This document shows, in pieces, positions 1 to 56,471 of a DNA stretch of 56,471 bases. This DNA comes from Alphaproteobacteria bacterium (GTDB taxonomy: Bacteria; Pseudomonadota; Alphaproteobacteria; Rhodospirillales; Rhodospirillaceae). A program made the translations under genes and the position numbers. How positions within the stretch are numbered: the first letter of the stretch is position 1; each line of letters opens with the position of its first letter. The notes under the pieces are model-generated. The model saw nothing but the letters and a program-made list of their open reading frames with translations. It was not told the origin of the DNA and searched no databases. The stretch covers positions 1 through 56,471 of the forward strand of contig JAUIGX010000002.1 of assembly GCA_030432435.1 (NCBI GenBank). Reading direction: 5' to 3'.

Positions 1-96
1 AACGTCGTTGGCGGTCAATGCCTGCGCTAGCGCACCGCCCGGGGCAGCAGTTAGGAAACCCAACGTACAGAAAATAAGTGCCGAAAGAGTTTTCAT
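1..96 (-). CDS. Secreted protein, 5' end only (cut by window edge)
   Basis: Only the first 32 codons are inside the window. They encode a basic start (MKT), a hydrophobic core and an Ala-rich stretch ending ALA-Q, which is a typical Sec signal peptide with cleavage expected near residue 25. The ATG overlaps the TGA of the preceding gene (ATGA at 93-96), so translation is probably coupled and the protein belongs to the redox operon that starts at 5465. The mature part is outside the window, so no function can be given. A periplasmic partner of the decahaem cytochrome is plausible but is inference from position only. Confidence 0.7.
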   Translation of the reverse strand, partial: MKTLSALIFCTLGFLTAAPGGALAQALTANDV

Positions 97-512
97 CGAT
101 CAACGACCAAGTAGCCCCATCGCAAATCTTCAGCGGTGCGCACGATCACCGTGAATGTGATGGGAAGAAATTGTGTGGAGAGATCTTCGTCTGTCAGCTG
201 AAATGTGAGAACAGACTCAGCCGACGACATCAACCCGAGGTCGACGAGCGATTCTGTTTCTCCGTTCCACGGCACCCAATACCCACTCGAAGTTCTCTGG
301 CGGGCCGCATTACTCTGGAACCGTGCGACCGCGTGGCTCGACAGGACTTTCAACTCGCTAACATCTACGGCCAGCGACAATCCGTTCTCTAGATCGCTCA
401 CACTTTGGCGTCCAAAGTCCGAACCGGACGTGGAGAGTTCATACGGGTCCGCCGCAACAGACCCACTACCAATACACAAGATCAATGCAAAAACGGATAG
501 GGGCAGTTTCAC
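93..512 (-). CDS. Small secreted protein of unknown function in the redox operon
   Basis: The 139-residue product has a signal peptide (about residues 1-21, ending SVAA-D) and a mature part of about 118 residues rich in Ser, Leu and acidic residues. I see no CXXCH motif, lipobox or other cofactor motif, and the mature part has no cysteine. The start is GTG and overlaps the TGA of the FHA-decahaem gene (GTGA at 509-512), and its own stop overlaps the next ATG. It is therefore translated as part of the operon and exported with the cytochrome. I do not recognise the family. A chaperone or docking protein for the multihaem cytochrome is one possibility, without direct evidence. Confidence 0.75.
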   Translation of the reverse strand: MKLPLSVFALILCIGSGSVAADPYELSTSGSDFGRQSVSDLENGLSLAVDVSELKVLSSHAVARFQSNAARQRTSSGYWVPWNGETESLVDLGLMSSAESVLTFQLTDEDLSTQFLPITFTVIVRTAEDLRWGYLVVDR

Positions 513-2227
513 TGGCCGAACTCCGTCGTGGCTGCCTCAAACGGCGGAGCGTCGGGTTGCATCAATTCCAGACCATCCTGATGAAAGCGATGACAATCAA
601 CGCATGTGCTTGGAACAAGGTCCGCAGCATGCTCCCCGCCATGGCACGACCGGCAAGTCTCGATAGAAGGCATTAACACATCGGCCGATGTAATCGATGT
701 TTTAACTGCGTGACATGTTTGGCAGTCCACCGCGTTATGTTTCTTGTGAGTAAACGTCGCCTTGGGAAACCACTGAGTGGCAATATATACCGGCTCTACA
801 CGCCAAGTCGCCGATGACGGGTCGTCGGAAACCTGATGGCACTCCTCGCATAATCCGCGACCAAAGCGGCCGTTCACAACTTCTGCAGCCTTTGCGATTG
901 CCCAATTCTGCGCGGCTTTTTTCTCGCCAGGCGTCAGCGGTGTGCCTGGACGACGACGTAAAATCTCAGGGGCTTCAGGTTCCTGATAGCCCCCCCGCAT
1001 CGCCACAGCTTGATAGAGATCGTTAATTTGATCAAACACTAGCGACGGCTCGCTATGCACCATTTCCCGGTCTGGGAACTGTGTATCAAATCGCAAGGCG
1101 TGACATTCATGACAGTGATTTTCGAACGATATCGGCAGCATGGATATACCGCCGTCATCACTGACGTGACAGTTATTGCAGTCAAGCTGGATGTTGCCCT
1201 TTACCGGATGCTCCACACCCTCCGCACGCAAATGGTCTTCATGATTGAAAATAATTCCCGAGTTTTCTGTCGGAACCGGTGTGCCCCCCATTGGCCGCGT
1301 GCGGTCCAAAACCTGCGCCCCAACAGTCTTCGCGACCGAGGGACGAAAGTCCGGATGATCCGTTGCGAAATCCGTCGCGTTCAACAGTTTCGTTTCTACA
1401 TCGTGGCCCGGGAGGTCTTGGTGACAATCGGCGCAAAACTCCTGGTCATCCCGGACGATAGAGACTTCGCCATGATGCTCTTTGTGGCAGTTCTGGCACG
1501 ACGTATCGCCGAACGAGGCAAACGCGAACGTGTGCGGATTGGCATGGTGAGAAATTTTGGGATGGCACGACGCGCAGGTTTCATCCTGCACGGGCACAAA
1601 TGCCTTCACGTGGCACACTTCGCAACTATTCCCGAAAAACCGATGCGCCGAAGACAGCTCACCCGTATTCCAAATTGTCGTCGGCGCATGCGCGAGCGCG
1701 TTTCGATCCATCGCCGAGATATCAATATGCGCACTACCGCTAAACCAAGTTGCAATCATTGGAACAATAAGAACTGCAGCCAGCACCACTGCAAACAGAC
1801 CCCAGGACAATTGCCTCTTAGAGATGCCGACATCATCGGTGCGTACGTTCGAGCGCGTTAAAAGACTTGCTAATTCGTCGTCTTGTGGCGCCGTCATCTC
1901 GACGGAGAAAGTAACGTCCGCCTGGCTCTCGGGCGGCTCGACAATGATGACGTATGGGCCAATACGAAGTTCATCACGCTCGTGGATACGCCGGGTGTGA
2001 ACTAGATGGCCGTTGACCGACACGCTCTCTCCGGCAAGCGCTTCGATATAAAGGTTTTCAGATCGCCGGATGATCTGCGCGTGTTGCAAAAGAACCCGGG
2101 AGTCCGGCAATTCAACGTCACACGTAGTAGCACGTCCGAAAGCCACGATCTCAGAATCAAAGGATTCTTCGCGGACAGCTGTGCCTCCGTTCGTCTTACG
2201 CGTGATGTATCTAATGAGAACTTTCAA
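509..2227 (-). CDS. FHA domain - membrane anchor - decahaem cytochrome c fusion
   Basis: The 572-residue protein has three parts. Residues 1-100 read as an FHA domain (G31-R32, H49, N72-G73), although the usual phosphopeptide-contacting Ser three residues before the His is replaced by Leu46. Residues about 141-162 form one hydrophobic membrane helix. The rest is a periplasmic region with ten CXXCH haem-c sites starting at residues 202, 218, 244, 265, 350, 372, 460, 502, 525 and 542, and many extra His residues that could be distal ligands. The FHA part should lie in the cytoplasm and the haems in the periplasm. The start is TTG with a GGTAGG ribosome site, in frame two codons after the TAG of the haem b gene. 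It probably accepts electrons from the upstream membrane cytochrome b. Domain calls are confident; the reaction is unknown. Confidence 0.88.
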   Translation of the reverse strand: MKVLIRYITRKTNGGTAVREESFDSEIVAFGRATTCDVELPDSRVLLQHAQIIRRSENLYIEALAGESVSVNGHLVHTRRIHERDELRIGPYVIIVEPPESQADVTFSVEMTAPQDDELASLLTRSNVRTDDVGISKRQLSWGLFAVVLAAVLIVPMIATWFSGSAHIDISAMDRNALAHAPTTIWNTGELSSAHRFFGNSCEVCHVKAFVPVQDETCASCHPKISHHANPHTFAFASFGDTSCQNCHKEHHGEVSIVRDDQEFCADCHQDLPGHDVETKLLNATDFATDHPDFRPSVAKTVGAQVLDRTRPMGGTPVPTENSGIIFNHEDHLRAEGVEHPVKGNIQLDCNNCHVSDDGGISMLPISFENHCHECHALRFDTQFPDREMVHSEPSLVFDQINDLYQAVAMRGGYQEPEAPEILRRRPGTPLTPGEKKAAQNWAIAKAAEVVNGRFGRGLCEECHQVSDDPSSATWRVEPVYIATQWFPKATFTHKKHNAVDCQTCHAVKTSITSADVLMPSIETCRSCHGGEHAADLVPSTCVDCHRFHQDGLELMQPDAPPFEAATTEFGQ

Positions 2228-2233
2228 CGCAGC

Positions 2234-3058
2234 CTACCAATAGTAAAAGACTGTTACGACGTGCGCGATTAACGCTGCAAGCATCGCGAATGTCAGCGGA
2301 ACGTGGAAATACAGCCAGACTTGAAGTCCAAGCCTCAATTGAATGTCACGGCGAAGACGACGCAACAGCCCTTCTTTCTTAACGAGCCGCGCGAGAAGAT
2401 CTCTGCGAGCGGTGGACAATCCCTGCCCGCCCGCTTGCTCTACGTAATGCCTAGCAGCTGAGGTCGGGCAATGCGGGTCTGTCCCGGATAGCTGGCGAAA
2501 AAAGCCGTTGCCGATTCTGGTTGTCTTAACAGACTCATAAACGACATTGTTTGTTTGATCGTCGAGCGTCATTGCCAAGGTCCGAATATCGCGATCAAGG
2601 TCTGCAATTTGGCTAAGCATAACTTCCGCGGAAAGGCCGCCGCGATTTTGTGAAAGGAGGCGCGGAAATCGGCTGTAAAAATAAAGGCCTACTACTCCGC
2701 TGAGCGCCACGCCCATCATCAAAGCATACAAAAGAGTATGAATATTCCAGCCGAACTGAAAGCCGCTGTGCAACGTTGCAACAATGAGCAACGCCAGCCC
2801 TAAATACACGTGGGCCGACAGCCAGTCTTCCAGACGACCGCTATTACCCTTGTAGGAACGCTTGCGAATACCGAACCACGCAAGCCACAGCATAAGGCCG
2901 GCACTGATTGTGCCCAAAGTGTACCCTAACCATGTGCCTCCATTCGGACTTCCAACCGGCGTGTGCGCAATAAACAGAACGCTGGAAATCGCCACTAGCA
3001 CAAGCGCCCATTTCAAATAACGGTACTTGCGGTAGATCAGAATAGATTCATGCGCCAT
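2234..3058 (-). CDS. Membrane cytochrome b-like protein with two 14-residue-spaced His pairs
   Basis: The 274-residue protein has about five hydrophobic helices (near 17-33, 45-62, 82-99, 107-128 and 249-271). His83 and His97 lie in the third helix, and His252 and His266 in the last. Each pair is 14 residues apart, the spacing used in bc1-type cytochrome b to bind two stacked b haems across the membrane. A long charged segment (about 140-245) between the fourth and fifth helices is probably cytoplasmic. I chose the ATG at 3058, preceded by AGAGAA, over an upstream in-frame ATG at 3163 that would overlap the flavoprotein gene. The gene lies 7 bp after the flavoprotein and 6 bp before the decahaem gene, so a role as transmembrane electron conduit is inferred. 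It resembles ferric-reductase-like membrane domains but I cannot name a family. Confidence 0.8.
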   Translation of the reverse strand: MAHESILIYRKYRYLKWALVLVAISSVLFIAHTPVGSPNGGTWLGYTLGTISAGLMLWLAWFGIRKRSYKGNSGRLEDWLSAHVYLGLALLIVATLHSGFQFGWNIHTLLYALMMGVALSGVVGLYFYSRFPRLLSQNRGGLSAEVMLSQIADLDRDIRTLAMTLDDQTNNVVYESVKTTRIGNGFFRQLSGTDPHCPTSAARHYVEQAGGQGLSTARRDLLARLVKKEGLLRRLRRDIQLRLGLQVWLYFHVPLTFAMLAALIAHVVTVFYYW

Positions 3059-3065
3059 CGTTTCT

Positions 3066-5465
3066 CTACCGACCCGACATCGCCAAAGACATGAAGTCTT
3101 CGGGGCTGACGCGAGCTGCCGCCCCGGTTGGGCAAGCCCGAACACACGAAGCGCCCCCTTCAATACCCTTACACATGTCGCACTTCACTGCGCGCTTGAT
3201 AACGTCGCTGGCCGAGCCGCCGGTCTTGTTTTTAGAAAGATGGGTTTTATCCCCAGGAGCCGGCCCCTTACCAAACAGTAGCCAACCGAACAGATCAAAC
3301 TTTTCCTCGGGTGGCGACGCCATTTGAATTACACCGTAGGGACAGTTGCGCTGACAGTTCCCGCAGCCGATGCAGCTGTCATCGATAAACACCTCGCCAT
3401 CAGGCGCCCGGTGGATTGCATTTGGCGGGCAATCCGCCATGCAATGAGGGTGTTGGCAGTGTCTGCATGACGTAGGCACGTGAATAGTGGCAAATGACGG
3501 CCCCGCGCCACGGTCCAACCGCGAAATTCCATCGTGTGTTTCGGCGCAAGCTTTTTCACAATTATCGCAATGGACGCATAGGCTTTCGTCAATCAAAAGA
3601 ACGTCAGTTCCTTCGCCAACACCCTGCTCTACCAAGAATTGGATGATATTTCCGGCTTCCGGCCGTCCTTCCATCTGCTCGTTACTGCGTATGCGCTCAC
3701 GGAATTTTGCCTCGACCGCCGTACGCACGCTGTCATTCGACTGCATCAATGCTTTGAAGGATTGGCCGAGAATACAAATTGTCTCCACGTTGTGCGCGGC
3801 CCGAACCGTCGCCGACCTCGGCATATCCGATAACAACGCCATTTCGCCGACATAGTTACCGGACGGCACGTAATTTAAGACGACGTCCTTTCCACCGATC
3901 CGCTTGGAAATTGTACAGGAACCAGCCCGTATGAGGTGCATGTGATCACCCTCATCGCCCTCTTCAAAGAGCACTTCCCCTGCCTTGAAACGATGAATTT
4001 CCGCCGTATCAACGAGAGTTTTAAGGTCTTCGACCGGCACCCCGGGCGTCAGGTACATCTGGACTTGACGCAGGATCGCCGTTTTATCCAGTGTTCGCCG
4101 AACCTCTTCAACGGACTGAATAAGTTTAAGCATCGTCCGTCTTGTCGTTTCGAAAAGCACACAGTCGGTAGCCGCCACCACGGTCGCTGTGCGCCGCCGA
4201 CCCGAGATAAGCCCCATCTCGCCGAAAAACTCTCCTTCGCCGAGGGTAACCATCTGCGTGGGATCAGAAGGGTTTATCTGAATACCGACCGTTCCGCGAA
4301 AGATCGTAAAAAAGGTATCCGAGTAGTCATTCCGCTCAAAAACGACTTCGCCCTTTTTGAGAGGATGAACCTTGGATTCCAGCATCGTTTCCCGAAGCAG
4401 CAGCGGATTCAGACCAGCAAATATTGGAATCGATGTGCGAATTGAAGCCAACACTTCGTTGACCTTGACCTTTCCCATACCGGAGAATCGCTCCTCCAAT
4501 ATCGGCTGATCCGCCGGCGCAATATCATTGCCTGCAATGTACTCAACAACCTCGTATCCCTGATTGAGCGCCTGCTTGATAAGCGGATAACCGCCCAGCG
4601 CGCCTATGATGTACAGACCGGGGACGTTCGATTCATACGTTTCTGAAACTTCGGGCAATGCCCCGGCATCGGCGCTTGGAAACACAATGCCGCAGCTCTC
4701 AACAAACTTGCGCGGAGGCGATGCGCCGAGACGGGCGATGATACGATCGCACGGCACCCTCGCTTCGCCGTCTTCCGTTTCAAGAACAAGGACGCCCGGC
4801 TCAATAAGCGACGGTGAAGCGCTATAATAACACTGCACATCGCCTCTGGAGATCGCGTCCGTGATCAGCGACAGATTACTCTGCTTCGCGCGCGCGAATT
4901 CGCTGCGCCGGTTTATGATGATAACCGTATTGAGCCGAGATAATGCGACCGCATTCTCAATCGCCGCGTCACCGGCACCAATCACGACGATGGTTTCCGC
5001 CTCGTACTCATCAGGATCATCAAGCTGATACTGAACAAACGGCAGGTCGGCGCCCTCACAGCGCAATTTGTTTATATTTCCCTGCAATCCGATAGACAGC
5101 ACCACAGTCTCGGCTAAGACCGTGTCCCCACCAGCAAGGGAGAGTGTGAATACGCCGTCTTGTTTGGTAATCGCGCTAACATCTGCGTTGTAGCGGACAT
5201 TAGCCTTATGCCGATCTAGCCCCTGATCCCAGGCCTCCAAAACCTCTTCGCGCTTGCCGGCCTGGAAGCTCAGGTCCGAGCGCAGTGGCAGAATGTCCGG
5301 CGTTGCCATGACAAACTTGCCTTTTTGGTACTTATATATGGTGTCCGAGGCATGATCAGTCCGCTCAAGTAGGACGTGCGTCATACCGAGTTTAGCGGCA
5401 TGCGCGGCGGCACTCGCCCCCGCCGGGCCCGAACCGACGATGGCGACCTTAACGACCTCCGACAA
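3066..5465 (-). CDS. FAD/NAD(P) oxidoreductase - two cNMP-binding domains - four [4Fe-4S] ferredoxin fusion
   Basis: The 799-residue soluble protein has three modules. Residues 1-315 form a thioredoxin-reductase-like flavoprotein: FAD motif GSGPAG at 11-16, NAD(P) motif GAGDAA at 163-168, and a C-terminal FAD region near 285-300. It has no CXXC redox disulfide. Residues about 345-460 and 475-585 are two cyclic-nucleotide-binding domains, each with a phosphate-binding-cassette pattern (FGEMGL...RRTA at 414-427; VGEMALL...PRSA at 539-552). Residues 620-799 form a DmsB/NrfC-like ferredoxin with four Cys groups beginning at 630, 667, 698 and 762, enough for four cubane clusters. It probably takes electrons from NAD(P)H, or from a ferredoxin, and passes them to the membrane haem b. 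The start is TTG behind GGGGGA. It is the first gene of the operon. Confidence 0.88.
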   Translation of the reverse strand: MSEVVKVAIVGSGPAGASAAAHAAKLGMTHVLLERTDHASDTIYKYQKGKFVMATPDILPLRSDLSFQAGKREEVLEAWDQGLDRHKANVRYNADVSAITKQDGVFTLSLAGGDTVLAETVVLSIGLQGNINKLRCEGADLPFVQYQLDDPDEYEAETIVVIGAGDAAIENAVALSRLNTVIIINRRSEFARAKQSNLSLITDAISRGDVQCYYSASPSLIEPGVLVLETEDGEARVPCDRIIARLGASPPRKFVESCGIVFPSADAGALPEVSETYESNVPGLYIIGALGGYPLIKQALNQGYEVVEYIAGNDIAPADQPILEERFSGMGKVKVNEVLASIRTSIPIFAGLNPLLLRETMLESKVHPLKKGEVVFERNDYSDTFFTIFRGTVGIQINPSDPTQMVTLGEGEFFGEMGLISGRRRTATVVAATDCVLFETTRRTMLKLIQSVEEVRRTLDKTAILRQVQMYLTPGVPVEDLKTLVDTAEIHRFKAGEVLFEEGDEGDHMHLIRAGSCTISKRIGGKDVVLNYVPSGNYVGEMALLSDMPRSATVRAAHNVETICILGQSFKALMQSNDSVRTAVEAKFRERIRSNEQMEGRPEAGNIIQFLVEQGVGEGTDVLLIDESLCVHCDNCEKACAETHDGISRLDRGAGPSFATIHVPTSCRHCQHPHCMADCPPNAIHRAPDGEVFIDDSCIGCGNCQRNCPYGVIQMASPPEEKFDLFGWLLFGKGPAPGDKTHLSKNKTGGSASDVIKRAVKCDMCKGIEGGASCVRACPTGAAARVSPEDFMSLAMSGR

Positions 5466-5857
5466 CTTTGTGGTCCCCCGAGAACATACGCTTTAAAGGC
5501 GCAAAATAGGGGCTTGGCTACAACCTAGTCAATCAACGATCACAAATAACCTATTACAACAATAACATAGCCTCATATGCCACCCAGAGTTATGGGTGTT
5601 GATCAACAGTACAAATAGAAGCCCTCGCGCATTTGTAGCGGCCCCCGAGACAGAGCTGCCCGCCGACAAGCCCACTCCGAGAGCGCCGAGGGACCGAAGA
5701 CATCAAAATAAGATCCGGTACCTCGCCAGCCACGCCAGGCCTAAACCGCCGGAAACTGAATGTCAGGGTTTTGCGAAGCCGTCACGCGCAGGACGCAAAG
5801 CGCCTGTGCGTCCACAATTTCACAACACACTGAGATATGAGGGAGAAATGAGTAAAA
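5466..5857. other. Intergenic region upstream of the redox operon
   Basis: No supported gene lies in this 392-base stretch. It holds the leader of the redox operon on the minus strand. Visible elements are a 6-bp inverted repeat (CACCCA/TGGGTG, 5581-5598), an overlapping perfect 12-bp palindrome TGTTGATCAACA (5597-5608), and a 7-bp inverted repeat (GGACGCA at 5791-5797 with TGCGTCC at 5807-5813) downstream of tRNA-His. The last has no T-run, so it is at best a weak transcript end. I could not identify a convincing -35/-10 pair for the operon. Confidence 0.6.
5597..5608. promoter_or_regulatory. Perfect 12-bp palindrome, possible operator of the redox operon
   Basis: TGTTGATCAACA is its own reverse complement and lies about 130 bp before the flavoprotein start codon, next to a second inverted repeat. 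It contains TTGAT/ATCAA half-sites like those of FNR/CRP proteins but without the usual 4-base spacer, so it is not a standard FNR box. An operator role is inference only. Confidence 0.25.
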
Positions 5858-5935
5858 TGGGGCGAGTAACGGGTCTCGAACCCGTGACCTCCTGGACCAC
5901 AACCAGGCGCTCTAACCAACTGAGCTATACCCGCC
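5858..5935 (-). tRNA. tRNA-His (GTG)
   Basis: The minus strand folds into a full cloverleaf. The acceptor stem pairs GCGGGTA with TACTCGC, the anticodon stem is CCTGG/CCAGG with loop TTGTGGT (anticodon GTG), the T arm is ACGGG-TTCGAGA-CCCGT, and CCA is encoded at 5860-5858. An extra G at 5935 faces discriminator C at 5861, the G-1 identity element specific to tRNA-His. Confidence 0.96.
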
Positions 5936-5962
5936 ACCGAGCGTCCGCAGACGCGATGCGGT

Positions 5963-5991
5963 TCCTAACCCCTTTCCTGGGTAAGCGTCAA
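5963..5991 (-). promoter_or_regulatory. Candidate sigma-70 promoter of tRNA-His
   Basis: On the minus strand TTGACG (5991-5986) is followed after 17 bases by TTAGGA (5968-5963). The -35 is strong and the -10 moderate. The distance to the tRNA 5' end (about 28 bases) fits a short leader. Confidence 0.45.
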
Positions 5992-6131
5992 GCCGCTCCG
6001 CTTGGACCCCGAGCACAAAACTGCTCAAGAATTGACCATTTTGTTTTGTTATTAAGCATAATTGATCTGAAACCCGTGCGTTTAGACCGTTATAGTCCAA
6101 TGAATCCCCCGTATTCTTTCCGCCCCTCAAG

Positions 6132-6149
6132 TTGGCACGACTCTTGAAC
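6132..6149 (+). promoter_or_regulatory. Sigma-54-type promoter of glnB-glnA
   Basis: TTGGCACG (6132-6139) followed after 4 bases by TTGAAC (6144-6149) matches the -24/-12 consensus YTGGCACG-N4-TTGCW, with A in place of C at the -12 GC. Transcription would start near 6160, about 55 bases before the glnB start. Sigma-54/NtrC control of glnB is well known in proteobacteria, which supports the call. I did not find a clear NtrC site upstream. Confidence 0.7.
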
Positions 6150-6158
6150 TACAGGTAG

Positions 6159-6554
<396 letters not shown>

Positions 6555-6702
6555 TCCGTTTAGCCAAATCGCCGGAGACAAAGAAAAAATACCCGGCGCA
6601 TACCAACTACGCGCAGTACACGAATTAAGACGATAGTCCGCAAGGGTTAGCTGCGCTCTTACAAAACATCGCAACAGCGAACGGCAGGAACAGGAAAGCA
6701 CC

Positions 6703-8112
6703 ATGTCAGACGTAAAAAAGATCTTGGAGATGATTAAAGAAAAGGAAGTCAAATATGTTGATTTCCGATTCACCAATCCGGCGGGGAAATGGCAGCATAC
6801 GGCACAGTATGTGGACACCGTAGACGAAGAAATGCTGACAGAAGGCATTATGTTCGACGGATCTTCCATTGCGGGATGGAAAGATATCAATGAGTCCGAC
6901 ATGAGCTTGAGACCGGACCTCTCAACAGCCGTCATGGACCCTTTTACCGCGCAGCCGACTCTCATCCTTTTCTGCGACGTGATAGAGCCCTCCACCGGCC
7001 AACTCTATGAACGCTGCCCGCGCTCCATCGCGCACAGAGCGATTGATTACATGGCGGCGGCAGGCGTCGGCGACACAGCGTACTTTGGCCCCGAAGCTGA
7101 GTTTTTCATCTTTGACGATGTGCGCTATTCGACGTCACCGAACAACATGTTCTTCTCCCTGGACAGTGAGGAAGGCCCGTACAACGACGGTCGCCCCTAC
7201 GAAGAAGGCAACCCGGGCCACCGCCCGCGCGTCAAAGGGGGATATTTTCCTGTCGCCCCCGTCGACAGTGCGCAAGACTTGCGGGCTGAAATGGTTTCCG
7301 TTCTGTCGGAGATGGGCCTCTCGATGGAAAAGCACCATCACGAAGTGGCTCCTGCTCAACATGAACTCGGCATCAAATTCGATACCTTGATGAAGATGGC
7401 CGACGGTATGCAGATTTATAAATACGGTGTGCACATGGTTGCCCACTCGTATGGCAAAACGGCAACTTTCATGCCCAAGCCAGTGTTTCAAGACAACGGC
7501 TCGGGCATGCACGTCCACCAGTCCATCTGGAAGGACGGAAAAAACACCTTCGCCGGATCAGGCTATGCAGATCTGTCCGAAACGTGCCTGTACTACATTG
7601 GCGGGATCATCAAACACGCCAAAGCGATCAACGCGTTCACCAACCCCACGACCAATAGCTACAAGCGGTTGGTGCCGGGCTACGAAGCACCGGTGTTGCT
7701 CGCCTACTCCGCGCGCAACCGCTCCGCGTCTTGCCGTATCCCGCACGTCTCAAGCCCCAAAGGCAAGCGTGTCGAAGTACGCTTCCCAGATCCCTCGGCA
7801 AATCCGTATCTGGCCTACTCCGCCATGCTGATGGCCGGCCTTGACGGCATCAAAAACAAAATTCATCCGGGCGACCCGATGGATAAGAACCTTTATGACC
7901 TGCCTCCCGAGGAACTGGCTGGCGTGCCGACCGTTTGCGGAAGCCTCCGTGAAGCTCTCGATAACCTCAATGCAGACCGTGACTTCTTGACGGCAGGCGA
8001 TGTGTTCACCAACGATATGATTGATGGCTACATCAGCTTGAAGATGAACGAAGTGATGCGCTTTGAGACCACACCGCATCCGGTGGAATACGAAATGTAT
8101 TACAGCGTCTAA
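6703..8112 (+). CDS. glnA: Glutamine synthetase type I
   Basis: The 469-residue product makes glutamine from glutamate, ammonia and ATP as a cytoplasmic dodecamer. Typical GSI segments are present: [11 protein letters not shown] near residue 50, the metal/substrate region with EAEFFIFDD, the [10 protein letters not shown] loop, and NLYDLPPEE around residue 397, whose Tyr is the adenylylation site of the GSI-beta type. The ATG follows AGGAAAG. A strong terminator follows at 8143-8177. Regulation by PII (encoded upstream) and by adenylylation is expected from the family. Confidence 0.97.
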
Positions 8113-8142
8113 GGATCGAAGTTCGCATCCTTGCTCTCGTAG

Positions 8143-8177
8143 CGCCCTGCCGGTCCTGCCCGGCAGGGCGTTTTTTT
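8143..8177 (+). terminator. Rho-independent terminator of glnBA
   Basis: CGCCCTGCCG (8143-8152) pairs perfectly with CGGCAGGGCG (8161-8170) over an 8-base loop, directly followed by seven T (8171-8177). It lies 31 bp after the glnA stop. Confidence 0.95.
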
Positions 8178-8218
8178 GCCAAGACTTGTGGCCATTACGA
8201 GAGATTTAGGCGCTCAAA

Positions 8219-10351
8219 ATGACGCAAGAAAAACACAAACCTACCGGCACGATGTTCCAGTCTATGGTTGCTACCGGCGAAAAAACTCCCACTACGGCCA
8301 CCAGCGACGCAGAACTCCAATATCGCAGCATCTTTGAGAATGCAGTTGAGGGGATTTATCAAACTACCGTCAACGGCCAGTACCTTCGAGTCAATCCGGC
8401 GCTCTCTAAAATCTATGGATATGAATCACCGGAGGCCCTCATTGATGATTTGACGGATATTGCCGGACAGCTTTATCTGGACCCTACGCGCAGGGACGCC
8501 TTCAAAAAAGCCATGGCGGACGAAGGCATCGTCAGAGATTTCGAAGCTCAAATTTATCGCGCCGACGGAACTATAATTTGGATTACTGAAAACGCGCGTT
8601 GCGTTCGTGGTGCGGCTGGGAAAATCCTGTACTACGAAGGTACCGTCGAAGACATCACACGCCGTAAAGCCGACGAGCAACAAATTCGCCTTTTGGCTAA
8701 AGTTTTCGAAAGCGTTGGTGATGGCATCCTGATTGTCGACCGAGACTTGGTCGTGCGGGCCGTCAACCCCGCATACGAAACGATCACAAGCTTCTCAGAG
8801 CAAGAACTGACCGACAAACCGCTTGATATCCTCGCGCCAGGTTACCATGAAAAAACATTCTTGCCTGCGATCTGGCACGAAGTGAATCTACGCGGCACTT
8901 GGACTGGCGAAGCAACGTGCCGACGATTGGACGGCACTCCTTTTGTCGCGACGCTATCCGCATCCACCGTTAAAGATGAAAACGGCGAGCTTAGCCATAC
9001 AGTGATAACTTGCGCCGATATCAGTTTCCGGAAAAAGCAAGAGCACCGCATCAAGCATCAGGCTAGTTACGACTTTCTCACGAACTTACCCAACCGCTGG
9101 CTGATCAATGATCGGTTAGAGCAGGCAATCAGCCGGGCGTTCCGGCAAAAGACGGTGCTTTCTGTACTGTACCTGGATCTCAATGGCTTCAAGCAAATCA
9201 ATGACGGCATGGGCCATCAAGCGGGCGATGAACTTTTGCGCTCGGTTGCAAGCCGTTTGCGATCCAGCACTCGCTTGTCTGACATCGTCGGACGGCTAGG
9301 CGGTGACGAGTTTCTTATCGTTGCCACCGATGTCAACGACCAGAACAGCAGCAAGAAACTTGCTGATAAGATACTATACAGCTTCGCGCACCCTTTCGTG
9401 ATTGAAGGCCGAGAAATCTACTGCCTACCGTCCATCGGGATAAGCCACTATCCCAACGACGGCAACACGGCGCAGCTGCTCATCCGCAACGCAGATATGG
9501 CGATGTTTACGGCCAAACAAAACAAGGCCCGAACAGCTGTCTGTTTTGAATCGCACATGCTTTCGGCAGCTTCGGAACGCTTGAGTATCGAAAACGATCT
9601 GAGGCGCGCACTCGAACGCCAAGAGTTCGTCCTGTACTTCCAGCCGAAGGTAGAATCGGCATCACACGGCATTGTCGCCGCAGAGGCTCTCGTACGGTGG
9701 CAACACCCCGAACGCGGCCTCGTTCCGCCCGGGGCATTTATTTCGTTTGCAGAGGAATGCGGACTCATTGCCGCGATAGGTGAATGGACTCTTCGAGAGG
9801 CCTGTCGGCAATTCGTGAGCTGGCGCGCAGCCGGTCTTTCGATCAAAAGTGTGTCGGTAAACTTATCGCCCGTGCAGTTCTTAGACTCCCACCTGATCGA
9901 CGTTGTCAAACGCATTCTTAACGAAACTAAAATCGATCCAAACTGTCTGGAGTTGGAGCTTACGGAAGGCGCGATGTCCGTTGATATAGAAAAGGCCATC
10001 ACGACACTGGGGACTCTAAAAGCTTTGGGCGTGAAACTTTCGATCGACGACTTCGGAACCGGCTATTCCTCGCTCGCTTACCTCAAGCGTCTTCCCATAG
10101 ACATCGTCAAAATCGACCGCTCGTTTGTGAAGGACTTGGACCACAACCCCGCAGACAGCGACATTGTTGGCGCGATCATTGGCTTGGCTGATCGGCTTGG
10201 TTTTGGCGTGGTAGCGGAAGGCGTAGAAACAGCTGGCCAGGCGAATATATTGGGAGCCACTCAATGTGCGCTTTTACAAGGCTATCTCTTCGGCCGTCCT
10301 CTAAATGCGGTTGAATTTGCCCGTATGGCGAGTAAACCTGCGGCACCCTGA
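8219..10351 (+). CDS. PAS-PAS-GGDEF-EAL cyclic-di-GMP turnover protein
   Basis: The 710-residue protein has two PAS domains (about 33-150 and 158-273, each closed by a DIT/DIS-type PAC end), a GGDEF domain (about 280-440) and an EAL domain (about 455-705). The cyclase signature GGDEF at 361-365 is intact, and an inhibitory I-site (RLSD, 352-355) precedes it by five residues. The phosphodiesterase signature EAL at 489-491 and the DDFGTGYSS loop (610-618) are also intact, so both activities are possible. No membrane helix or signal peptide is seen, so it is a cytosolic sensor. No conserved haem or flavin residue in the PAS domains could be assigned. It stands alone after the glnA terminator. 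Confidence 0.93.
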   Translation: MTQEKHKPTGTMFQSMVATGEKTPTTATSDAELQYRSIFENAVEGIYQTTVNGQYLRVNPALSKIYGYESPEALIDDLTDIAGQLYLDPTRRDAFKKAMADEGIVRDFEAQIYRADGTIIWITENARCVRGAAGKILYYEGTVEDITRRKADEQQIRLLAKVFESVGDGILIVDRDLVVRAVNPAYETITSFSEQELTDKPLDILAPGYHEKTFLPAIWHEVNLRGTWTGEATCRRLDGTPFVATLSASTVKDENGELSHTVITCADISFRKKQEHRIKHQASYDFLTNLPNRWLINDRLEQAISRAFRQKTVLSVLYLDLNGFKQINDGMGHQAGDELLRSVASRLRSSTRLSDIVGRLGGDEFLIVATDVNDQNSSKKLADKILYSFAHPFVIEGREIYCLPSIGISHYPNDGNTAQLLIRNADMAMFTAKQNKARTAVCFESHMLSAASERLSIENDLRRALERQEFVLYFQPKVESASHGIVAAEALVRWQHPERGLVPPGAFISFAEECGLIAAIGEWTLREACRQFVSWRAAGLSIKSVSVNLSPVQFLDSHLIDVVKRILNETKIDPNCLELELTEGAMSVDIEKAITTLGTLKALGVKLSIDDFGTGYSSLAYLKRLPIDIVKIDRSFVKDLDHNPADSDIVGAIIGLADRLGFGVVAEGVETAGQANILGATQCALLQGYLFGRPLNAVEFARMASKPAAP

Positions 10352-10410
10352 AGCAGACGGGCTCGCCGACAGCAGGTGAAATTCCCTGGTCGAAGGTATA
10401 TACTCGCTGC

Positions 10411-11775
10411 ATGGCCCGAAAAAATTTGACGGCGATCCTCTTCATGCTGAGCCTAGGGTTCGGCCTTGCGCTCGCGCATGCAGGAGAACCAGCAACAAAC
10501 GGTGAAATCGCCGTTGTCTTGCGAATTGAAGGGGCAATCGGGCCTGCAACGGCCTCTTACATTTCCAAGGGCTTGGCGACTGCGGCCGACCAGGGTGCCT
10601 CGCTGGTTATATTGCGCATGGACACCCCCGGCGGGCTCGACACGTCAATGCGCGCGATTGTACGAGACATTCTCGCCTCTCCCATTCCCGTGGCGTCTTT
10701 TGTCAGCCCATCCGGCGCACGGGCGGCCAGCGCAGGTACATATATTTTGTACGCCAGCCATCTATCGGCGATGATGCCGGGCACCAATCTCGGCGCTGCT
10801 ACCCCAGTCCAGATTGGCAGCTCCCCCGATTCTCCAGAACGCTCCCCCGATGACGAAGAAACCTCCTCTGCAACGCCCAGCAATGCGATGGAAGCAAAAG
10901 CCGTCAACGACGCCGTTGCCTATATACGCTCTCTCGCTCAAATGCGTGGACGTAATGCTGAATGGGCGGAAAGGGCAGTAAGGGAAGCGGCCAGTTTGTC
11001 CGCCTCGGATGCACTCGATCAACAGGTCATCGACATCGTCGCCGAGAGTACAACCGACCTGCTTGCGCAAATTGATGGTCGCTCTGTAAAGATTAACGAG
11101 ACCGATCTTGCGCTTAATACAGTAAACCTCGAACTCGCCATAATCGAACCGGACTGGCGAACTGACCTGCTGGGGGCCATTACTAATCCGAACGTCGCCC
11201 TCATTTTAATGATGATCGGCGTCTACGGTCTCATTTTTGAATTCATGAATCCCGGTTCTGTCTATCCGGGTACCGTAGGTGCAATCTGTCTTATCCTCGG
11301 CCTGTATGCGCTAGCCGCCCTCCCGGTGAATTATGCCGGGGCCGGGCTGATCGTTTTGGGATTGATACTGATCATAGCAGAAGCATTTGCGCCGTCTTTC
11401 GGGGCGCTGGGATTAGGCGGCGCTATAGCCTTTATTCTGGGATCAGCGATTTTAATCGACACAGACTCTCCCGCCTTCGCGATATCATGGCCCATTGTAA
11501 TTGGAACAACGGTCAGCGCCCTCGTCTTTTCTCTCGTCGTCGTCCGCATGGCCATTTCATCCCAAGGGCAACAAATTGTCAGCGGGCGTGAGCAAATGAT
11601 CGGACAAATCGGTGTCATTCAAGATTGGCAAGGCCTGCGTGGGCACATGTTTATTCATGGAGAGCGGTGGCAAGCCACCAGTTCTACGCCATTGGAGAAT
11701 GATCAAAAGGCGCGTGTGACGTCGATCGAAGGTCTGACTCTGCACGTAGAACCAGAAGCAACTCATGAGAATTAA
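10411..11775 (+). CDS. NfeD-family membrane serine protease (ClpP class)
   Basis: The 454-residue product has a signal peptide (about 1-24), a ClpP-class protease domain (about 30-235), several membrane helices (about 245-385) and a C-terminal NfeD OB-fold domain. The catalytic Ser-Lys dyad can be placed at Ser107 ([11 protein letters not shown]) and Lys163 ([11 protein letters not shown]), as in archaeal 1510-N proteases, which cleave stomatin-like proteins. The next gene encodes such a slipin, 14 bp downstream, which supports the pairing. The role is probably membrane-domain quality control. The extra Ser/Pro/Asp-rich stretch at about 137-157 looks like a flexible loop. Confidence 0.93.
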
Positions 11776-11789
11776 GGGAGGAACGCGCT

Positions 11790-12551
11790 ATGTTTTCCGA
11801 CTTCGGATTCTATTTCCCGATAATCATACTCCTCATCCTATTTTTGGCGTCCTCTGTCAAAATCCTGCGCGAGTACCAGCGTGGCGTGGTTTTTACCCTC
11901 GGGCGGTTTACCAGTGTTAAGGGCCCGGGCATCATCATTCTGATCCCCGTCATTCAGCAAATGGTACGCACCGATTTACGCACCGTTGCGCTTGACGTTC
12001 CTACCCAAGACGTAATTTCCCGTGACAACGTCTCCGTCCGCGTCAATGCTGTTTTATATTTCCGGGTTATCGATCCCGAACGCGCAATTATTCAAGTCGA
12101 GAACTATCTCGAGGCAACCAGCCAGCTCGCGCAAACAACGCTAAGGTCCGTACTCGGCAAACATGAGCTAGATGAGATGCTCGCCGAAAGAGACAAGCTA
12201 AATGTCGATATTCAAGAAATATTGGATTCCCAAACCGATGCCTGGGGCATAAAGGTCGCCAATGTCGAGATCAAACATGTCGATTTGAACGAGAACATGG
12301 TGAGGGCAATCGCCCGCCAAGCCGAAGCCGAGCGCGAACGCCGGGCCAAAGTCATAAGCGCCGAAGGCGAACAGCAAGCTGCCCAAAAGCTTCTCGAGGC
12401 GGCGGAGATTTTAAGCCAAAATCCGGAAGCAATGCAGCTTCGCTATCTCACAACGTTGGCAAACATAGCCGGAGAGCAAAACTCAACCATCGTATTCCCC
12501 TTTCCGATGGAACTCGGAAAAATGTTGACGAGGTTGAGCCGCGACTCCTAA
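11790..12551 (+). CDS. Slipin/stomatin-like SPFH membrane protein
   Basis: The 253-residue protein starts with one hydrophobic segment (about 7-22), followed by the SPFH domain with the [14 protein letters not shown] start, the [19 protein letters not shown] strand region, and a long charged helix ([21 protein letters not shown]). These oligomerise on the inner membrane and scaffold microdomains. It is 14 bp after the NfeD protease with a strong GGGAGG ribosome site, the standard NfeD-slipin operon. It ends 3 bp from the stop of the convergent clpA, leaving no room for a separate terminator. Confidence 0.95.
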
Positions 12552-12554
12552 CCG

Positions 12555-14909
12555 CTACTTCACAGGTTCTCGCTTCTTCGATCCTGAGCGGCGAGAGTCA
12601 CCCGGCCCACTCCGCTTCGATGTCTGTTTGGCTGAACTCTTTTTGGGTTCGGCCTTTGTCGCCGTGATCTCGAACTTCACCTGATCTTTTTCGACACCAA
12701 CCTTGACGTGACCGCCGGTGATTAGATCGCCAAACAACAGGTGGTCAGCCAAAGGTTTCTTAATCTCTTGTTGAATAACCCGCCCCAGAGGCCGCGCACC
12801 CATACGCGAGTCATAGCCCTTCTTGGCTAGCCAATCGCGCGCAGCGGTACTGAGTTCAATTGTGACGTTGCGATCGGAAAGCTGGCCTTCAAGCTGCATG
12901 ATGAATTTATCGACCACCCTGCCCACAACTTCAGGCGCCAGATTTCCGAAAGTGATAATTGCATCCAACCGATTGCGGAATTCCGGCGTAAACATACGCT
13001 CAATCGCTTCTTGATCCTCGCCTTCCCGCGTCTCTCGCCCAAAGCCGATCGCATTCTTCGCCAAGTCCGCCGCGCCGGCATTCGTGGTCATGATCAAGAT
13101 AACATTGCGGAAGCTGACGCTCTTCCCGGTATGGTCGGTAAGCTTGCCGTGGTCCATGACCTGCAAAAGAATGTTGAACAGATCTGGATGGGCTTTCTCA
13201 ATCTCGTCGAGCAACAACACACAATGAGGGTGCTGGTCCACGGCGTCGGTCAGCAATCCACCCTGATCGAAACCAACATACCCCGGCGGCGCCCCAATCA
13301 ACCGCGAGACCGAATGACGCTCCATATACTCGGACATATCAAATCGGTGCAGTTCAATGCCCAACGAATTGGAGAGCTGCCGCGCGACCTCGGTCTTGCC
13401 CACGCCCGTGGGGCCAGAGAAGAGATAGGCACCAATCGGCTTTTCTGGCTCACGCAAACCTGCGCGCGCAAGCTTGATCGAGCTGGACAACGCGGTGATA
13501 GCTTTGTCCTGACCGAAGACCATTGTGCTCAGATCGCGTTCTAAGCTTTCAAGCGACTTCTTATCGTCCCGTGAAACACTTTTAGGAGGAACACGCGCCA
13601 TCGTCGCGATAACTTCTTCCACATCCCGCACAGACACAATTTTACGCCGTTTGTTTTCCGGAAGAAGCATACGCGAAGCCCCAACCTCGTCGATTACATC
13701 AATCGCCTTGTCCGGAAGCTTGCGATCATTGATGTAGCGCGCAGCCAATTCGACTGCGGTCCGCAAAGCCTCGGCTGTATAGCGCACCTTGTGATGTGCT
13801 TCGTAGTAAGGCTTCAGACCTTTGAGAATTTTTACAGTGTCTTCAATTGATGGTTCGCTGACATCAATCTTCTGAAACCGCCGAACCAGGGCGCGATCCT
13901 TTTCAAAATAACTTCTGTATTCTTTGTAGGTGGTTGAACCCACACACCGCAATGATCCGGAGGCCAGGGCCGGCTTGAGAAGATTAGAAGCATCCATAGC
14001 GCCGCCCGAAGTAGCGCCTGCCCCTATCACTGTGTGAATCTCATCGATAAACAACACAGCGCCTTCTAGGTTTTCCAACTCGGACACAACTGCTTTCAGG
14101 CGCTCTTCAAAATCTCCGCGATAGCGCGTGCCGGCAAGCAATGCGCCCATATCAAGGGCGAAAATCGTGGCGTTATGAAGAACCTCAGGAACGTCTTTGT
14201 TGATGATGCGCAGGGCTAGGCCCTCCGCTATAGCCGTCTTGCCAACACCGGCATCGCCTACGTACAGAGGGTTATTTTTTGTCCTGCGGCAGAGAATCTG
14301 AATCGTACGATCAATTTCTTTTTCGCGCCCTATAAGCGGGTCAATTTTGCCCTGATTCGCCTTTTCGTTCAGGTCCACGCAATATGCAGTTAGAGCCTCA
14401 CGACCTTTCTTAACAACGTCTTCCGCTTTCGCGTCTTGATCCGCACCATGCACGGTTTTGCGATCCGACGTCGTCGCCCGTTTGGCAATCCCGTGGGAAA
14501 TGTAATTCACTGCATCTAATCGCGTCATCTCCTGTGTTTGCAGGAAATAGACGGCATGACTTTCGCGTTCCGAGAACAATGCGACCAAAACGTTAGCCCC
14601 GGTCACTTCCTCGCGGCCAGAAGATTGAACATGAATAGCTGCGCGCTGCACCACGCGTTGAAAGCCAGCCGTTGGTTTGGGGTCGTCGGCCGCTAGGGAA
14701 ACAATGTCGTTTAGTTCATCGTTCAGGAATTCGGCAATCTTGGCGCGCAAGTCATCAATTTCTATATTGCATGCGCGCAAAACTGCGACGGCATCGTCGT
14801 CATCGCACAGTGCCATAAGCAAATGTTCGAGAGTGGCGAATTCGTGCCTGCGCTCAGCTGCAGCGGCCAAGGCAACGTGGAGGGTTTTTTCCAGGTTCTG
14901 CGATAACAT
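12555..14909 (-). CDS. clpA: ATP-dependent Clp protease ATPase subunit ClpA
   Basis: The 784-residue Hsp100 unfoldase feeds substrates to ClpP. It has an N-domain (about 1-145), AAA1 with Walker A GDAGVGKT near 220 and AAA2 with GPTGVGKTE near 500. The [14 protein letters not shown] pore/arginine region and the C-terminal [16 protein letters not shown] segment are also present. I chose the ATG at 14909 ([10 protein letters not shown], as in other ClpA) over TTG six bases upstream. The last 30 or so residues are a Lys/Arg/Ser-rich tail beyond the usual end, of unknown purpose. clpS lies 123 bp upstream in the same direction, as in most proteobacteria. Confidence 0.97.
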
Positions 14910-15032
14910 AGACAATAGACCCTATCCTTTCCTGCGACGCGCATCGAAATCTCGATGCCGGGCGTATGCCCTCCTCTTAGATAGTAGCGGCGGGCCCCTC
15001 CTCCAAGTCCGCCTCCACTCTATTTTTGGCCG

Positions 15033-15362
15033 CTACTCTTTTTCCAAGGTGCACTGAAGTGGGTGCTGATTTTTGCGGGCCAACTCCATCGTCTGGTTCA
15101 CTTTGGTCTCTGCAATTTCAAACGTAAACACCCCACAAACACCAACTCCCTTCTGGTGAACATGGAGCATAATCTGCGTGGCTTCATCAGCGTTCTTACT
15201 AAAGAACCGCTCAAGAACGTGAACGACGAACTCCATCGGTGTGTAGTCGTCGTTCAGCATCAAAACCTTGTACATGGACGGCTTTTTGACTTTGGGCCGG
15301 GGCTTCACCACGACGCCCGTATTGATGCGCTCGTCATCGTCGCCCTTGCGCTCGTCAGACAT
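15033..15362 (-). CDS. clpS: ClpS, N-end-rule adaptor of ClpAP
   Basis: The 109-residue product contains the ClpS core: [20 protein letters not shown], which lines the N-degron pocket, and the [13 protein letters not shown] strand. The N-terminal 20 residues are charged and flexible, as needed to reach ClpA. I placed the start at ATG 15362 (MSDERKG), preceded by GAGGTG. In-frame ATGs at 15386 and 15485 would add non-conserved residues. It presents substrates with bulky N-terminal residues to the ClpA encoded next to it. Confidence 0.94.
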
Positions 15363-15856
15363 TCGCACCTCGAACGCAGACGGCATGGGTGTCCGCGCTC
15401 GCTCTACCGGAAAACTGTGATTGGTCAAAAAACGCTTCATGATCTTATACTTAGCACCTTCTCGTCGCTGAATCTCGGCCCGCATAGCTTAGCAGCCATC
15501 TCGTTAAGTATAAGTATGTGCCAAAAATCCGCCAATGCCAGGGGATGGCGCATCAATAATTTCAAACCGGCATAAAGAAACGGCCAAGGCAGAACCTCCA
15601 CACGGTCGAACACACCAAATGTTAAACAATTCTTAATCTAGGTAAAAGATCATAAAATTCAATACGATGAGCAAAGTGGTTGTGGACAGGTCGAGTCGAA
15701 ACGCGTAAATTTACGGTAACGAAAGCTGGACAACCGGCTATCAGCCGCCCGAAGAACGGCACGTCTAATTAAGACGAAGGACCGATATAAGCGAAGTTAT
15801 CCACAGGCGCCGAGCAATCGGGCATGGGCTTACTTTTTTGGGTTTGGGGGCTAAAA
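15363..15856. other. Divergent intergenic region between clpS and the DD-carboxypeptidase
   Basis: This stretch of 494 bases separates two divergent genes and should hold both promoters. The centre (about 15610-15670) is AT-rich. On the minus strand TTGAAT, 16 bases and TAGATT in that part is a weak candidate promoter for clpS. A perfect DnaA box lies at 15797-15805. No small gene is supported. Confidence 0.5.
15797..15805 (+). promoter_or_regulatory. Single consensus DnaA box
   Basis: TTATCCACA matches the strict DnaA box consensus, about 50 bp before the DD-carboxypeptidase gene. One box is expected by chance about once per 130 kb per strand, so a link of this gene to DnaA is speculative. 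No second strict box or AT-rich 13-mer set is seen, so this is not an origin. Confidence 0.35.
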
Positions 15857-17077
15857 ATGGGGATTCGCCCCGCGTTCATTCGGATATTGATTGCCGCACT
15901 TATGATTGCCATGCCTTCGGCGACGATGGCGGCAAATATTTACGCGTCGATCGTTGTCGAAGCCGATACAGGCCGTGTTCTGCATGAAGCCTACGCCGAC
16001 AGCAGCCGCTATCCTGCCTCTCTTACTAAAATGATGACGCTCTACCTTTTGTTCGAAGCTCTTGAACAGGGCGACCTCACCTTGGATACGCCGATGAAAG
16101 TATCCCAGCATGCGGCCGGTCAAGCACCGACACGCCTAAATCTTAAACCCGGCTCCACCATCAAAGTCGAAGACGCGATCAACGCCCTTGTGACCAAATC
16201 GGCCAATGACGTTGCAGCGGTCGTTGCCGAACATCTAGCTGACAAGGAATACCTATTCGCCGTCAAAATGACGAAGAAGGCTCGTGCCCTGGGGATGTCG
16301 AAAACGACTTTTCGCAACGCGTCTGGCCTCCCAAACTCCAAGCAGGTTTCCACGGCACGGGATATGGCCATACTTTCTGCGCGGCTATTCAAGGATTTCC
16401 CCGAGTACTATTCCTATTTCTCAAGGCCGAAGTTCACCTATGCCGGAAAAACCTACCGTTCACATAACCACCTGCTAGCCAACTACGAAGGCGCGGATGG
16501 CATCAAGACCGGATACACACGCGCATCAGGGTTCAACCTCGCGGCTTCGGCAAATCGTGATGGACACAGGTTGATTGCTGTTGTTCTGGGCGGCCGCAGC
16601 GTGAAAACACGCGACCAACATCTCGCCGACCTCATGGACAAAGGCTTTGTCCTCCTCTCCGACCGGCCGGAGACGGTCATCGCCGCCGAACGCATCGAAG
16701 CCTTCCAGGATAGCTTCGAGACTGCGGATGCCAGTATGATCACTTCCAGTGAATCTGCCGGCGACCGGGATGAAGACCCGGGCAAGGTGCCGACATGGGT
16801 GGTAATTGAGGAAACATGGGGCATCCAACTTGGTGCCTTTAGTCTTCAATCCACAGCACAGACCGTGGCCGACAAGGCCGCCGACAAGTTGCAAAACTAT
16901 GGAGATGTGCGGGCGGTAACAGAGCGCGTGAGGATTAAGGGCCGGACACTTTACCGTGCTCGCGTACTTGGCCTCGAAAAACGCAACCTTGTGAAGGCCT
17001 GCTCAATTGCAGTTCCGAGAAACATGGACAATTGCCTGGCTGTAAAGCCCGGCACAACCAAACTCGCATCGCGATAA
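15857..17077 (+). CDS. D-alanyl-D-alanine carboxypeptidase with C-terminal SPOR domain
   Basis: The 406-residue PBP5/DacF-type enzyme trims the terminal D-Ala from peptidoglycan stems in the periplasm. The signal peptide is about 1-25. The active-site motifs are SLTK (55-58, Ser55 nucleophile), SAN (115-117) and KTG (217-219). A linker (about 265-320) leads to a SPOR domain (about 325-400, starting at the WGIQLGAFS segment), which binds denuded glycans at the division site. I chose ATG 15857, behind GGGGGC, because it gives a cleaner signal peptide than the in-frame ATG at 15824. It ends one base from the convergent phosphomannomutase gene. Confidence 0.93.
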   Translation: MGIRPAFIRILIAALMIAMPSATMAANIYASIVVEADTGRVLHEAYADSSRYPASLTKMMTLYLLFEALEQGDLTLDTPMKVSQHAAGQAPTRLNLKPGSTIKVEDAINALVTKSANDVAAVVAEHLADKEYLFAVKMTKKARALGMSKTTFRNASGLPNSKQVSTARDMAILSARLFKDFPEYYSYFSRPKFTYAGKTYRSHNHLLANYEGADGIKTGYTRASGFNLAASANRDGHRLIAVVLGGRSVKTRDQHLADLMDKGFVLLSDRPETVIAAERIEAFQDSFETADASMITSSESAGDRDEDPGKVPTWVVIEETWGIQLGAFSLQSTAQTVADKAADKLQNYGDVRAVTERVRIKGRTLYRARVLGLEKRNLVKACSIAVPRNMDNCLAVKPGTTKLASR

Positions 17078-17078
17078 A

Positions 17079-18476
17079 TTAGTGATCTGCTGAGTCTGTC
17101 GGCAAATCGACGCCGCTTTCCTTAAGCTGCGCCGCGAGTTCCTCTTTGAGCGAATTCAAGTTCTCGACGGTATCCGCTTCGGCCCGCGCCACTAAGACCG
17201 CTTGTGTATTTGATGCGCGCAATAACCACCAGCCCCCCTTCCCCGACACTCGAACACCATCGATATCGTTGACGTTGGCTTGCGTTTTTTGCAAACGCGC
17301 TTTCACTTCATCAATCACCGAGAACTTGCGATCATCCGCGCACGCAAAACGAAGTTCAGGCGTATTTATCATCGCCGGAAATCGGTTGTAGCGCTCAACC
17401 AGATCAAAGCCCTCATTGCGAGCCATAATGCTCAAGAACCGAACCGCTACATAAACGGCGTCGTCAAAGCCATAATATTTATCAGCATAAAAAATGTGCC
17501 CGCTCATCTCCCCGGCTAAAGGAGCTCTCAGCTCGGCCATTTTATTCTTGATAAGAGAGTGGCCCGTTCTCCACATGACAGGCTCACCGCCCATTCGCGC
17601 GACTTCATCAAAGAACGCTTGGCTTGCTTTGACGTCCGCAATAATAGGGGCGCCCGGATAGTCCTTCAGCACGTCCTCGGCCAGCACCTGCATGATCTGA
17701 TCACCCCAGAGAATGCGGCCCTGGCCGTCTACGATACCAATACGATCTGCATCTCCGTCGAACGCAAACCCGACGTCGGCTTTTTCCGTTTTCACGCACT
17801 CGATCAGCTGTTCAAGATTCTTAGGTACAGTTGGGTCGGGATGGTGAGCTGGAAAGGTGCCATCGATAGCGCCGTTAATCACTATATGACGGCCCGGAAG
17901 AGTCTTCACGAGTTCCGTCACCACTTCTGCTCCGGCCCCATTTCCAGGATCCCACACGGCGGAGAGAACGCGGCTACCTTCAAAGTCTTTTAAAATGCGT
18001 TCGATGTACTGCGAAAATATCTTATTGTTGTTAATCGTCCCCTGCCCGCTTTCAACATCGCCGGCAGCGGCCAATGCCGCTAGATTTTTAATGTCTGGGC
18101 CGAAGAAGGGCTTCTTTCCCAGCATCATCTTAAAACCGTTGTGAGTGGGCGGATTATGCGACCCCGTCACCATAACCCCACCATCGGCATCTGTCGCGAA
18201 CACAGCGTAGTAGAGCATGGGCGTTGGACCGCATCCGATACGCTCTACGTCGACCCCTGCCGCCGTCAACCCTTCGACGAGCGCGGCTTCCATATCGGGC
18301 GAGCTCAAACGCCCGTCATAACCTACGCATACTCGCGTTCCGCCATTGCGACGAACAGACGTGCCGAACAAACGGCCCACAGCGCGCGCATCATCAATCG
18401 ATAACGTTTCGCCAACAATGCCGCGGATGTCGTATTCGCGTAGTACACTCGAATGGAACTCGTGGGTAAACGTCAT
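17079..18476 (-). CDS. Phosphomannomutase/phosphoglucomutase
   Basis: The 465-residue alpha-D-phosphohexomutase moves phosphate between positions 6 and 1 of mannose or glucose. The phosphoserine is Ser106 in GSHNPPTHNGF, the Mg site is FDGDADRIG near 245, and GEMSGH in the sugar-binding domain and a C-terminal phosphate-binding loop follow. The length is that of the AlgC type. It is the last gene of a three-gene run with galU and ugd, consistent with supplying Glc-1-P or Man-1-P for UDP-glucose, UDP-glucuronate and GDP-mannose. Substrate preference cannot be read from sequence. Confidence 0.93.
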   Translation of the reverse strand: MTFTHEFHSSVLREYDIRGIVGETLSIDDARAVGRLFGTSVRRNGGTRVCVGYDGRLSSPDMEAALVEGLTAAGVDVERIGCGPTPMLYYAVFATDADGGVMVTGSHNPPTHNGFKMMLGKKPFFGPDIKNLAALAAAGDVESGQGTINNNKIFSQYIERILKDFEGSRVLSAVWDPGNGAGAEVVTELVKTLPGRHIVINGAIDGTFPAHHPDPTVPKNLEQLIECVKTEKADVGFAFDGDADRIGIVDGQGRILWGDQIMQVLAEDVLKDYPGAPIIADVKASQAFFDEVARMGGEPVMWRTGHSLIKNKMAELRAPLAGEMSGHIFYADKYYGFDDAVYVAVRFLSIMARNEGFDLVERYNRFPAMINTPELRFACADDRKFSVIDEVKARLQKTQANVNDIDGVRVSGKGGWWLLRASNTQAVLVARAEADTVENLNSLKEELAAQLKESGVDLPTDSADH

Positions 18477-18491
18477 TGTTTTATGAACAAC

Positions 18492-19802
18492 CTATGCAAG
18501 AGGACGACCGACACATGTATAGCTGAACCCAGCCGCTTTCATATCGCCCGGCGAATAAACATTGCGAAGATCGACCATGATGGGCTGGCTCAGAAGCGTT
18601 TTCACACGCTCTAGATCAAGAGTGCGGAATTGATTCCACTCGGTGAGTAAGACCACAGCATCCGCGCCATTCATCGCATCGTAAGCGTCTTCGCAGTATG
18701 CAACATCAGACAATAGTGTCTTCGCTTCGCCCATACCTTCCGGATCGAAAGCTCGCACAGAGGCGCCTGCCTTCTGAAGCGCAGGAATAATGGCCAGGCT
18801 TGCGGCATCTCGCATATCGTCAGTATTTGGTTTGAAGGTCAGACCCAAGATCGCGATGGTCTTGCCCTTCACGTCTCCGCCGCACGCTTCGATGATCTTG
18901 CTTGCCATACGAACTTTACGCGTTTCGTTGACCTCAACAACCGTCTCGATAATTCGCAATGGTGAGCCGGAATCCTGCGCGGTTTTGACCAACGCCAATG
19001 TGTCTTTGGGAAAGCACGATCCGCCATATCCCGGGCCAGGATGGAGAAACTTACGGCCAATCCGCCCGTCCAATCCAATGCCGCGCGCGACGTCGTGCAC
19101 ATCCGCGCCCACTTTTTCGCACAGATCTGCAATCTCGTTGATGAAGCTAATTTTCGTCGCCAGAAACGTGTTGGCCGCATACTTGACCAACTCAGAGGTT
19201 TCCAAAGACGTAAACAAAATAGGCGTCTCTATCAGATACAGCACCCGATAAAGCTGGCGCATAATCTTTTGCGCGCGCTCGGTTTCCGCGCCGATAACAA
19301 CCCGGTCCGGGCGCATGAAATCATTGATAGCCGACCCTTCGCGCAGAAATTCGGGGTTGGAAACGACATCAAATTCCAAATCCGGACGCGCGGCTCGGAT
19401 AATTTGTTCTACTTGCCGCCCGGTGCCCACGGGCACAGTAGACTTGGTCACGATCACAGCGTAGCCGGTCAGATGCCCCGCGATATCCATAGCCGCGCCA
19501 TGCACGTATGAAAGGTCGGCATGACCATCCCCGCGGCGACTGGGCGTACCCACAGCGATAAAAATAGCGTCCGCGCCCGCAATGGCTTCCTTGAGATCTG
19601 TGGTAAATGTCAGCCGACCCGCATCGGCGTTGTTTTTTACAAGATCATCCAGACCTGGTTCGTAGATCGGAATTTCGCCATTTTTCAGACGCGCGATTTT
19701 TGCTTCATCGCGATCAACGCACGTAACATTGACACCGAATTCGGCGAAACACGCGCCGGAAACCAAGCCAACGTATCCGGTTCCAATCATTGCTATGCGC
19801 AT
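18492..19802 (-). CDS. ugd: UDP-glucose 6-dehydrogenase
   Basis: The 436-residue enzyme oxidises UDP-glucose to UDP-glucuronate with two NAD+. It has the N-terminal Rossmann motif GTGYVGL (7-13), the central helical domain, the catalytic Cys in GYGGSCFPKDT (about 260) and the C-terminal UDP-binding domain with LTFKPNTDDMRDA. It lies between galU (26 bp upstream) and the phosphohexomutase (15 bp downstream) in one operon, so the group feeds glucuronic acid into exopolysaccharide or lipopolysaccharide. Confidence 0.96.
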   Translation of the reverse strand: MRIAMIGTGYVGLVSGACFAEFGVNVTCVDRDEAKIARLKNGEIPIYEPGLDDLVKNNADAGRLTFTTDLKEAIAGADAIFIAVGTPSRRGDGHADLSYVHGAAMDIAGHLTGYAVIVTKSTVPVGTGRQVEQIIRAARPDLEFDVVSNPEFLREGSAINDFMRPDRVVIGAETERAQKIMRQLYRVLYLIETPILFTSLETSELVKYAANTFLATKISFINEIADLCEKVGADVHDVARGIGLDGRIGRKFLHPGPGYGGSCFPKDTLALVKTAQDSGSPLRIIETVVEVNETRKVRMASKIIEACGGDVKGKTIAILGLTFKPNTDDMRDAASLAIIPALQKAGASVRAFDPEGMGEAKTLLSDVAYCEDAYDAMNGADAVVLLTEWNQFRTLDLERVKTLLSQPIMVDLRNVYSPGDMKAAGFSYTCVGRPLA

Positions 19803-19828
19803 GACGTATCCTCTGGCGTTCTATAAAT

Positions 19829-20707
19829 CTAGTGATGGTTAAGCAACGCGCGTAACAGCGGCTTCAACTTCTCGGACATTTCCGGGTTAGAGAGCGCGAA
19901 TGCCACATTCGCTTCAACAAAACCAACCTGATTTCCACAATCATAGCGCGCGCCTTCAAACCGCAAGCCATGAAAGGATTGGTCCGCAAGCGTACTGTTT
20001 AGCGCATCGGTCAATTGAATTTCACCGCCGGCGCCCCGCGTATGATTGTCCAAGGCTCTAAATACGGAAGCATCGAGAACATAGCGACCGATAATCGCCA
20101 AGGTTGACGGCGCGACATCCGGGGCCGGTTTTTCGACAAGCCCCTTTGCCTTGGCAAGCCGTCCCGTCTCCGACAGCACATCAAGAATGCCGTATCTATT
20201 CGTCTTCTCACTAGGAACATCTTCGACCGCAACCACATGTCCTCCAACATCGGCATGCGCATCAATCAGTTGCTTCAAGCAAGGCGTTTTCGACAGCACC
20301 ATGTCGTCGGGCAGCAGCACAGCAAACGGTTCATCGCCGACGAATTCGCGGGCGCACCACACCGCGTGTCCAAGACCCAGCGGTTCCGGTTGCAGAACCG
20401 TATGGACAGAACCGCTCGGCAGCGTTGCAGCCTGCACCAACGAAAGTTCGGTCGCTTTTCCGCGCGCCTTAAGCGTTTTCTCCAATTCGGCATGTTCCGC
20501 AAAATGCGCAGCGATAGACTCTTTGCCATCGGACGTCACAAAAATGAAATGTTCTATCCCCGCAGCCAAGGCCTCTTCGACCGCGTATTGAATGACCGGC
20601 TTATCTACGACCGGAATCATTTCTTTCGGGATTATTTTGGTGGCTGGAAGAAAGCGGGTGCCGAGACCGGCTACCGGAAAAACCGCCTTACGCACAGGCT
20701 GGGCCAT
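19829..20707 (-). CDS. galU: UTP-glucose-1-phosphate uridylyltransferase
   Basis: The 292-residue enzyme makes UDP-glucose from Glc-1-P and UTP. It begins with the nucleotide-binding AVFPVAGLGTRFLPATKIIPKEM region (residues 8-30), followed by PVVDKPVIQYAVEEA, QPEPLGLGHAVW and VLLPDDM. The length and motifs fit GalU. It heads the galU-ugd-phosphohexomutase run. A 120-bp gap separates it from the dnaJ-like gene upstream, so it probably has its own promoter, though no clear -35/-10 was found. Confidence 0.96.
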   Translation of the reverse strand: MAQPVRKAVFPVAGLGTRFLPATKIIPKEMIPVVDKPVIQYAVEEALAAGIEHFIFVTSDGKESIAAHFAEHAELEKTLKARGKATELSLVQAATLPSGSVHTVLQPEPLGLGHAVWCAREFVGDEPFAVLLPDDMVLSKTPCLKQLIDAHADVGGHVVAVEDVPSEKTNRYGILDVLSETGRLAKAKGLVEKPAPDVAPSTLAIIGRYVLDASVFRALDNHTRGAGGEIQLTDALNSTLADQSFHGLRFEGARYDCGNQVGFVEANVAFALSNPEMSEKLKPLLRALLNHH

Positions 20708-20827
20708 GCAAGGTCCTTATTTTAAAGCGTCGCGTGAACCACCAAAACACTTCTCGGTGCAAACGACCAGAGGCGTTTTGTGCCACGGCGGACTGAACGT
20801 GACAAGCCGCCCACCGCACGACATATC

Positions 20828-21574
20828 CTAAGACTTCAGGAGAATATCTTTCGCCTGATTTACCTTGGCAGCGAGGTAGTCGGAACCCCCTCGGTCCGGG
20901 TGAAGTTGAGACATCAAACGCCGGTACGCAGCCTTGATTTCCCTGCCATCTGCGTCCGCGCCTACTCCTAGAACCTTCCGAGCTTCCTCGTCCGACATTG
21001 CCCCGGATTGCGGAGGGCCCTCTCTCTCTTCGCCACCCCCATCCGCAGCATCACCTCTCCACTCGGGATGTACACGGTCCATGTACGCTTCCAGCAGGTT
21101 TAGAGAATCTGGGTCCGATTGCACTTCGTGCAACAGCGCTCCAAGATCCTCCTCGCTCAAATCTCCTAGCCGGCGCCCCTTGAACGTTCCCCTCCGAACC
21201 TCCCCGTCCATTGATCCGGTTGCGTGGTCGAGCTGCATGCTCAGAAAATCACTTTCGACTTGAGATGACTGAGCATCTCCAGACCCACCGCCCATCCCGC
21301 GGCCAAATCCGAATCCGCGGAACATACCGCCCATTTGGCGGCCCATTTGAATCATATTAAAAACGCGCCAGATCCAACCAATAAAGCCAATGAAAACGGC
21401 AAATGCCGCACCAAGCCGGCCCGTCGCGGCAAGTCCCAAAATGACCAAAACAAGAAGCGTAACACCGCCCCAGCGTACCGACTTCTTCAAAGTCTTTACA
21501 TCGGCATCCGCATACCATTTCAACAGCAACACGCCCGCCACCAGCGCAAACAGACCCAATAAAATGGCTGCCAT
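20828..21574 (-). CDS. Membrane-anchored protein with C-terminal DnaJ domain
   Basis: The 248-residue product has two or three N-terminal hydrophobic helices (about 1-20, 36-50 and 54-72), a Gly/Met-rich stretch (about 78-100), a middle region with GRRLGDLSEEDL, and a C-terminal J domain (about 195-248) with intact HPD in SQLHPDRGG. It should recruit DnaK to the inner face of the membrane, in the layout of TIM14/Pam18-like proteins. Start and stop are tightly packed with the VWA gene upstream (TAAAATG), so the two are coupled. Confidence 0.88.
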   Translation of the reverse strand: MAAILLGLFALVAGVLLLKWYADADVKTLKKSVRWGGVTLLVLVILGLAATGRLGAAFAVFIGFIGWIWRVFNMIQMGRQMGGMFRGFGFGRGMGGGSGDAQSSQVESDFLSMQLDHATGSMDGEVRRGTFKGRRLGDLSEEDLGALLHEVQSDPDSLNLLEAYMDRVHPEWRGDAADGGGEEREGPPQSGAMSDEEARKVLGVGADADGREIKAAYRRLMSQLHPDRGGSDYLAAKVNQAKDILLKS

Positions 21575-21575
21575 T

Positions 21576-22292
21576 TTAAGTCTTTCTGGTTAGTTGATGA
21601 GTGAGGCGCTGAACTGCCCCGCCCGTCTTGCGACCATAATTTTCGAGAGCCTTCCGTCCGCCGGCCGCAAATACCGCCACGGCTTTCAATAAGTCGCGGA
21701 GTTGCTGCGCGCTGTTCGCGTCAAAACTTGAATATGCGCCACGTGTCAGCTGCGCAATTTGTCTGAAGACCGAGCCCGCCGGCTCAAAGCCGCCCTCATG
21801 AAACACAAAAACCGGCACACCGCGCAAACCAAGTTCACCTGCGGCGGCCATGATTTGGTCCGGCAACTCTTCAACCGCATCACCAATGAAGACGACCGCA
21901 TTCACCTTGCCGCGTTTAGATTCTGCCGCAGCGTGTTTAAGCACACGTTCGATCTGTGTCGGGCCACCCAAAACGTTGACGCTCCGCATAAGACTCACAA
22001 CGCGATCAGCATCTCCGAGCCATGGGCTAGCGCCGAAATCCATGAGGCCACGATAGTACACAAGTTGAACGTCCAGTCCGCCGACACTCGCGGCTTCTTG
22101 AAACATATCAGTCTGGATCGCCATGGCCTGGGCCCACGACGGCCCACGGCTGGCAGTTGCGTCCATGGCAAAAATCAAGCGGCCATTTTTACCATCCGGA
22201 GCCCGCACGGGTGTGCCTGCCGCTTTTTTTAAAAAGGCTGCGACATCGCCGCTCGCGGATCTTTTAACGGAAACCTTACGCGCAGGCGCCAT
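21576..22292 (-). CDS. VWA-domain protein
   Basis: The 238-residue product is one von Willebrand A domain. The MIDAS-like metal site reads DATAS (LIFAMDATAS near residue 40), followed by GPTQIERVL and VVFIGDAVEE. No signal peptide or membrane helix is seen, so it is cytosolic. I chose the ATG at 22292 (MAPARKVSV); ATG 22313 is possible. Both overlap the end of mipZ, so the two are co-translated. The neighbours are mipZ and the membrane DnaJ gene. No partner AAA+ MoxR ATPase is present. The biological role is unknown. Confidence 0.82.
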   Translation of the reverse strand: MAPARKVSVKRSASGDVAAFLKKAAGTPVRAPDGKNGRLIFAMDATASRGPSWAQAMAIQTDMFQEAASVGGLDVQLVYYRGLMDFGASPWLGDADRVVSLMRSVNVLGGPTQIERVLKHAAAESKRGKVNAVVFIGDAVEELPDQIMAAAGELGLRGVPVFVFHEGGFEPAGSVFRQIAQLTRGAYSSFDANSAQQLRDLLKAVAVFAAGGRKALENYGRKTGGAVQRLTHQLTRKT

Positions 22293-23151
22293 GGCGCGCC
22301 CCTGCCGCTCCATCCGCCCCGCGCCGAAGACTGACGCTGCCCGTCTCCAACGTACTTTGCAGGCCAAGAGCCATAACAAGCGATCTCAATTCTTGACGAG
22401 CGGCCACATGCGACATCGCCAAACTGCCGCGCTCGCCCAAAACCGCAAGATCTTCTACTGTCAGGCCATCAAGAAACAGCTCGCGGTATATGACGCGTTC
22501 GGCAATTCCCTCGGCTGCGCGAAAACCTATACGTTTGGCTAGGTCGTTCAGCAGACGCCCCACCAACCTCTTATTACGTGCGTCTAGCTGTCCCAGGCGA
22601 TTGCGCACAACCACCCAGTCGATCGACCCTCCATCTCGGCGGGCACGATCTTGCTTCGCTTTCCAAACGCGCTCGGCGTAGTGGCTGGGCCTTTGGATAA
22701 CGCGCTTAACCGGGTCGACCAGAGCCAACACGTCAAGATCGATAAGGCTGTCGTTGACCGGGGTAACGATGATATCGGCATGTGAATGCGCGAAATGTGA
22801 AAGTTCACTGTCGTGGCCCGGTGTATCAACAATAGCTACATCATACCCGGCAAGTTCATCTAAAATCTGCGTAAACTCTGCCTCGCCTTCCGCCGGAGCC
22901 AAGGACGGAGGCAATATGTGATGAGATGACAACGGAATAGCTGCTCCACGGCGCGCAGCGTAGGCCGTTCGGTTTGCGGTGTAGCGGGTAAACGTCCCTT
23001 GCCGTGAATCCAGATCAACCGTCGCCACCATAAGTCCACGGTTGAGCAAAACAACGGCAAGATGCATGGCGAGGGTCGACTTGCCTGTCCCGCCCTTCTC
23101 GTTCCCAAAGACGATCACACGCGGCCGTCCCGCCGTACTAAGGTTGCTCAT
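22276..23151 (-). CDS. mipZ: MipZ-like division-plane ATPase (ParA/MinD superfamily)
   Basis: The 291-residue product has the deviant Walker A GNEKGGTGKSTLAMH near residue 14, the VDLDSRQGTFTRY segment (an Asp-Arg pair typical of MipZ), VDTPGHDSELSHFAHSHAD (Walker B and switch) and PVNDSLIDLDVL. In alphaproteobacteria MipZ forms a bipolar gradient with ParB and blocks FtsZ away from midcell. I chose ATG 23151 (MSNLSTAGRP) because upstream in-frame codons to 23232 lack family similarity. It heads the mipZ-VWA-dnaJ run. Its presence supports the alphaproteobacterial assignment. Confidence 0.9.
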   Translation of the reverse strand: MSNLSTAGRPRVIVFGNEKGGTGKSTLAMHLAVVLLNRGLMVATVDLDSRQGTFTRYTANRTAYAARRGAAIPLSSHHILPPSLAPAEGEAEFTQILDELAGYDVAIVDTPGHDSELSHFAHSHADIIVTPVNDSLIDLDVLALVDPVKRVIQRPSHYAERVWKAKQDRARRDGGSIDWVVVRNRLGQLDARNKRLVGRLLNDLAKRIGFRAAEGIAERVIYRELFLDGLTVEDLAVLGERGSLAMSHVAARQELRSLVMALGLQSTLETGSVSLRRGADGAAGARHGACA

Positions 23152-23271
23152 AAGTTTGCGCCAAGGTGTTGAAACATATTTAGACTTTATCCCTCGAGCG
23201 CCCCTACCGCAACTTGACCGATTGCACGGCACCGCCCAAACTCAAGCCGAACAAGCATGTAGTCTGGTCTT

Positions 23272-24369
23272 ATGGAAACAGCTGATTGTGTAGTGATAGG
23301 CGCCGGCGTGGTCGGCCTCGCCGTGGCCCGCGCGATGGCTCGAAAGGGCCGCGAAGTGCTGATCATAGAATCCGCAGATGATTTTGGGACGGGAACAAGT
23401 TCTCGCAACAGCGAAGTCATCCATGCCGGAATTTTTTACGAACATGGCAGCTTTAAGGAGCGCCTGTGCATTGAAGGACGCGACAAACTTTATGCGTTCT
23501 GCGATGCCTACGGCGTCACATACAAACGCACAACCAAACTCGTCTATGCCGCCGACGAAGATGAAGTTCCGCATTTAAAAAAATTGCAGGCCCACGCCGC
23601 AGAGGCCGGCGTGTATATGACCTGGATGAACGGCAAGGATACCACCCGGCTCGAGCCACATCTCCGGTGCGCGGCGGCCTTGCATTCCCCCTTAACCGGA
23701 ATTGTTGACAGCCACGCCTATATGTTGGCCTTGCTCGGTGATGCTGAAGCCCATGGCGCGACAATTGCCTACAACAGCCCTGTAACCGGCGGGCGTGATG
23801 GGGAGGACGGCATCGTACTCGACATTGGCGGCACAGCGTCCATGAGCCTTAAGGCGCGCACTGTTATCAATTGCGCAGGCCTCGGCGCGCAAACTGTCAG
23901 CGAAGGACTCAAAGGTCTGGCCCCAAAGTCGATACCCCCGCTTCATTACGCAAAGGGCAGTTATTTCTACCTCACCGGTAAACCACCCTTTAAGCGACTG
24001 ATCTATCCCCTGCCCGGCGCAACCAGCCTGGGGCTACATTATACCCTCGATTTATCCGGTCAGGGCCGCTTTGGGCCGGATATCGAATATGTTAAGTCGA
24101 TTGACTACACTGTGGACGAGAACCGCGCAGACAAGTTCTACACCGCTGTCCGCAAGTACTGGCCCGACCTACCTGATGGCGCTTTGAGGCCCGGATACGC
24201 TGGGATTCGACCAAAACTTCAGGGGCAGGACGAGCCCCGGCGCGACTTTGAGATTCAAGGACCGAGCGTCACCGGCGTTAACGGTTTCGTTGCCCTTTAC
24301 GGCATAGAATCGCCGGGATTAACATCCAGTTTGGCCATCGCCGACACCGTAGCGGAGCGCTTGCCCTGA
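23272..24369 (+). CDS. FAD-dependent oxidoreductase, L-2-hydroxyglutarate dehydrogenase-like
   Basis: The 365-residue DAO-family flavoprotein starts with the Rossmann motif VIGAGVVGLAVARAMA (about 8-23) and contains SRNSEVIHAGIFY, typical of LhgO/L2HGDH proteins. It also has INCAGLGAQ and a C-terminal FVALYGIESPGLTSSLAIA that closes the FAD site. It probably oxidises an L-2-hydroxyacid and passes electrons to quinone or another acceptor; the exact substrate is not decidable. It is divergent from mipZ. Its TGA overlaps the ATG of the next gene by one base, so the two are coupled. Confidence 0.88.
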   Translation: METADCVVIGAGVVGLAVARAMARKGREVLIIESADDFGTGTSSRNSEVIHAGIFYEHGSFKERLCIEGRDKLYAFCDAYGVTYKRTTKLVYAADEDEVPHLKKLQAHAAEAGVYMTWMNGKDTTRLEPHLRCAAALHSPLTGIVDSHAYMLALLGDAEAHGATIAYNSPVTGGRDGEDGIVLDIGGTASMSLKARTVINCAGLGAQTVSEGLKGLAPKSIPPLHYAKGSYFYLTGKPPFKRLIYPLPGATSLGLHYTLDLSGQGRFGPDIEYVKSIDYTVDENRADKFYTAVRKYWPDLPDGALRPGYAGIRPKLQGQDEPRRDFEIQGPSVTGVNGFVALYGIESPGLTSSLAIADTVAERLP

Positions 24370-25640
24370 TGCGCATGCCCCACCTCCATTTCCACGCGAC
24401 ATTGTGCGCAGCCGGCTTGGTGCTCATCCTCGCATCGCCTTCGCATACCTGGGCTCAAGATCGTCCCTTGGGGCCACCTCCGGGCGTCGGTCAGAACCTG
24501 GAAGGTCAGGCAACCGAACCCCTCGAGCAGCGCGAGGAACCTGCACTTATTCCGGTTTCCCCGGGTCCGTTCTCGAACGGAACAACTCCCGATCTCCTCA
24601 GCGGAACACGGATGATCCTTGGAGATTTGAATATCCTCGACATTCCGTTGGATGAGATCCCCAACTATCGCAGTTACATGCGCGATATGATCGAAGAACT
24701 CGCCATCTACGCTCAGCGGCGCGATCCAAACTTCCTCGTTGTAACCCGCCCCGGCTTCGACCTTCTGACCTGGAGCCAGCGCGAATACGATTTGGCCGAA
24801 GTCAAACGTGACCCCGACATGAATATTACGCCGGATGCTATCGCGCCCGCAGGCATGCCCATGCGGCGCTATATTCAAGCAATCGACGGCATTGTCCTGA
24901 ACGGACAGTTTTGCGCCCCGCTGCGTGTGCCGCAGTCTGATTTGCGCGGTATGCTGAATTTAGGCCTTCAAGCCCTGTCCATTGAGCACTGCCGCAACGC
25001 CGATATGGCATCCGCCGGACTAAATGCCGCTATCAATTCAAACGTTGTTGCCCATATTGATCTAGACGACAAAGATACGTTTGATCGTATTCCGACAGCC
25101 CGCCCCTCTCCCGAAAACGCCGCAAACGTCGAAAACCTTCGGGCCGCACGTAATATGCTGGTTTCACTGCGCTCTCGGTCTTTTGGCTCGCGTCGAGAAT
25201 GGTTAGGTGCCTTACAGGATACCAACTACGACGTGCTAATGGTTGATGCGTTCTACAACGGTAACGAGGCGCTGACCAAAGACGACGTCCACCAGCTCAA
25301 ATTTAAGCAGATGGGGGCCCGCCGTTTGGTTTTAGCCCTCATGAACGTCGGTTATGCGGAGGACGAAAGATACTACTGGCAGCGCGATTGGCAGATCGGT
25401 GCGCCAACGTGGATTAAAGCCCACGGCCCCGACCGCCCCGGCCAATACGTAATCGAATTTTGGAACCCTGCCTGGAAAGCCATCGTCGGCCGTTATTTTC
25501 AGGGGCTCATGGACCTTGGGTTTGACGGTGTCGTGTTAGACGGCGTGGAGGCCTATCGCCGCTGGGAGTTTATGACTCCGATAGACCCGAAAGCGTCCGC
25601 AATGATCGAAGACAATAACGAGGAAGGCGGCATGCAGTAG
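24369..25640 (+). CDS. Secreted TM1410/MJ1477-like putative glycoside hydrolase
   Basis: The 423-residue protein has a signal peptide (about 1-30, ending HTWAQ). Its C-terminal half (about 225-410) resembles the TIM-barrel family once annotated as cysteinyl-tRNA-synthetase-related, now TM1410/GH114-like. Visible landmarks are YDVLMVDAFYNG, RRLVLALMNVG, the WNPAWKAIV segment and LGFDGVVLDGVEAY, whose acidic residues are candidate catalytic groups. The N-terminal half (about 30-220) is Pro-rich and then helical, and I recognise nothing in it. It is translationally coupled to the FAD oxidoreductase (TGATG). Action on a galactosaminoglycan-type polysaccharide is inferred from the family only. Confidence 0.75.
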   Translation: MRMPHLHFHATLCAAGLVLILASPSHTWAQDRPLGPPPGVGQNLEGQATEPLEQREEPALIPVSPGPFSNGTTPDLLSGTRMILGDLNILDIPLDEIPNYRSYMRDMIEELAIYAQRRDPNFLVVTRPGFDLLTWSQREYDLAEVKRDPDMNITPDAIAPAGMPMRRYIQAIDGIVLNGQFCAPLRVPQSDLRGMLNLGLQALSIEHCRNADMASAGLNAAINSNVVAHIDLDDKDTFDRIPTARPSPENAANVENLRAARNMLVSLRSRSFGSRREWLGALQDTNYDVLMVDAFYNGNEALTKDDVHQLKFKQMGARRLVLALMNVGYAEDERYYWQRDWQIGAPTWIKAHGPDRPGQYVIEFWNPAWKAIVGRYFQGLMDLGFDGVVLDGVEAYRRWEFMTPIDPKASAMIEDNNEEGGMQ

Positions 25641-25651
25641 CCACTCTTCGG

Positions 25652-26146
25652 CTAGGCGCCCGTAACTTTTTTTATCACCAGCCCAAGACCGCCAACAATT
25701 TGCTTGCCGATGGCACCGCCTTCGCCTTCCATTTTCTGCTGCATGACGAGGCGAATCGCTTCCACGTGTACCTTTACCACCTCCATCTGTGCATCAGAGA
25801 CGTCGTCCCCCCGATCTTCCATGAAGCGGGCCAGCTGACTACCGATTGCAGAAATAAGAGGATATCCGAAACTGCTGCCCTGCCCTTTAACCGTCTGCAC
25901 AACTCCATATAGTTCCTGCATATGTTGCGCACGGTTAGCGGGATCTTTTAGCGCTTTTTCGTAGGCCGCATGGAGTTTGGCTAAGTCTTCGCCTACGGCC
26001 TCTTCATAATCAAACTTGGCCGCGCTGATTTGCTGCTCGGCTGCGTCAATCCAAGCCGCATCAAGCACACCACTCACACCTGCCAATTTCTGCTTCTGTC
26101 TCAGGTTGTTAGGGGGCGTAATGTACTTAACGTTATTTTCAGCCAT
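25652..26146 (-). CDS. Conserved-looking helical protein of unknown function
   Basis: The 164-residue cytosolic product has no signal peptide or membrane helix. It looks all-helical after residue 25, with AAEQQISAAKFDYEEAV, a segment near 93-107 (YPLISAIGSQLARFMED) and an amphipathic helix with VEAIRLVMQQKM near 130. Single His residues occur at 64, 75 and 127. The composition recalls small histidine-phosphotransfer or chemotaxis accessory proteins, but I cannot see a proven phosphorylation site, so this is only a suggestion. It is monocistronic and convergent with the TM1410-like gene (11 bp). Confidence 0.65.
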   Translation of the reverse strand: MAENNVKYITPPNNLRQKQKLAGVSGVLDAAWIDAAEQQISAAKFDYEEAVGEDLAKLHAAYEKALKDPANRAQHMQELYGVVQTVKGQGSSFGYPLISAIGSQLARFMEDRGDDVSDAQMEVVKVHVEAIRLVMQQKMEGEGGAIGKQIVGGLGLVIKKVTGA

Positions 26147-26282
26147 CTAATTCTCTAAATTTAAGGCGAATTTATTCTACTATTGTAGCTGCTCAACCGA
26201 CAGAAGACCACATTCCAAAAAATAAACATCTCAGCCTGGCCACCAACCGGGCTAAGCCCAAAACACCGCGGAAACCGGACCC

Positions 26283-27719
26283 TCAGAGCAAAATCCAGGT
26301 CGCCATTCCAAGAAAAGTGAAGAACCCCACAATATCGGTCACCGTCGTAACAAAGACCGTTGCCGAATCCGCCGGGTCCGCGCCCATCCGCTCTAACGCC
26401 AGCGGGACAGCCATACCCGCGACTCCCGCCACGGCCAGATTGATGATCATAGCAGCGCCGATAACCATCCCCAGTTGCCCATCATCAAACCAGAAGTAAG
26501 CCAACACACCCGTAATCGCGGCGAACAAAAGTCCGTTGATCAATCCGACGAAAAGTTCTTTCCAGGCCACCCGCATCGCGTTGCTGGCATTGAGCTCACG
26601 AGTTGCCATCGATCGCACCACGGTCGCCAGTGTTTGCGTCCCCGCATTGCCGCCCATGGAAGCGCAGATCGGCATAAGGATAGCGAGCGCGGACAATTTC
26701 GCGATTGAATCCTCGAATACGCCGATAACCGCCGACGCGGCAAAGGCAGTCCCGAGATTTAGAAAAAGCCATAGAAACCGGGATTGAGCGGTCGCCATGA
26801 TAGTACGGTAAAGGCTGGAGTCTTCGGTGGCCCGCACACCGGCCAATTTCAAGAAGTCTTCGCCCGCTTCTTCGTCGATGACGTCCACTACGTCATCAAT
26901 CGTAATCTGTCCTATCAGCCGTCCGGATTTATCAACGACAGGCGCTGCGGTTAAATCGCGCTGCCGGAATAAGAAAGCCACCTCCTCCTTATCCATGTCG
27001 GTGGGAATGGTCTCGAGATCCTTATCCGCAATGTCCTTCATCCGCACGGGACGTTTTGAAGTCAGCACCCGGTGAAGTTCGACCATGCCCTGTGGCCTAT
27101 GCCTTGGGTCGACTACGAATACTGCGTAGAATTTATCAGGCACATTCTGGGTGGACCTCAGATAGTCGATGGTTTCACCGACCGTCCAATAATTCGGAAC
27201 CGCCACCAACTCGCGCTGCATAAGACGACCAGCAGAGTCTTCGCCGTAGGCCAAGCCCTGTTCAATCAACGCACGCGTTGTCTGCGGTAGACGCTCAAGC
27301 AGCTTTTCCTGCTCGTCTGGTCCTAGTTTGCCGGCAACGTAAACCGCATCGTCCGAGTCCAATTCGTCCAGGGTGGCCGCGAGATTCTCAAAGCCGAGCG
27401 CCTCCATGACTTCGTCGCGCACATCGGTAACCAACTCCGGGAGAACGTCGGCGTTAAAGTCTGCGCGAATAACGTCGACAAGCTGTCTACGGCTCTCGCG
27501 GTCGAGCCGTTCCAGAAGATCGGCCATATCGGCGTGGTGTAAATCAGCAACGAGGGTTCGCGCTTGCAGCTCGTCATGGGCAAGCAACGCCGAGATCACC
27601 GACTCCACGAATCCGGCGTCGAGATCAAAACTCTCGTCCAGGGCGCTTTCCTGGCCGCGCCGCAGAGTCGGCGGGGGGAATGGCGCTGGCGGCGATGTCG
27701 GCGGTTCGGCGCTGGCCAT
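26283..27719 (-). CDS. mgtE: Magnesium transporter MgtE
   Basis: The 478-residue product has the MgtE N domain (about 35-135), two CBS domains (about 140-265, including YAVFVVDPRHRPQG and AAPVVDKSGRLIGQITIDDVVDVI), a connecting helix and five membrane helices (about 290-478) with the PICASMGGNAGTQTLA selectivity region. It is a gated Mg2+ channel closed by cytosolic Mg2+ through the N and CBS domains. I chose ATG 27719 because upstream codons to 27815 have no family similarity and run toward tRNA-Leu. The first 30 residues are Pro-rich. Confidence 0.95.
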   Translation of the reverse strand: MASAEPPTSPPAPFPPPTLRRGQESALDESFDLDAGFVESVISALLAHDELQARTLVADLHHADMADLLERLDRESRRQLVDVIRADFNADVLPELVTDVRDEVMEALGFENLAATLDELDSDDAVYVAGKLGPDEQEKLLERLPQTTRALIEQGLAYGEDSAGRLMQRELVAVPNYWTVGETIDYLRSTQNVPDKFYAVFVVDPRHRPQGMVELHRVLTSKRPVRMKDIADKDLETIPTDMDKEEVAFLFRQRDLTAAPVVDKSGRLIGQITIDDVVDVIDEEAGEDFLKLAGVRATEDSSLYRTIMATAQSRFLWLFLNLGTAFAASAVIGVFEDSIAKLSALAILMPICASMGGNAGTQTLATVVRSMATRELNASNAMRVAWKELFVGLINGLLFAAITGVLAYFWFDDGQLGMVIGAAMIINLAVAGVAGMAVPLALERMGADPADSATVFVTTVTDIVGFFTFLGMATWILL

Positions 27720-27863
27720 GGCGGCACCTAAACTGGCAAAATGAATAGAGTATTCCCTGCACGAACGGCACGGACGTATCAGGCATCTTGTGCCCGAGGG
27801 CTGTTTGTAGATCAAGTAAATCAGCGAGAGCGCCGCTGAGACCTAGTATCTCAAACTCAATAA

Positions 27864-27950
27864 TGGTGCGGTCGAGAAGACTCGAACTTCCACGGGTTTT
27901 ACCCCACAGCGACCTCAACGCTGCGCGTCTACCAATTCCGCCACGACCGC
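27864..27950 (-). tRNA. tRNA-Leu (GAG)
   Basis: The minus strand starts GCGGTCGTGGCGGAA and folds into a class II tRNA. The anticodon arm is CAGCG-TTGAGGT-CGCTG (anticodon GAG), a long variable arm follows, the T loop is TTCGAGT, the acceptor end is CGACCGC and CCA is encoded at 27866-27864. The 87-base length and long variable arm fit Leu. Confidence 0.96.
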
Positions 27951-28058
27951 ACGGTAGATATTTATTTCGGCACGCTGGCCCCCGCGTTATCACATCGGGA
28001 TCGCCGAACGTGCGGTCAGATAGCAAATCGGCTATGGGTTGGCAATGGAAAGGCCCAC

Positions 28059-28724
28059 ATGATCGAAAACTCTGTTGAATTACGCATCTCGAGTGCCCCT
28101 GTTCCCTACCCCGAAGGCGTTGCGGCCATGGAGGAGCGAGTCGCCGGCGTGCGCGCGGGCACAGCCCCAGAGCTTGTCTGGCTTTTGGAACACCCCCCGC
28201 TTTACACCGCGGGCACCACCGCCCAGGAGTCCGACCTGTTGAGCCCTGACCGGTTTCCGGTGTTCAAGACCGGTCGCGGCGGTCAGTACACCTACCACGG
28301 GCCGGGGCAACGCGTGGTCTACGTTGTCCTGGATCTCAAGAAACGCGGCGAAGACGTGCGTTGTTATGTTCGTGATCTGGAAAGCTGGGCCATCGCCGCC
28401 CTTGCCCGGTTTGGTGTAAATGGAGAAATTCGACCAGGACGGGTTGGGATTTGGGTCGATCGCGGAAACGGCCACGAGGACAAAATCGGCGCTATCGGCG
28501 TCCGCGTCCGGCACTGGGTCAGCTATCATGGCCTCGCCCTGAACGTCGCCCCGGACCTCGCGCATTTTTCGGGTATCGTGCCCTGCGGAATCACCGACCA
28601 GGGCGTAACGTCCCTCGCGAAGCTCGGAATTGCCGCGTCCATGTCAGATATGGACGCGGCCCTAATCGAAACATTCTCAGAGGTTTTTGGAATGCCTCTC
28701 GTATCCGAGGATAAAACCCTTTAA
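28059..28724 (+). CDS. lipB: Octanoyl-ACP:protein N-octanoyltransferase
   Basis: The 221-residue enzyme moves octanoate from acyl carrier protein to lipoyl domains, the first step of lipoate synthesis. Catalytic Lys142 ([12 protein letters not shown]) and Cys176 ([16 protein letters not shown]) are present, along with the [12 protein letters not shown] substrate loop at 73-84. The ATG follows GGAAAGG by five bases. Its TAA shares the palindromic TTAA (28721-28724) with the stop of the convergent cytochrome P460-like gene. Confidence 0.97.
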
Positions 28725-29239
28725 TTCGCCGAGCAGCGCGGATCTTGGCCTTGCATGGCGATGATTTGCTCATCAGTCACCGGAACGGGCGGGCATCCAT
28801 GCCCTTTTGAACAGACGTAGTCGAATTTCGACGCGCCAGTGTGACAACTCAGACAAGTCCCAAGTGGGTTGGACGCGGTATCGCCCCGAGCGGTAATTTT
28901 TGTTCCTTCGGCCGAAACGTCAAAAAGCAAAAACTCCCAGCCGCCCGAGTTTGGATAGGCCGACGCTTCGTGCTTAACCATTGCCTCGTTTGGAACCATC
29001 TGAAGAATCGTGCCGACCGGGTATTCCTTCCCTTCGACATTCCCTTCAAAGATCGCCACCGCTTCGGCCAGCTTCGCTGGATCAGCATGGCGGACGTAGG
29101 TTTTGCTGACCTTCGTCCCTTCATGCATGCAACTAAACATCTCGGCGCTCGCTTCCGCAGCCTTTACCGGAACGCTCGCGACAGACGTCAAACAGACCAG
29201 CGCAGCCGCAACCACGGCGAGCTTTGTAATGTTTTTCAT
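28721..29239 (-). CDS. Cytochrome P460-like c-type cytochrome, secreted
   Basis: The 172-residue product has a signal peptide (about 1-28) and one haem-c site CLSCH at 129-133, near the C-terminus as in the cytochrome P460/c'-beta family. The preceding strands ([32 protein letters not shown]) fit the family fold. Extra Cys at 37, 143, 149 and 169 could form disulfides. Classical P460 oxidises hydroxylamine using a Lys-haem cross-link; whether the needed Lys is in place cannot be told by eye. I chose ATG 29239, behind AGGGGGATTT. Confidence 0.8.
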
Positions 29240-29348
29240 AAATCCCCCTACATAAGCTGCCATCTATTGGCCAGCAGCCCCTAGGGTAGATCACCGCGCA
29301 CCGACCGCCAATGGCCGCGATTTCGGCCCAAAAGCCCGACGAACGAGC

Positions 29349-29744
29349 CTATATGGTGCCGACGATACCAATGAAAATAACCATCATAGCTGCCCAGCTC
29401 ACTGCAAACGCCAGAGTTCGGCCAAGAGGAACACCCGCCGCATAGAGCGCGTAGTGCGCCACCCGGGCCCAGAAATAAACGATGGTGGCCACGACAATTA
29501 CATCGTTCGTTGCCCCGATCAGATGAGCGACAATCACCAGGGCCGCAAAGGGCACAAGGTTCTCGATCGCATTGTAGTGGGCTTTCTTCGCTCGCGCGGC
29601 CCAGGGCGGTAGAGGCGTTGCATCGGCCCGATAGGTGAGCGCCGGACCTAATCCGACATTTCGGATGTGTGCGAGGATGTAAGGTATCCAAAGCAGCGCC
29701 GTCAGCGCGGCTGTGAACGCAAGCATTTTCAGATCGGTAATCAT
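29349..29744 (-). CDS. MAPEG-family membrane protein
   Basis: The 131-residue product has four hydrophobic helices (about 5-23, 50-72, 78-96 and 103-130). The HYNAIENLVPFAALV segment with the family's Glu-Asn pair and YFWARVAHYALYAAGVP are typical of the eicosanoid/glutathione metabolism superfamily. Bacterial members are mostly uncharacterised, and glutathione-linked detoxification is a family-level guess. I chose ATG 29744, behind GGGAGAG, over in-frame upstream ATG 29810, which would add a non-hydrophobic tail. Confidence 0.88.
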   Translation of the reverse strand: MITDLKMLAFTAALTALLWIPYILAHIRNVGLGPALTYRADATPLPPWAARAKKAHYNAIENLVPFAALVIVAHLIGATNDVIVVATIVYFWARVAHYALYAAGVPLGRTLAFAVSWAAMMVIFIGIVGTI

Positions 29745-29819
29745 GAGAGCTCTCCCAATATGGCGCGTCCAAGAGCCTAGATGGGACTGCTGGAAAAGCA
29801 ATAAGCCCATGCGTTGCAG

Positions 29820-30122
29820 CTAAGGGCTGACCGTGGCCCTTTGCTCGAAGTCCGAGCCGTCAAAGGGCGTGAGACAGTGATTGTTCTCTACCGATGTGAC
29901 CTTGGCCCCCGGCGGCCCTTCGCGGCAGGCCGACACGAATGCTTCAACTGCTTCAGGCGCACCTTGCGCCAGGGCTTCCACGGACCCATCAGTGAGATTA
30001 CGCACCCAGCCAGTCAGGGCGAGCTCGCGCGCTGTCCCCACGGCCCAGTACCGATACCCAACGCCTTGCACGCGCCCTGAAATCCGCAGGCTATACGTCA
30101 CCGGAGTATTGGGCTGGGTCAT
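29820..30122 (-). CDS. acyP: Acylphosphatase
   Basis: The 100-residue product has the GRVQGVGYRYW phosphate-binding loop with catalytic Arg24, and catalytic Asn42 in GWVRNLTDGSVEA. The enzyme hydrolyses carboxyl-phosphates such as acetyl phosphate and carbamoyl phosphate. It lies 10 bp after the carboxylase alpha subunit and may be co-transcribed with it. A role in clearing acyl- or carboxyphosphate is possible but unproven. Confidence 0.94.
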   Translation of the reverse strand: MTQPNTPVTYSLRISGRVQGVGYRYWAVGTARELALTGWVRNLTDGSVEALAQGAPEAVEAFVSACREGPPGAKVTSVENNHCLTPFDGSDFEQRATVSP

Positions 30123-30132
30123 GTCCAGCGGC

Positions 30133-32148
30133 CTACTCGAACTCCAGAATCATCTGATCGACGGCCAGAGAGGCACCGTTAGTCTCATAGACCTTCTTGA
30201 CCACGCCGTCGCGCTCCGCCTTGAGGACGTTTTCCATCTTCATGGCCTCGACAATGGCGAGGGTTTCCCCGGCCTTGATTTCCTGACCTTCTTTGGCCGC
30301 TACGGACACCAGCAATCCCGGCATCGGCGACAGCAGGAACTTCGTCAGATCCGGCGGCGGCTTGTGCAACATCAGCCGCGCGAGTTCCGCCTGACGGGCG
30401 GTGTAAACATCAAGATCAAGCTGAGCACCGTCGTGGAAGACCCGGTAGCCCACCGGCTCGCGGTCGATCTGGATCGTGATGGGCTTGCCGTTTACCTCGC
30501 CGATAAATAGCGGTGCGCCAAAGGTCCAGTCGCTCTTCACTTGAACCGTCTTCTTACCGACCTTGGCGGTTCCCCCGCCGATCCCATCGCTCTCGTCCTG
30601 CTTGGGCGCTATCCAGACCGGATACTCATCCTTCTTGCCGTTGTGTTTAACCACGACAGTCCAGGTGTCGGGCATAATCCGGCCATGGCCCGGGATTTGA
30701 CCTGATATCTTGGCCACTCGGCGGGCATAGGCATCATGTACCAGCGCCGCGACAGCAATCAGGGTCGTCGGCTCCTGCGCCGGCAGATCAGCCTCAGAGA
30801 ACCCATCCGGGTATTCCTCGGCGATAAAATTGGTGGATAGCCGTCCATCCTCGAAGCGCTTCTTGCTCATGACCGAAGCCAAGAACGGAATGTTGTGAGA
30901 CACGCCGCGGATGTAATAGGCGTCGAGGGCCGCGCGCATCTGCGCGGTCGCCGCCTTACGGTCCTTGGCCCAGGTGCACAACTTGGCGATCATAGGGTCG
31001 TAGAACACGCTGATCTCGCCGCCCTGTTGCACGCCGGTATCCACCCGTACATGCTTGCCTTCGACCGGCGGGATGTAGCGCACCAGCCGCCCGGTGGACG
31101 GCAGGAAGTTGCGGTACGGATCTTCAGCGTAGATCCGGCTTTCTAAAGCCCAGCCGTTGAGTTTCACGCCTGCTTGCTTCAGCGGCAGCTTTTCGCCCGC
31201 CGCCACGCGGATCATCAACTCCACAAGATCAAGCCCCGTCACCAGCTCCGTGACCGGGTGCTCAACCTGTAAACGCGTATTCATTTCAAGGAAGTAGAAG
31301 TTCTTCTTAGCATCAACAATAAATTCGACTGTACCGGCGCTGACGTAATCCACGGCCTTCGCCAAAGCCACGGCCTGCTCGCCCATGGCCTTGCGCGTCT
31401 TCGCGTCGATAAAGGGGCTTGGCGCCTCTTCAATGACCTTCTGGTGGCGACGCTGAATGGAACACTCGCGCTCGCCCAGATAGATCGTATTGCCGTGACG
31501 GTCGGCCAGAACCTGAATCTCGATATGCCGGGGCTGCTCGATGTACTTCTCGATGAACACACGATCGTCACCGAAGGACGATTTAGCCTCGGAGGTGGAG
31601 CGTTCAAAGCCCTCCTGCACCTCAGATGCATTGCGAGCTATGCGCATGCCTTTACCGCCGCCGCCGGCCGATGCCTTCAGCATCACCGGGAAACCAACCT
31701 CCGCAGCGATCTTCTTGGCGTGCGCGGTATCTTTGATCACGCCCATAAAGCCCGGCACGGTGGATACGCCCGCCTTATCGGCCAGTTTCTTCGACGTTAT
31801 CTTGTCGCCCATCGCCTCGATGGCTTTGGCATCGGGCCCGATGAAGACGATCTTCTCTTTCGCAAGCGCCTTCTGGAACTCCTTGTTCTCAGACAAGAAG
31901 CCATACCCAGGATGCACCGCTTCGGCTTTGGTCTGCTTACAGGCCTTAATGATCCGGTCGATGATCAGATAGCTCTTTGCGGCCGGACTGTCGCCGATAT
32001 GGACGGCCTCGTCGGCCATCTCCACGTGCAGGGCATTGCGGTCGGCGTCGGAATAGACCGCCACCGTCTGAATGCCCATCTTGCGGGCGGTTTTAATGAC
32101 GCGGCAGGCGATCTCGCCGCGGTTAGCAATGAGGATTTTTTTAAACAT
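30133..32148 (-). CDS. pccA: Propionyl-CoA carboxylase, biotin carboxylase/carrier (alpha) subunit
   Basis: The 671-residue product has an N-terminal biotin carboxylase with ATP-grasp (about 1-445; KASAGGGGKGMRIA ATP loop, EMNTRLQVEHPVTE), a BT-type linking domain (about 450-590) and a C-terminal biotinyl domain with EAMKMEN, biotin on Lys637. It carboxylates biotin with bicarbonate and ATP. The length and the beta subunit encoded just upstream (15 bp) point to propionyl-CoA carboxylase, which makes methylmalonyl-CoA from odd-chain or branched substrates. Acetyl-CoA or methylcrotonyl-CoA specificity cannot be fully excluded. Confidence 0.92.
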   Translation of the reverse strand: MFKKILIANRGEIACRVIKTARKMGIQTVAVYSDADRNALHVEMADEAVHIGDSPAAKSYLIIDRIIKACKQTKAEAVHPGYGFLSENKEFQKALAKEKIVFIGPDAKAIEAMGDKITSKKLADKAGVSTVPGFMGVIKDTAHAKKIAAEVGFPVMLKASAGGGGKGMRIARNASEVQEGFERSTSEAKSSFGDDRVFIEKYIEQPRHIEIQVLADRHGNTIYLGERECSIQRRHQKVIEEAPSPFIDAKTRKAMGEQAVALAKAVDYVSAGTVEFIVDAKKNFYFLEMNTRLQVEHPVTELVTGLDLVELMIRVAAGEKLPLKQAGVKLNGWALESRIYAEDPYRNFLPSTGRLVRYIPPVEGKHVRVDTGVQQGGEISVFYDPMIAKLCTWAKDRKAATAQMRAALDAYYIRGVSHNIPFLASVMSKKRFEDGRLSTNFIAEEYPDGFSEADLPAQEPTTLIAVAALVHDAYARRVAKISGQIPGHGRIMPDTWTVVVKHNGKKDEYPVWIAPKQDESDGIGGGTAKVGKKTVQVKSDWTFGAPLFIGEVNGKPITIQIDREPVGYRVFHDGAQLDLDVYTARQAELARLMLHKPPPDLTKFLLSPMPGLLVSVAAKEGQEIKAGETLAIVEAMKMENVLKAERDGVVKKVYETNGASLAVDQMILEFE

Positions 32149-32163
32149 ACCGAAGCGCCGTCC

Positions 32164-33696
32164 CTAGAGCGGAATATTGTCGTGTTTCTTCCAAGGGTTC
32201 TTAACGTCCTTGGAACGCAGCATGGCGAGGCTGCGGCAAATGCGGCGGCGCGTGCCGTGCGGCATGATCACATCGTCGATGAATCCGAGGTTCGCCGCCT
32301 TGAACGGATTTGCGAATCTTTCCTCGTACTCTTTTGTTCTTGCTGCGATTTTCTTGGCATCGCCGATGTCCTGGCGGAAGATGATCTCCACCGCGCCCTT
32401 GGCCCCCATCACCGCGATCTCAGCGGTCGGCCATGCCAGATTCACGTCGCCTCGAATGTGCTTGGAACTCATCACGTCATAGGCCCCGCCGTAGGCCTTG
32501 CGGGTTATGACCGTGATCTTCGGCACTGTCGCTTCGGCATATGCAAACAGCAGCTTCGCGCCGTTCTTGATGATGGCGTTGTATTCCTGGTCGGTCCCCG
32601 GCAGGAAGCCCGGCACATCGACGAACGTTAGGATCGGAATGTTGAAGCAGTCGCAGAACCGAACGAAACGCGCGGCTTTACGGCTTGAGTTGATATCGAG
32701 ACACCCGGCCAGAACCATCGGCTGATTGGCCACAATGCCCACGGTCTGGCCTTCCATACGGGCAAAGCCAACAATGATATTTCGCGCCCACAGGTCCGCA
32801 ACTTCAAAGAAGTCCCCTTCGTCCACGACCTTCAGGATCAGTTCCTTCATGTCGTAGGGCTTGTTGGGATTATCCGGGATCAGCGTATCAAGGGACATCT
32901 CCTCGCGGTCCGGCGGATCATCGCAGGGAATAACCGGCGGTTTTTCACGGTTGCTAAGCGGCAGGAAGTCCATGAACCGGCGCAGTTGCAGCAACGATTC
33001 CACATCGTTGGCAAAGGCTGCATCAGCCACGCCGGACTTGGATGCGTGGGTTAGCGCTCCGCCCAGCTCTTCCTGGGTCACGGTCTCGTGGGTCACTGTT
33101 TTGACCACATCGGGACCGGTCACAAACATGTAGGAGGTGTCTTTGACCATGAAGATAAAATCGGTCATGGCCGGTGAATACACCGCCCCACCCGCGCAGG
33201 GCCCCATGACCATCGAAACCTGGGGCACAACGCCCGAGGCCAGCACGTTCTGCAGGAACACGTCAGCATAACCGGCCAGCGACGAGACGCCTTCCTGGAT
33301 ACGCGCGCCGCCGGAATCATTAAGACCGATCACGGGAGCCCCCACCTGAACGGCCTTCTCCATCACTTTCAGAATTTTCTTGGCGTGAGATTCCGAGAGC
33401 GAACCGCCAAACACCGTGAAATCCTGGCTGAAGACGAACATCGGCCGGCCGTTGATCGTCCCGTACCCGACAATCACGCCGTCGCCCGGCACCCGCTGCT
33501 CGCCCATACCGAAGTCTTCGCAGCGATGCTCGACAAACATGTCCCATTCTTCGAACGAGCCCTCGTCAAAGAGCAGCTCTATCCGCTCCCGCGCCGACAG
33601 TTTGCCCTTGCCGTGTTGAACATTAATGCGTTTTTGACCGCCGCCAAGGCGCGCTGCAGCGCGCTTTTCATCAAGCCGTTGGATGATCTCTCTCAT
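32164..33696 (-). CDS. pccB: Propionyl-CoA carboxylase, carboxyltransferase (beta) subunit
   Basis: The 510-residue product has two crotonase-like halves. The first carries [19 protein letters not shown] and [17 protein letters not shown] (acyl-CoA oxyanion hole); the second carries [14 protein letters not shown] and [17 protein letters not shown] (biotin/carboxyl oxyanion hole). It transfers CO2 from biotin to propionyl-CoA and forms an alpha6-beta6 complex with the pccA product. It is the first gene of the pccB-pccA-acylphosphatase run and divergent from the septation gene. Confidence 0.94.
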
Positions 33697-33937
33697 ACCC
33701 TGATCCGGTTAGAACGTTTTAAGGAAGTCCCCGTCTAGCAGCTGATGCCACCCGTGTTAATCCAGGACATAGCACACCAAATACCGGGCAATGTCACAAA
33801 AAAGTACTGAATATCGGGTCTTAGAGAGCATCTCGTCGCGATCCCGCAGCATTAAGGGCTCCGAGCGGTTCTCCTTGGCGGTACGGGGCTGGGTCGCTAT
33901 AACCCCGCCAGAAACCCGCACAGGAGTGGCATCTTTC

Positions 33938-34525
33938 GTGAATCAGATGAATCCGTTGTTGAAACTCGGGCTCGAAATGGGCCCCCTGCTGATTTTTTTC
34001 CTGGTGAACAGTTCCCAGGGTCTTTTTGTGGGGACCGCCGCCTTCATGACAGCGACGGTCGTTGCTCTTGCCGTATCCTACGGCATTGCCCGCACGGTTC
34101 CCGTAATGCCCCTAGTCACCGCCGTATTTGTACTTATTTTCGGCGGCCTCACTCTGTTTCTGGCTGATGAGACCTTCATTAAATTAAAGCCGACCATCGT
34201 TAACCTGCTTTTTGCAACCATCCTGCTTGTCGGCCTTATGACCGGCCGAGTTTTTATGAAGATTCTCTTGGAGTCAGCATTTCAACTTACGGACCGTGGC
34301 TGGCAACTCATCACCCGGGCCTGGATCGGCTTTTTCATCTTTCTCGCAGCACTAAACGAAGTGGTCTGGCGCAATTTCTCTACCGACACCTGGGTTAGCT
34401 TCAAGGTGTTCGGCGTTTTGCCCATCACACTTGTCTTCACCTTTGCGCTGCTGCCGGTAATTATGCGGCACAGCCTTGAGACCGACGCCTCCAAGGAGCC
34501 CAATTCCTCCGAAGGTCAGGACTGA
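33938..34525 (+). CDS. yciB: Inner-membrane septation protein YciB/IspZ family
   Basis: The roughly 195-residue product has five hydrophobic helices. It starts with NPLLKLGLEMGPLLIFFLVN, and TLFLADETFIKLKPTIVNLLFA is the family signature. YciB proteins influence cell elongation, septation and envelope stress. I favour GTG 33938 because AGGAG lies 11 bases upstream; ATG 33947 is the alternative, and an in-frame ATG at 33791 would add about 50 unrelated residues. The 3' end overlaps the convergent ATP12 gene by 10 bases. Confidence 0.9.
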   Translation: MNQMNPLLKLGLEMGPLLIFFLVNSSQGLFVGTAAFMTATVVALAVSYGIARTVPVMPLVTAVFVLIFGGLTLFLADETFIKLKPTIVNLLFATILLVGLMTGRVFMKILLESAFQLTDRGWQLITRAWIGFFIFLAALNEVVWRNFSTDTWVSFKVFGVLPITLVFTFALLPVIMRHSLETDASKEPNSSEGQD

Positions 34526-35277
34526 GGATTATCTTCTAATAGACTGATATATTGCTTAATTGCGCGAATTTCAGATTCGATCGCGCGCTGGCGTATGAGG
34601 GCTTCTCGATCCTCGCCCCACTGTTCAGCCTGGAACGTTTCATCAAGATGAGCACAAGCTGCGACCTCCTCCGCAGAGAGGTAGCCGCGCACCAAAGCCA
34701 TGGACAGGGCCAGCGATTTTGTAACTGCCGCACAGGCCTGGAATGCCATGAGATCTTCATCGTTTAAAGACTCAAGCGCTTTTTTCATAGCAAGCACTGT
34801 ATTTTCTGGCTGCTGCGCAGGCATGACCCCTTCGACCGAACTCAATTGAACGCCAGCGTCCGCATACAACCAGTCGAGAACGGGTTGCCACGCCTCAGCC
34901 TGCCGAACTTTGAGCATCGTCGGGTATGTCGCCCGGTAACACAAAAGATCGGCATCGATGTAGGTCATGAGGCTGGCAATGATGGCTTCACGCTCCGGTC
35001 CGATACGGTCGATAGCCGTCGCAACCAGGCGCGTAAGAGGCATTGTCTCGCGGTCAATAATCGGGTTCTGCGCATCCCATTCAGCAGCCAATGCCTCCGC
35101 AAGGGCTCGCTTCGGTGTCCCAAGAAGGTTTCGCAAGGGTGTGCGGACAGGTTTGCCGTCGAGCATGACGCAAAGTGCGCCCCCCTCTTCCGCCACGCTC
35201 ACAGTCTTATAAAAACGCCGTGGCTTCGGCGGCGGGGCTTCCCGCCCCGAAACCGGCTTTAAGTCGCCTATACTCAT
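34516..35277 (-). CDS. ATP12-family F1-ATPase assembly chaperone
   Basis: The 253-residue product matches ATP12: RRFYKTVSVAEEGG, LDGKPVRTPLRNLL, LAAEWDAQNPIIDRETMPLTRLVATAIDRI and YIDADLLCYRA. ATP12 protects the F1 alpha subunit during ATP synthase assembly and is found in alphaproteobacteria and mitochondria, supporting the lineage call. It lies 21 bp after the AsmA-like gene and overlaps the end of the convergent septation gene. Confidence 0.94.
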   Translation of the reverse strand: MSIGDLKPVSGREAPPPKPRRFYKTVSVAEEGGALCVMLDGKPVRTPLRNLLGTPKRALAEALAAEWDAQNPIIDRETMPLTRLVATAIDRIGPEREAIIASLMTYIDADLLCYRATYPTMLKVRQAEAWQPVLDWLYADAGVQLSSVEGVMPAQQPENTVLAMKKALESLNDEDLMAFQACAAVTKSLALSMALVRGYLSAEEVAACAHLDETFQAEQWGEDREALIRQRAIESEIRAIKQYISLLEDNPQS

Positions 35278-35298
35278 AACCTTAGATGTAATCCGAAG

Positions 35299-37215
35299 CT
35301 ATTTTGTGTGCCAGGTGCGTGCGTCTTCGCATGGATTATTGCCAGATGTATCAACCCGGTTTTTTGCTCCCTGTAGGAGAGCCGATATCCCGCCAGTGGC
35401 AATGGCAGCGCCAATCGTTCCGATGGTCTTCGCAGCCCCTACTTTGTCGATGCCGACCCCGGGATCGGACAGCGGCCCTGAAATCTTCACCGCCTGTACC
35501 AGATCGCCGATGCCGACGCCAATCCCCGAACTCGCCTTGGAACGCACCCCAAGATCAACGCGTTCCGTGCCCAGATTGACCTGCCCGCTGGAGGTAAACT
35601 GCATTTTGTCGGTCACGAATGCGATGCCGTCTTCGGTTCGCGCCACACCATCTGAAATCTGGAAGTTCACCACGGCGCACTGGGCAACGGTGTAAGGGTC
35701 TTTATTACCCAGAGGATTCATGACGCTCACCACCTGCATGATGACGTCCGCCCCCAGAATATTAAGAGCGTCGCTGCGAACACGGCTTTGGCCCATTCCT
35801 CCGACCATCGACCCGTTCAGATTGGCCATAACAGCGCTGACCGTATCCCCGCCACCGCGCACATTGAGGCTCAAATCGACCGGACCGTCAGTGATCAAAT
35901 CGGTTTTCTTCATGGCCTTCGCCAGATTCTCGGCGCTGAACCCATCAATATCGGCCTTAAGGGACACCGATTTATTGGCAGCATTCATGCCCAGTGCGGC
36001 CCGGATTGTGCCGTCGGCAACCGCCAGGCTGATCGGGTCTGCCGAAAGATTGCTCCCCGACAGCTTAACGGGAACCACGATATCGCTTATTTCCATGCCG
36101 TTCGACAGAACCAGCTTACCCACCGTGATATTCACATCGGCATTGCCGGTCGAAAGAGTATCCCAAGGCAAAGGCGTATCGGGGAACACCTTTCCGCCGT
36201 CGCTTTCGGATGCGCCGCCGGCCCCCGCAGCGCCCTCATCAGCCGCCATAACGATCTCCGGGATGTTTATTTTGCCGGTGGCCGAGGGTCGATCCTCGGC
36301 AAGACTCACCATTAAATCCGTATCGGCTTTGAGGCCAAAGCCATCGAGCGCCAGCTTGACCGGGAATTCTTCAGTGCGCGCCATAAGCTGCGCAATGGAT
36401 GCAATCTGCCCCTTGGCGCGGATATCCTGGCCGCTCAGTTTCGCGACCACGTCCAACTCACCGTCGTCATCCAGAGAAAACGTATCAACAGCCACGTCAA
36501 GCGGCGCACCGTCAGACGTATACGAGGCCGTTGTATCCTGGACGGTAATATTAGTGATGTTGAAGTCCGTAATGGCTCCATCGGCGCTTAGTCGCAGCGT
36601 GCCTATTTTGGCGGCGGCCTTCGTTGTACCTTCCGCATAAGACAGCGTTGCCCCATCGACTTCCATCTCGGGGACAATCATATCCATGAGCGCCCCGGCA
36701 ATTTCAACGCCCAGGCTCTCCGCTGTGACGTCGGCGCTCAGTTTGCTTACGCCGTCCCGGTAGCTAAGCTTCAGATTTTCGGCGGAAACACCGTCGATAT
36801 TGAGGGGAATGGCTTCATCATCAGGCGACGCTTCAACATCAAATTCCCAGTTTCCCTTGCCGTCCGCGTTTGTTTCCAGCAGCACATCGGCGCCAATGAT
36901 CTCAAGGTCACCAATGTTCACCGTGCCAAAAATAAGAGGGATAAGGTCGGTATGCGCGGCAACGCGTTCGACTATCACCATCTCCGGGCGGCTACCCCAA
37001 GGGGCGTTACCTAGTTTTACGTCATGCACAACAATGGCAGGCGTTAGGGAAACCGAGAGTGAAATTTCTCCGATGGAGACTTCGCGGCCCGTCGCGGCCT
37101 TTGCTTGGTCTTGAATCAAGCCGCGGTACTGGTTGACGTCGAACGTGGCGAGGAAGACGAAAACGCCGACCACGATCAATACGACAACGCCGCCTGCAAT
37201 TTTGAGTGCTTTCAT
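35299..37215 (-). CDS. AsmA-family envelope protein
   Basis: The 638-residue product has one N-terminal membrane helix (about 6-24) followed directly by DVNQYRGLIQDQAKAATGREVSIGEISL, the AsmA start, and a long beta-rich periplasmic part. The C-terminal AsmA_2-like region includes LNLNVRGGGDTVSAVMANLNGSM and a SSGQVNLGTERVDLGVRSK strand. AsmA-like proteins are thought to form bridge-like channels that move phospholipid to the outer membrane. A Gly/Ala-rich segment at about 324-340 looks flexible. GGAG lies 7 bases before the ATG. Confidence 0.9.
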   Translation of the reverse strand: MKALKIAGGVVVLIVVGVFVFLATFDVNQYRGLIQDQAKAATGREVSIGEISLSVSLTPAIVVHDVKLGNAPWGSRPEMVIVERVAAHTDLIPLIFGTVNIGDLEIIGADVLLETNADGKGNWEFDVEASPDDEAIPLNIDGVSAENLKLSYRDGVSKLSADVTAESLGVEIAGALMDMIVPEMEVDGATLSYAEGTTKAAAKIGTLRLSADGAITDFNITNITVQDTTASYTSDGAPLDVAVDTFSLDDDGELDVVAKLSGQDIRAKGQIASIAQLMARTEEFPVKLALDGFGLKADTDLMVSLAEDRPSATGKINIPEIVMAADEGAAGAGGASESDGGKVFPDTPLPWDTLSTGNADVNITVGKLVLSNGMEISDIVVPVKLSGSNLSADPISLAVADGTIRAALGMNAANKSVSLKADIDGFSAENLAKAMKKTDLITDGPVDLSLNVRGGGDTVSAVMANLNGSMVGGMGQSRVRSDALNILGADVIMQVVSVMNPLGNKDPYTVAQCAVVNFQISDGVARTEDGIAFVTDKMQFTSSGQVNLGTERVDLGVRSKASSGIGVGIGDLVQAVKISGPLSDPGVGIDKVGAAKTIGTIGAAIATGGISALLQGAKNRVDTSGNNPCEDARTWHTK

Positions 37216-37231
37216 TGTATTTCTCCGCCGA

Positions 37232-37927
37232 TTAGCTTGCCGCAGGGGTCGCTACAGGTGTTTTTAACGTCTGCACCGCGGGCAAAAGCTGGTCTAGGTG
37301 ATCAATCATGCTATGCGCGCCGGCCTTTATTAGGTCCTCAGGCGGATGATTACCCCAGGACACGCCGATCGAAGGCACTCCCGCCGCGACAGCCATCAGG
37401 ATGTCAAAAGACGTATCGCCGATCATCACCGCATTTTCGGGCAAAACCCCCGTCTCGCCGAGAGCATTAAGAATCATGCCCGGATGGGGCTTGCCGGGGG
37501 CTTTGTCCGGTGTTTGCATCGTTACGAACCGCCCCTCCAAGCCATGCCGCTTTAAAAGGTGGTCTACTCCGCGCTGGGCCTTGCCCGTCGCAATTCCAAG
37601 CAAGTAGCCCTCTTGTACTAACGCATCAAAGGCCTCAAGGGTTCCCGGAAAAAGCGGCTCGTCGTAATCCGGCGAGGACCGCAACCCCACGAATATCTTG
37701 CGGTAGGTCGCCTCCATGCTCTGATGTCTCTCCGGCTCAATATCCGGAAACAGGCGCACCAGGGCTTCATCAAGCGAAAGACCGATCACCAGCGGAATTT
37801 GGCCCAGCGGTGGCTCCGCCACGTCAAGCGCCCGCGCCACCTCTTTGACGGCGCGAACGATGTTGGACTGGCTGTCCACAACCGTCCCATCCAAATCAAA
37901 AATAACAAGGCGCAGAGAAGCGCTCAT
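37232..37927 (-). CDS. HAD-superfamily phosphatase (Gph/PGMB-like)
   Basis: The 231-residue product has HAD motif I FDLDGTVVDS (10-19), a helical cap, motif II TG in GIATGKAQRG, the motif III Lys in GKPHPGM and motif IV MIGDTSFDILMA. Phosphoglycolate or a sugar phosphate is a likely substrate; sequence alone does not decide. Its ATG overlaps the stop of the pseudouridine synthase gene (ATGA, 37924-37927), so it is made with RluC. Confidence 0.9.
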   Translation of the reverse strand: MSASLRLVIFDLDGTVVDSQSNIVRAVKEVARALDVAEPPLGQIPLVIGLSLDEALVRLFPDIEPERHQSMEATYRKIFVGLRSSPDYDEPLFPGTLEAFDALVQEGYLLGIATGKAQRGVDHLLKRHGLEGRFVTMQTPDKAPGKPHPGMILNALGETGVLPENAVMIGDTSFDILMAVAAGVPSIGVSWGNHPPEDLIKAGAHSMIDHLDQLLPAVQTLKTPVATPAAS

Positions 37928-38919
37928 ATTTCGGCCTCGCTTTCGCTAAATCCGAGATCCTTGAAAGCGCCCGACATATGCTTCGGCAACGGTGCCGTGA
38001 TCGTCAGCGGCTTGCGGCCCGGTAAGTTCAAAGTGAGTTGGCGGGCGTGAAGGCACATCTGATCGGCGACATCCGCCAGCAGCCCCTCTTGCAAGTCAAT
38101 TTGCTGGTCGGGGTGATCGTGCTTCACCGTATACTTTTGATCCCCCACAATAGGCGTCTTTATAAGGGCGCAATGCGCGCGCAGTTGATGCGTCCGCCCG
38201 GTCTGCGGCATCAACTCAAGCCACGTCACCTTTTCACCGGCCGTTGACACTACGCGGTAGTCGGTGACGGCTTTTTTGCCCTTCTCCTCGTCCCACTCCA
38301 TCCGCTCGTGGCCCTCAGGACCCGACTTCGCAAGCGCCGCCGAGATTGTGCCGCCTGGATGTTCCGGGTATCCGATCACCAGCGCCCAATACATTTTCTC
38401 GACGTCATGGCCTTGAAACGCACGGCCAAGTTTAGCCGCGGAGGCAGCGCTTCGGGCGACGACCAACACGCCGGACGTGTCGCGGTCGAGCCGGTGCACC
38501 AAACGCGGCCTATCCTCGCTGCCAAATCGCAAACCATCCAGCAGGCCATCTACATGACGTGTGGTTTTAGTTCCGCCCTGGACGGCAAGTCCCGGCGGTT
38601 TGTTGAGAGCGATAAGGTCGTTGTCCTTGTAAATCACCATGCTCTGAATAAATGCGGCATCGTGATCGGATATCGGTGGTCGCCTCTCTGCCTTCGCACC
38701 TGACGAGGGTGGAGCGCCGAGGGGCGGTACCCGAACAATCTGGCCGGAGCGCATCCGTTGGTTGGATTTCGCGCGCGCTCCATCCACACGGATCTGCCCG
38801 GTCCGCAACAGCTTTTCCAAGCCGCCGTGGTTCAACTCGGGGAAATGACGTTTAAACCAGCGATCAAGCCGGATATCGGCTTCGTCGTCAGCCACGGAAA
38901 CACGTTGCACACCGCTCAT
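37924..38919 (-). CDS. rluC: 23S rRNA pseudouridine synthase, RluC family
   Basis: The 331-residue product has an N-terminal S4 RNA-binding domain (about 14-75) and a catalytic domain with the HRLDRDTSGVLVVA motif, whose second Asp is the nucleophile, and PQTGRTHQLRAHCA. The order fits RluC/RluD; assignment to RluC (positions 955, 2504 and 2580 in E. coli numbering) rather than RluD is tentative. Its ATG overlaps the rarA stop by 4 bases. Confidence 0.9.
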   Translation of the reverse strand: MSGVQRVSVADDEADIRLDRWFKRHFPELNHGGLEKLLRTGQIRVDGARAKSNQRMRSGQIVRVPPLGAPPSSGAKAERRPPISDHDAAFIQSMVIYKDNDLIALNKPPGLAVQGGTKTTRHVDGLLDGLRFGSEDRPRLVHRLDRDTSGVLVVARSAASAAKLGRAFQGHDVEKMYWALVIGYPEHPGGTISAALAKSGPEGHERMEWDEEKGKKAVTDYRVVSTAGEKVTWLELMPQTGRTHQLRAHCALIKTPIVGDQKYTVKHDHPDQQIDLQEGLLADVADQMCLHARQLTLNLPGRKPLTITAPLPKHMSGAFKDLGFSESEAEI

Positions 38920-40271
38920 AGATCCGCGTCACTTTCTTTTGCGCCGCTGTCTCCGGACTTTTCAGCCCGGAGTTTTTGCCAGTAGGCCAGCCGCTTGTTG
39001 ATTTCGCGCTCGAAGCCCCGCTGTGGGGGGCGATAGAATTGTTCTCGGCTCATCCCGTCCGGGAAATAGTTCTGACCGGAGAATGCGTCTTCTGCCGCGT
39101 GGTCATACGCATAATCCTTGCCGTAGCCTAGGTCTTTCATCAACCGGGTCGGCGCATTCAAAATATGCATGGGCGGAGCCAGAGAGCCGGTTTTACGGGC
39201 CGCGCCCTTGGCCTCGCTGAAAGCAGAGTAAATCGCGTTGGATTTGGGGGCCGTGCCCAAATAGACGACCAGCATAGCAATGGCCAGATCACCCTCGGGC
39301 GAACCCAAACGGTCATAGGTCTCCCAGGTGCTAATCGCTACCTGCAGCGCCTGCGGGTCGGCCAGGCCGATATCCTCGGCAGCAAAGCGCGTCAACCGGC
39401 GCAGGATGTAAATGGGATCCTCGCCACCATCAAGCATTCGGCTGACCCAATACAGAGCCGCGTCGGGATCAGAACCCCGCAGGGACTTGTGAACCGCACT
39501 GATGAGATTGTAGTGACCCTCCCGGTCCTTGTCGTAAACCGGGGCCCGGCGCTGCACCACTTTCGCCAAGCCCGCAGCATCAAGGGGCACCTTGGGCGGC
39601 GGCGATAGCCCAAGCAGGTCTTCGGCCAGAGTCAGCCCGAACCGGCCGTCCCCATCCGCCATCGCGCGAAGTGCCGCCCGCGCATCATCCGTCAGGGGCA
39701 GCGCGTTGCCGGCGTTCTCCTCCGCCCTCTTCAAAAGCGTTTCTAGCCCACCATCGTCCAGCCTGCGGAGAACAAGCACCTGACAGCGCGATAGGAGCGC
39801 AGCATTGAGCTCAAACGAGGGGTTTTCGGTGGTCGCCCCGACGAGGGTGACCGTGCCGTCCTCGACAAACGGAAGAAAGCCGTCCTGCTGGGAGCGGTTG
39901 AAACGATGGATTTCATCGACAAACAGAAGAGTGCCCTGCCCCGTTCGCCGGCGTTTTGCCGCCGCGTCGAAAATCTTCCGAAGGTCCGCCACGCCGGAAA
40001 ACACCGCGGAAATCGGCTGAAAGAACAAGTCCGTCCCTTTGGCCAGCAAACGGGCAATTGTGGTTTTTCCGCATCCCGGCGGTCCCCACAGCACCATCGA
40101 ACTTAGGCGCTTCGAGGCCAACATGCGCCCCAACGGACCGTCTTCAGCCAGCAAATGATCCTGCCCGACAACCTCCGTCAGGTCGCGAGGCCGGAGAATA
40201 TCCGCAAGTGGCTGTCCAACCTTCGGGCCGGATTCCTGGACAGGCTCAGAGTCCTCGAAAAGATCGCTCAC
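38916..40271 (-). CDS. rarA: Replication-associated recombination AAA ATPase RarA/MgsA
   Basis: The 451-residue product has Walker A GPPGCGKTTIARLLA (about 64-78), Walker B LLFVDEIHRFNRSQQD and sensor GATTENPSFELN. The C-terminal tetramerisation domain contains MLDGGEDPIYILRRL and DLGYGKDYAYDH. It acts at stalled replication forks. The start is GTG and overlaps the degP stop (GTGA, 40268-40271). The gene overlaps rluC at its other end. Confidence 0.96.
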   Translation of the reverse strand: MSDLFEDSEPVQESGPKVGQPLADILRPRDLTEVVGQDHLLAEDGPLGRMLASKRLSSMVLWGPPGCGKTTIARLLAKGTDLFFQPISAVFSGVADLRKIFDAAAKRRRTGQGTLLFVDEIHRFNRSQQDGFLPFVEDGTVTLVGATTENPSFELNAALLSRCQVLVLRRLDDGGLETLLKRAEENAGNALPLTDDARAALRAMADGDGRFGLTLAEDLLGLSPPPKVPLDAAGLAKVVQRRAPVYDKDREGHYNLISAVHKSLRGSDPDAALYWVSRMLDGGEDPIYILRRLTRFAAEDIGLADPQALQVAISTWETYDRLGSPEGDLAIAMLVVYLGTAPKSNAIYSAFSEAKGAARKTGSLAPPMHILNAPTRLMKDLGYGKDYAYDHAAEDAFSGQNYFPDGMSREQFYRPPQRGFEREINKRLAYWQKLRAEKSGDSGAKESDADL

Positions 40272-41680
40272 CTGCCGACCTGAAGCTGAAGAGCTTGGCC
40301 GTTGCGATTAAGGGTCAGAGCCCAGGGAGCGGACTCCTCGGTTGCCAGGCGCAAAAGGTCGCCCACCGACTTCACGGATTCATCGTTTACTTCCCAGATG
40401 ATATCCCCCGGCCGGACAAATCGAGCGGCAATTGACCCCCGAACAACTTCGAGAACGATCACGCTGGGCTCGATATATTCGCGGCCCAATTCTTCGGCCA
40501 GGGCCGGATTGAGGTTGGCGACCTTGGCCCCGGAGAACGGCTGGCGGCCTTCAAGCTGGGTTTCCCGGCGCGCAGGAGTCTCCGGCGGCGCTTCAAGCGC
40601 TACATTAACAACGCGCTTTATCCCGTTCCGCAAAGTTCCCATTTTTGCTTTGCCGCCTACAGGTAACGTGGCAAGCTGATAGCGCAGTTCTTCGGTGTCT
40701 CCAACCGGACGCCCTTCGACATCTTGAATGACATCACCCACCGACAATCCAGCCCGTGCGGCGGGGCTTCCGGCCGCAACCCGGTCTACAATGACCCCCA
40801 TTGGCCGCGCCAGCCCGAGGCTCTTCGCCAAATCAGAGGTGATATTCTTGCCCGACGCCCCGAGCCAGGGTCGAACCGCGCGGCCATCCTTCAGAATGCT
40901 GGTCAGGACCGTACGCACCATGGTCGCGGGAATGGCAAAACCGATGCCGACGTTACCTCCGTCCTTGGAGTAAATGGCGGTATTGATACCGACCAAGCGG
41001 CCGTCTGAGGTAATAAGCGCACCGCCCGAATTCCCGGGGTTGATCGCCGCGTCGGTCTGAATAAACGAGCGATAGTCGGAAATTCCAACAGTTGTGCGCG
41101 CCAGAGCCGAGACAATGCCAGAAGTTACCGTCTGGCCGACACCAAAGGGATTGCCGATAGCAAGCACCATATCGCCCACCTCGACGCTCTCGGAATCTGA
41201 TAGGTCGAGAAACGGCAACGTCCCCTCGACGTCCTTCATACGCAAAACGGCCAAGTCCGAACGCTCGTCACTTCCTACCAACTCCGCCTCAAACTCCCGG
41301 CGGTCCGTGAGCACTACAGTGATTTCGTCAGCGTCGCCGACGACATGGTGGTTGGTAATGACGATCCCTTCGGATCTAACGATCACTCCGGAGCCGAGGG
41401 AGTTCTGTACTTGCTCGCGCGGCATGCCGAACAAACTGTTCACGTCATCGCCAAAAAAGCGGCGGAAAAAGGGGTCGTTAAACAGCGGCGTGTTTTGCGC
41501 CTGAACAACGCGGCGGGTATATATATTCACCACTGCCGGAGCAGATTTTTTTACGACAGGGGCGAAGGTTAGCGTTACTTGTTCACGCGATACAGGAACT
41601 ACTGCCTCAGCCGCTACGCCGGCTCCCACAGTCAAAAACCACGCCGATAAGACACAAACTAAACCAACACATCGAGTCAT
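40268..41680 (-). CDS. Do-like periplasmic serine protease (DegP/DegQ)
   Basis: The 470-residue product has a signal peptide (about 1-23), a trypsin-like domain with catalytic His112, Asp142 and Ser218 (NPGNSGG), and two PDZ domains (about 265-360 and 375-465). It degrades or refolds damaged envelope proteins. It heads a chain of four genes (protease, rarA, rluC, HAD) joined by 4-nt overlaps, an unusual mixture of functions for one transcript. The DegP/DegQ distinction cannot be made by eye. Confidence 0.94.
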   Translation of the reverse strand: MTRCVGLVCVLSAWFLTVGAGVAAEAVVPVSREQVTLTFAPVVKKSAPAVVNIYTRRVVQAQNTPLFNDPFFRRFFGDDVNSLFGMPREQVQNSLGSGVIVRSEGIVITNHHVVGDADEITVVLTDRREFEAELVGSDERSDLAVLRMKDVEGTLPFLDLSDSESVEVGDMVLAIGNPFGVGQTVTSGIVSALARTTVGISDYRSFIQTDAAINPGNSGGALITSDGRLVGINTAIYSKDGGNVGIGFAIPATMVRTVLTSILKDGRAVRPWLGASGKNITSDLAKSLGLARPMGVIVDRVAAGSPAARAGLSVGDVIQDVEGRPVGDTEELRYQLATLPVGGKAKMGTLRNGIKRVVNVALEAPPETPARRETQLEGRQPFSGAKVANLNPALAEELGREYIEPSVIVLEVVRGSIAARFVRPGDIIWEVNDESVKSVGDLLRLATEESAPWALTLNRNGQALQLQVGR

Positions 41681-41869
41681 AGCGCCGCCATCATATCGTT
41701 TACAAAAACAGGGGGAATTGGGCTTACTTGGCGACAGATGTGGCGCACCTTCGCCCGCAACGCAACCCCGTCCCCCGTGATAAGCGCGCTAAAAGCCGCC
41801 TTTTGTGCTTACGCAACCAGGCTTTGCGCCCCTAAAGCGCTTGTTTGACCATTCACACACGCGCCCCGG

Positions 41870-41910
41870 ATAGCAAAACGCCGCCCGCGGGAACTTCCGG
41901 GGCGGCGTAT
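41870..41910 (-). terminator. Terminator after rplQ
   Basis: On the minus strand ACGCCGCCC pairs with GGGCGGCGT (41908-41900 with 41886-41878), extended by an inner CGG/CCG, followed by TTTT (41877-41874). It lies about 40 bp after the rplQ stop and should end the ribosomal supercluster transcript. Confidence 0.8.
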
Positions 41911-41945
41911 CGGCTTAAAGCTAAACCTTAAGAGCGTGCAGCGAT

Positions 41946-42383
41946 TTAGAATGCTGCGGCTTGCTCGTCTTCGTCATTGACCACCTTCTCGGGCTTGGGA
42001 CCGGAGTCCAGACCCTTGGCGGCGACATCGCGGTCAACCAGTTCGATAACACCCATCGGCGCGGCGTCGCCATGGCGGAACCCAGCCTTCACGACGCGAG
42101 TGTATCCGCCGCTACGGTCTTTGTAACGCTCGGACAGGACGCTAAACAGCTTGGCGACTACTTTATCGTCGCGCAAAATCGCGATTGCCTGACGGCGGGC
42201 ATGCAGCGTTCCGCGCTTGCCCAAAGTGATGAGGCGCTCGGTGTACGGACGCAAGTCCTTCGCCTTGGGAAGCGTCGTTGTGATTTGCTCGTGCTTGAGC
42301 AAGGCATTGGCGAGGTTCGCCAGCAACGCCCGACGGTGAGCCTTAGTACGGTTGAACTTACGGCCACTCATTCCGTGACGCAT
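41946..42383 (-). CDS. rplQ: 50S ribosomal protein L17
   Basis: The 145-residue product starts [21 protein letters not shown], the L17 hallmark, and continues with [27 protein letters not shown]. The last 20 or so residues are an acidic/Ala-rich tail ([11 protein letters not shown]). It is the last gene of the alpha part of the ribosomal cluster, after rpoA, and precedes the terminator. Confidence 0.98.
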
Positions 42384-42498
42384 GACGCTTTCCCTTCTTC
42401 ACTTTGATCTCGCGCGCGAGACCGATTGTATAAACTCATGGCCGCACCGCAAAAATTCGGCAGGTACACATGAGGTGGGTCATCGCGACCCCCGAACT

Positions 42499-42516
42499 GC
42501 ACTCCTGAAGGAGTGC
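42499..42516 (-). other. Intercistronic hairpin between rpoA and rplQ
   Basis: GCACTCCT and AGGAGTGC form an 8-bp inverted repeat separated by two bases, directly after the rpoA stop (42524). No T-run follows, so it is not a simple terminator. It may protect rpoA mRNA ends or mark a processing site. Confidence 0.5.
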
Positions 42517-42523
42517 GGACGGT

Positions 42524-43540
42524 CTAGAACGGCTCTTCGAGCTTCTTGGCCAGCTCTTCAATATTCTCAGGCGGCCAATTGGTGATTTCCATGCCCAAGT
42601 GCAGACCCATCTGAGACAGCACTTCCTTGATTTCATTCAAGGACTTGCGGCCAAAGTTCGGCGTGCGGAGCATTTCAGCTTCGGTCTTTTGGACCAAATC
42701 ACCGATGTAGATGATGTTGTCGTTCTTCAGGCAATTCGCCGACCGCACACTGAGTTCGAGTTCATCGACCTTGCGCAGCAGGTTTTTGTTGAACGGCAGT
42801 TCTTCTTCAGCACGCTCGGCCGTGGCAGCCTGCGGCTCTTCGAAGTTAACGAACAGACGGAGTTGGTCTTGCAGAATGCGTGCGGCCAAGGCCACGGCAT
42901 CTTCAGGACGCACTGCGCCGTTGGTTTCTACGGTCATGGATAGCTTGTCGTAGTCAGTCTGCTGCCCAACGCGCGTGTTCTCGATCTTGTAGGACACACG
43001 GCGAACCGGCGAGAAGATGGAATCGACCGGAACCATGCCGATGGGATCGTCTTCTTTGCGGTTGAGATGAGCGGCGACGTAGCCTTTGCCGGTATCGACC
43101 TCAAACTCAACATGAAGATCAGCGCCTTCATCGAGATGGCAGATCACCAGATCCGGGTTCATGATTTCGATATCAGCCGGAGTTTGAATCTGACCGGCAG
43201 TCACCTCACCTGGACCCTTAGCAGTCAGGGTCATGCGCTTCGGCCCGTCACCATGCAGGTTTAGGGCAAGCTGCTTAATGTTAAGGATGAGGTCCGTCAC
43301 GTCCTCGCGAACGCCCGGAACGGAGGAGAATTCGTGCAACACACCGTCGATACGGATGGACGTTACGGCCGCGCCCTGCAGAGAGGACAACAGAATCCGC
43401 CGCAACGCATTGCCCAAAGTGACACCGAAACCACGCTCGAGCGGTTCGGCGACAATGGTCGCAATCCGGTTTTGGTCGTCGGCCGTCTCGATGTTGAGCT
43501 TCGACGGTTTAATCAGTTCTTGCCAATTTTTTTGTATCAC
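42524..43540 (-). CDS. rpoA: RNA polymerase alpha subunit
   Basis: The 338-residue product has the N-terminal dimerisation/assembly domain ([27 protein letters not shown] near 28) and the C-terminal DNA-binding domain (about 255-320, with [16 protein letters not shown] and [12 protein letters not shown]). The start is GTG. It lies between rpsK and rplQ as in the standard alpha operon, with a 122-bp spacer upstream that contains a hairpin. Confidence 0.98.
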
Positions 43541-43621
43541 GGCTCAGTCCCACACGTTGGGTGTTGATCCCGATGCGGCTTGAAGGCCAGCCACGATGAC
43601 GTCGCCGCGGCCCAAACCATA

Positions 43622-43649
43622 CGTCTCCGGTGGGAAAGGCCCGGAGACG
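43622..43649 (-). other. Intercistronic hairpin between rpsK and rpoA
   Basis: CGTCTCCGG (43622-43630) and CCGGAGACG (43641-43649) form a perfect 9-bp GC-rich stem with a 10-base loop, 14 bp after the rpsK stop. On the transcribed strand no T-run follows. Possible roles are attenuation, processing or mRNA protection; none is proven. Confidence 0.55.
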
Positions 43650-43662
43650 AAAATTCAGTTAG

Positions 43663-44058
43663 CTAGACGCGCCGACGTTTCCGCGGGCGACATCCGTTAT
43701 GAGGAACAGGCGTCACGTCTTGAATCGACGTCACGGTGAAACCCACAGTCTGTAACGCACGGAGAGCGGACTCACGCCCCGTCCCCGGTCCCTTAACAAG
43801 CACGGACAGCACCTTCATTCCGTGTTCCATCGCTTTTTTACCGGCAGCCTCGGCAGCCATCTGGGCGGCGTAAGGCGTCGATTTGCGCGACCCCTTAAAA
43901 CCCTGGGAGCCGGCGGACGACCAGGCAATGGTATTGCCCTGCACGTCGGAAATCGTAACCATGGTGTTGTTGAACGTCGCGTTCACATGCGCAACACCTG
44001 AGCTGATGTTTTTACGCTCACGCTTACGAGTACGCGTTGCTTGTTCTGGCTTGGCCAT
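43663..44058 (-). CDS. rpsK: 30S ribosomal protein S11
   Basis: The 131-residue product has the S11 core: [42 protein letters not shown], and the end [12 protein letters not shown] that contacts 16S rRNA in the platform. Length and position (between rpsM and rpoA) are standard. Confidence 0.98.
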
Positions 44059-44117
44059 TGTGTCGGTTCTCTTATCCCTGGAAGAGCTGGTTGCTGCCTA
44101 ACCGGCAGCCCCGAAGC

Positions 44118-44495
44118 CTACTTCGTTACTTTCTTCTTGCCTGCGATCGGCTTCGCCGGGCCCTTACGGGTCCGAGCATTGGTGTGCGTGCGCTGACCGT
44201 GAACGGGCAGCCCTTTGCGGTGACGCAGACCTTTATAGCAACCCAGATCCATCAAGCGCTTGATGTTCATTGCCACATCACGGCGCAGATCTCCCTCGAC
44301 CGTAAAATCGCGGTCAATGGTGTCACGGATCCGAATGATCTCGTCTTCGGTGAGTTGATTCACTCGCCGAGCATCGTCGATGCCGACAACGCTACAAATT
44401 TTACGGGCATTGGCGGGGCCAATTCCGAAAATATAGCTCAAGGCAATCGATACTCTTTTATTCGTCGGTAAGTTTACGCCAGCAATACGCGCCAA
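44118..44495 (-). CDS. rpsM: 30S ribosomal protein S13
   Basis: The 125-residue product reads [25 protein letters not shown] and [24 protein letters not shown], the S13 signatures. The start is TTG behind AAGGAG eight bases upstream. A consensus sigma-70 promoter lies upstream in the gap after adk, so the rpsM-rpsK-rpoA-rplQ part can be transcribed on its own. No rpmJ (L36) is seen between secY and rpsM. Confidence 0.98.
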
Positions 44496-44557
44496 AGCCC
44501 GTACTCCTTTATTTTTAAGTTGTTTGTGAGCGCCCTGCGCAATCCGAAAAGCGCGCC

Positions 44558-44585
44558 ATTATAGGCAGTTAGCTTTGGGTGTCAA
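44558..44585 (-). promoter_or_regulatory. Consensus sigma-70 promoter before rpsM
   Basis: On the minus strand TTGACA (44585-44580), 16 bases, then TATAAT (44563-44558): both hexamers match the consensus at all six positions. It lies in the 98-bp gap after adk, about 63 bp before the rpsM start, and should drive the alpha part of the cluster independently of the S10/spc transcript. Confidence 0.85.
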
Positions 44586-44593
44586 CACGCCCC

Positions 44594-45250
44594 TCAGCTT
44601 CCCAGAACCCTTTCTAAATCGGTAGTTACGGCGTCCATCGGCCGGTCCCCGTCGATCACTTCCAACAACCCTTTTTGCTTGTAAAAGGGCATCAGAGGTG
44701 CCGTCTGAGCATGGTAGGCCTTCAGGCGCGCCGTTACAGTCTCTTCGTTATCATCCGCACGGCGGGTAAATTCAACCCCACCGCACACATCGCACACCCC
44801 CGCTGTCTTGGGTTGCTTGAATTTATCGTGATAGCCTTCGCCGCATTTCGCACAGGTGAAGCGGCCGGTTATCCGTTCGATCAGCATGGAATCAGGCACC
44901 GCCACCTCGATGACCTTATCCAGAGCAATTCCTTTGCTCGCGAGCAATTCGTCCAAGGCTTCGGCCTGGGGAACCGTACGCGGGAACCCATCGAGAATGA
45001 AGCCATTCGCACAATCAGGCGCATCGATACGGTCCGCGATCATCGCGATGATGAGCTCATCAGACACCAGCTTTCCGGCGTCCATCACGGCCTTCGCCTG
45101 CTTCCCAACCTCGCTGCCCGCAGCAACCGCTGCCCGCAGCATATCACCGGTGGACAGCTGAACGATCCCGTAGCGGTCCTGCAACCGCTTAGCCTGCGTC
45201 CCCTTCCCGCCACCCGGCGGTCCCATCAATATGAGGCGTTTACCGGCCAT
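44594..45250 (-). CDS. adk: Adenylate kinase
   Basis: The 218-residue long-form enzyme converts ATP + AMP to 2 ADP. It has the P-loop [14 protein letters not shown] (10-23), the AMP site [13 protein letters not shown] and a LID with four Cys (CAKCGEGYH...CDVCGG), probably a zinc site as in Gram-positive and many alphaproteobacterial enzymes. It lies 6 bp after secY and before rpsM, the usual spot. Confidence 0.97.
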
Positions 45251-45256
45251 TTGGTC

Positions 45257-46600
45257 CTACCGGCGTCCGCGAAGGCGTGATTTCTTAAGCAAGCCTTCGT
45301 ACTGGTGAGCAAGAAGATGCGCCTGAACCTGCTGCATCGTGTTGAGAGTAACATTCACGACGATCAAAAGGCTGGTACCGCCAAAATAGAACGGGAAGCT
45401 GAAAGCGGAAATGAGATATTCCGGGATCAAACACACAACCGTTAGATAGAGGCCACCAACCAAGGTCAGACGCGTCAGCACGTAATCGAGATAGTCGCCG
45501 GTGTTTTTACCAGGCCGAATGCCCGGCACAAAGCCGCCGTACTTGCGCAGATTGTCGGCCGTATCATGCGGATTAAACACAAGCGCCGTGTAAAAGAAGG
45601 CGAAAAATATAATCGCCGCCGTGTACAGCACCATATACAGGGGCTGACCCCGCCCCATCAGGGCTGCGATTGTCGCCAAAATGCCGTCACCGCCGCCTTG
45701 CTGAAATCCCGTGATCGTCAACGGGAGCAACAAGATCGAACTGGCAAAAATTGGTGGGATAACACCTGCAGTATTGATCTTCAGCGGAATATGCGAGTTC
45801 TCGCCGCCGAACACCTTATTGCCCTGTTGCCGTTTCGGGTATTGCACGAGAATGCGCCGCTGCGCCTGCTCGATAAATACAATGCCCGCTATCATTGCAA
45901 CGGCGCCCACAGCAAACAAAAACAGCACGAAAAAGGAGATCGCACCGGTTCTGCCAAGCTCAAGCATATTCACAAGACCGCCCGGTAACCCCGCGATAAT
46001 ACCGGAGAAAATCAGAAGGGATATACCCTGCCCGATGCCGCGTTCGCTGATCTGTTCACCTAACCACACAAGGAACATCGTGCCGCAAACCAGGGTGATA
46101 ACCGCCGTAAACACAAAGAACACGCCCGGGTTAGTGACCACTGAGGCCCCGTTCGACGCCGTTGCGGTTTGAAGACCGGTTGCGATACCAAGCGCCTGCA
46201 AGGTCCCGATCATCAGGGTCAAGTAACGGGTGTACTGGTTCATTTTCATGCGACCAGACACGCCCTCTTTCTTCAGCTGCTCAAGGGCCGGGTTTACCGC
46301 CGCCAGAAGCTGCAAGATGATCGAAGCCGAGATGTAGGGCATAATGTTGAGCGCGAAAATGCTCATGCGGCTAAGAGCGCCGCCTGCAAAAACGTCAAAC
46401 AGGCCCAAAACGCCGCCGCTTTGAGCCGACATGATATCGGCCATCGCAACGGGGTCGATGCCCGGAAGCGTTATAAATGTACCCGCGCGGAAAATAATAA
46501 GAGCGCCCAGCGAAAACCAAATCCGGCGTTTCAATTCTGTCGCTTTCGCGAACACGCCAAGGTTTACGTTGGCAGCCAGTTGGTCAGCGGCTGAGGCCAT
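45257..46600 (-). CDS. secY: Protein translocase subunit SecY
   Basis: The 447-residue membrane protein has ten hydrophobic helices and SecY landmarks: ITLPGIDP in the plug region, NIMPYISASIILQLL in helix 2, the PKRQQGNKVFGGENSHIPLKIN cytoplasmic loop, GGFVPGIRPGKNTGDYLDYVLTRLT and a basic C-terminus. It forms the protein-conducting channel of the inner membrane. It is in the spc part, after rplO and before adk. Confidence 0.98.
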   Translation of the reverse strand: MASAADQLAANVNLGVFAKATELKRRIWFSLGALIIFRAGTFITLPGIDPVAMADIMSAQSGGVLGLFDVFAGGALSRMSIFALNIMPYISASIILQLLAAVNPALEQLKKEGVSGRMKMNQYTRYLTLMIGTLQALGIATGLQTATASNGASVVTNPGVFFVFTAVITLVCGTMFLVWLGEQISERGIGQGISLLIFSGIIAGLPGGLVNMLELGRTGAISFFVLFLFAVGAVAMIAGIVFIEQAQRRILVQYPKRQQGNKVFGGENSHIPLKINTAGVIPPIFASSILLLPLTITGFQQGGGDGILATIAALMGRGQPLYMVLYTAAIIFFAFFYTALVFNPHDTADNLRKYGGFVPGIRPGKNTGDYLDYVLTRLTLVGGLYLTVVCLIPEYLISAFSFPFYFGGTSLLIVVNVTLNTMQQVQAHLLAHQYEGLLKKSRLRGRR

Positions 46601-46635
46601 AATTTACTCCGGTCACGACGCCGAGGCGCCAGACA

Positions 46636-47172
46636 TTATTCTGATTTCTCAGACTTAGCTTTTGCTTCAGCCTTGGCTTTCTTGCCCCGAGGCTTTGCCG
46701 CGGCAGGCTCCTTAGGAGCCTTCACTGAAACAGATCCGCCAGCCTTCTCAACTGCCGCCAAAGCGGCTTTCGAAGCGTGCTCGGCCACAATCGTCAGCTT
46801 TGCCTTGAGTTCACCGTCCGCGAGAAGCCGCAGGCCATCGTAGGCGCGGCGTACAACACCCGCTTCAACCAAAACATCAATTGTCACATCTTTGCTGGGA
46901 TCAATACGCCCCGCATCGACCGCAGCCTGCAAGCGGCCCACGTTCACAGGCACAAACTTACGGCGCGCAATTGGATTAAAACCGCGCTTCGGCAGCCGGC
47001 GATACAGCGGCATCTGGCCGCCTTCAAAGCCCTTAATGGCCACACCGGAGCGGGCTTTCTGGCCTTTTACGCCTCGGCCGGACGTCTTGCCCAGCCCCGA
47101 ACCAATACCGCGACCCAGTTCTTTGCGACGATGTGTGGCGCCAGGAAGAGCGCGCAATTCGTTAAGTTTCAT
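46636..47172 (-). CDS. rplO: 50S ribosomal protein L15 with C-terminal extension
   Basis: The 178-residue product starts [34 protein letters not shown], typical of L15, followed by [20 protein letters not shown]. The family usually ends near residue 145-150. Here a tail of about 25 residues rich in Lys, Ala and Glu follows ([19 protein letters not shown]). The tail is probably disordered and RNA-contacting. Confidence 0.97.
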
Positions 47173-47217
47173 CTTTCTCGTCCTTTGCGGTAGCCGGAAG
47201 CCCTACCTTGCCGCGGG

Positions 47218-47234
47218 GCGCCTCGACGAGGCGC
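47218..47234 (-). other. Intercistronic hairpin between rpmD and rplO
   Basis: GCGCCTC (47218-47224) pairs with GAGGCGC (47228-47234) over a 3-base loop, 21 bp after the rpmD stop. No T-run. It may be a processing or stability element in the spc transcript. Confidence 0.45.
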
Positions 47235-47255
47235 GATCCCGAAATAGGTATCGTT

Positions 47256-47450
47256 TTAGGCTTCGTCCACACGTACCAAGTGTTTTACCTTATTAATCAT
47301 GCCCCGAACTGCGGGGGTGTCTTCCAGTGTTCTGGTCCGATTAATCTTGTTCAGACCGAGCCCCACAAGAGTCTGCTGCTGCCGGGACTGACGTCCCGCG
47401 CCGCTATGAATCTGGGTCACCGTAACCGTTTTTTTGCTGGCCGCGTTCAT
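47256..47450 (-). CDS. rpmD: 50S ribosomal protein L30
   Basis: The 64-residue product contains [53 protein letters not shown], a complete bacterial L30. It sits between rpsE (stop 3 bp before its ATG) and rplO. Confidence 0.97.
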
Positions 47451-47453
47451 GAA

Positions 47454-48068
47454 CTAGGCCTCCTTAGCCGCGTCTTCACGAGCGGCATCTTCACGGCGAC
47501 CGACAATGTCGCCCACCTTCTTGCCGCGCTTGGCCGCGATTGAACGCGGGGATTCCATGGATTTCAGCGCCTCGAACGTCGCCTTGATCATGTTATGCGG
47601 GTTATTGCTGCCAACGCTCTTCGACACGATGTCCTGTACGCCCATTGTTTCGAACACAGCGCGCATCGGGCCACCTGCGATAATACCGGTACCTGGAGGT
47701 GCCGACCGAAGAATAACCTTGCCGGCGCCGAAGCGGCCGTAAAGATCGTGGTGCAATGTGCGGCCTTCGCGCAACGGCACGCGAATCATCGTGCGCTTCG
47801 CCTGTTCGGTCGCCTTGCGGATAGCCTCAGGCACTTCACGAGCCTTACCGGACCCAAAACCCACGCGTCCTTTGGCGTCACCGACGACAACCAGCGCGGC
47901 GAATGCAAACCGACGGCCACCCTTGACCACTTTGGCAACACGATTGATGTGTACCAACTTGTCCTGAAATTCGTCTTCCCGCTCTGCGTCGCGGTCGCCA
48001 CCGCGGTCACGCCGGCCTTTGCCGGGGCGGTCGCCGCCTTTGGGCGATGCTGTAGGGGTGCGTGCCAT
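47454..48068 (-). CDS. rpsE: 30S ribosomal protein S5, extended termini
   Basis: The 204-residue product has the S5 double-stranded RNA-binding domain ([27 protein letters not shown]) and the second domain with [23 protein letters not shown]. The N-terminus has about 30 extra Arg/Gly/Asp-rich residues and the C-terminus an acidic/Ala tail, longer than in E. coli (167 residues). Long S5 ends are common in alphaproteobacteria. Confidence 0.97.
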
Positions 48069-48097
48069 TACTCTATTCCTTCAAAAACGTCCGGCGA

Positions 48098-48457
48098 CTA
48101 GAACGACAAGCCGGCTTCGCGGGCTGCATCGGCCAAAGCCTTGATGCGGCCGTGATACATGTAAGACCCCCGGTCAAACACGACTTCCTTAACACCGGCC
48201 TTCACGGCGCGCTCGGCAAGGAGCTTGCCCACCAGTACTGCCGCGTCCTTGGAGGCGCTTTTCACTTTCGCCTTCAAATCCTTATCTACAGTAGAGGCTG
48301 CTGCGACCGTTACGCCGATATCATCTTTGATAACCTGCGCATATATGTGCCGTCCCGACCGGAATACGGACAAGCGTGCCCGTCCATGCGCCGCCGCTTG
48401 TATCGAAAAGCGCGTGCGCACTTTGCGCCGGTTGGTCTGTTTTACGTCCCTTGTCAT
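48098..48457 (-). CDS. rplR: 50S ribosomal protein L18
   Basis: The 119-residue product has [33 protein letters not shown] and ends with [26 protein letters not shown], the L18 signature. It binds 5S rRNA. It lies between rplF (20 bp upstream) and rpsE. Confidence 0.98.
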
Positions 48458-48477
48458 CGCCTAATCCTATATTCCGG

Positions 48478-49011
48478 CTATTTCTTCTTGCCTTCTTTGC
48501 GCAGGATATACTCGTTGGAGTACTTGATCCCCTTGCCCTTGTAGGGCTCCGGCGGCCGGTACGAACGGATATCCGCCGCAACTTGACCAACGCGCTGGCG
48601 GTTTGACCCAGAGACTTCCACCTGGGTCGGCACCGGAGTTTTGATCTCGATCCCCTCCGGCACGTCGTAAACAACGTCATGGGAGAAGCCAAGATTGAGG
48701 TTTAGCTTCTTACCTTGAGCTTGAGCTTTGAAGCCCACGCCATTGATTTCTAACGTTTTCTTGAAACCTTCGCTGACGCCCTGCACCATATTATTCAAGT
48801 TGGCGCGGGTGGTGCCCCACAGCGCGCGTGCGCGCTTGCTTTCTTTCTTCGGCTTCACCCAGACCTTACCGTCCACCAGGCTCGTCTCGACCTCATCAGG
48901 GGTCGCCAAGCTCATCTCGCCCAGCTTACCTTTAATGGTCACAGTCGTGCCCGCCATAGTGACGGTAACGCCACTTGGGACATCAATCGGATATTTACCT
49001 ACGCGTGACAT
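48478..49011 (-). CDS. rplF: 50S ribosomal protein L6
   Basis: The 177-residue product reads MSRVGKYPIDVPSGVTVTMAG at the start and YRPPEPYKGKGIKYSNE near the end, the L6 signatures. It sits between rpsH and rplR. Confidence 0.98.
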   Translation of the reverse strand: MSRVGKYPIDVPSGVTVTMAGTTVTIKGKLGEMSLATPDEVETSLVDGKVWVKPKKESKRARALWGTTRANLNNMVQGVSEGFKKTLEINGVGFKAQAQGKKLNLNLGFSHDVVYDVPEGIEIKTPVPTQVEVSGSNRQRVGQVAADIRSYRPPEPYKGKGIKYSNEYILRKEGKKK

Positions 49012-49062
49012 CGCATATTTCCTTCAGCGGACCCTTAGGGCCGATTTGTCGTCTCTTAGTCT

Positions 49063-49461
49063 CTAGAACACCTGGCAGAGAACTTCTCCGCCGACGTTTT
49101 GCTGGCGCGCTTCGTGGTCGGACATGACCCCGCGAGGCGTTGAAAGAATAGAAATTCCCAGCCCGTTATAGACCTTCTGCAGATCATTGATCTTCGCGTA
49201 AACGCGGCGACCAGGCTTAGAAACGCGCATGATCTTATTAATGACGGGCGAACCCTCATTGTATTTAAGTTCGATGCTCAATTCATCTACGCCCTGACGA
49301 ACCGTGTAACGTTCGAAGCCACGGATGTAGCCCTCACGTTCCAGAACGCGCAGCAGATTCTCACGCAGCCGCGAGGCTGGTGCGTTTATCTTGGAGTGAC
49401 CGGCCCGCTGTCCATTACGGATACGGGTCAACAAATCACCAAGAGGATCGGATAATGACAC
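49063..49461 (-). CDS. rpsH: 30S ribosomal protein S8
   Basis: The 132-residue product has SLSDPLGDLLTRIRNGQRAGHSKINAPAS and the end STPRGVMSDHEARQQNVGGEVLCQVF, both typical of S8. The start is GTG. In E. coli S8 represses the spc operon by binding its mRNA near rplE; whether that holds here is not visible. Confidence 0.98.
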   Translation of the reverse strand: MSLSDPLGDLLTRIRNGQRAGHSKINAPASRLRENLLRVLEREGYIRGFERYTVRQGVDELSIELKYNEGSPVINKIMRVSKPGRRVYAKINDLQKVYNGLGISILSTPRGVMSDHEARQQNVGGEVLCQVF

Positions 49462-49472
49462 TGTCGGTCCTC

Positions 49473-49778
49473 CTACCAGCTCGACTTAACCATGCCGGGA
49501 ATCTGCCCCTTCGAGGCCAATTCCCGCAGCTTAATGCGTGCAAGTTTAAATTTACGATATGTAGCGCGTGGACGTCCTGTGAGCTCGCACCGATTGCGAA
49601 TGCGAACCTTCGACGAGTTGCGCGGCACGACTGCCAACTTCAGGACTGCGTCGAAACGGTCTTCGACCGTTGTCTCGCGATCCATAATAACCGCCTTCAG
49701 CCGCTCGCGTTTACCCGAATGAGACTGGGCCATACGACGGCGTTTCTTATTTCGCTGAACAATACTCGTTTTCGCCAT
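49473..49778 (-). CDS. rpsN: 30S ribosomal protein S14
   Basis: The 101-residue product is the long, zinc-free S14 type. It contains [43 protein letters not shown] with no CXXC pair. It sits between rplE and rpsH. Confidence 0.98.
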
Positions 49779-49800
49779 TGAATGCGATCTCCGTTACGAT

Positions 49801-50340
49801 CTACTTCTGGAACGGCATCTGGAAACCTTCGAGAAGCGCGCGTGCTTCATCGTCGGTCTTTGCCGTCGTACAGATTGTTATGTTCATGCCGCGAACCTTA
49901 TCGATCTTGTCGTAATCGATTTCAGGAAACACCAGCTGTTCCTTAAGGCCCATGTTGTAGTTGCCCGAGCCGTCAAAGCTTTTGCCCGAAACGCCGCGAA
50001 AGTCTCGAACCCGAGGCAGAGCGATATTCACCAGCCGGTCGAGGAACTCATACATCCGCGCCTTGCGCAACGTTACGCTGCAACCGACGATCATGTTCTC
50101 ACGCAGCTTAAAGTTCGCGATGGCCTTGCGAGCGCGCGTAATAACCGGCTTTTGGCCGGCAATCGCGGTGAGGTTATCGACCGCACCTTCGATCTTCTTA
50201 CGATCCTGAGACGCCTCGCCGACACCCATATTGATGACGATTTTCGTCAACTTGGGCACAGCCATGATATTTTTGTAGCCGAACTTCTCCACCAGGGAGT
50301 TCCGAACCACATCGTCATAATGTTTACGTAAACGCGCCAT
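49801..50340 (-). CDS. rplE: 50S ribosomal protein L5
   Basis: The 179-residue product has the L5 features [36 protein letters not shown] and [19 protein letters not shown]. It binds 5S rRNA. It lies 14 bp after rplX. Confidence 0.98.
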
Positions 50341-50354
50341 CGCCGCTGTCCTTC

Positions 50355-50675
50355 CTAATCGATGACTTCGCCAGAGCGCCGCGCGAAGCGCACCTTGGTA
50401 GCCCCGTCTTCGAGAGTCTTGAAGCCGATACGCGTCGGCTTGTTATCCTTCGGATCAATGTGAGCAACGTTGGAAACGTGAATCGGTGTTTCCCGCTCTA
50501 CAATGCCGCCGCTTGTTGTTTGCGTCGCACGCTGGTGGCGCTTCGAGATATTGATCCCTTGCACGATCACCTTGTTGCGCTCAGGTAACGCCTTGATGAC
50601 TTCCCCGCTCTTGCCTTTATCGCGGCCGGCGAGAATGAGCACCTTGTCGCCCTTCTTTACTTTAAGCTTAGGCAT
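50355..50675 (-). CDS. rplX: 50S ribosomal protein L24
   Basis: The 106-residue product has a KOW motif ([26 protein letters not shown]) and [11 protein letters not shown]. Its ATG overlaps the rplN stop by one base (TAATG), so translation is coupled. Confidence 0.98.
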
Positions 50676-51043
50676 TACAGCACCTCCGGTGCCAAGGAGA
50701 CGATCTTCATGAACTTCTTACCGCGAAGCTCACGGGTAACCGGTCCAAAAATACGCGTGCCGATCGGCTCGCCTTGTTTGTTGATCAACACCGCTGCGTT
50801 TGTGTCGAAGCGGATCGCCGATCCGTCCCCGCGCCGCAACGCTTTCGCTGTGCGCACGATGACGGCCCGGTGAACGTCGCCTTTCTTAACGCGGCCACGC
50901 GGAATCGCATCCTTGACGGATACAACGATGACATCACCGACGCTGGCGAACTTACGCTTCGAGCCGCCAAGCACTTTGATGCACATCACCCGGCGAGCGC
51001 CCGAGTTGTCGGCAACACTTAAATTGGATTGCATCTGAATCAT
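50675..51043 (-). CDS. rplN: 50S ribosomal protein L14
   Basis: The 122-residue product starts [28 protein letters not shown] and ends [12 protein letters not shown], a complete L14 of standard length. It sits between rpsQ and rplX. Confidence 0.98.
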
Positions 51044-51074
51044 GACATTACGTCCTTAGGTCACAAACAGCGGG

Positions 51075-51314
51075 TTACTCAGCTTGGTCCGTGACCAATT
51101 CCCACGTCTTATTTTTAGAAATCGGCGCGCACTCGCGGATACGTACGGTATCCCCCACCTTCACGGTGTTGCCCTCATCATGGGCCGCGAATTTCTTACT
51201 ACGCCGAATAAACTTCTTATAAATCGGGTGCCGCATACGCCGCTCTACCCGCACAACAATGGTCTTGTCCTGCTTGTCGCTGACGACAACGCCCTGAAGA
51301 ATCCGCTTAGGCAT
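51075..51314 (-). CDS. rpsQ: 30S ribosomal protein S17
   Basis: The 79-residue product has [37 protein letters not shown] and [21 protein letters not shown], the S17 signatures. It lies 21 bp after rpmC. Confidence 0.98.
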
Positions 51315-51335
51315 ATCTGTGTCCTCTCGTCCTGC

Positions 51336-51539
51336 TTACGATGCCGCGCCATCGCGGCGTTCGCGCAAGATCGTCCTTATCCGCGCAATGTTCCGGCGCA
51401 CACGGCGAAACTGCGCCGTGTCTGTGAGTTGTCCGGACGCCTGTTGAAAGCGCAGGTTAAACTGCTCCTTCTTCAGGTCGCCAAGCTGACCTTCCAGCTC
51501 GTCCGAGTTCTTGGCCCGCAGTTCAGTTGCGTCGTTCAT
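51336..51539 (-). CDS. rpmC: 50S ribosomal protein L29
   Basis: The 67-residue product is a two-helix L29 with [24 protein letters not shown] and [17 protein letters not shown]. Its ATG lies one base after the rplP stop. Confidence 0.97.
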
Positions 51540-51540
51540 C

Positions 51541-51954
51541 TTAGCCTCCGATCCGGGTCACGACTTTGGTCTTGATGGGCAGCTTCGCCGCTGCCAGCGC
51601 AAAACCTTCGCGCGCCATCTCTGCCGAAACGCCGTCCACCTCGAACATGATGCGGCCCGGCTTTACCCGGCACACCCAAAACTCGGGCGTTCCTTTACCT
51701 TTACCCTGCCGAACTTCGGCCGGTTTCTTAGACACCGGAACATCCGGAAAAATACGAATCCATACGCGACCCTGACGCTTCATGTAGCGAGTCAGCGCGC
51801 GGCGAGCCGCTTCGATCTGACGCGCGGTCACGCGCTCGGGCTCCAACGCTTTCAAACCAAACGATCCGAAATTCAAGACCGTTCCACCTCTAGCATTGCC
51901 ATGTATGCGGCCCTTAAAGGCCTTGCGGTATTTTGTGCGCTTCGGTTGCAACAT
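51541..51954 (-). CDS. rplP: 50S ribosomal protein L16
   Basis: The 137-residue product starts [30 protein letters not shown] and has [25 protein letters not shown], a complete L16. It lies between rpsC and rpmC. Confidence 0.98.
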
Positions 51955-52021
51955 GATGACGTCTATCCGCTTCCATCACAGCGCCCTTGGGGCGCTGCCA
52001 CTAATTTAGATTCTTCCGTAC

Positions 52022-52702
52022 TTAAGGACGGGCACCTTGATCACCGGCGCGCTTGTCTTGCGCCATGGGATCGTGCTCCAAAATCTCGCCCTTAAAGATC
52101 CAGACTTTCACACCGCAGATGCCGTAAGTGGTCTTTGCTGACCCCTCGCCGTAATCCACATCAGCGCGCAGGGTATGCAACGGCACACGGCCTTCGCGGT
52201 ACCACTCTGTGCGCGCGATTTCAGCGCCGCCCAAACGACCGGAACATGTAATCTTGATGCCTTCCGCTCCAAGACGCATCGCCGACTGAACAGCGCGCTT
52301 CATGGCGCGACGAAACGCAACACGGCGCTCAAGCTGCTGGGCAATGTTCTCGGACACCAGCTGCGCATCGATTTCCGGCTTACGGATCTCAACAATGTTG
52401 AGGTGAACTTCGTTGCCGGTCATTTTCTGAAGGTCCTTGCGGATCACTTCGATATCCGCACCCTTCTTACCAATGACCACACCCGGCCGCGCTGTATGAA
52501 TTGTCACGCGCGCTTTTTTGGCGGGGCGCTCGATGATGATGCGAGAAATGCCGGCCTGGGCCAAACGCTTCTTCAAATACGCACGGATCTCAAAATCTTC
52601 GTGGAGCAAGTTAGCGTAGTTGCCACCTGCCGCGTACCATCTGGAATCCCACGTCCGGTTGATCCCGAGACGAAGCCCAATCGGATTGACCTTCTGACCC
52701 AT
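52022..52702 (-). CDS. rpsC: 30S ribosomal protein S3
   Basis: The 226-residue product starts [24 protein letters not shown] and contains a KH domain ([20 protein letters not shown]) and the C-terminal S3 domain ([37 protein letters not shown]). Its ATG overlaps the rplV stop by one base (TAATG). Confidence 0.98.
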
Positions 52703-53082
52703 TAGGCAGTCTCCCTTTTCTCACGAACGATAATCGTAAGATTACTAAACGGCTTGCGAATGGCTCCAACGCGCCCGCGAGCCCGAGGCCGCCACCGCTT
52801 CATCACCAACGCCTTGCCAACAAAGGCTTCGCTCACTACCAGCTGATCAACGTCGAGCTGATGGTTGTTCTCGGCATTCGCGATCGCCGATTCCAAAACA
52901 CGCTTTACTTCGCGGGCGATACGCCGCGGAGAAAATGTCAAATCCGCGAGTGCCGTCTCGGCCTTCTTGCCGCGAATAAGCTGAGCGACCAAATTCAGTT
53001 TGCGCGGGCTTACGCGGATAGAGCGGGAAAAGGCCCGTGCTTCCGTATCGCCGACGCGACGTGGCGTTGCTTTCTTACTCAT
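52702..53082 (-). CDS. rplV: 50S ribosomal protein L22
   Basis: The 126-residue product has [32 protein letters not shown] and the tunnel hairpin [23 protein letters not shown]. It lies 3 bp after rpsS. Confidence 0.98.
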
Positions 53083-53085
53083 GAC

Positions 53086-53370
53086 CTAGCCTTTCTTCCC
53101 AGCGACTTTTTTGTCACCAGAATGGCCGTGAAACGTCCGGCTGGGAGCAAACTCACCGAATTTGTGGCCGATCATATTCTCGGTCACCATAACCGGGATG
53201 TGCTTTTTGCCGTTGTGGACGCCAAAAGTGAGGCCGACAAATTGCGGCAAAATGGTCGAGCGTCTGGACCAAATCTTGATCACTTCGTTGCGTCCCGATT
53301 GCCGCGAGGTTTCCGCCTTTTTCAGGAGGTAACCATCGACAAAGGGGCCTTTCCATACAGAACGTGCCAC
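53086..53370 (-). CDS. rpsS: 30S ribosomal protein S19
   Basis: The 94-residue product reads [19 protein letters not shown] and [23 protein letters not shown] chose GTG 53370 because it gives the conserved M-A-R-S start and lies 7 bases after GGAG. The TTG six bases upstream is too close to that site. Confidence 0.96.
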
Positions 53371-53410
53371 GTTCAATCTCCGTTTTCTAAAGCTCGACTT
53401 GAGCTTTTAC

Positions 53411-54253
53411 TTACGCTTTTTTCTTCTTAGCCAAATGACGGCTACGCATAATCAAATTCTGGGTCCGCTTGTTATTGCGGGTCCGTTTGCCCTTCGTGGG
53501 CTTACCCCACGGAGTCACCGGATGACGGCCACCGGACGTCCTACCCTCACCACCACCGTGCGGGTGATCGACCGGGTTCATCACAACGCCGCGGTTATGC
53601 GGACGGCGTCCGAGCCAGCGGTTACGTCCCGCCTTACCGATCTTGATGTTCTGGTTGTCGGGGTTAGACACAGCTCCGACAGTTGCCATGCACTCCGCTC
53701 GAACCAAACGAACTTCGCCCGAAGAAACACGCAACTGCGCGTAGCCAGAGTCCTTACCGATCAGCTGCGCGTAGCAGCCTGCCGAACGCGCCATCTGTCC
53801 GCCCCGGCCGATCTTCAGCTCGACGTTATGGACGATGGTGCCAACCGGCATATTCTTGAGCGGCATCGCATTGCCCGGCTTCACGTCAGCGCGTTCGGAA
53901 GAGACGATTTTATCGCCGGCCTTCATACGCTGCGGGGCCAAGATGTAGGACAACTCGCCGTCTTCGTATTTGATCAGCGCAATAAATGCTGTGCGGTACG
54001 GATCGTACTCGAGCCGCTCAACCACCGCAGCGATATCACGCTTCTTGCGCTTGAAATCCACCAAACGATAGCGGCGCTTGTGACCACCACCCATAAACCG
54101 GCTGGTAGTGCGCCCTTGATTGTTACGCCCACCCGTAGAGTGCATGCCTTGCGTCAATGTCTTGACGGGCTTGCCCTTGTGCAGGTCCGCGCGAGACACC
54201 AAGACGGTGCCGCGCAGGGAGGGCGTAACAGGATTAAATGTTTTTAACGCCAT
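53411..54253 (-). CDS. rplB: 50S ribosomal protein L2
   Basis: The 280-residue product starts [17 protein letters not shown], has [23 protein letters not shown], and ends with [37 protein letters not shown], whose HPHGGGEG loop carries the His linked to peptidyl transfer. It is in the S10 part, after rplW. Confidence 0.98.
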
Positions 54254-54256
54254 GAC

Positions 54257-54574
54257 TTAGAGTCCCGTAGTCACATCGATTGACTGGCCCTCGGCCAATG
54301 TCACGATCGCTTTTTTAGTATTGCTCCGCACGCCCAATTTGCCGCGGAACATCTTCACCTTGCCTTGCGTGATCGAGGTGTTCACGGCCTTAACATCGAC
54401 CTTGAACAAAGCTTCAACCGCTTTCTTGATCTGCGGCTTCGTGGCCTTCATCGGCACGCGAAAGCTGAACTGATTGTGTTCAGAGGCCATCGTCGCTTTT
54501 TCAGTGATAAGAGGAGACTGAATCACATCGTAGAGATCAGCCTCTATCACGCCGGATTTATCCTGCTTGCTCAT
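54257..54574 (-). CDS. rplW: 50S ribosomal protein L23
   Basis: The 105-residue product has [25 protein letters not shown] and [27 protein letters not shown]23 forms the docking site for trigger factor and SRP at the exit tunnel. Its ATG overlaps the rplD stop (ATGA, 54571-54574). Confidence 0.98.
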
Positions 54575-55191
54575 TTGAACCGCTCCTCGAGTTTCTCAAC
54601 TGCGGCCTTAGTCAAAACCAGCGTATCGCGGCGGAGAATGTCGTAAACATTCGCACCCTGGCTCGGCAGGACATCAACACCCGGCACGTTGCGGGCAGCA
54701 CGCGCGAAGGATTCATCCACCTGCGCGCCGTCGATGATAAGAGCCGAAGTCCAGCCCAGTGTCTTAAGTTGCGCGATCAGGGATTTTGTCTTGCCGTCTT
54801 TAACCGACGTGCCATCCAAAATCACCAGCTTGCCGTCTTTGGCCTTCGACGACAGCGCCGTCTTCAAACCGAGGCTACGAAATTTCTTCGGCAAGTCGTG
54901 AGCATGGCTACGCACGACCGGCCCGAAGATTACCGCACCACCGCGCATATGCGGCGCACGCAACGAACCTTGGCGGGCTGAACCTGTGCCCTTCTGGCGA
55001 AACGGCTTTTTCGATGTACCGCTGATTTCGCTGATGCCTTTAGTTTTGTGCGTCCCGGCCTGACGCTTCGCCAGCTGCCAGCGCACCATGCGATGAAGAA
55101 TATCGCCGCGCACCTCGAGGCCGAACACGCTGTCCGGCAGCTCGACTGAGCCGACGTTCTTCTTATCGAGATTTATGACGTCGCACTTCAT
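54571..55191 (-). CDS. rplD: 50S ribosomal protein L4
   Basis: The 206-residue product has [49 protein letters not shown], the L4 loop that reaches the exit tunnel. In gammaproteobacteria L4 autoregulates the S10 operon through its leader; the leader here does not obviously match. It lies 2 bp after rplC. Confidence 0.98.
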
Positions 55192-55193
55192 AG

Positions 55194-55946
55194 CTATTCG
55201 CCCTTCTCGGCGCTCTCGGCGCTTTCAGTGTTCTCTGTGCTTTCCGCGGGCGCCGCAGGCTTCGCAGCCTTATCGGCCTTCAAGCCCGCAGGCAGCGGCA
55301 AATCTTTCGGCAACGCGCGCTTCACAGCATCGTTTACCAAAACATATCCGCCGTCGTGGCCGGGCACTGCGCCCTTCACGAAAATAAAGCCCTTGTCGTC
55401 ATCAACAGACACGACCTCAAGGTTTTGAATGGTGACGCGCTCTTGGCCCAAATGGCCGGCCATCTTCTTACCTTTAAACACCTTGCCCGGATCCTGGCGC
55501 TGACCAGTCGACCCATGCGAACGGTGAGAGACCGAGACGCCGTGAGTAGCTTCAAGACCGGCGAAGTTCCAGCGCTTCATGGCGCCCGCGAAACCTTTAC
55601 CGATCGTGATACCTGTCACATCGACGAATTGACCCGCCAGAAAGTGCGACGGAGCAAATACTGCGCCCACATCTACCAACTTGTCGGCATCGACACGGAA
55701 CTCAACAAGCTTACGCTTGGGCTCCACATTGGCCTTCGCATAATGACCCTTGAGCGCCTTATTGGTGCGCGAGGCCTTACGAACACCCACACCAATTTGA
55801 ATGGCGGTGTAACCGTCTTTTTCTTGGGTGCGCTGGGCCACCACTTGCGCATCGTCCACCTGAAGAACGGTGACAGGCACATGATTACCCTCCGCGTTAA
55901 ACACGCGGGTCATCCCTATTTTTTGAGCAACTAAACCGGAACGCAT
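55194..55946 (-). CDS. rplC: 50S ribosomal protein L3 with acidic/Ala C-terminal tail
   Basis: The 250-residue product starts [20 protein letters not shown] and has [50 protein letters not shown], the L3 signature. The family normally ends near residue 210. Here about 35 residues follow, rich in Ala, Pro, Lys and Glu and with a repeated T/S-E-N/S pattern ([16 protein letters not shown]). It is probably disordered. Confidence 0.97.
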
Positions 55947-55973
55947 TTGTCCAACCTTCGCGAGCAGCCAGGC

Positions 55974-56285
55974 TTACAACTTGATTTCGACGTCGACACC
56001 GGCGGCGAGGTCGAGCTTCATAAGCGCGTCCACGGTCTGCGGAGTCGGATCGACGATATCAAGAAGGCGGCGATGAGTACGGATTTCGAATTGTTCACGC
56101 GACTTTTTATCGACGTGCGGTGAACGGTTTACCGTGAACTTTTCGATACGTGTCGGCAAAGGAATAGGTCCGCGAACTTGCGCGCCTGTACGTTTGGCGG
56201 TGCCAACGATTTCCTTAGTGGATTGATCGAGCACACGATGATCAAACGCCTTTAAGCGTATGCGGATGTTTTGATTATCGATCAT
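55974..56285 (-). CDS. rpsJ: 30S ribosomal protein S10
   Basis: The 103-residue product has [39 protein letters not shown] and [32 protein letters not shown], a complete S10 (also NusE). It is the first gene of the S10 part, 61 bp after tuf, with a strong hairpin in the gap. Confidence 0.98.
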
Positions 56286-56302
56286 AGCCTATTCCTAAAA
56301 TG

Positions 56303-56333
56303 AGCGGCATTCACCCGAGCGGTGAATGCCGCT
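56303..56333 (-). terminator. Strong hairpin between tuf and rpsJ (possible attenuator)
   Basis: AGCGGCATTCACC (56303-56315) pairs perfectly over 13 bp with GGTGAATGCCGCT (56321-56333), loop of 5. On the transcribed minus strand it is followed by CATTTTAGG, a short T-run, and lies 17 bp before the rpsJ ATG. It could partly end tuf transcripts or serve as a processing site. The T-run is too short for a confident terminator. Confidence 0.5.
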
Positions 56334-56346
56334 TAATACCTTTTCG

Positions 56347-56471
56347 TTATTCGACGATTTTAGCGACGACGCCGGCGCCGACGGTACGACCACCTTCACG
56401 GATGGCGAAGCGAAGACCTTCATCCATCGCGATCGGCGCGATCAGGTTTACCTTCATGGAGATATTGTCCC
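56347..56471 (-). CDS. tuf: Elongation factor Tu, 3' end only (cut by window edge)
   Basis: The last 40 codons plus TAA are present, including [20 protein letters not shown] and [19 protein letters not shown], the conserved C-terminus of EF-Tu. The position just upstream of rpsJ matches the str-S10 junction of many proteobacteria. Confidence 0.97.

Follow-up and report, generated by a model that had tools for sequence, protein, structure and literature searches.

A conserved operon predicted to couple a cyclic-nucleotide-binding flavoprotein to multihaem cytochromes of the cell envelope

We describe a conserved bacterial gene set that appears to encode an electron chain leading from the cell interior across the inner membrane to a large haem protein of the envelope, with an apparent signal-molecule switch in its entry protein. 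Our best explanation, to which we give slightly better than an even chance, is an electron exporter that is fed by NAD(P)H, gated by a cyclic nucleotide and serves a conserved multihaem oxidoreductase of the envelope. Proteins A, B and C would form an inner-membrane complex. NAD(P)H would hand electrons to the FAD of A, whose four Fe-S clusters would relay them to the two b haems in B, and the ten c haems that C carries in the periplasm would receive them next. The membrane potential favors electron flow in this outward direction. Because the cyclic-nucleotide (cNMP) domains of A lie between its flavin and Fe-S modules, binding of cAMP or cGMP would be expected to shift these modules and so gate electron entry. 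From C, electrons would reach the decahaem protein G, perhaps by way of the tetrahaem protein H, and G would act on a substrate in or beyond the periplasm, together with the HbpS-like E and the barrel protein F. Electron export to the envelope is usually described as quinol-fed and transcriptionally controlled; if the cNMP domains of A work as a switch, the flow of electrons would come under second-messenger control in the protein itself. The stronger proposal, that a second messenger directly switches a respiratory-type wire linking cytosolic NAD(P)H with the outer envelope and that G is the first member of a novel, conserved class of oxidoreductases in the envelope, is one we advance only tentatively.

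Genes A to E lie on the minus strand of the window, the 56,471-nt stretch analyzed here, which is the entire contig C204 and whose end cuts the operon (Table 1). By their coordinates, A and B are separated by 7 nt and B and C by 6 nt, and there are 4-nt overlaps at C/D and D/E. Two other contigs of the same assembly, C30 and C305, carry the continuation, namely E, F and G followed by a convergent H, and the contig ends overlap by 128 nt at one join (1 mismatch) and by 150 nt at the other (2 mismatches). The complete E of 626 aa is found on C30 (L116, 4179-2299), and our descriptions of E, F, G and H draw on these contigs and on the loci of relatives. The five-gene operon of the initial annotation is thus correct for A to E but falls short of the full set, as F, G and H lie off the contig; of its two secreted proteins, D is complete, and E is present only as its 32-codon start since the window is a whole contig. 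D was recovered in 18 of 49 relative loci (E <= 1e-5). Upstream of A, no FNR or CRP consensus sites occurred in 45 sequences (shuffled means 0.8 and 1.0). Promoter-like matches were at chance level (5 against 4.6). Terminator-like matches numbered 12 against 7.6 (sd 2.5) and were left unused.

Table 1. Operon genes within the window and the basis of each assignment.
Gene	Position	Strand	Product	Basis
A	3066..5465	-	799 aa	Pfam; PDB sequence matches; conserved Cys and pocket residues
B	2234..3058	-	274 aa	Alignment (n=35), residue tally, hydropathy
C	509..2227	-	572 aa	Pfam, CXXCH count, alignment (n=32), hydropathy
D	93..512	-	139 aa, small secreted protein	N-terminus read as signal peptide; no family
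E	1..96	-	First 32 codons only; HbpS/GlcG-like repeat protein	Signal-peptide-like start

Relatives of A were taken from 49 loci among the best 80 of 239 confirmed matching stretches, which is not a census. Another 31 loci (L058-L088), whose matches at 25-38% cover only a portion of A and mainly its cNMP stretch, were excluded. Rows that were cut, contained stops or had an odd length were dropped before alignments and counts (A 4/49, B 3/37, C 4/35, F 4/34, G 5/31), and 1192 residues of the G query row were kept.

Protein A combines a TrxR-like FAD/NAD(P) domain (residues ~1-315), tandem cyclic-nucleotide-binding domains (~339-595) and a four-[4Fe-4S] ferredoxin domain (~620-790). Pfam identifies Pyr_redox_3 (100 bits), Fer4 domains and two stretches of PF00027 (137.2 bits against a cut-off of 27.5), and the PDB sequence matches are YpdA (7a7b), tandem PKG/PKA-R and HycB3. 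All 16 Cys ligands of the four clusters are invariant in 46 of 46 sequences. Both cNMP domains retain the pocket Gly-Glu in every one of the 46, though identity to the window protein drops to 51%, and the pocket Arg is present in 46/46 in one domain and 44/46 in the other; together we take these residues to be the phosphate-binding cassette motif of cyclic-nucleotide-binding domains. An NRR-like stretch, presumably an NADP(H) signature, follows the second nucleotide motif (Asn 44/46, Arg 43/46, second Arg 22/46) and suggests NADP(H) as the cofactor. The likeness of A to YpdA/Bdr and to TrxR-like flavoproteins concerns the FAD/NAD(P) domain. Its score against the YpdA model TIGR04018, among the best 25 of 108 NCBIfam matches, is 119.8 bits, below the curated cut-off of 339.9 and so outside that family; what we assume to be the YpdA-type Cys position holds Cys in only 2 of 46 sequences, and, unlike in YpdA, the flavin domain is fused to cNMP and Fe-S domains. 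With four-cluster Fe-S subunits of the DmsB, NrfC, HybA and HycB kind, A has in common the 16-Cys ferredoxin domain and a membrane b-type partner, but in A this domain is fused C-terminally to the flavin and tandem cNMP domains. The operon proteins scanned included neither a molybdoenzyme nor a hydrogenase. We set aside a defense-system reading of the operon; PADLOC matched A to a cyclase and to the cNMP stretch found in Pycsar-type effectors.

Hydropathy gives B five hydrophobic segments, as in 30 of the 35 aligned sequences, and B is predicted to hold two b haems, at H84/H98 of helix 3 and H253/H267 of helix 5. Five His residues are invariant in 35/35. Invariance to this degree, in the 16 Cys of A and the five His of B, excludes a chance origin. 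B has no Pfam family above cut-off and no NCBIfam match, and its seven PDB sequence matches (E 0.33-0.89, mostly ATP synthase b) were taken as chance. C consists of an FHA domain (PF00498, 36.8 bits against a cut-off of 20.7), one transmembrane helix (144-162) and ten CXXCH haem c motifs, with a single hydrophobic segment by hydropathy in 28 of 32 sequences; the FHA domain is predicted to be cytosolic and the haems periplasmic. The FHA G-R pair is present in 32/32 sequences, and Ser is found in 0/32 at what we take to be the canonical phosphothreonine-binding position. The absence of this key residue makes phospho-regulation through the FHA domain doubtful, and the degenerate domain is probably a cytosolic dock for A, not a phosphopeptide reader. 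These domains and ligands support the transmembrane redox operon that had been proposed from the letters of the window, with a flavin/Fe-S input bearing two cyclic-nucleotide domains, a di-haem b step marked by its His pattern, and an FHA-anchored decahaem output.

Cyclic-nucleotide gating of A is plausible, given the conserved pockets and the cyclase and phosphodiesterase genes beside some copies. Of 70 loci searched, 7 have an SpdA/CpdA-like phosphodiesterase gene after C, with scores far under the curated SpdA and CpdA cut-offs, and in Limnobacter and its near relatives 7 genomes have a CHASE2-adenylate cyclase beside A. The genome that carries the window has 7 cyclase matches in 3.31 Mb, which puts ~4% of genes within 10 kb of one, so single cyclase neighbors could be due to chance. 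As nucleotide binding by A is predicted from sequence, the domains might also be structural leftovers that bind no nucleotide, but the retention of Gly-Glu in both pockets as overall identity declines makes this improbable. The built-in regulation of the initial annotation is therefore plausible for the cNMP domains of A and not supported, as the Ser is missing, for the FHA domain of C.

The envelope partners begin with E, which carries HbpS-like repeats. F is a predicted outer-membrane barrel; the model of its homologue from locus L009 has 18 strands (mean pLDDT 68) and matches AlgE with Z 27.1 and rmsd 2.8 (358 aligned), in a VIA-align ranking that covers Foldseek candidates only. F is thus predicted to have an AlgE-type 18-strand fold, a likeness that alone shows no alginate export. 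G is a decahaem cytochrome with LVIVD repeats (propeller), and all 6 comparisons made it the most conserved gene (63-70%, versus 49-64% for A and 29-41% for C). Such strong conservation of a multihaem protein is as expected for the part with the specific chemistry, and we counted it in favor of the best explanation. Profiles of F and G found no match among PDB sequences at E <= 0.1. The haem part of G gave a mean pLDDT of 38, and the confident model was limited to the propeller part. H is a tetrahaem c protein convergent to the operon; a lipobox count of 10/17 for H was discarded, as the pattern mostly falls on the first haem region.

Of 398 sampled genomes, 15 have A (E <= 1e-100) and the same 15 have B (E <= 1e-20); G (E <= 1e-60) occurs in 11 of the 398, all inside these 15. 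Among 73 family genomes, 18 have A and 15 have G, with all G holders within the 18. Alpha- and gammaproteobacterial loci show the gene order A-B-C-(D)-E-F-G, and a Limnobacter genome has B-C-E-F-G-H-A. Of 19 genomes searched, 4 (three of Gallionella and one of Rhodospirillaceae) have A-B-C without any G match, indicating that the A-B-C module can serve other partners.

Two known systems come closest. The Geobacter sulfurreducens cluster extHIJKLMNOPQS likewise groups a porin-type barrel, multihaem cytochromes and an inner-membrane b cytochrome, according to the available part of PMC5877670. By sequence, G is distantly related to ExtM: its best score against NF040943 is 72.7 bits versus a cut-off of 800, with 0 of 13 genomes over the cut-off and a weak match in 9. 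G is about twice as long (1244 versus 599 positions), has ten haem motifs versus the 12 given for ExtM, and carries the LVIVD repeats, and the Rieske and bc-type parts of ext are replaced here by A and the FHA-decahaem protein C. MtrCAB and MtoAB resemble the operon in having a barrel and decahaem cytochromes in the envelope, but F is an 18-strand AlgE-like barrel, and electron entry looks to be through a cytosolic flavoprotein and not a quinol oxidase. MtrB_PioB (PF11854) had 0 matches in the window's own genome (~95% complete), and 14 control genomes also had none over the cut-off, which leaves this negative result without a strong positive control. By these comparisons the operon falls outside both MtrCAB and the Geobacter ext cluster. 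Full-text literature searches, partly judged by title or the start of the abstract, found no described complex with the A-B-C combination, in agreement with the initial annotation.

The presence of the set in Gallionella and Limnobacter, both lithotrophs, raises the alternative that flow is reversed, as in lithotrophic electron uptake. G, with H, would then oxidize an external or periplasmic donor, and C, B and A would pass the electrons into the cell, to NAD(P)+ or, at B, to a quinone. A ten-haem "Forkhead-associated protein" cluster (cluster 403) is given for 27 of 87 iron-oxidizing Gallionellaceae genomes in the part of PMC10734462 available; judging from its name, its number of haems and the family of its hosts, this is presumably the C family. 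Even so, we consider reverse flow unlikely: transfer inward to NAD(P)+ would be uphill, against the membrane potential, no coupling subunit was recognized in the operon, and G is missing from the three Gallionella genomes searched. The set is also found in Sphingobium, which is a heterotroph.

Reduction of a metal(loid), haem or iron complex in the envelope, as proposed for the Geobacter ext cluster, is compatible with outward export and would add a substrate class to it; we see this as a real possibility, though well below even. F would admit the substrate, G would reduce it, E would handle haem, and the cNMP domains would tune the supply. The colinear pieces that G shares with ExtM of the selenite/tellurite-associated ext cluster, the weaker pieces matching ExtO and ExtN (~20 bits) and the HbpS-like repeats of E are consistent with this, as is the porin-type barrel F, which is like the predicted ExtI in the accessible text of PMC5877670. 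Against it stand the failure of G to reach the ExtM cut-off in any genome, the lack of an NCBIfam match for B and the absence of a Rieske domain from Pfam scans of A to H. We are more doubtful of a true extracellular conduit, with G on the cell surface and F as its cytochrome sheath, as in MtrCAB. Although the barrel and decahaem genes adjoin and G has a below-cut-off match to MtrC/MtrF domains, the AlgE/OprD-like fold of F is narrower than MtrB-type sheaths, which have 26 strands, and the own genome has no MtrB_PioB match. In a simple pattern scan, 30 of the 31 rows of G also came out without a lipobox, although several of these rows have approximate starts and one is fragmentary. Finally, conduits in Desulfuromonadales show their greatest variation at the surface, as far as the available part of PMC6148476 describes them; G, by contrast, is the most and not the least conserved part here.

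For the export from NAD(P)H that we prefer, both gating and substrate are directly testable in named-strain holders, which include Sphingobium herbicidovorans, Limnobacter and Oceanibacterium hippocampi. The holder genera include known aerobic heterotrophs as well as lithotrophs, a mixture that points to no single substrate.

Five genes, A to E, follow one another in the same direction on the minus strand at the left end of the window. The window spans contig C204 from end to end, one of 312 contigs in an assembly estimated at ~95% complete with 5.5% contamination. The coupling proposed in the initial annotation is borne out by the coordinates, as gaps of 7 and 6 nt are followed by two 4-nt overlaps, with only the first 32 codons of E inside the window. 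Searching the same genome with the E and G proteins of a relative gave matches on contigs C30 and C305. The first 128 bases of the window are shared with one end of C30 (1 mismatch), and the first 150 bases of C305 with the opposite end of C30 (2 mismatches); because both overlaps carry mismatches, strain variation may have split the assembly at these points.

Features of the operon, its continuation and its surroundings
Feature	Contig or locus	Position	Strand or direction	Length	Description
A	C204	5465-3066	minus		FAD/NAD(P), two cyclic-nucleotide and ferredoxin domains (Pfam and NCBIfam profile scans)
B	C204	3058-2234	minus		five-helix membrane protein (hydropathy); no Pfam family above cut-off
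C	C204	2227-509	minus		FHA domain, one helix, ten CXXCH (Pfam, hydropathy, motif count)
D	C204	512-93	minus		small protein; start resembles a signal peptide
E	C204, C30	from 96 (C204)	minus	626 aa	HbpS-like repeats (profile scan)
F	C30			593 aa	predicted outer-membrane barrel
G	start on C30, rest on C305			1160-aa open frame on C305	eight CXXCH on C305; LVIVD repeats (profile scan)
H	C305		convergent	457 aa	four CXXCH; cytochrome c554 domain (profile scan)
tRNA-His	C204	5858-5934			upstream of the operon
PII-like (GlnB) and glutamine synthetase genes	C204	6183-8112	opposite		beyond tRNA-His; names by sequence reading
Further protein	L117 (same genome)	4843-5580		245 aa	signal-peptide-like start; overlaps start of H; unmatched in Pfam and NCBIfam at E <= 0.05
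Cytochrome c maturation genes (CcmF; TPR protein matching CcmH)	L149; L160	7907-9982; 10909-11880	divergent		just upstream of A

Relatives come from a pattern-based scan in which each species was represented by one genome. Among the best 80 of 239 stretches, 49 loci (L009-L057) encode a real A and the remaining 31 match only partially. By title, the 49 belong to the Alpha-, Beta- and Gammaproteobacteria, with the exception of two Marinimicrobia and one uncultured bacterium. B adjoins A in 37 of them at a distance of 2-78 nt, and of the 34 loci having both B and C, 32 have them 3-15 nt apart and two have wider gaps of 163 and 174 nt. The 12 loci lacking an adjoining B comprise nine in which A immediately follows G or H, two contigs ending at A and one short Limnobacter contig. 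In one Limnobacter genome of the first type, B and C sit upstream of E, so the full set is present in a different order.

Co-occurrence, suggested in the initial annotation as a check for the three large proteins, was scored across whole genomes for A, B and G. Among 398 genomes drawn evenly from the phylum (E <= 1e-100 for A, 1e-20 for B and 1e-60 for G), A was found in 15, B in exactly those 15 and G in 11, every one among the 15. Of 73 genomes in the family sample, 18 hold A and 15 hold G, all within the A holders; those with A but not G are G024 (58% complete), G028 (88%) and G082 (97%, with a fragmentary A). Genomes reached through A-holding loci contain G in 15 of 19 cases, three Gallionella and one Rhodospirillaceae lacking it. 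Owing to shared ancestry, all these counts overstate the number of independent events. Given these absences of G, A-B-C looks like a core and E-F-G like a usual yet separable extension. In two loci (L028 and L029), a convergent H comes after A-B-C and E-F-G is absent; the L029 genome has no G, which points to H as an alternative partner. Among 72,556 plasmid-collection records, A occurs in 12, all Sphingobium. One of the 15 family copies of G (G090, contig C14) contains numerous stops and has matches of 40-47%, and C at the corresponding locus, L010, has no haem motif in the extracted frame; this operon copy is decaying or poorly sequenced.

Residues expected to hold cofactors are strongly conserved. 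All 16 Fe-S cysteines of A are invariant in an alignment of 46 sequences, as is the Gly-Glu of both nucleotide pockets, and the pocket arginines are present in 46/46 and 44/46. In B, histidines 84, 98, 108, 253 and 267 are invariant (n=35). The pairs 84/98 and 253/267, each spaced by 14, fall at helices 3 and 5, an arrangement that we take as the classic bis-His signature of a di-haem protein. The hydropathy profile shows five segments in 30 of the 35 sequences, six in three and four in two. Ten CXXCH motifs occur in 26 of 35 C sequences and nine plus one CX4CH in four from Gallionella, the other five rows being cut, frameshifted or ambiguous. The FHA domain of C retains Gly-Arg in 32/32 sequences, but the serine at the phosphothreonine position is found in none of the 32. 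Judged from these residues, canonical phosphopeptide binding is unlikely, and a phospho-regulatory role for this domain, called regulatory in the initial annotation, is not supported.

The genes themselves establish the composition of the system; we infer complex formation, direction, gating and a substrate, most likely as follows. NAD(P)H would reduce the FAD of A, and the tandem cyclic-nucleotide domains, placed between the flavin and Fe-S modules, would gate transfer to four clusters. Two b haems of B could then take electrons across the membrane to C, which would distribute them in the periplasm, and H and G, with F and E, would spend them on a substrate. The FHA domain may dock A to C.

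Genes for cyclic-nucleotide turnover are found beside some of these operons, in at most four independent events. A CHASE2-adenylate cyclase adjoins A in seven genomes, represented by eight loci as one genome contributes two; five of the seven are titled Limnobacter and the others are assemblies close to it. In L034 a relative lies ~4 kb from A, and in L155 a FIST-domain cyclase lies ~2 kb from it; the latter genome (G092, L155 plus contig C96) has two copies of A, with B adjoining just the other one. Because the window's own genome has seven cyclase matches in 3.31 Mb, ~4% of genes are expected within 10 kb of one, and the scattered cyclase neighbors could be due to chance. A stronger link to cyclic nucleotides is the phosphodiesterase gene that sits shortly after C. 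In 7 of the 70 loci searched, C has an SpdA/CpdA-type metallophosphoesterase as its neighbor; six of these loci belong to family f8 and one is on the Sphingobium herbicidovorans plasmid pMSHV, where the gene lies 20 nt behind C; the three that were scanned score below both the SpdA and CpdA curated cut-offs.

A model of F from L009, built with 30 sequences, has 18 strands (mean pLDDT 68, with residues 21-117 mostly poor). Its best PDB match is AlgE (Foldseek E 1.5e-16; Z 27.1, rmsd 2.8, 358 aligned residues, 12% identity), and OprD-type porins are also among the best. The model of G is usable in the propeller part only, and 9 of the 31 G rows extend far enough to show all ten haem motifs, most others ending at contig or locus borders. 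In each of six comparisons with other genomes or locus pairs, G of this genome (the part on C305, which lacks its first residues) ranks first in conservation among the genes, at 63-70%. This favors a specific reaction over a generic surface conduit. The absence of a lipobox pattern from G, a weak pattern test, points in the same direction. G resembles ExtM of the Geobacter ext cluster in colinear pieces, but its score is far under the NCBIfam cut-off (72.7 bits versus 800), and ExtO and ExtN give ~20 bits. ExtM belongs to a cluster in which selenite and tellurite reduction suffers when the porin-like ExtI is lost (PMC5877670), and PMC6148476 also treats these conduits.

The initial annotation named no characterized complex of this combination, and we likewise found no paper in full-text searches and nothing in surveyed titles and abstract openings, although coverage is thin in subscription journals, most of which fall outside it, and absence is not proof. 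FHA and cyclic-nucleotide terms do not occur in the main text of PMC10553843, PMC11976967, PMC5566968 and PMC6295460. PMC10734462 lists, for 27 of 87 iron-oxidizing Gallionellaceae genomes, a "Forkhead-associated protein" with ten haems, presumably the C family, matched by description rather than by sequence. We place the A-H system, as a variant of its own, among the multihaem electron transfer systems that span the envelope. On pMSHV, its genes are annotated as cyclic nucleotide-binding (A), hypothetical (B and F), cytochrome c3 family (C), heme-binding (E) and multiheme c-type cytochrome (G).
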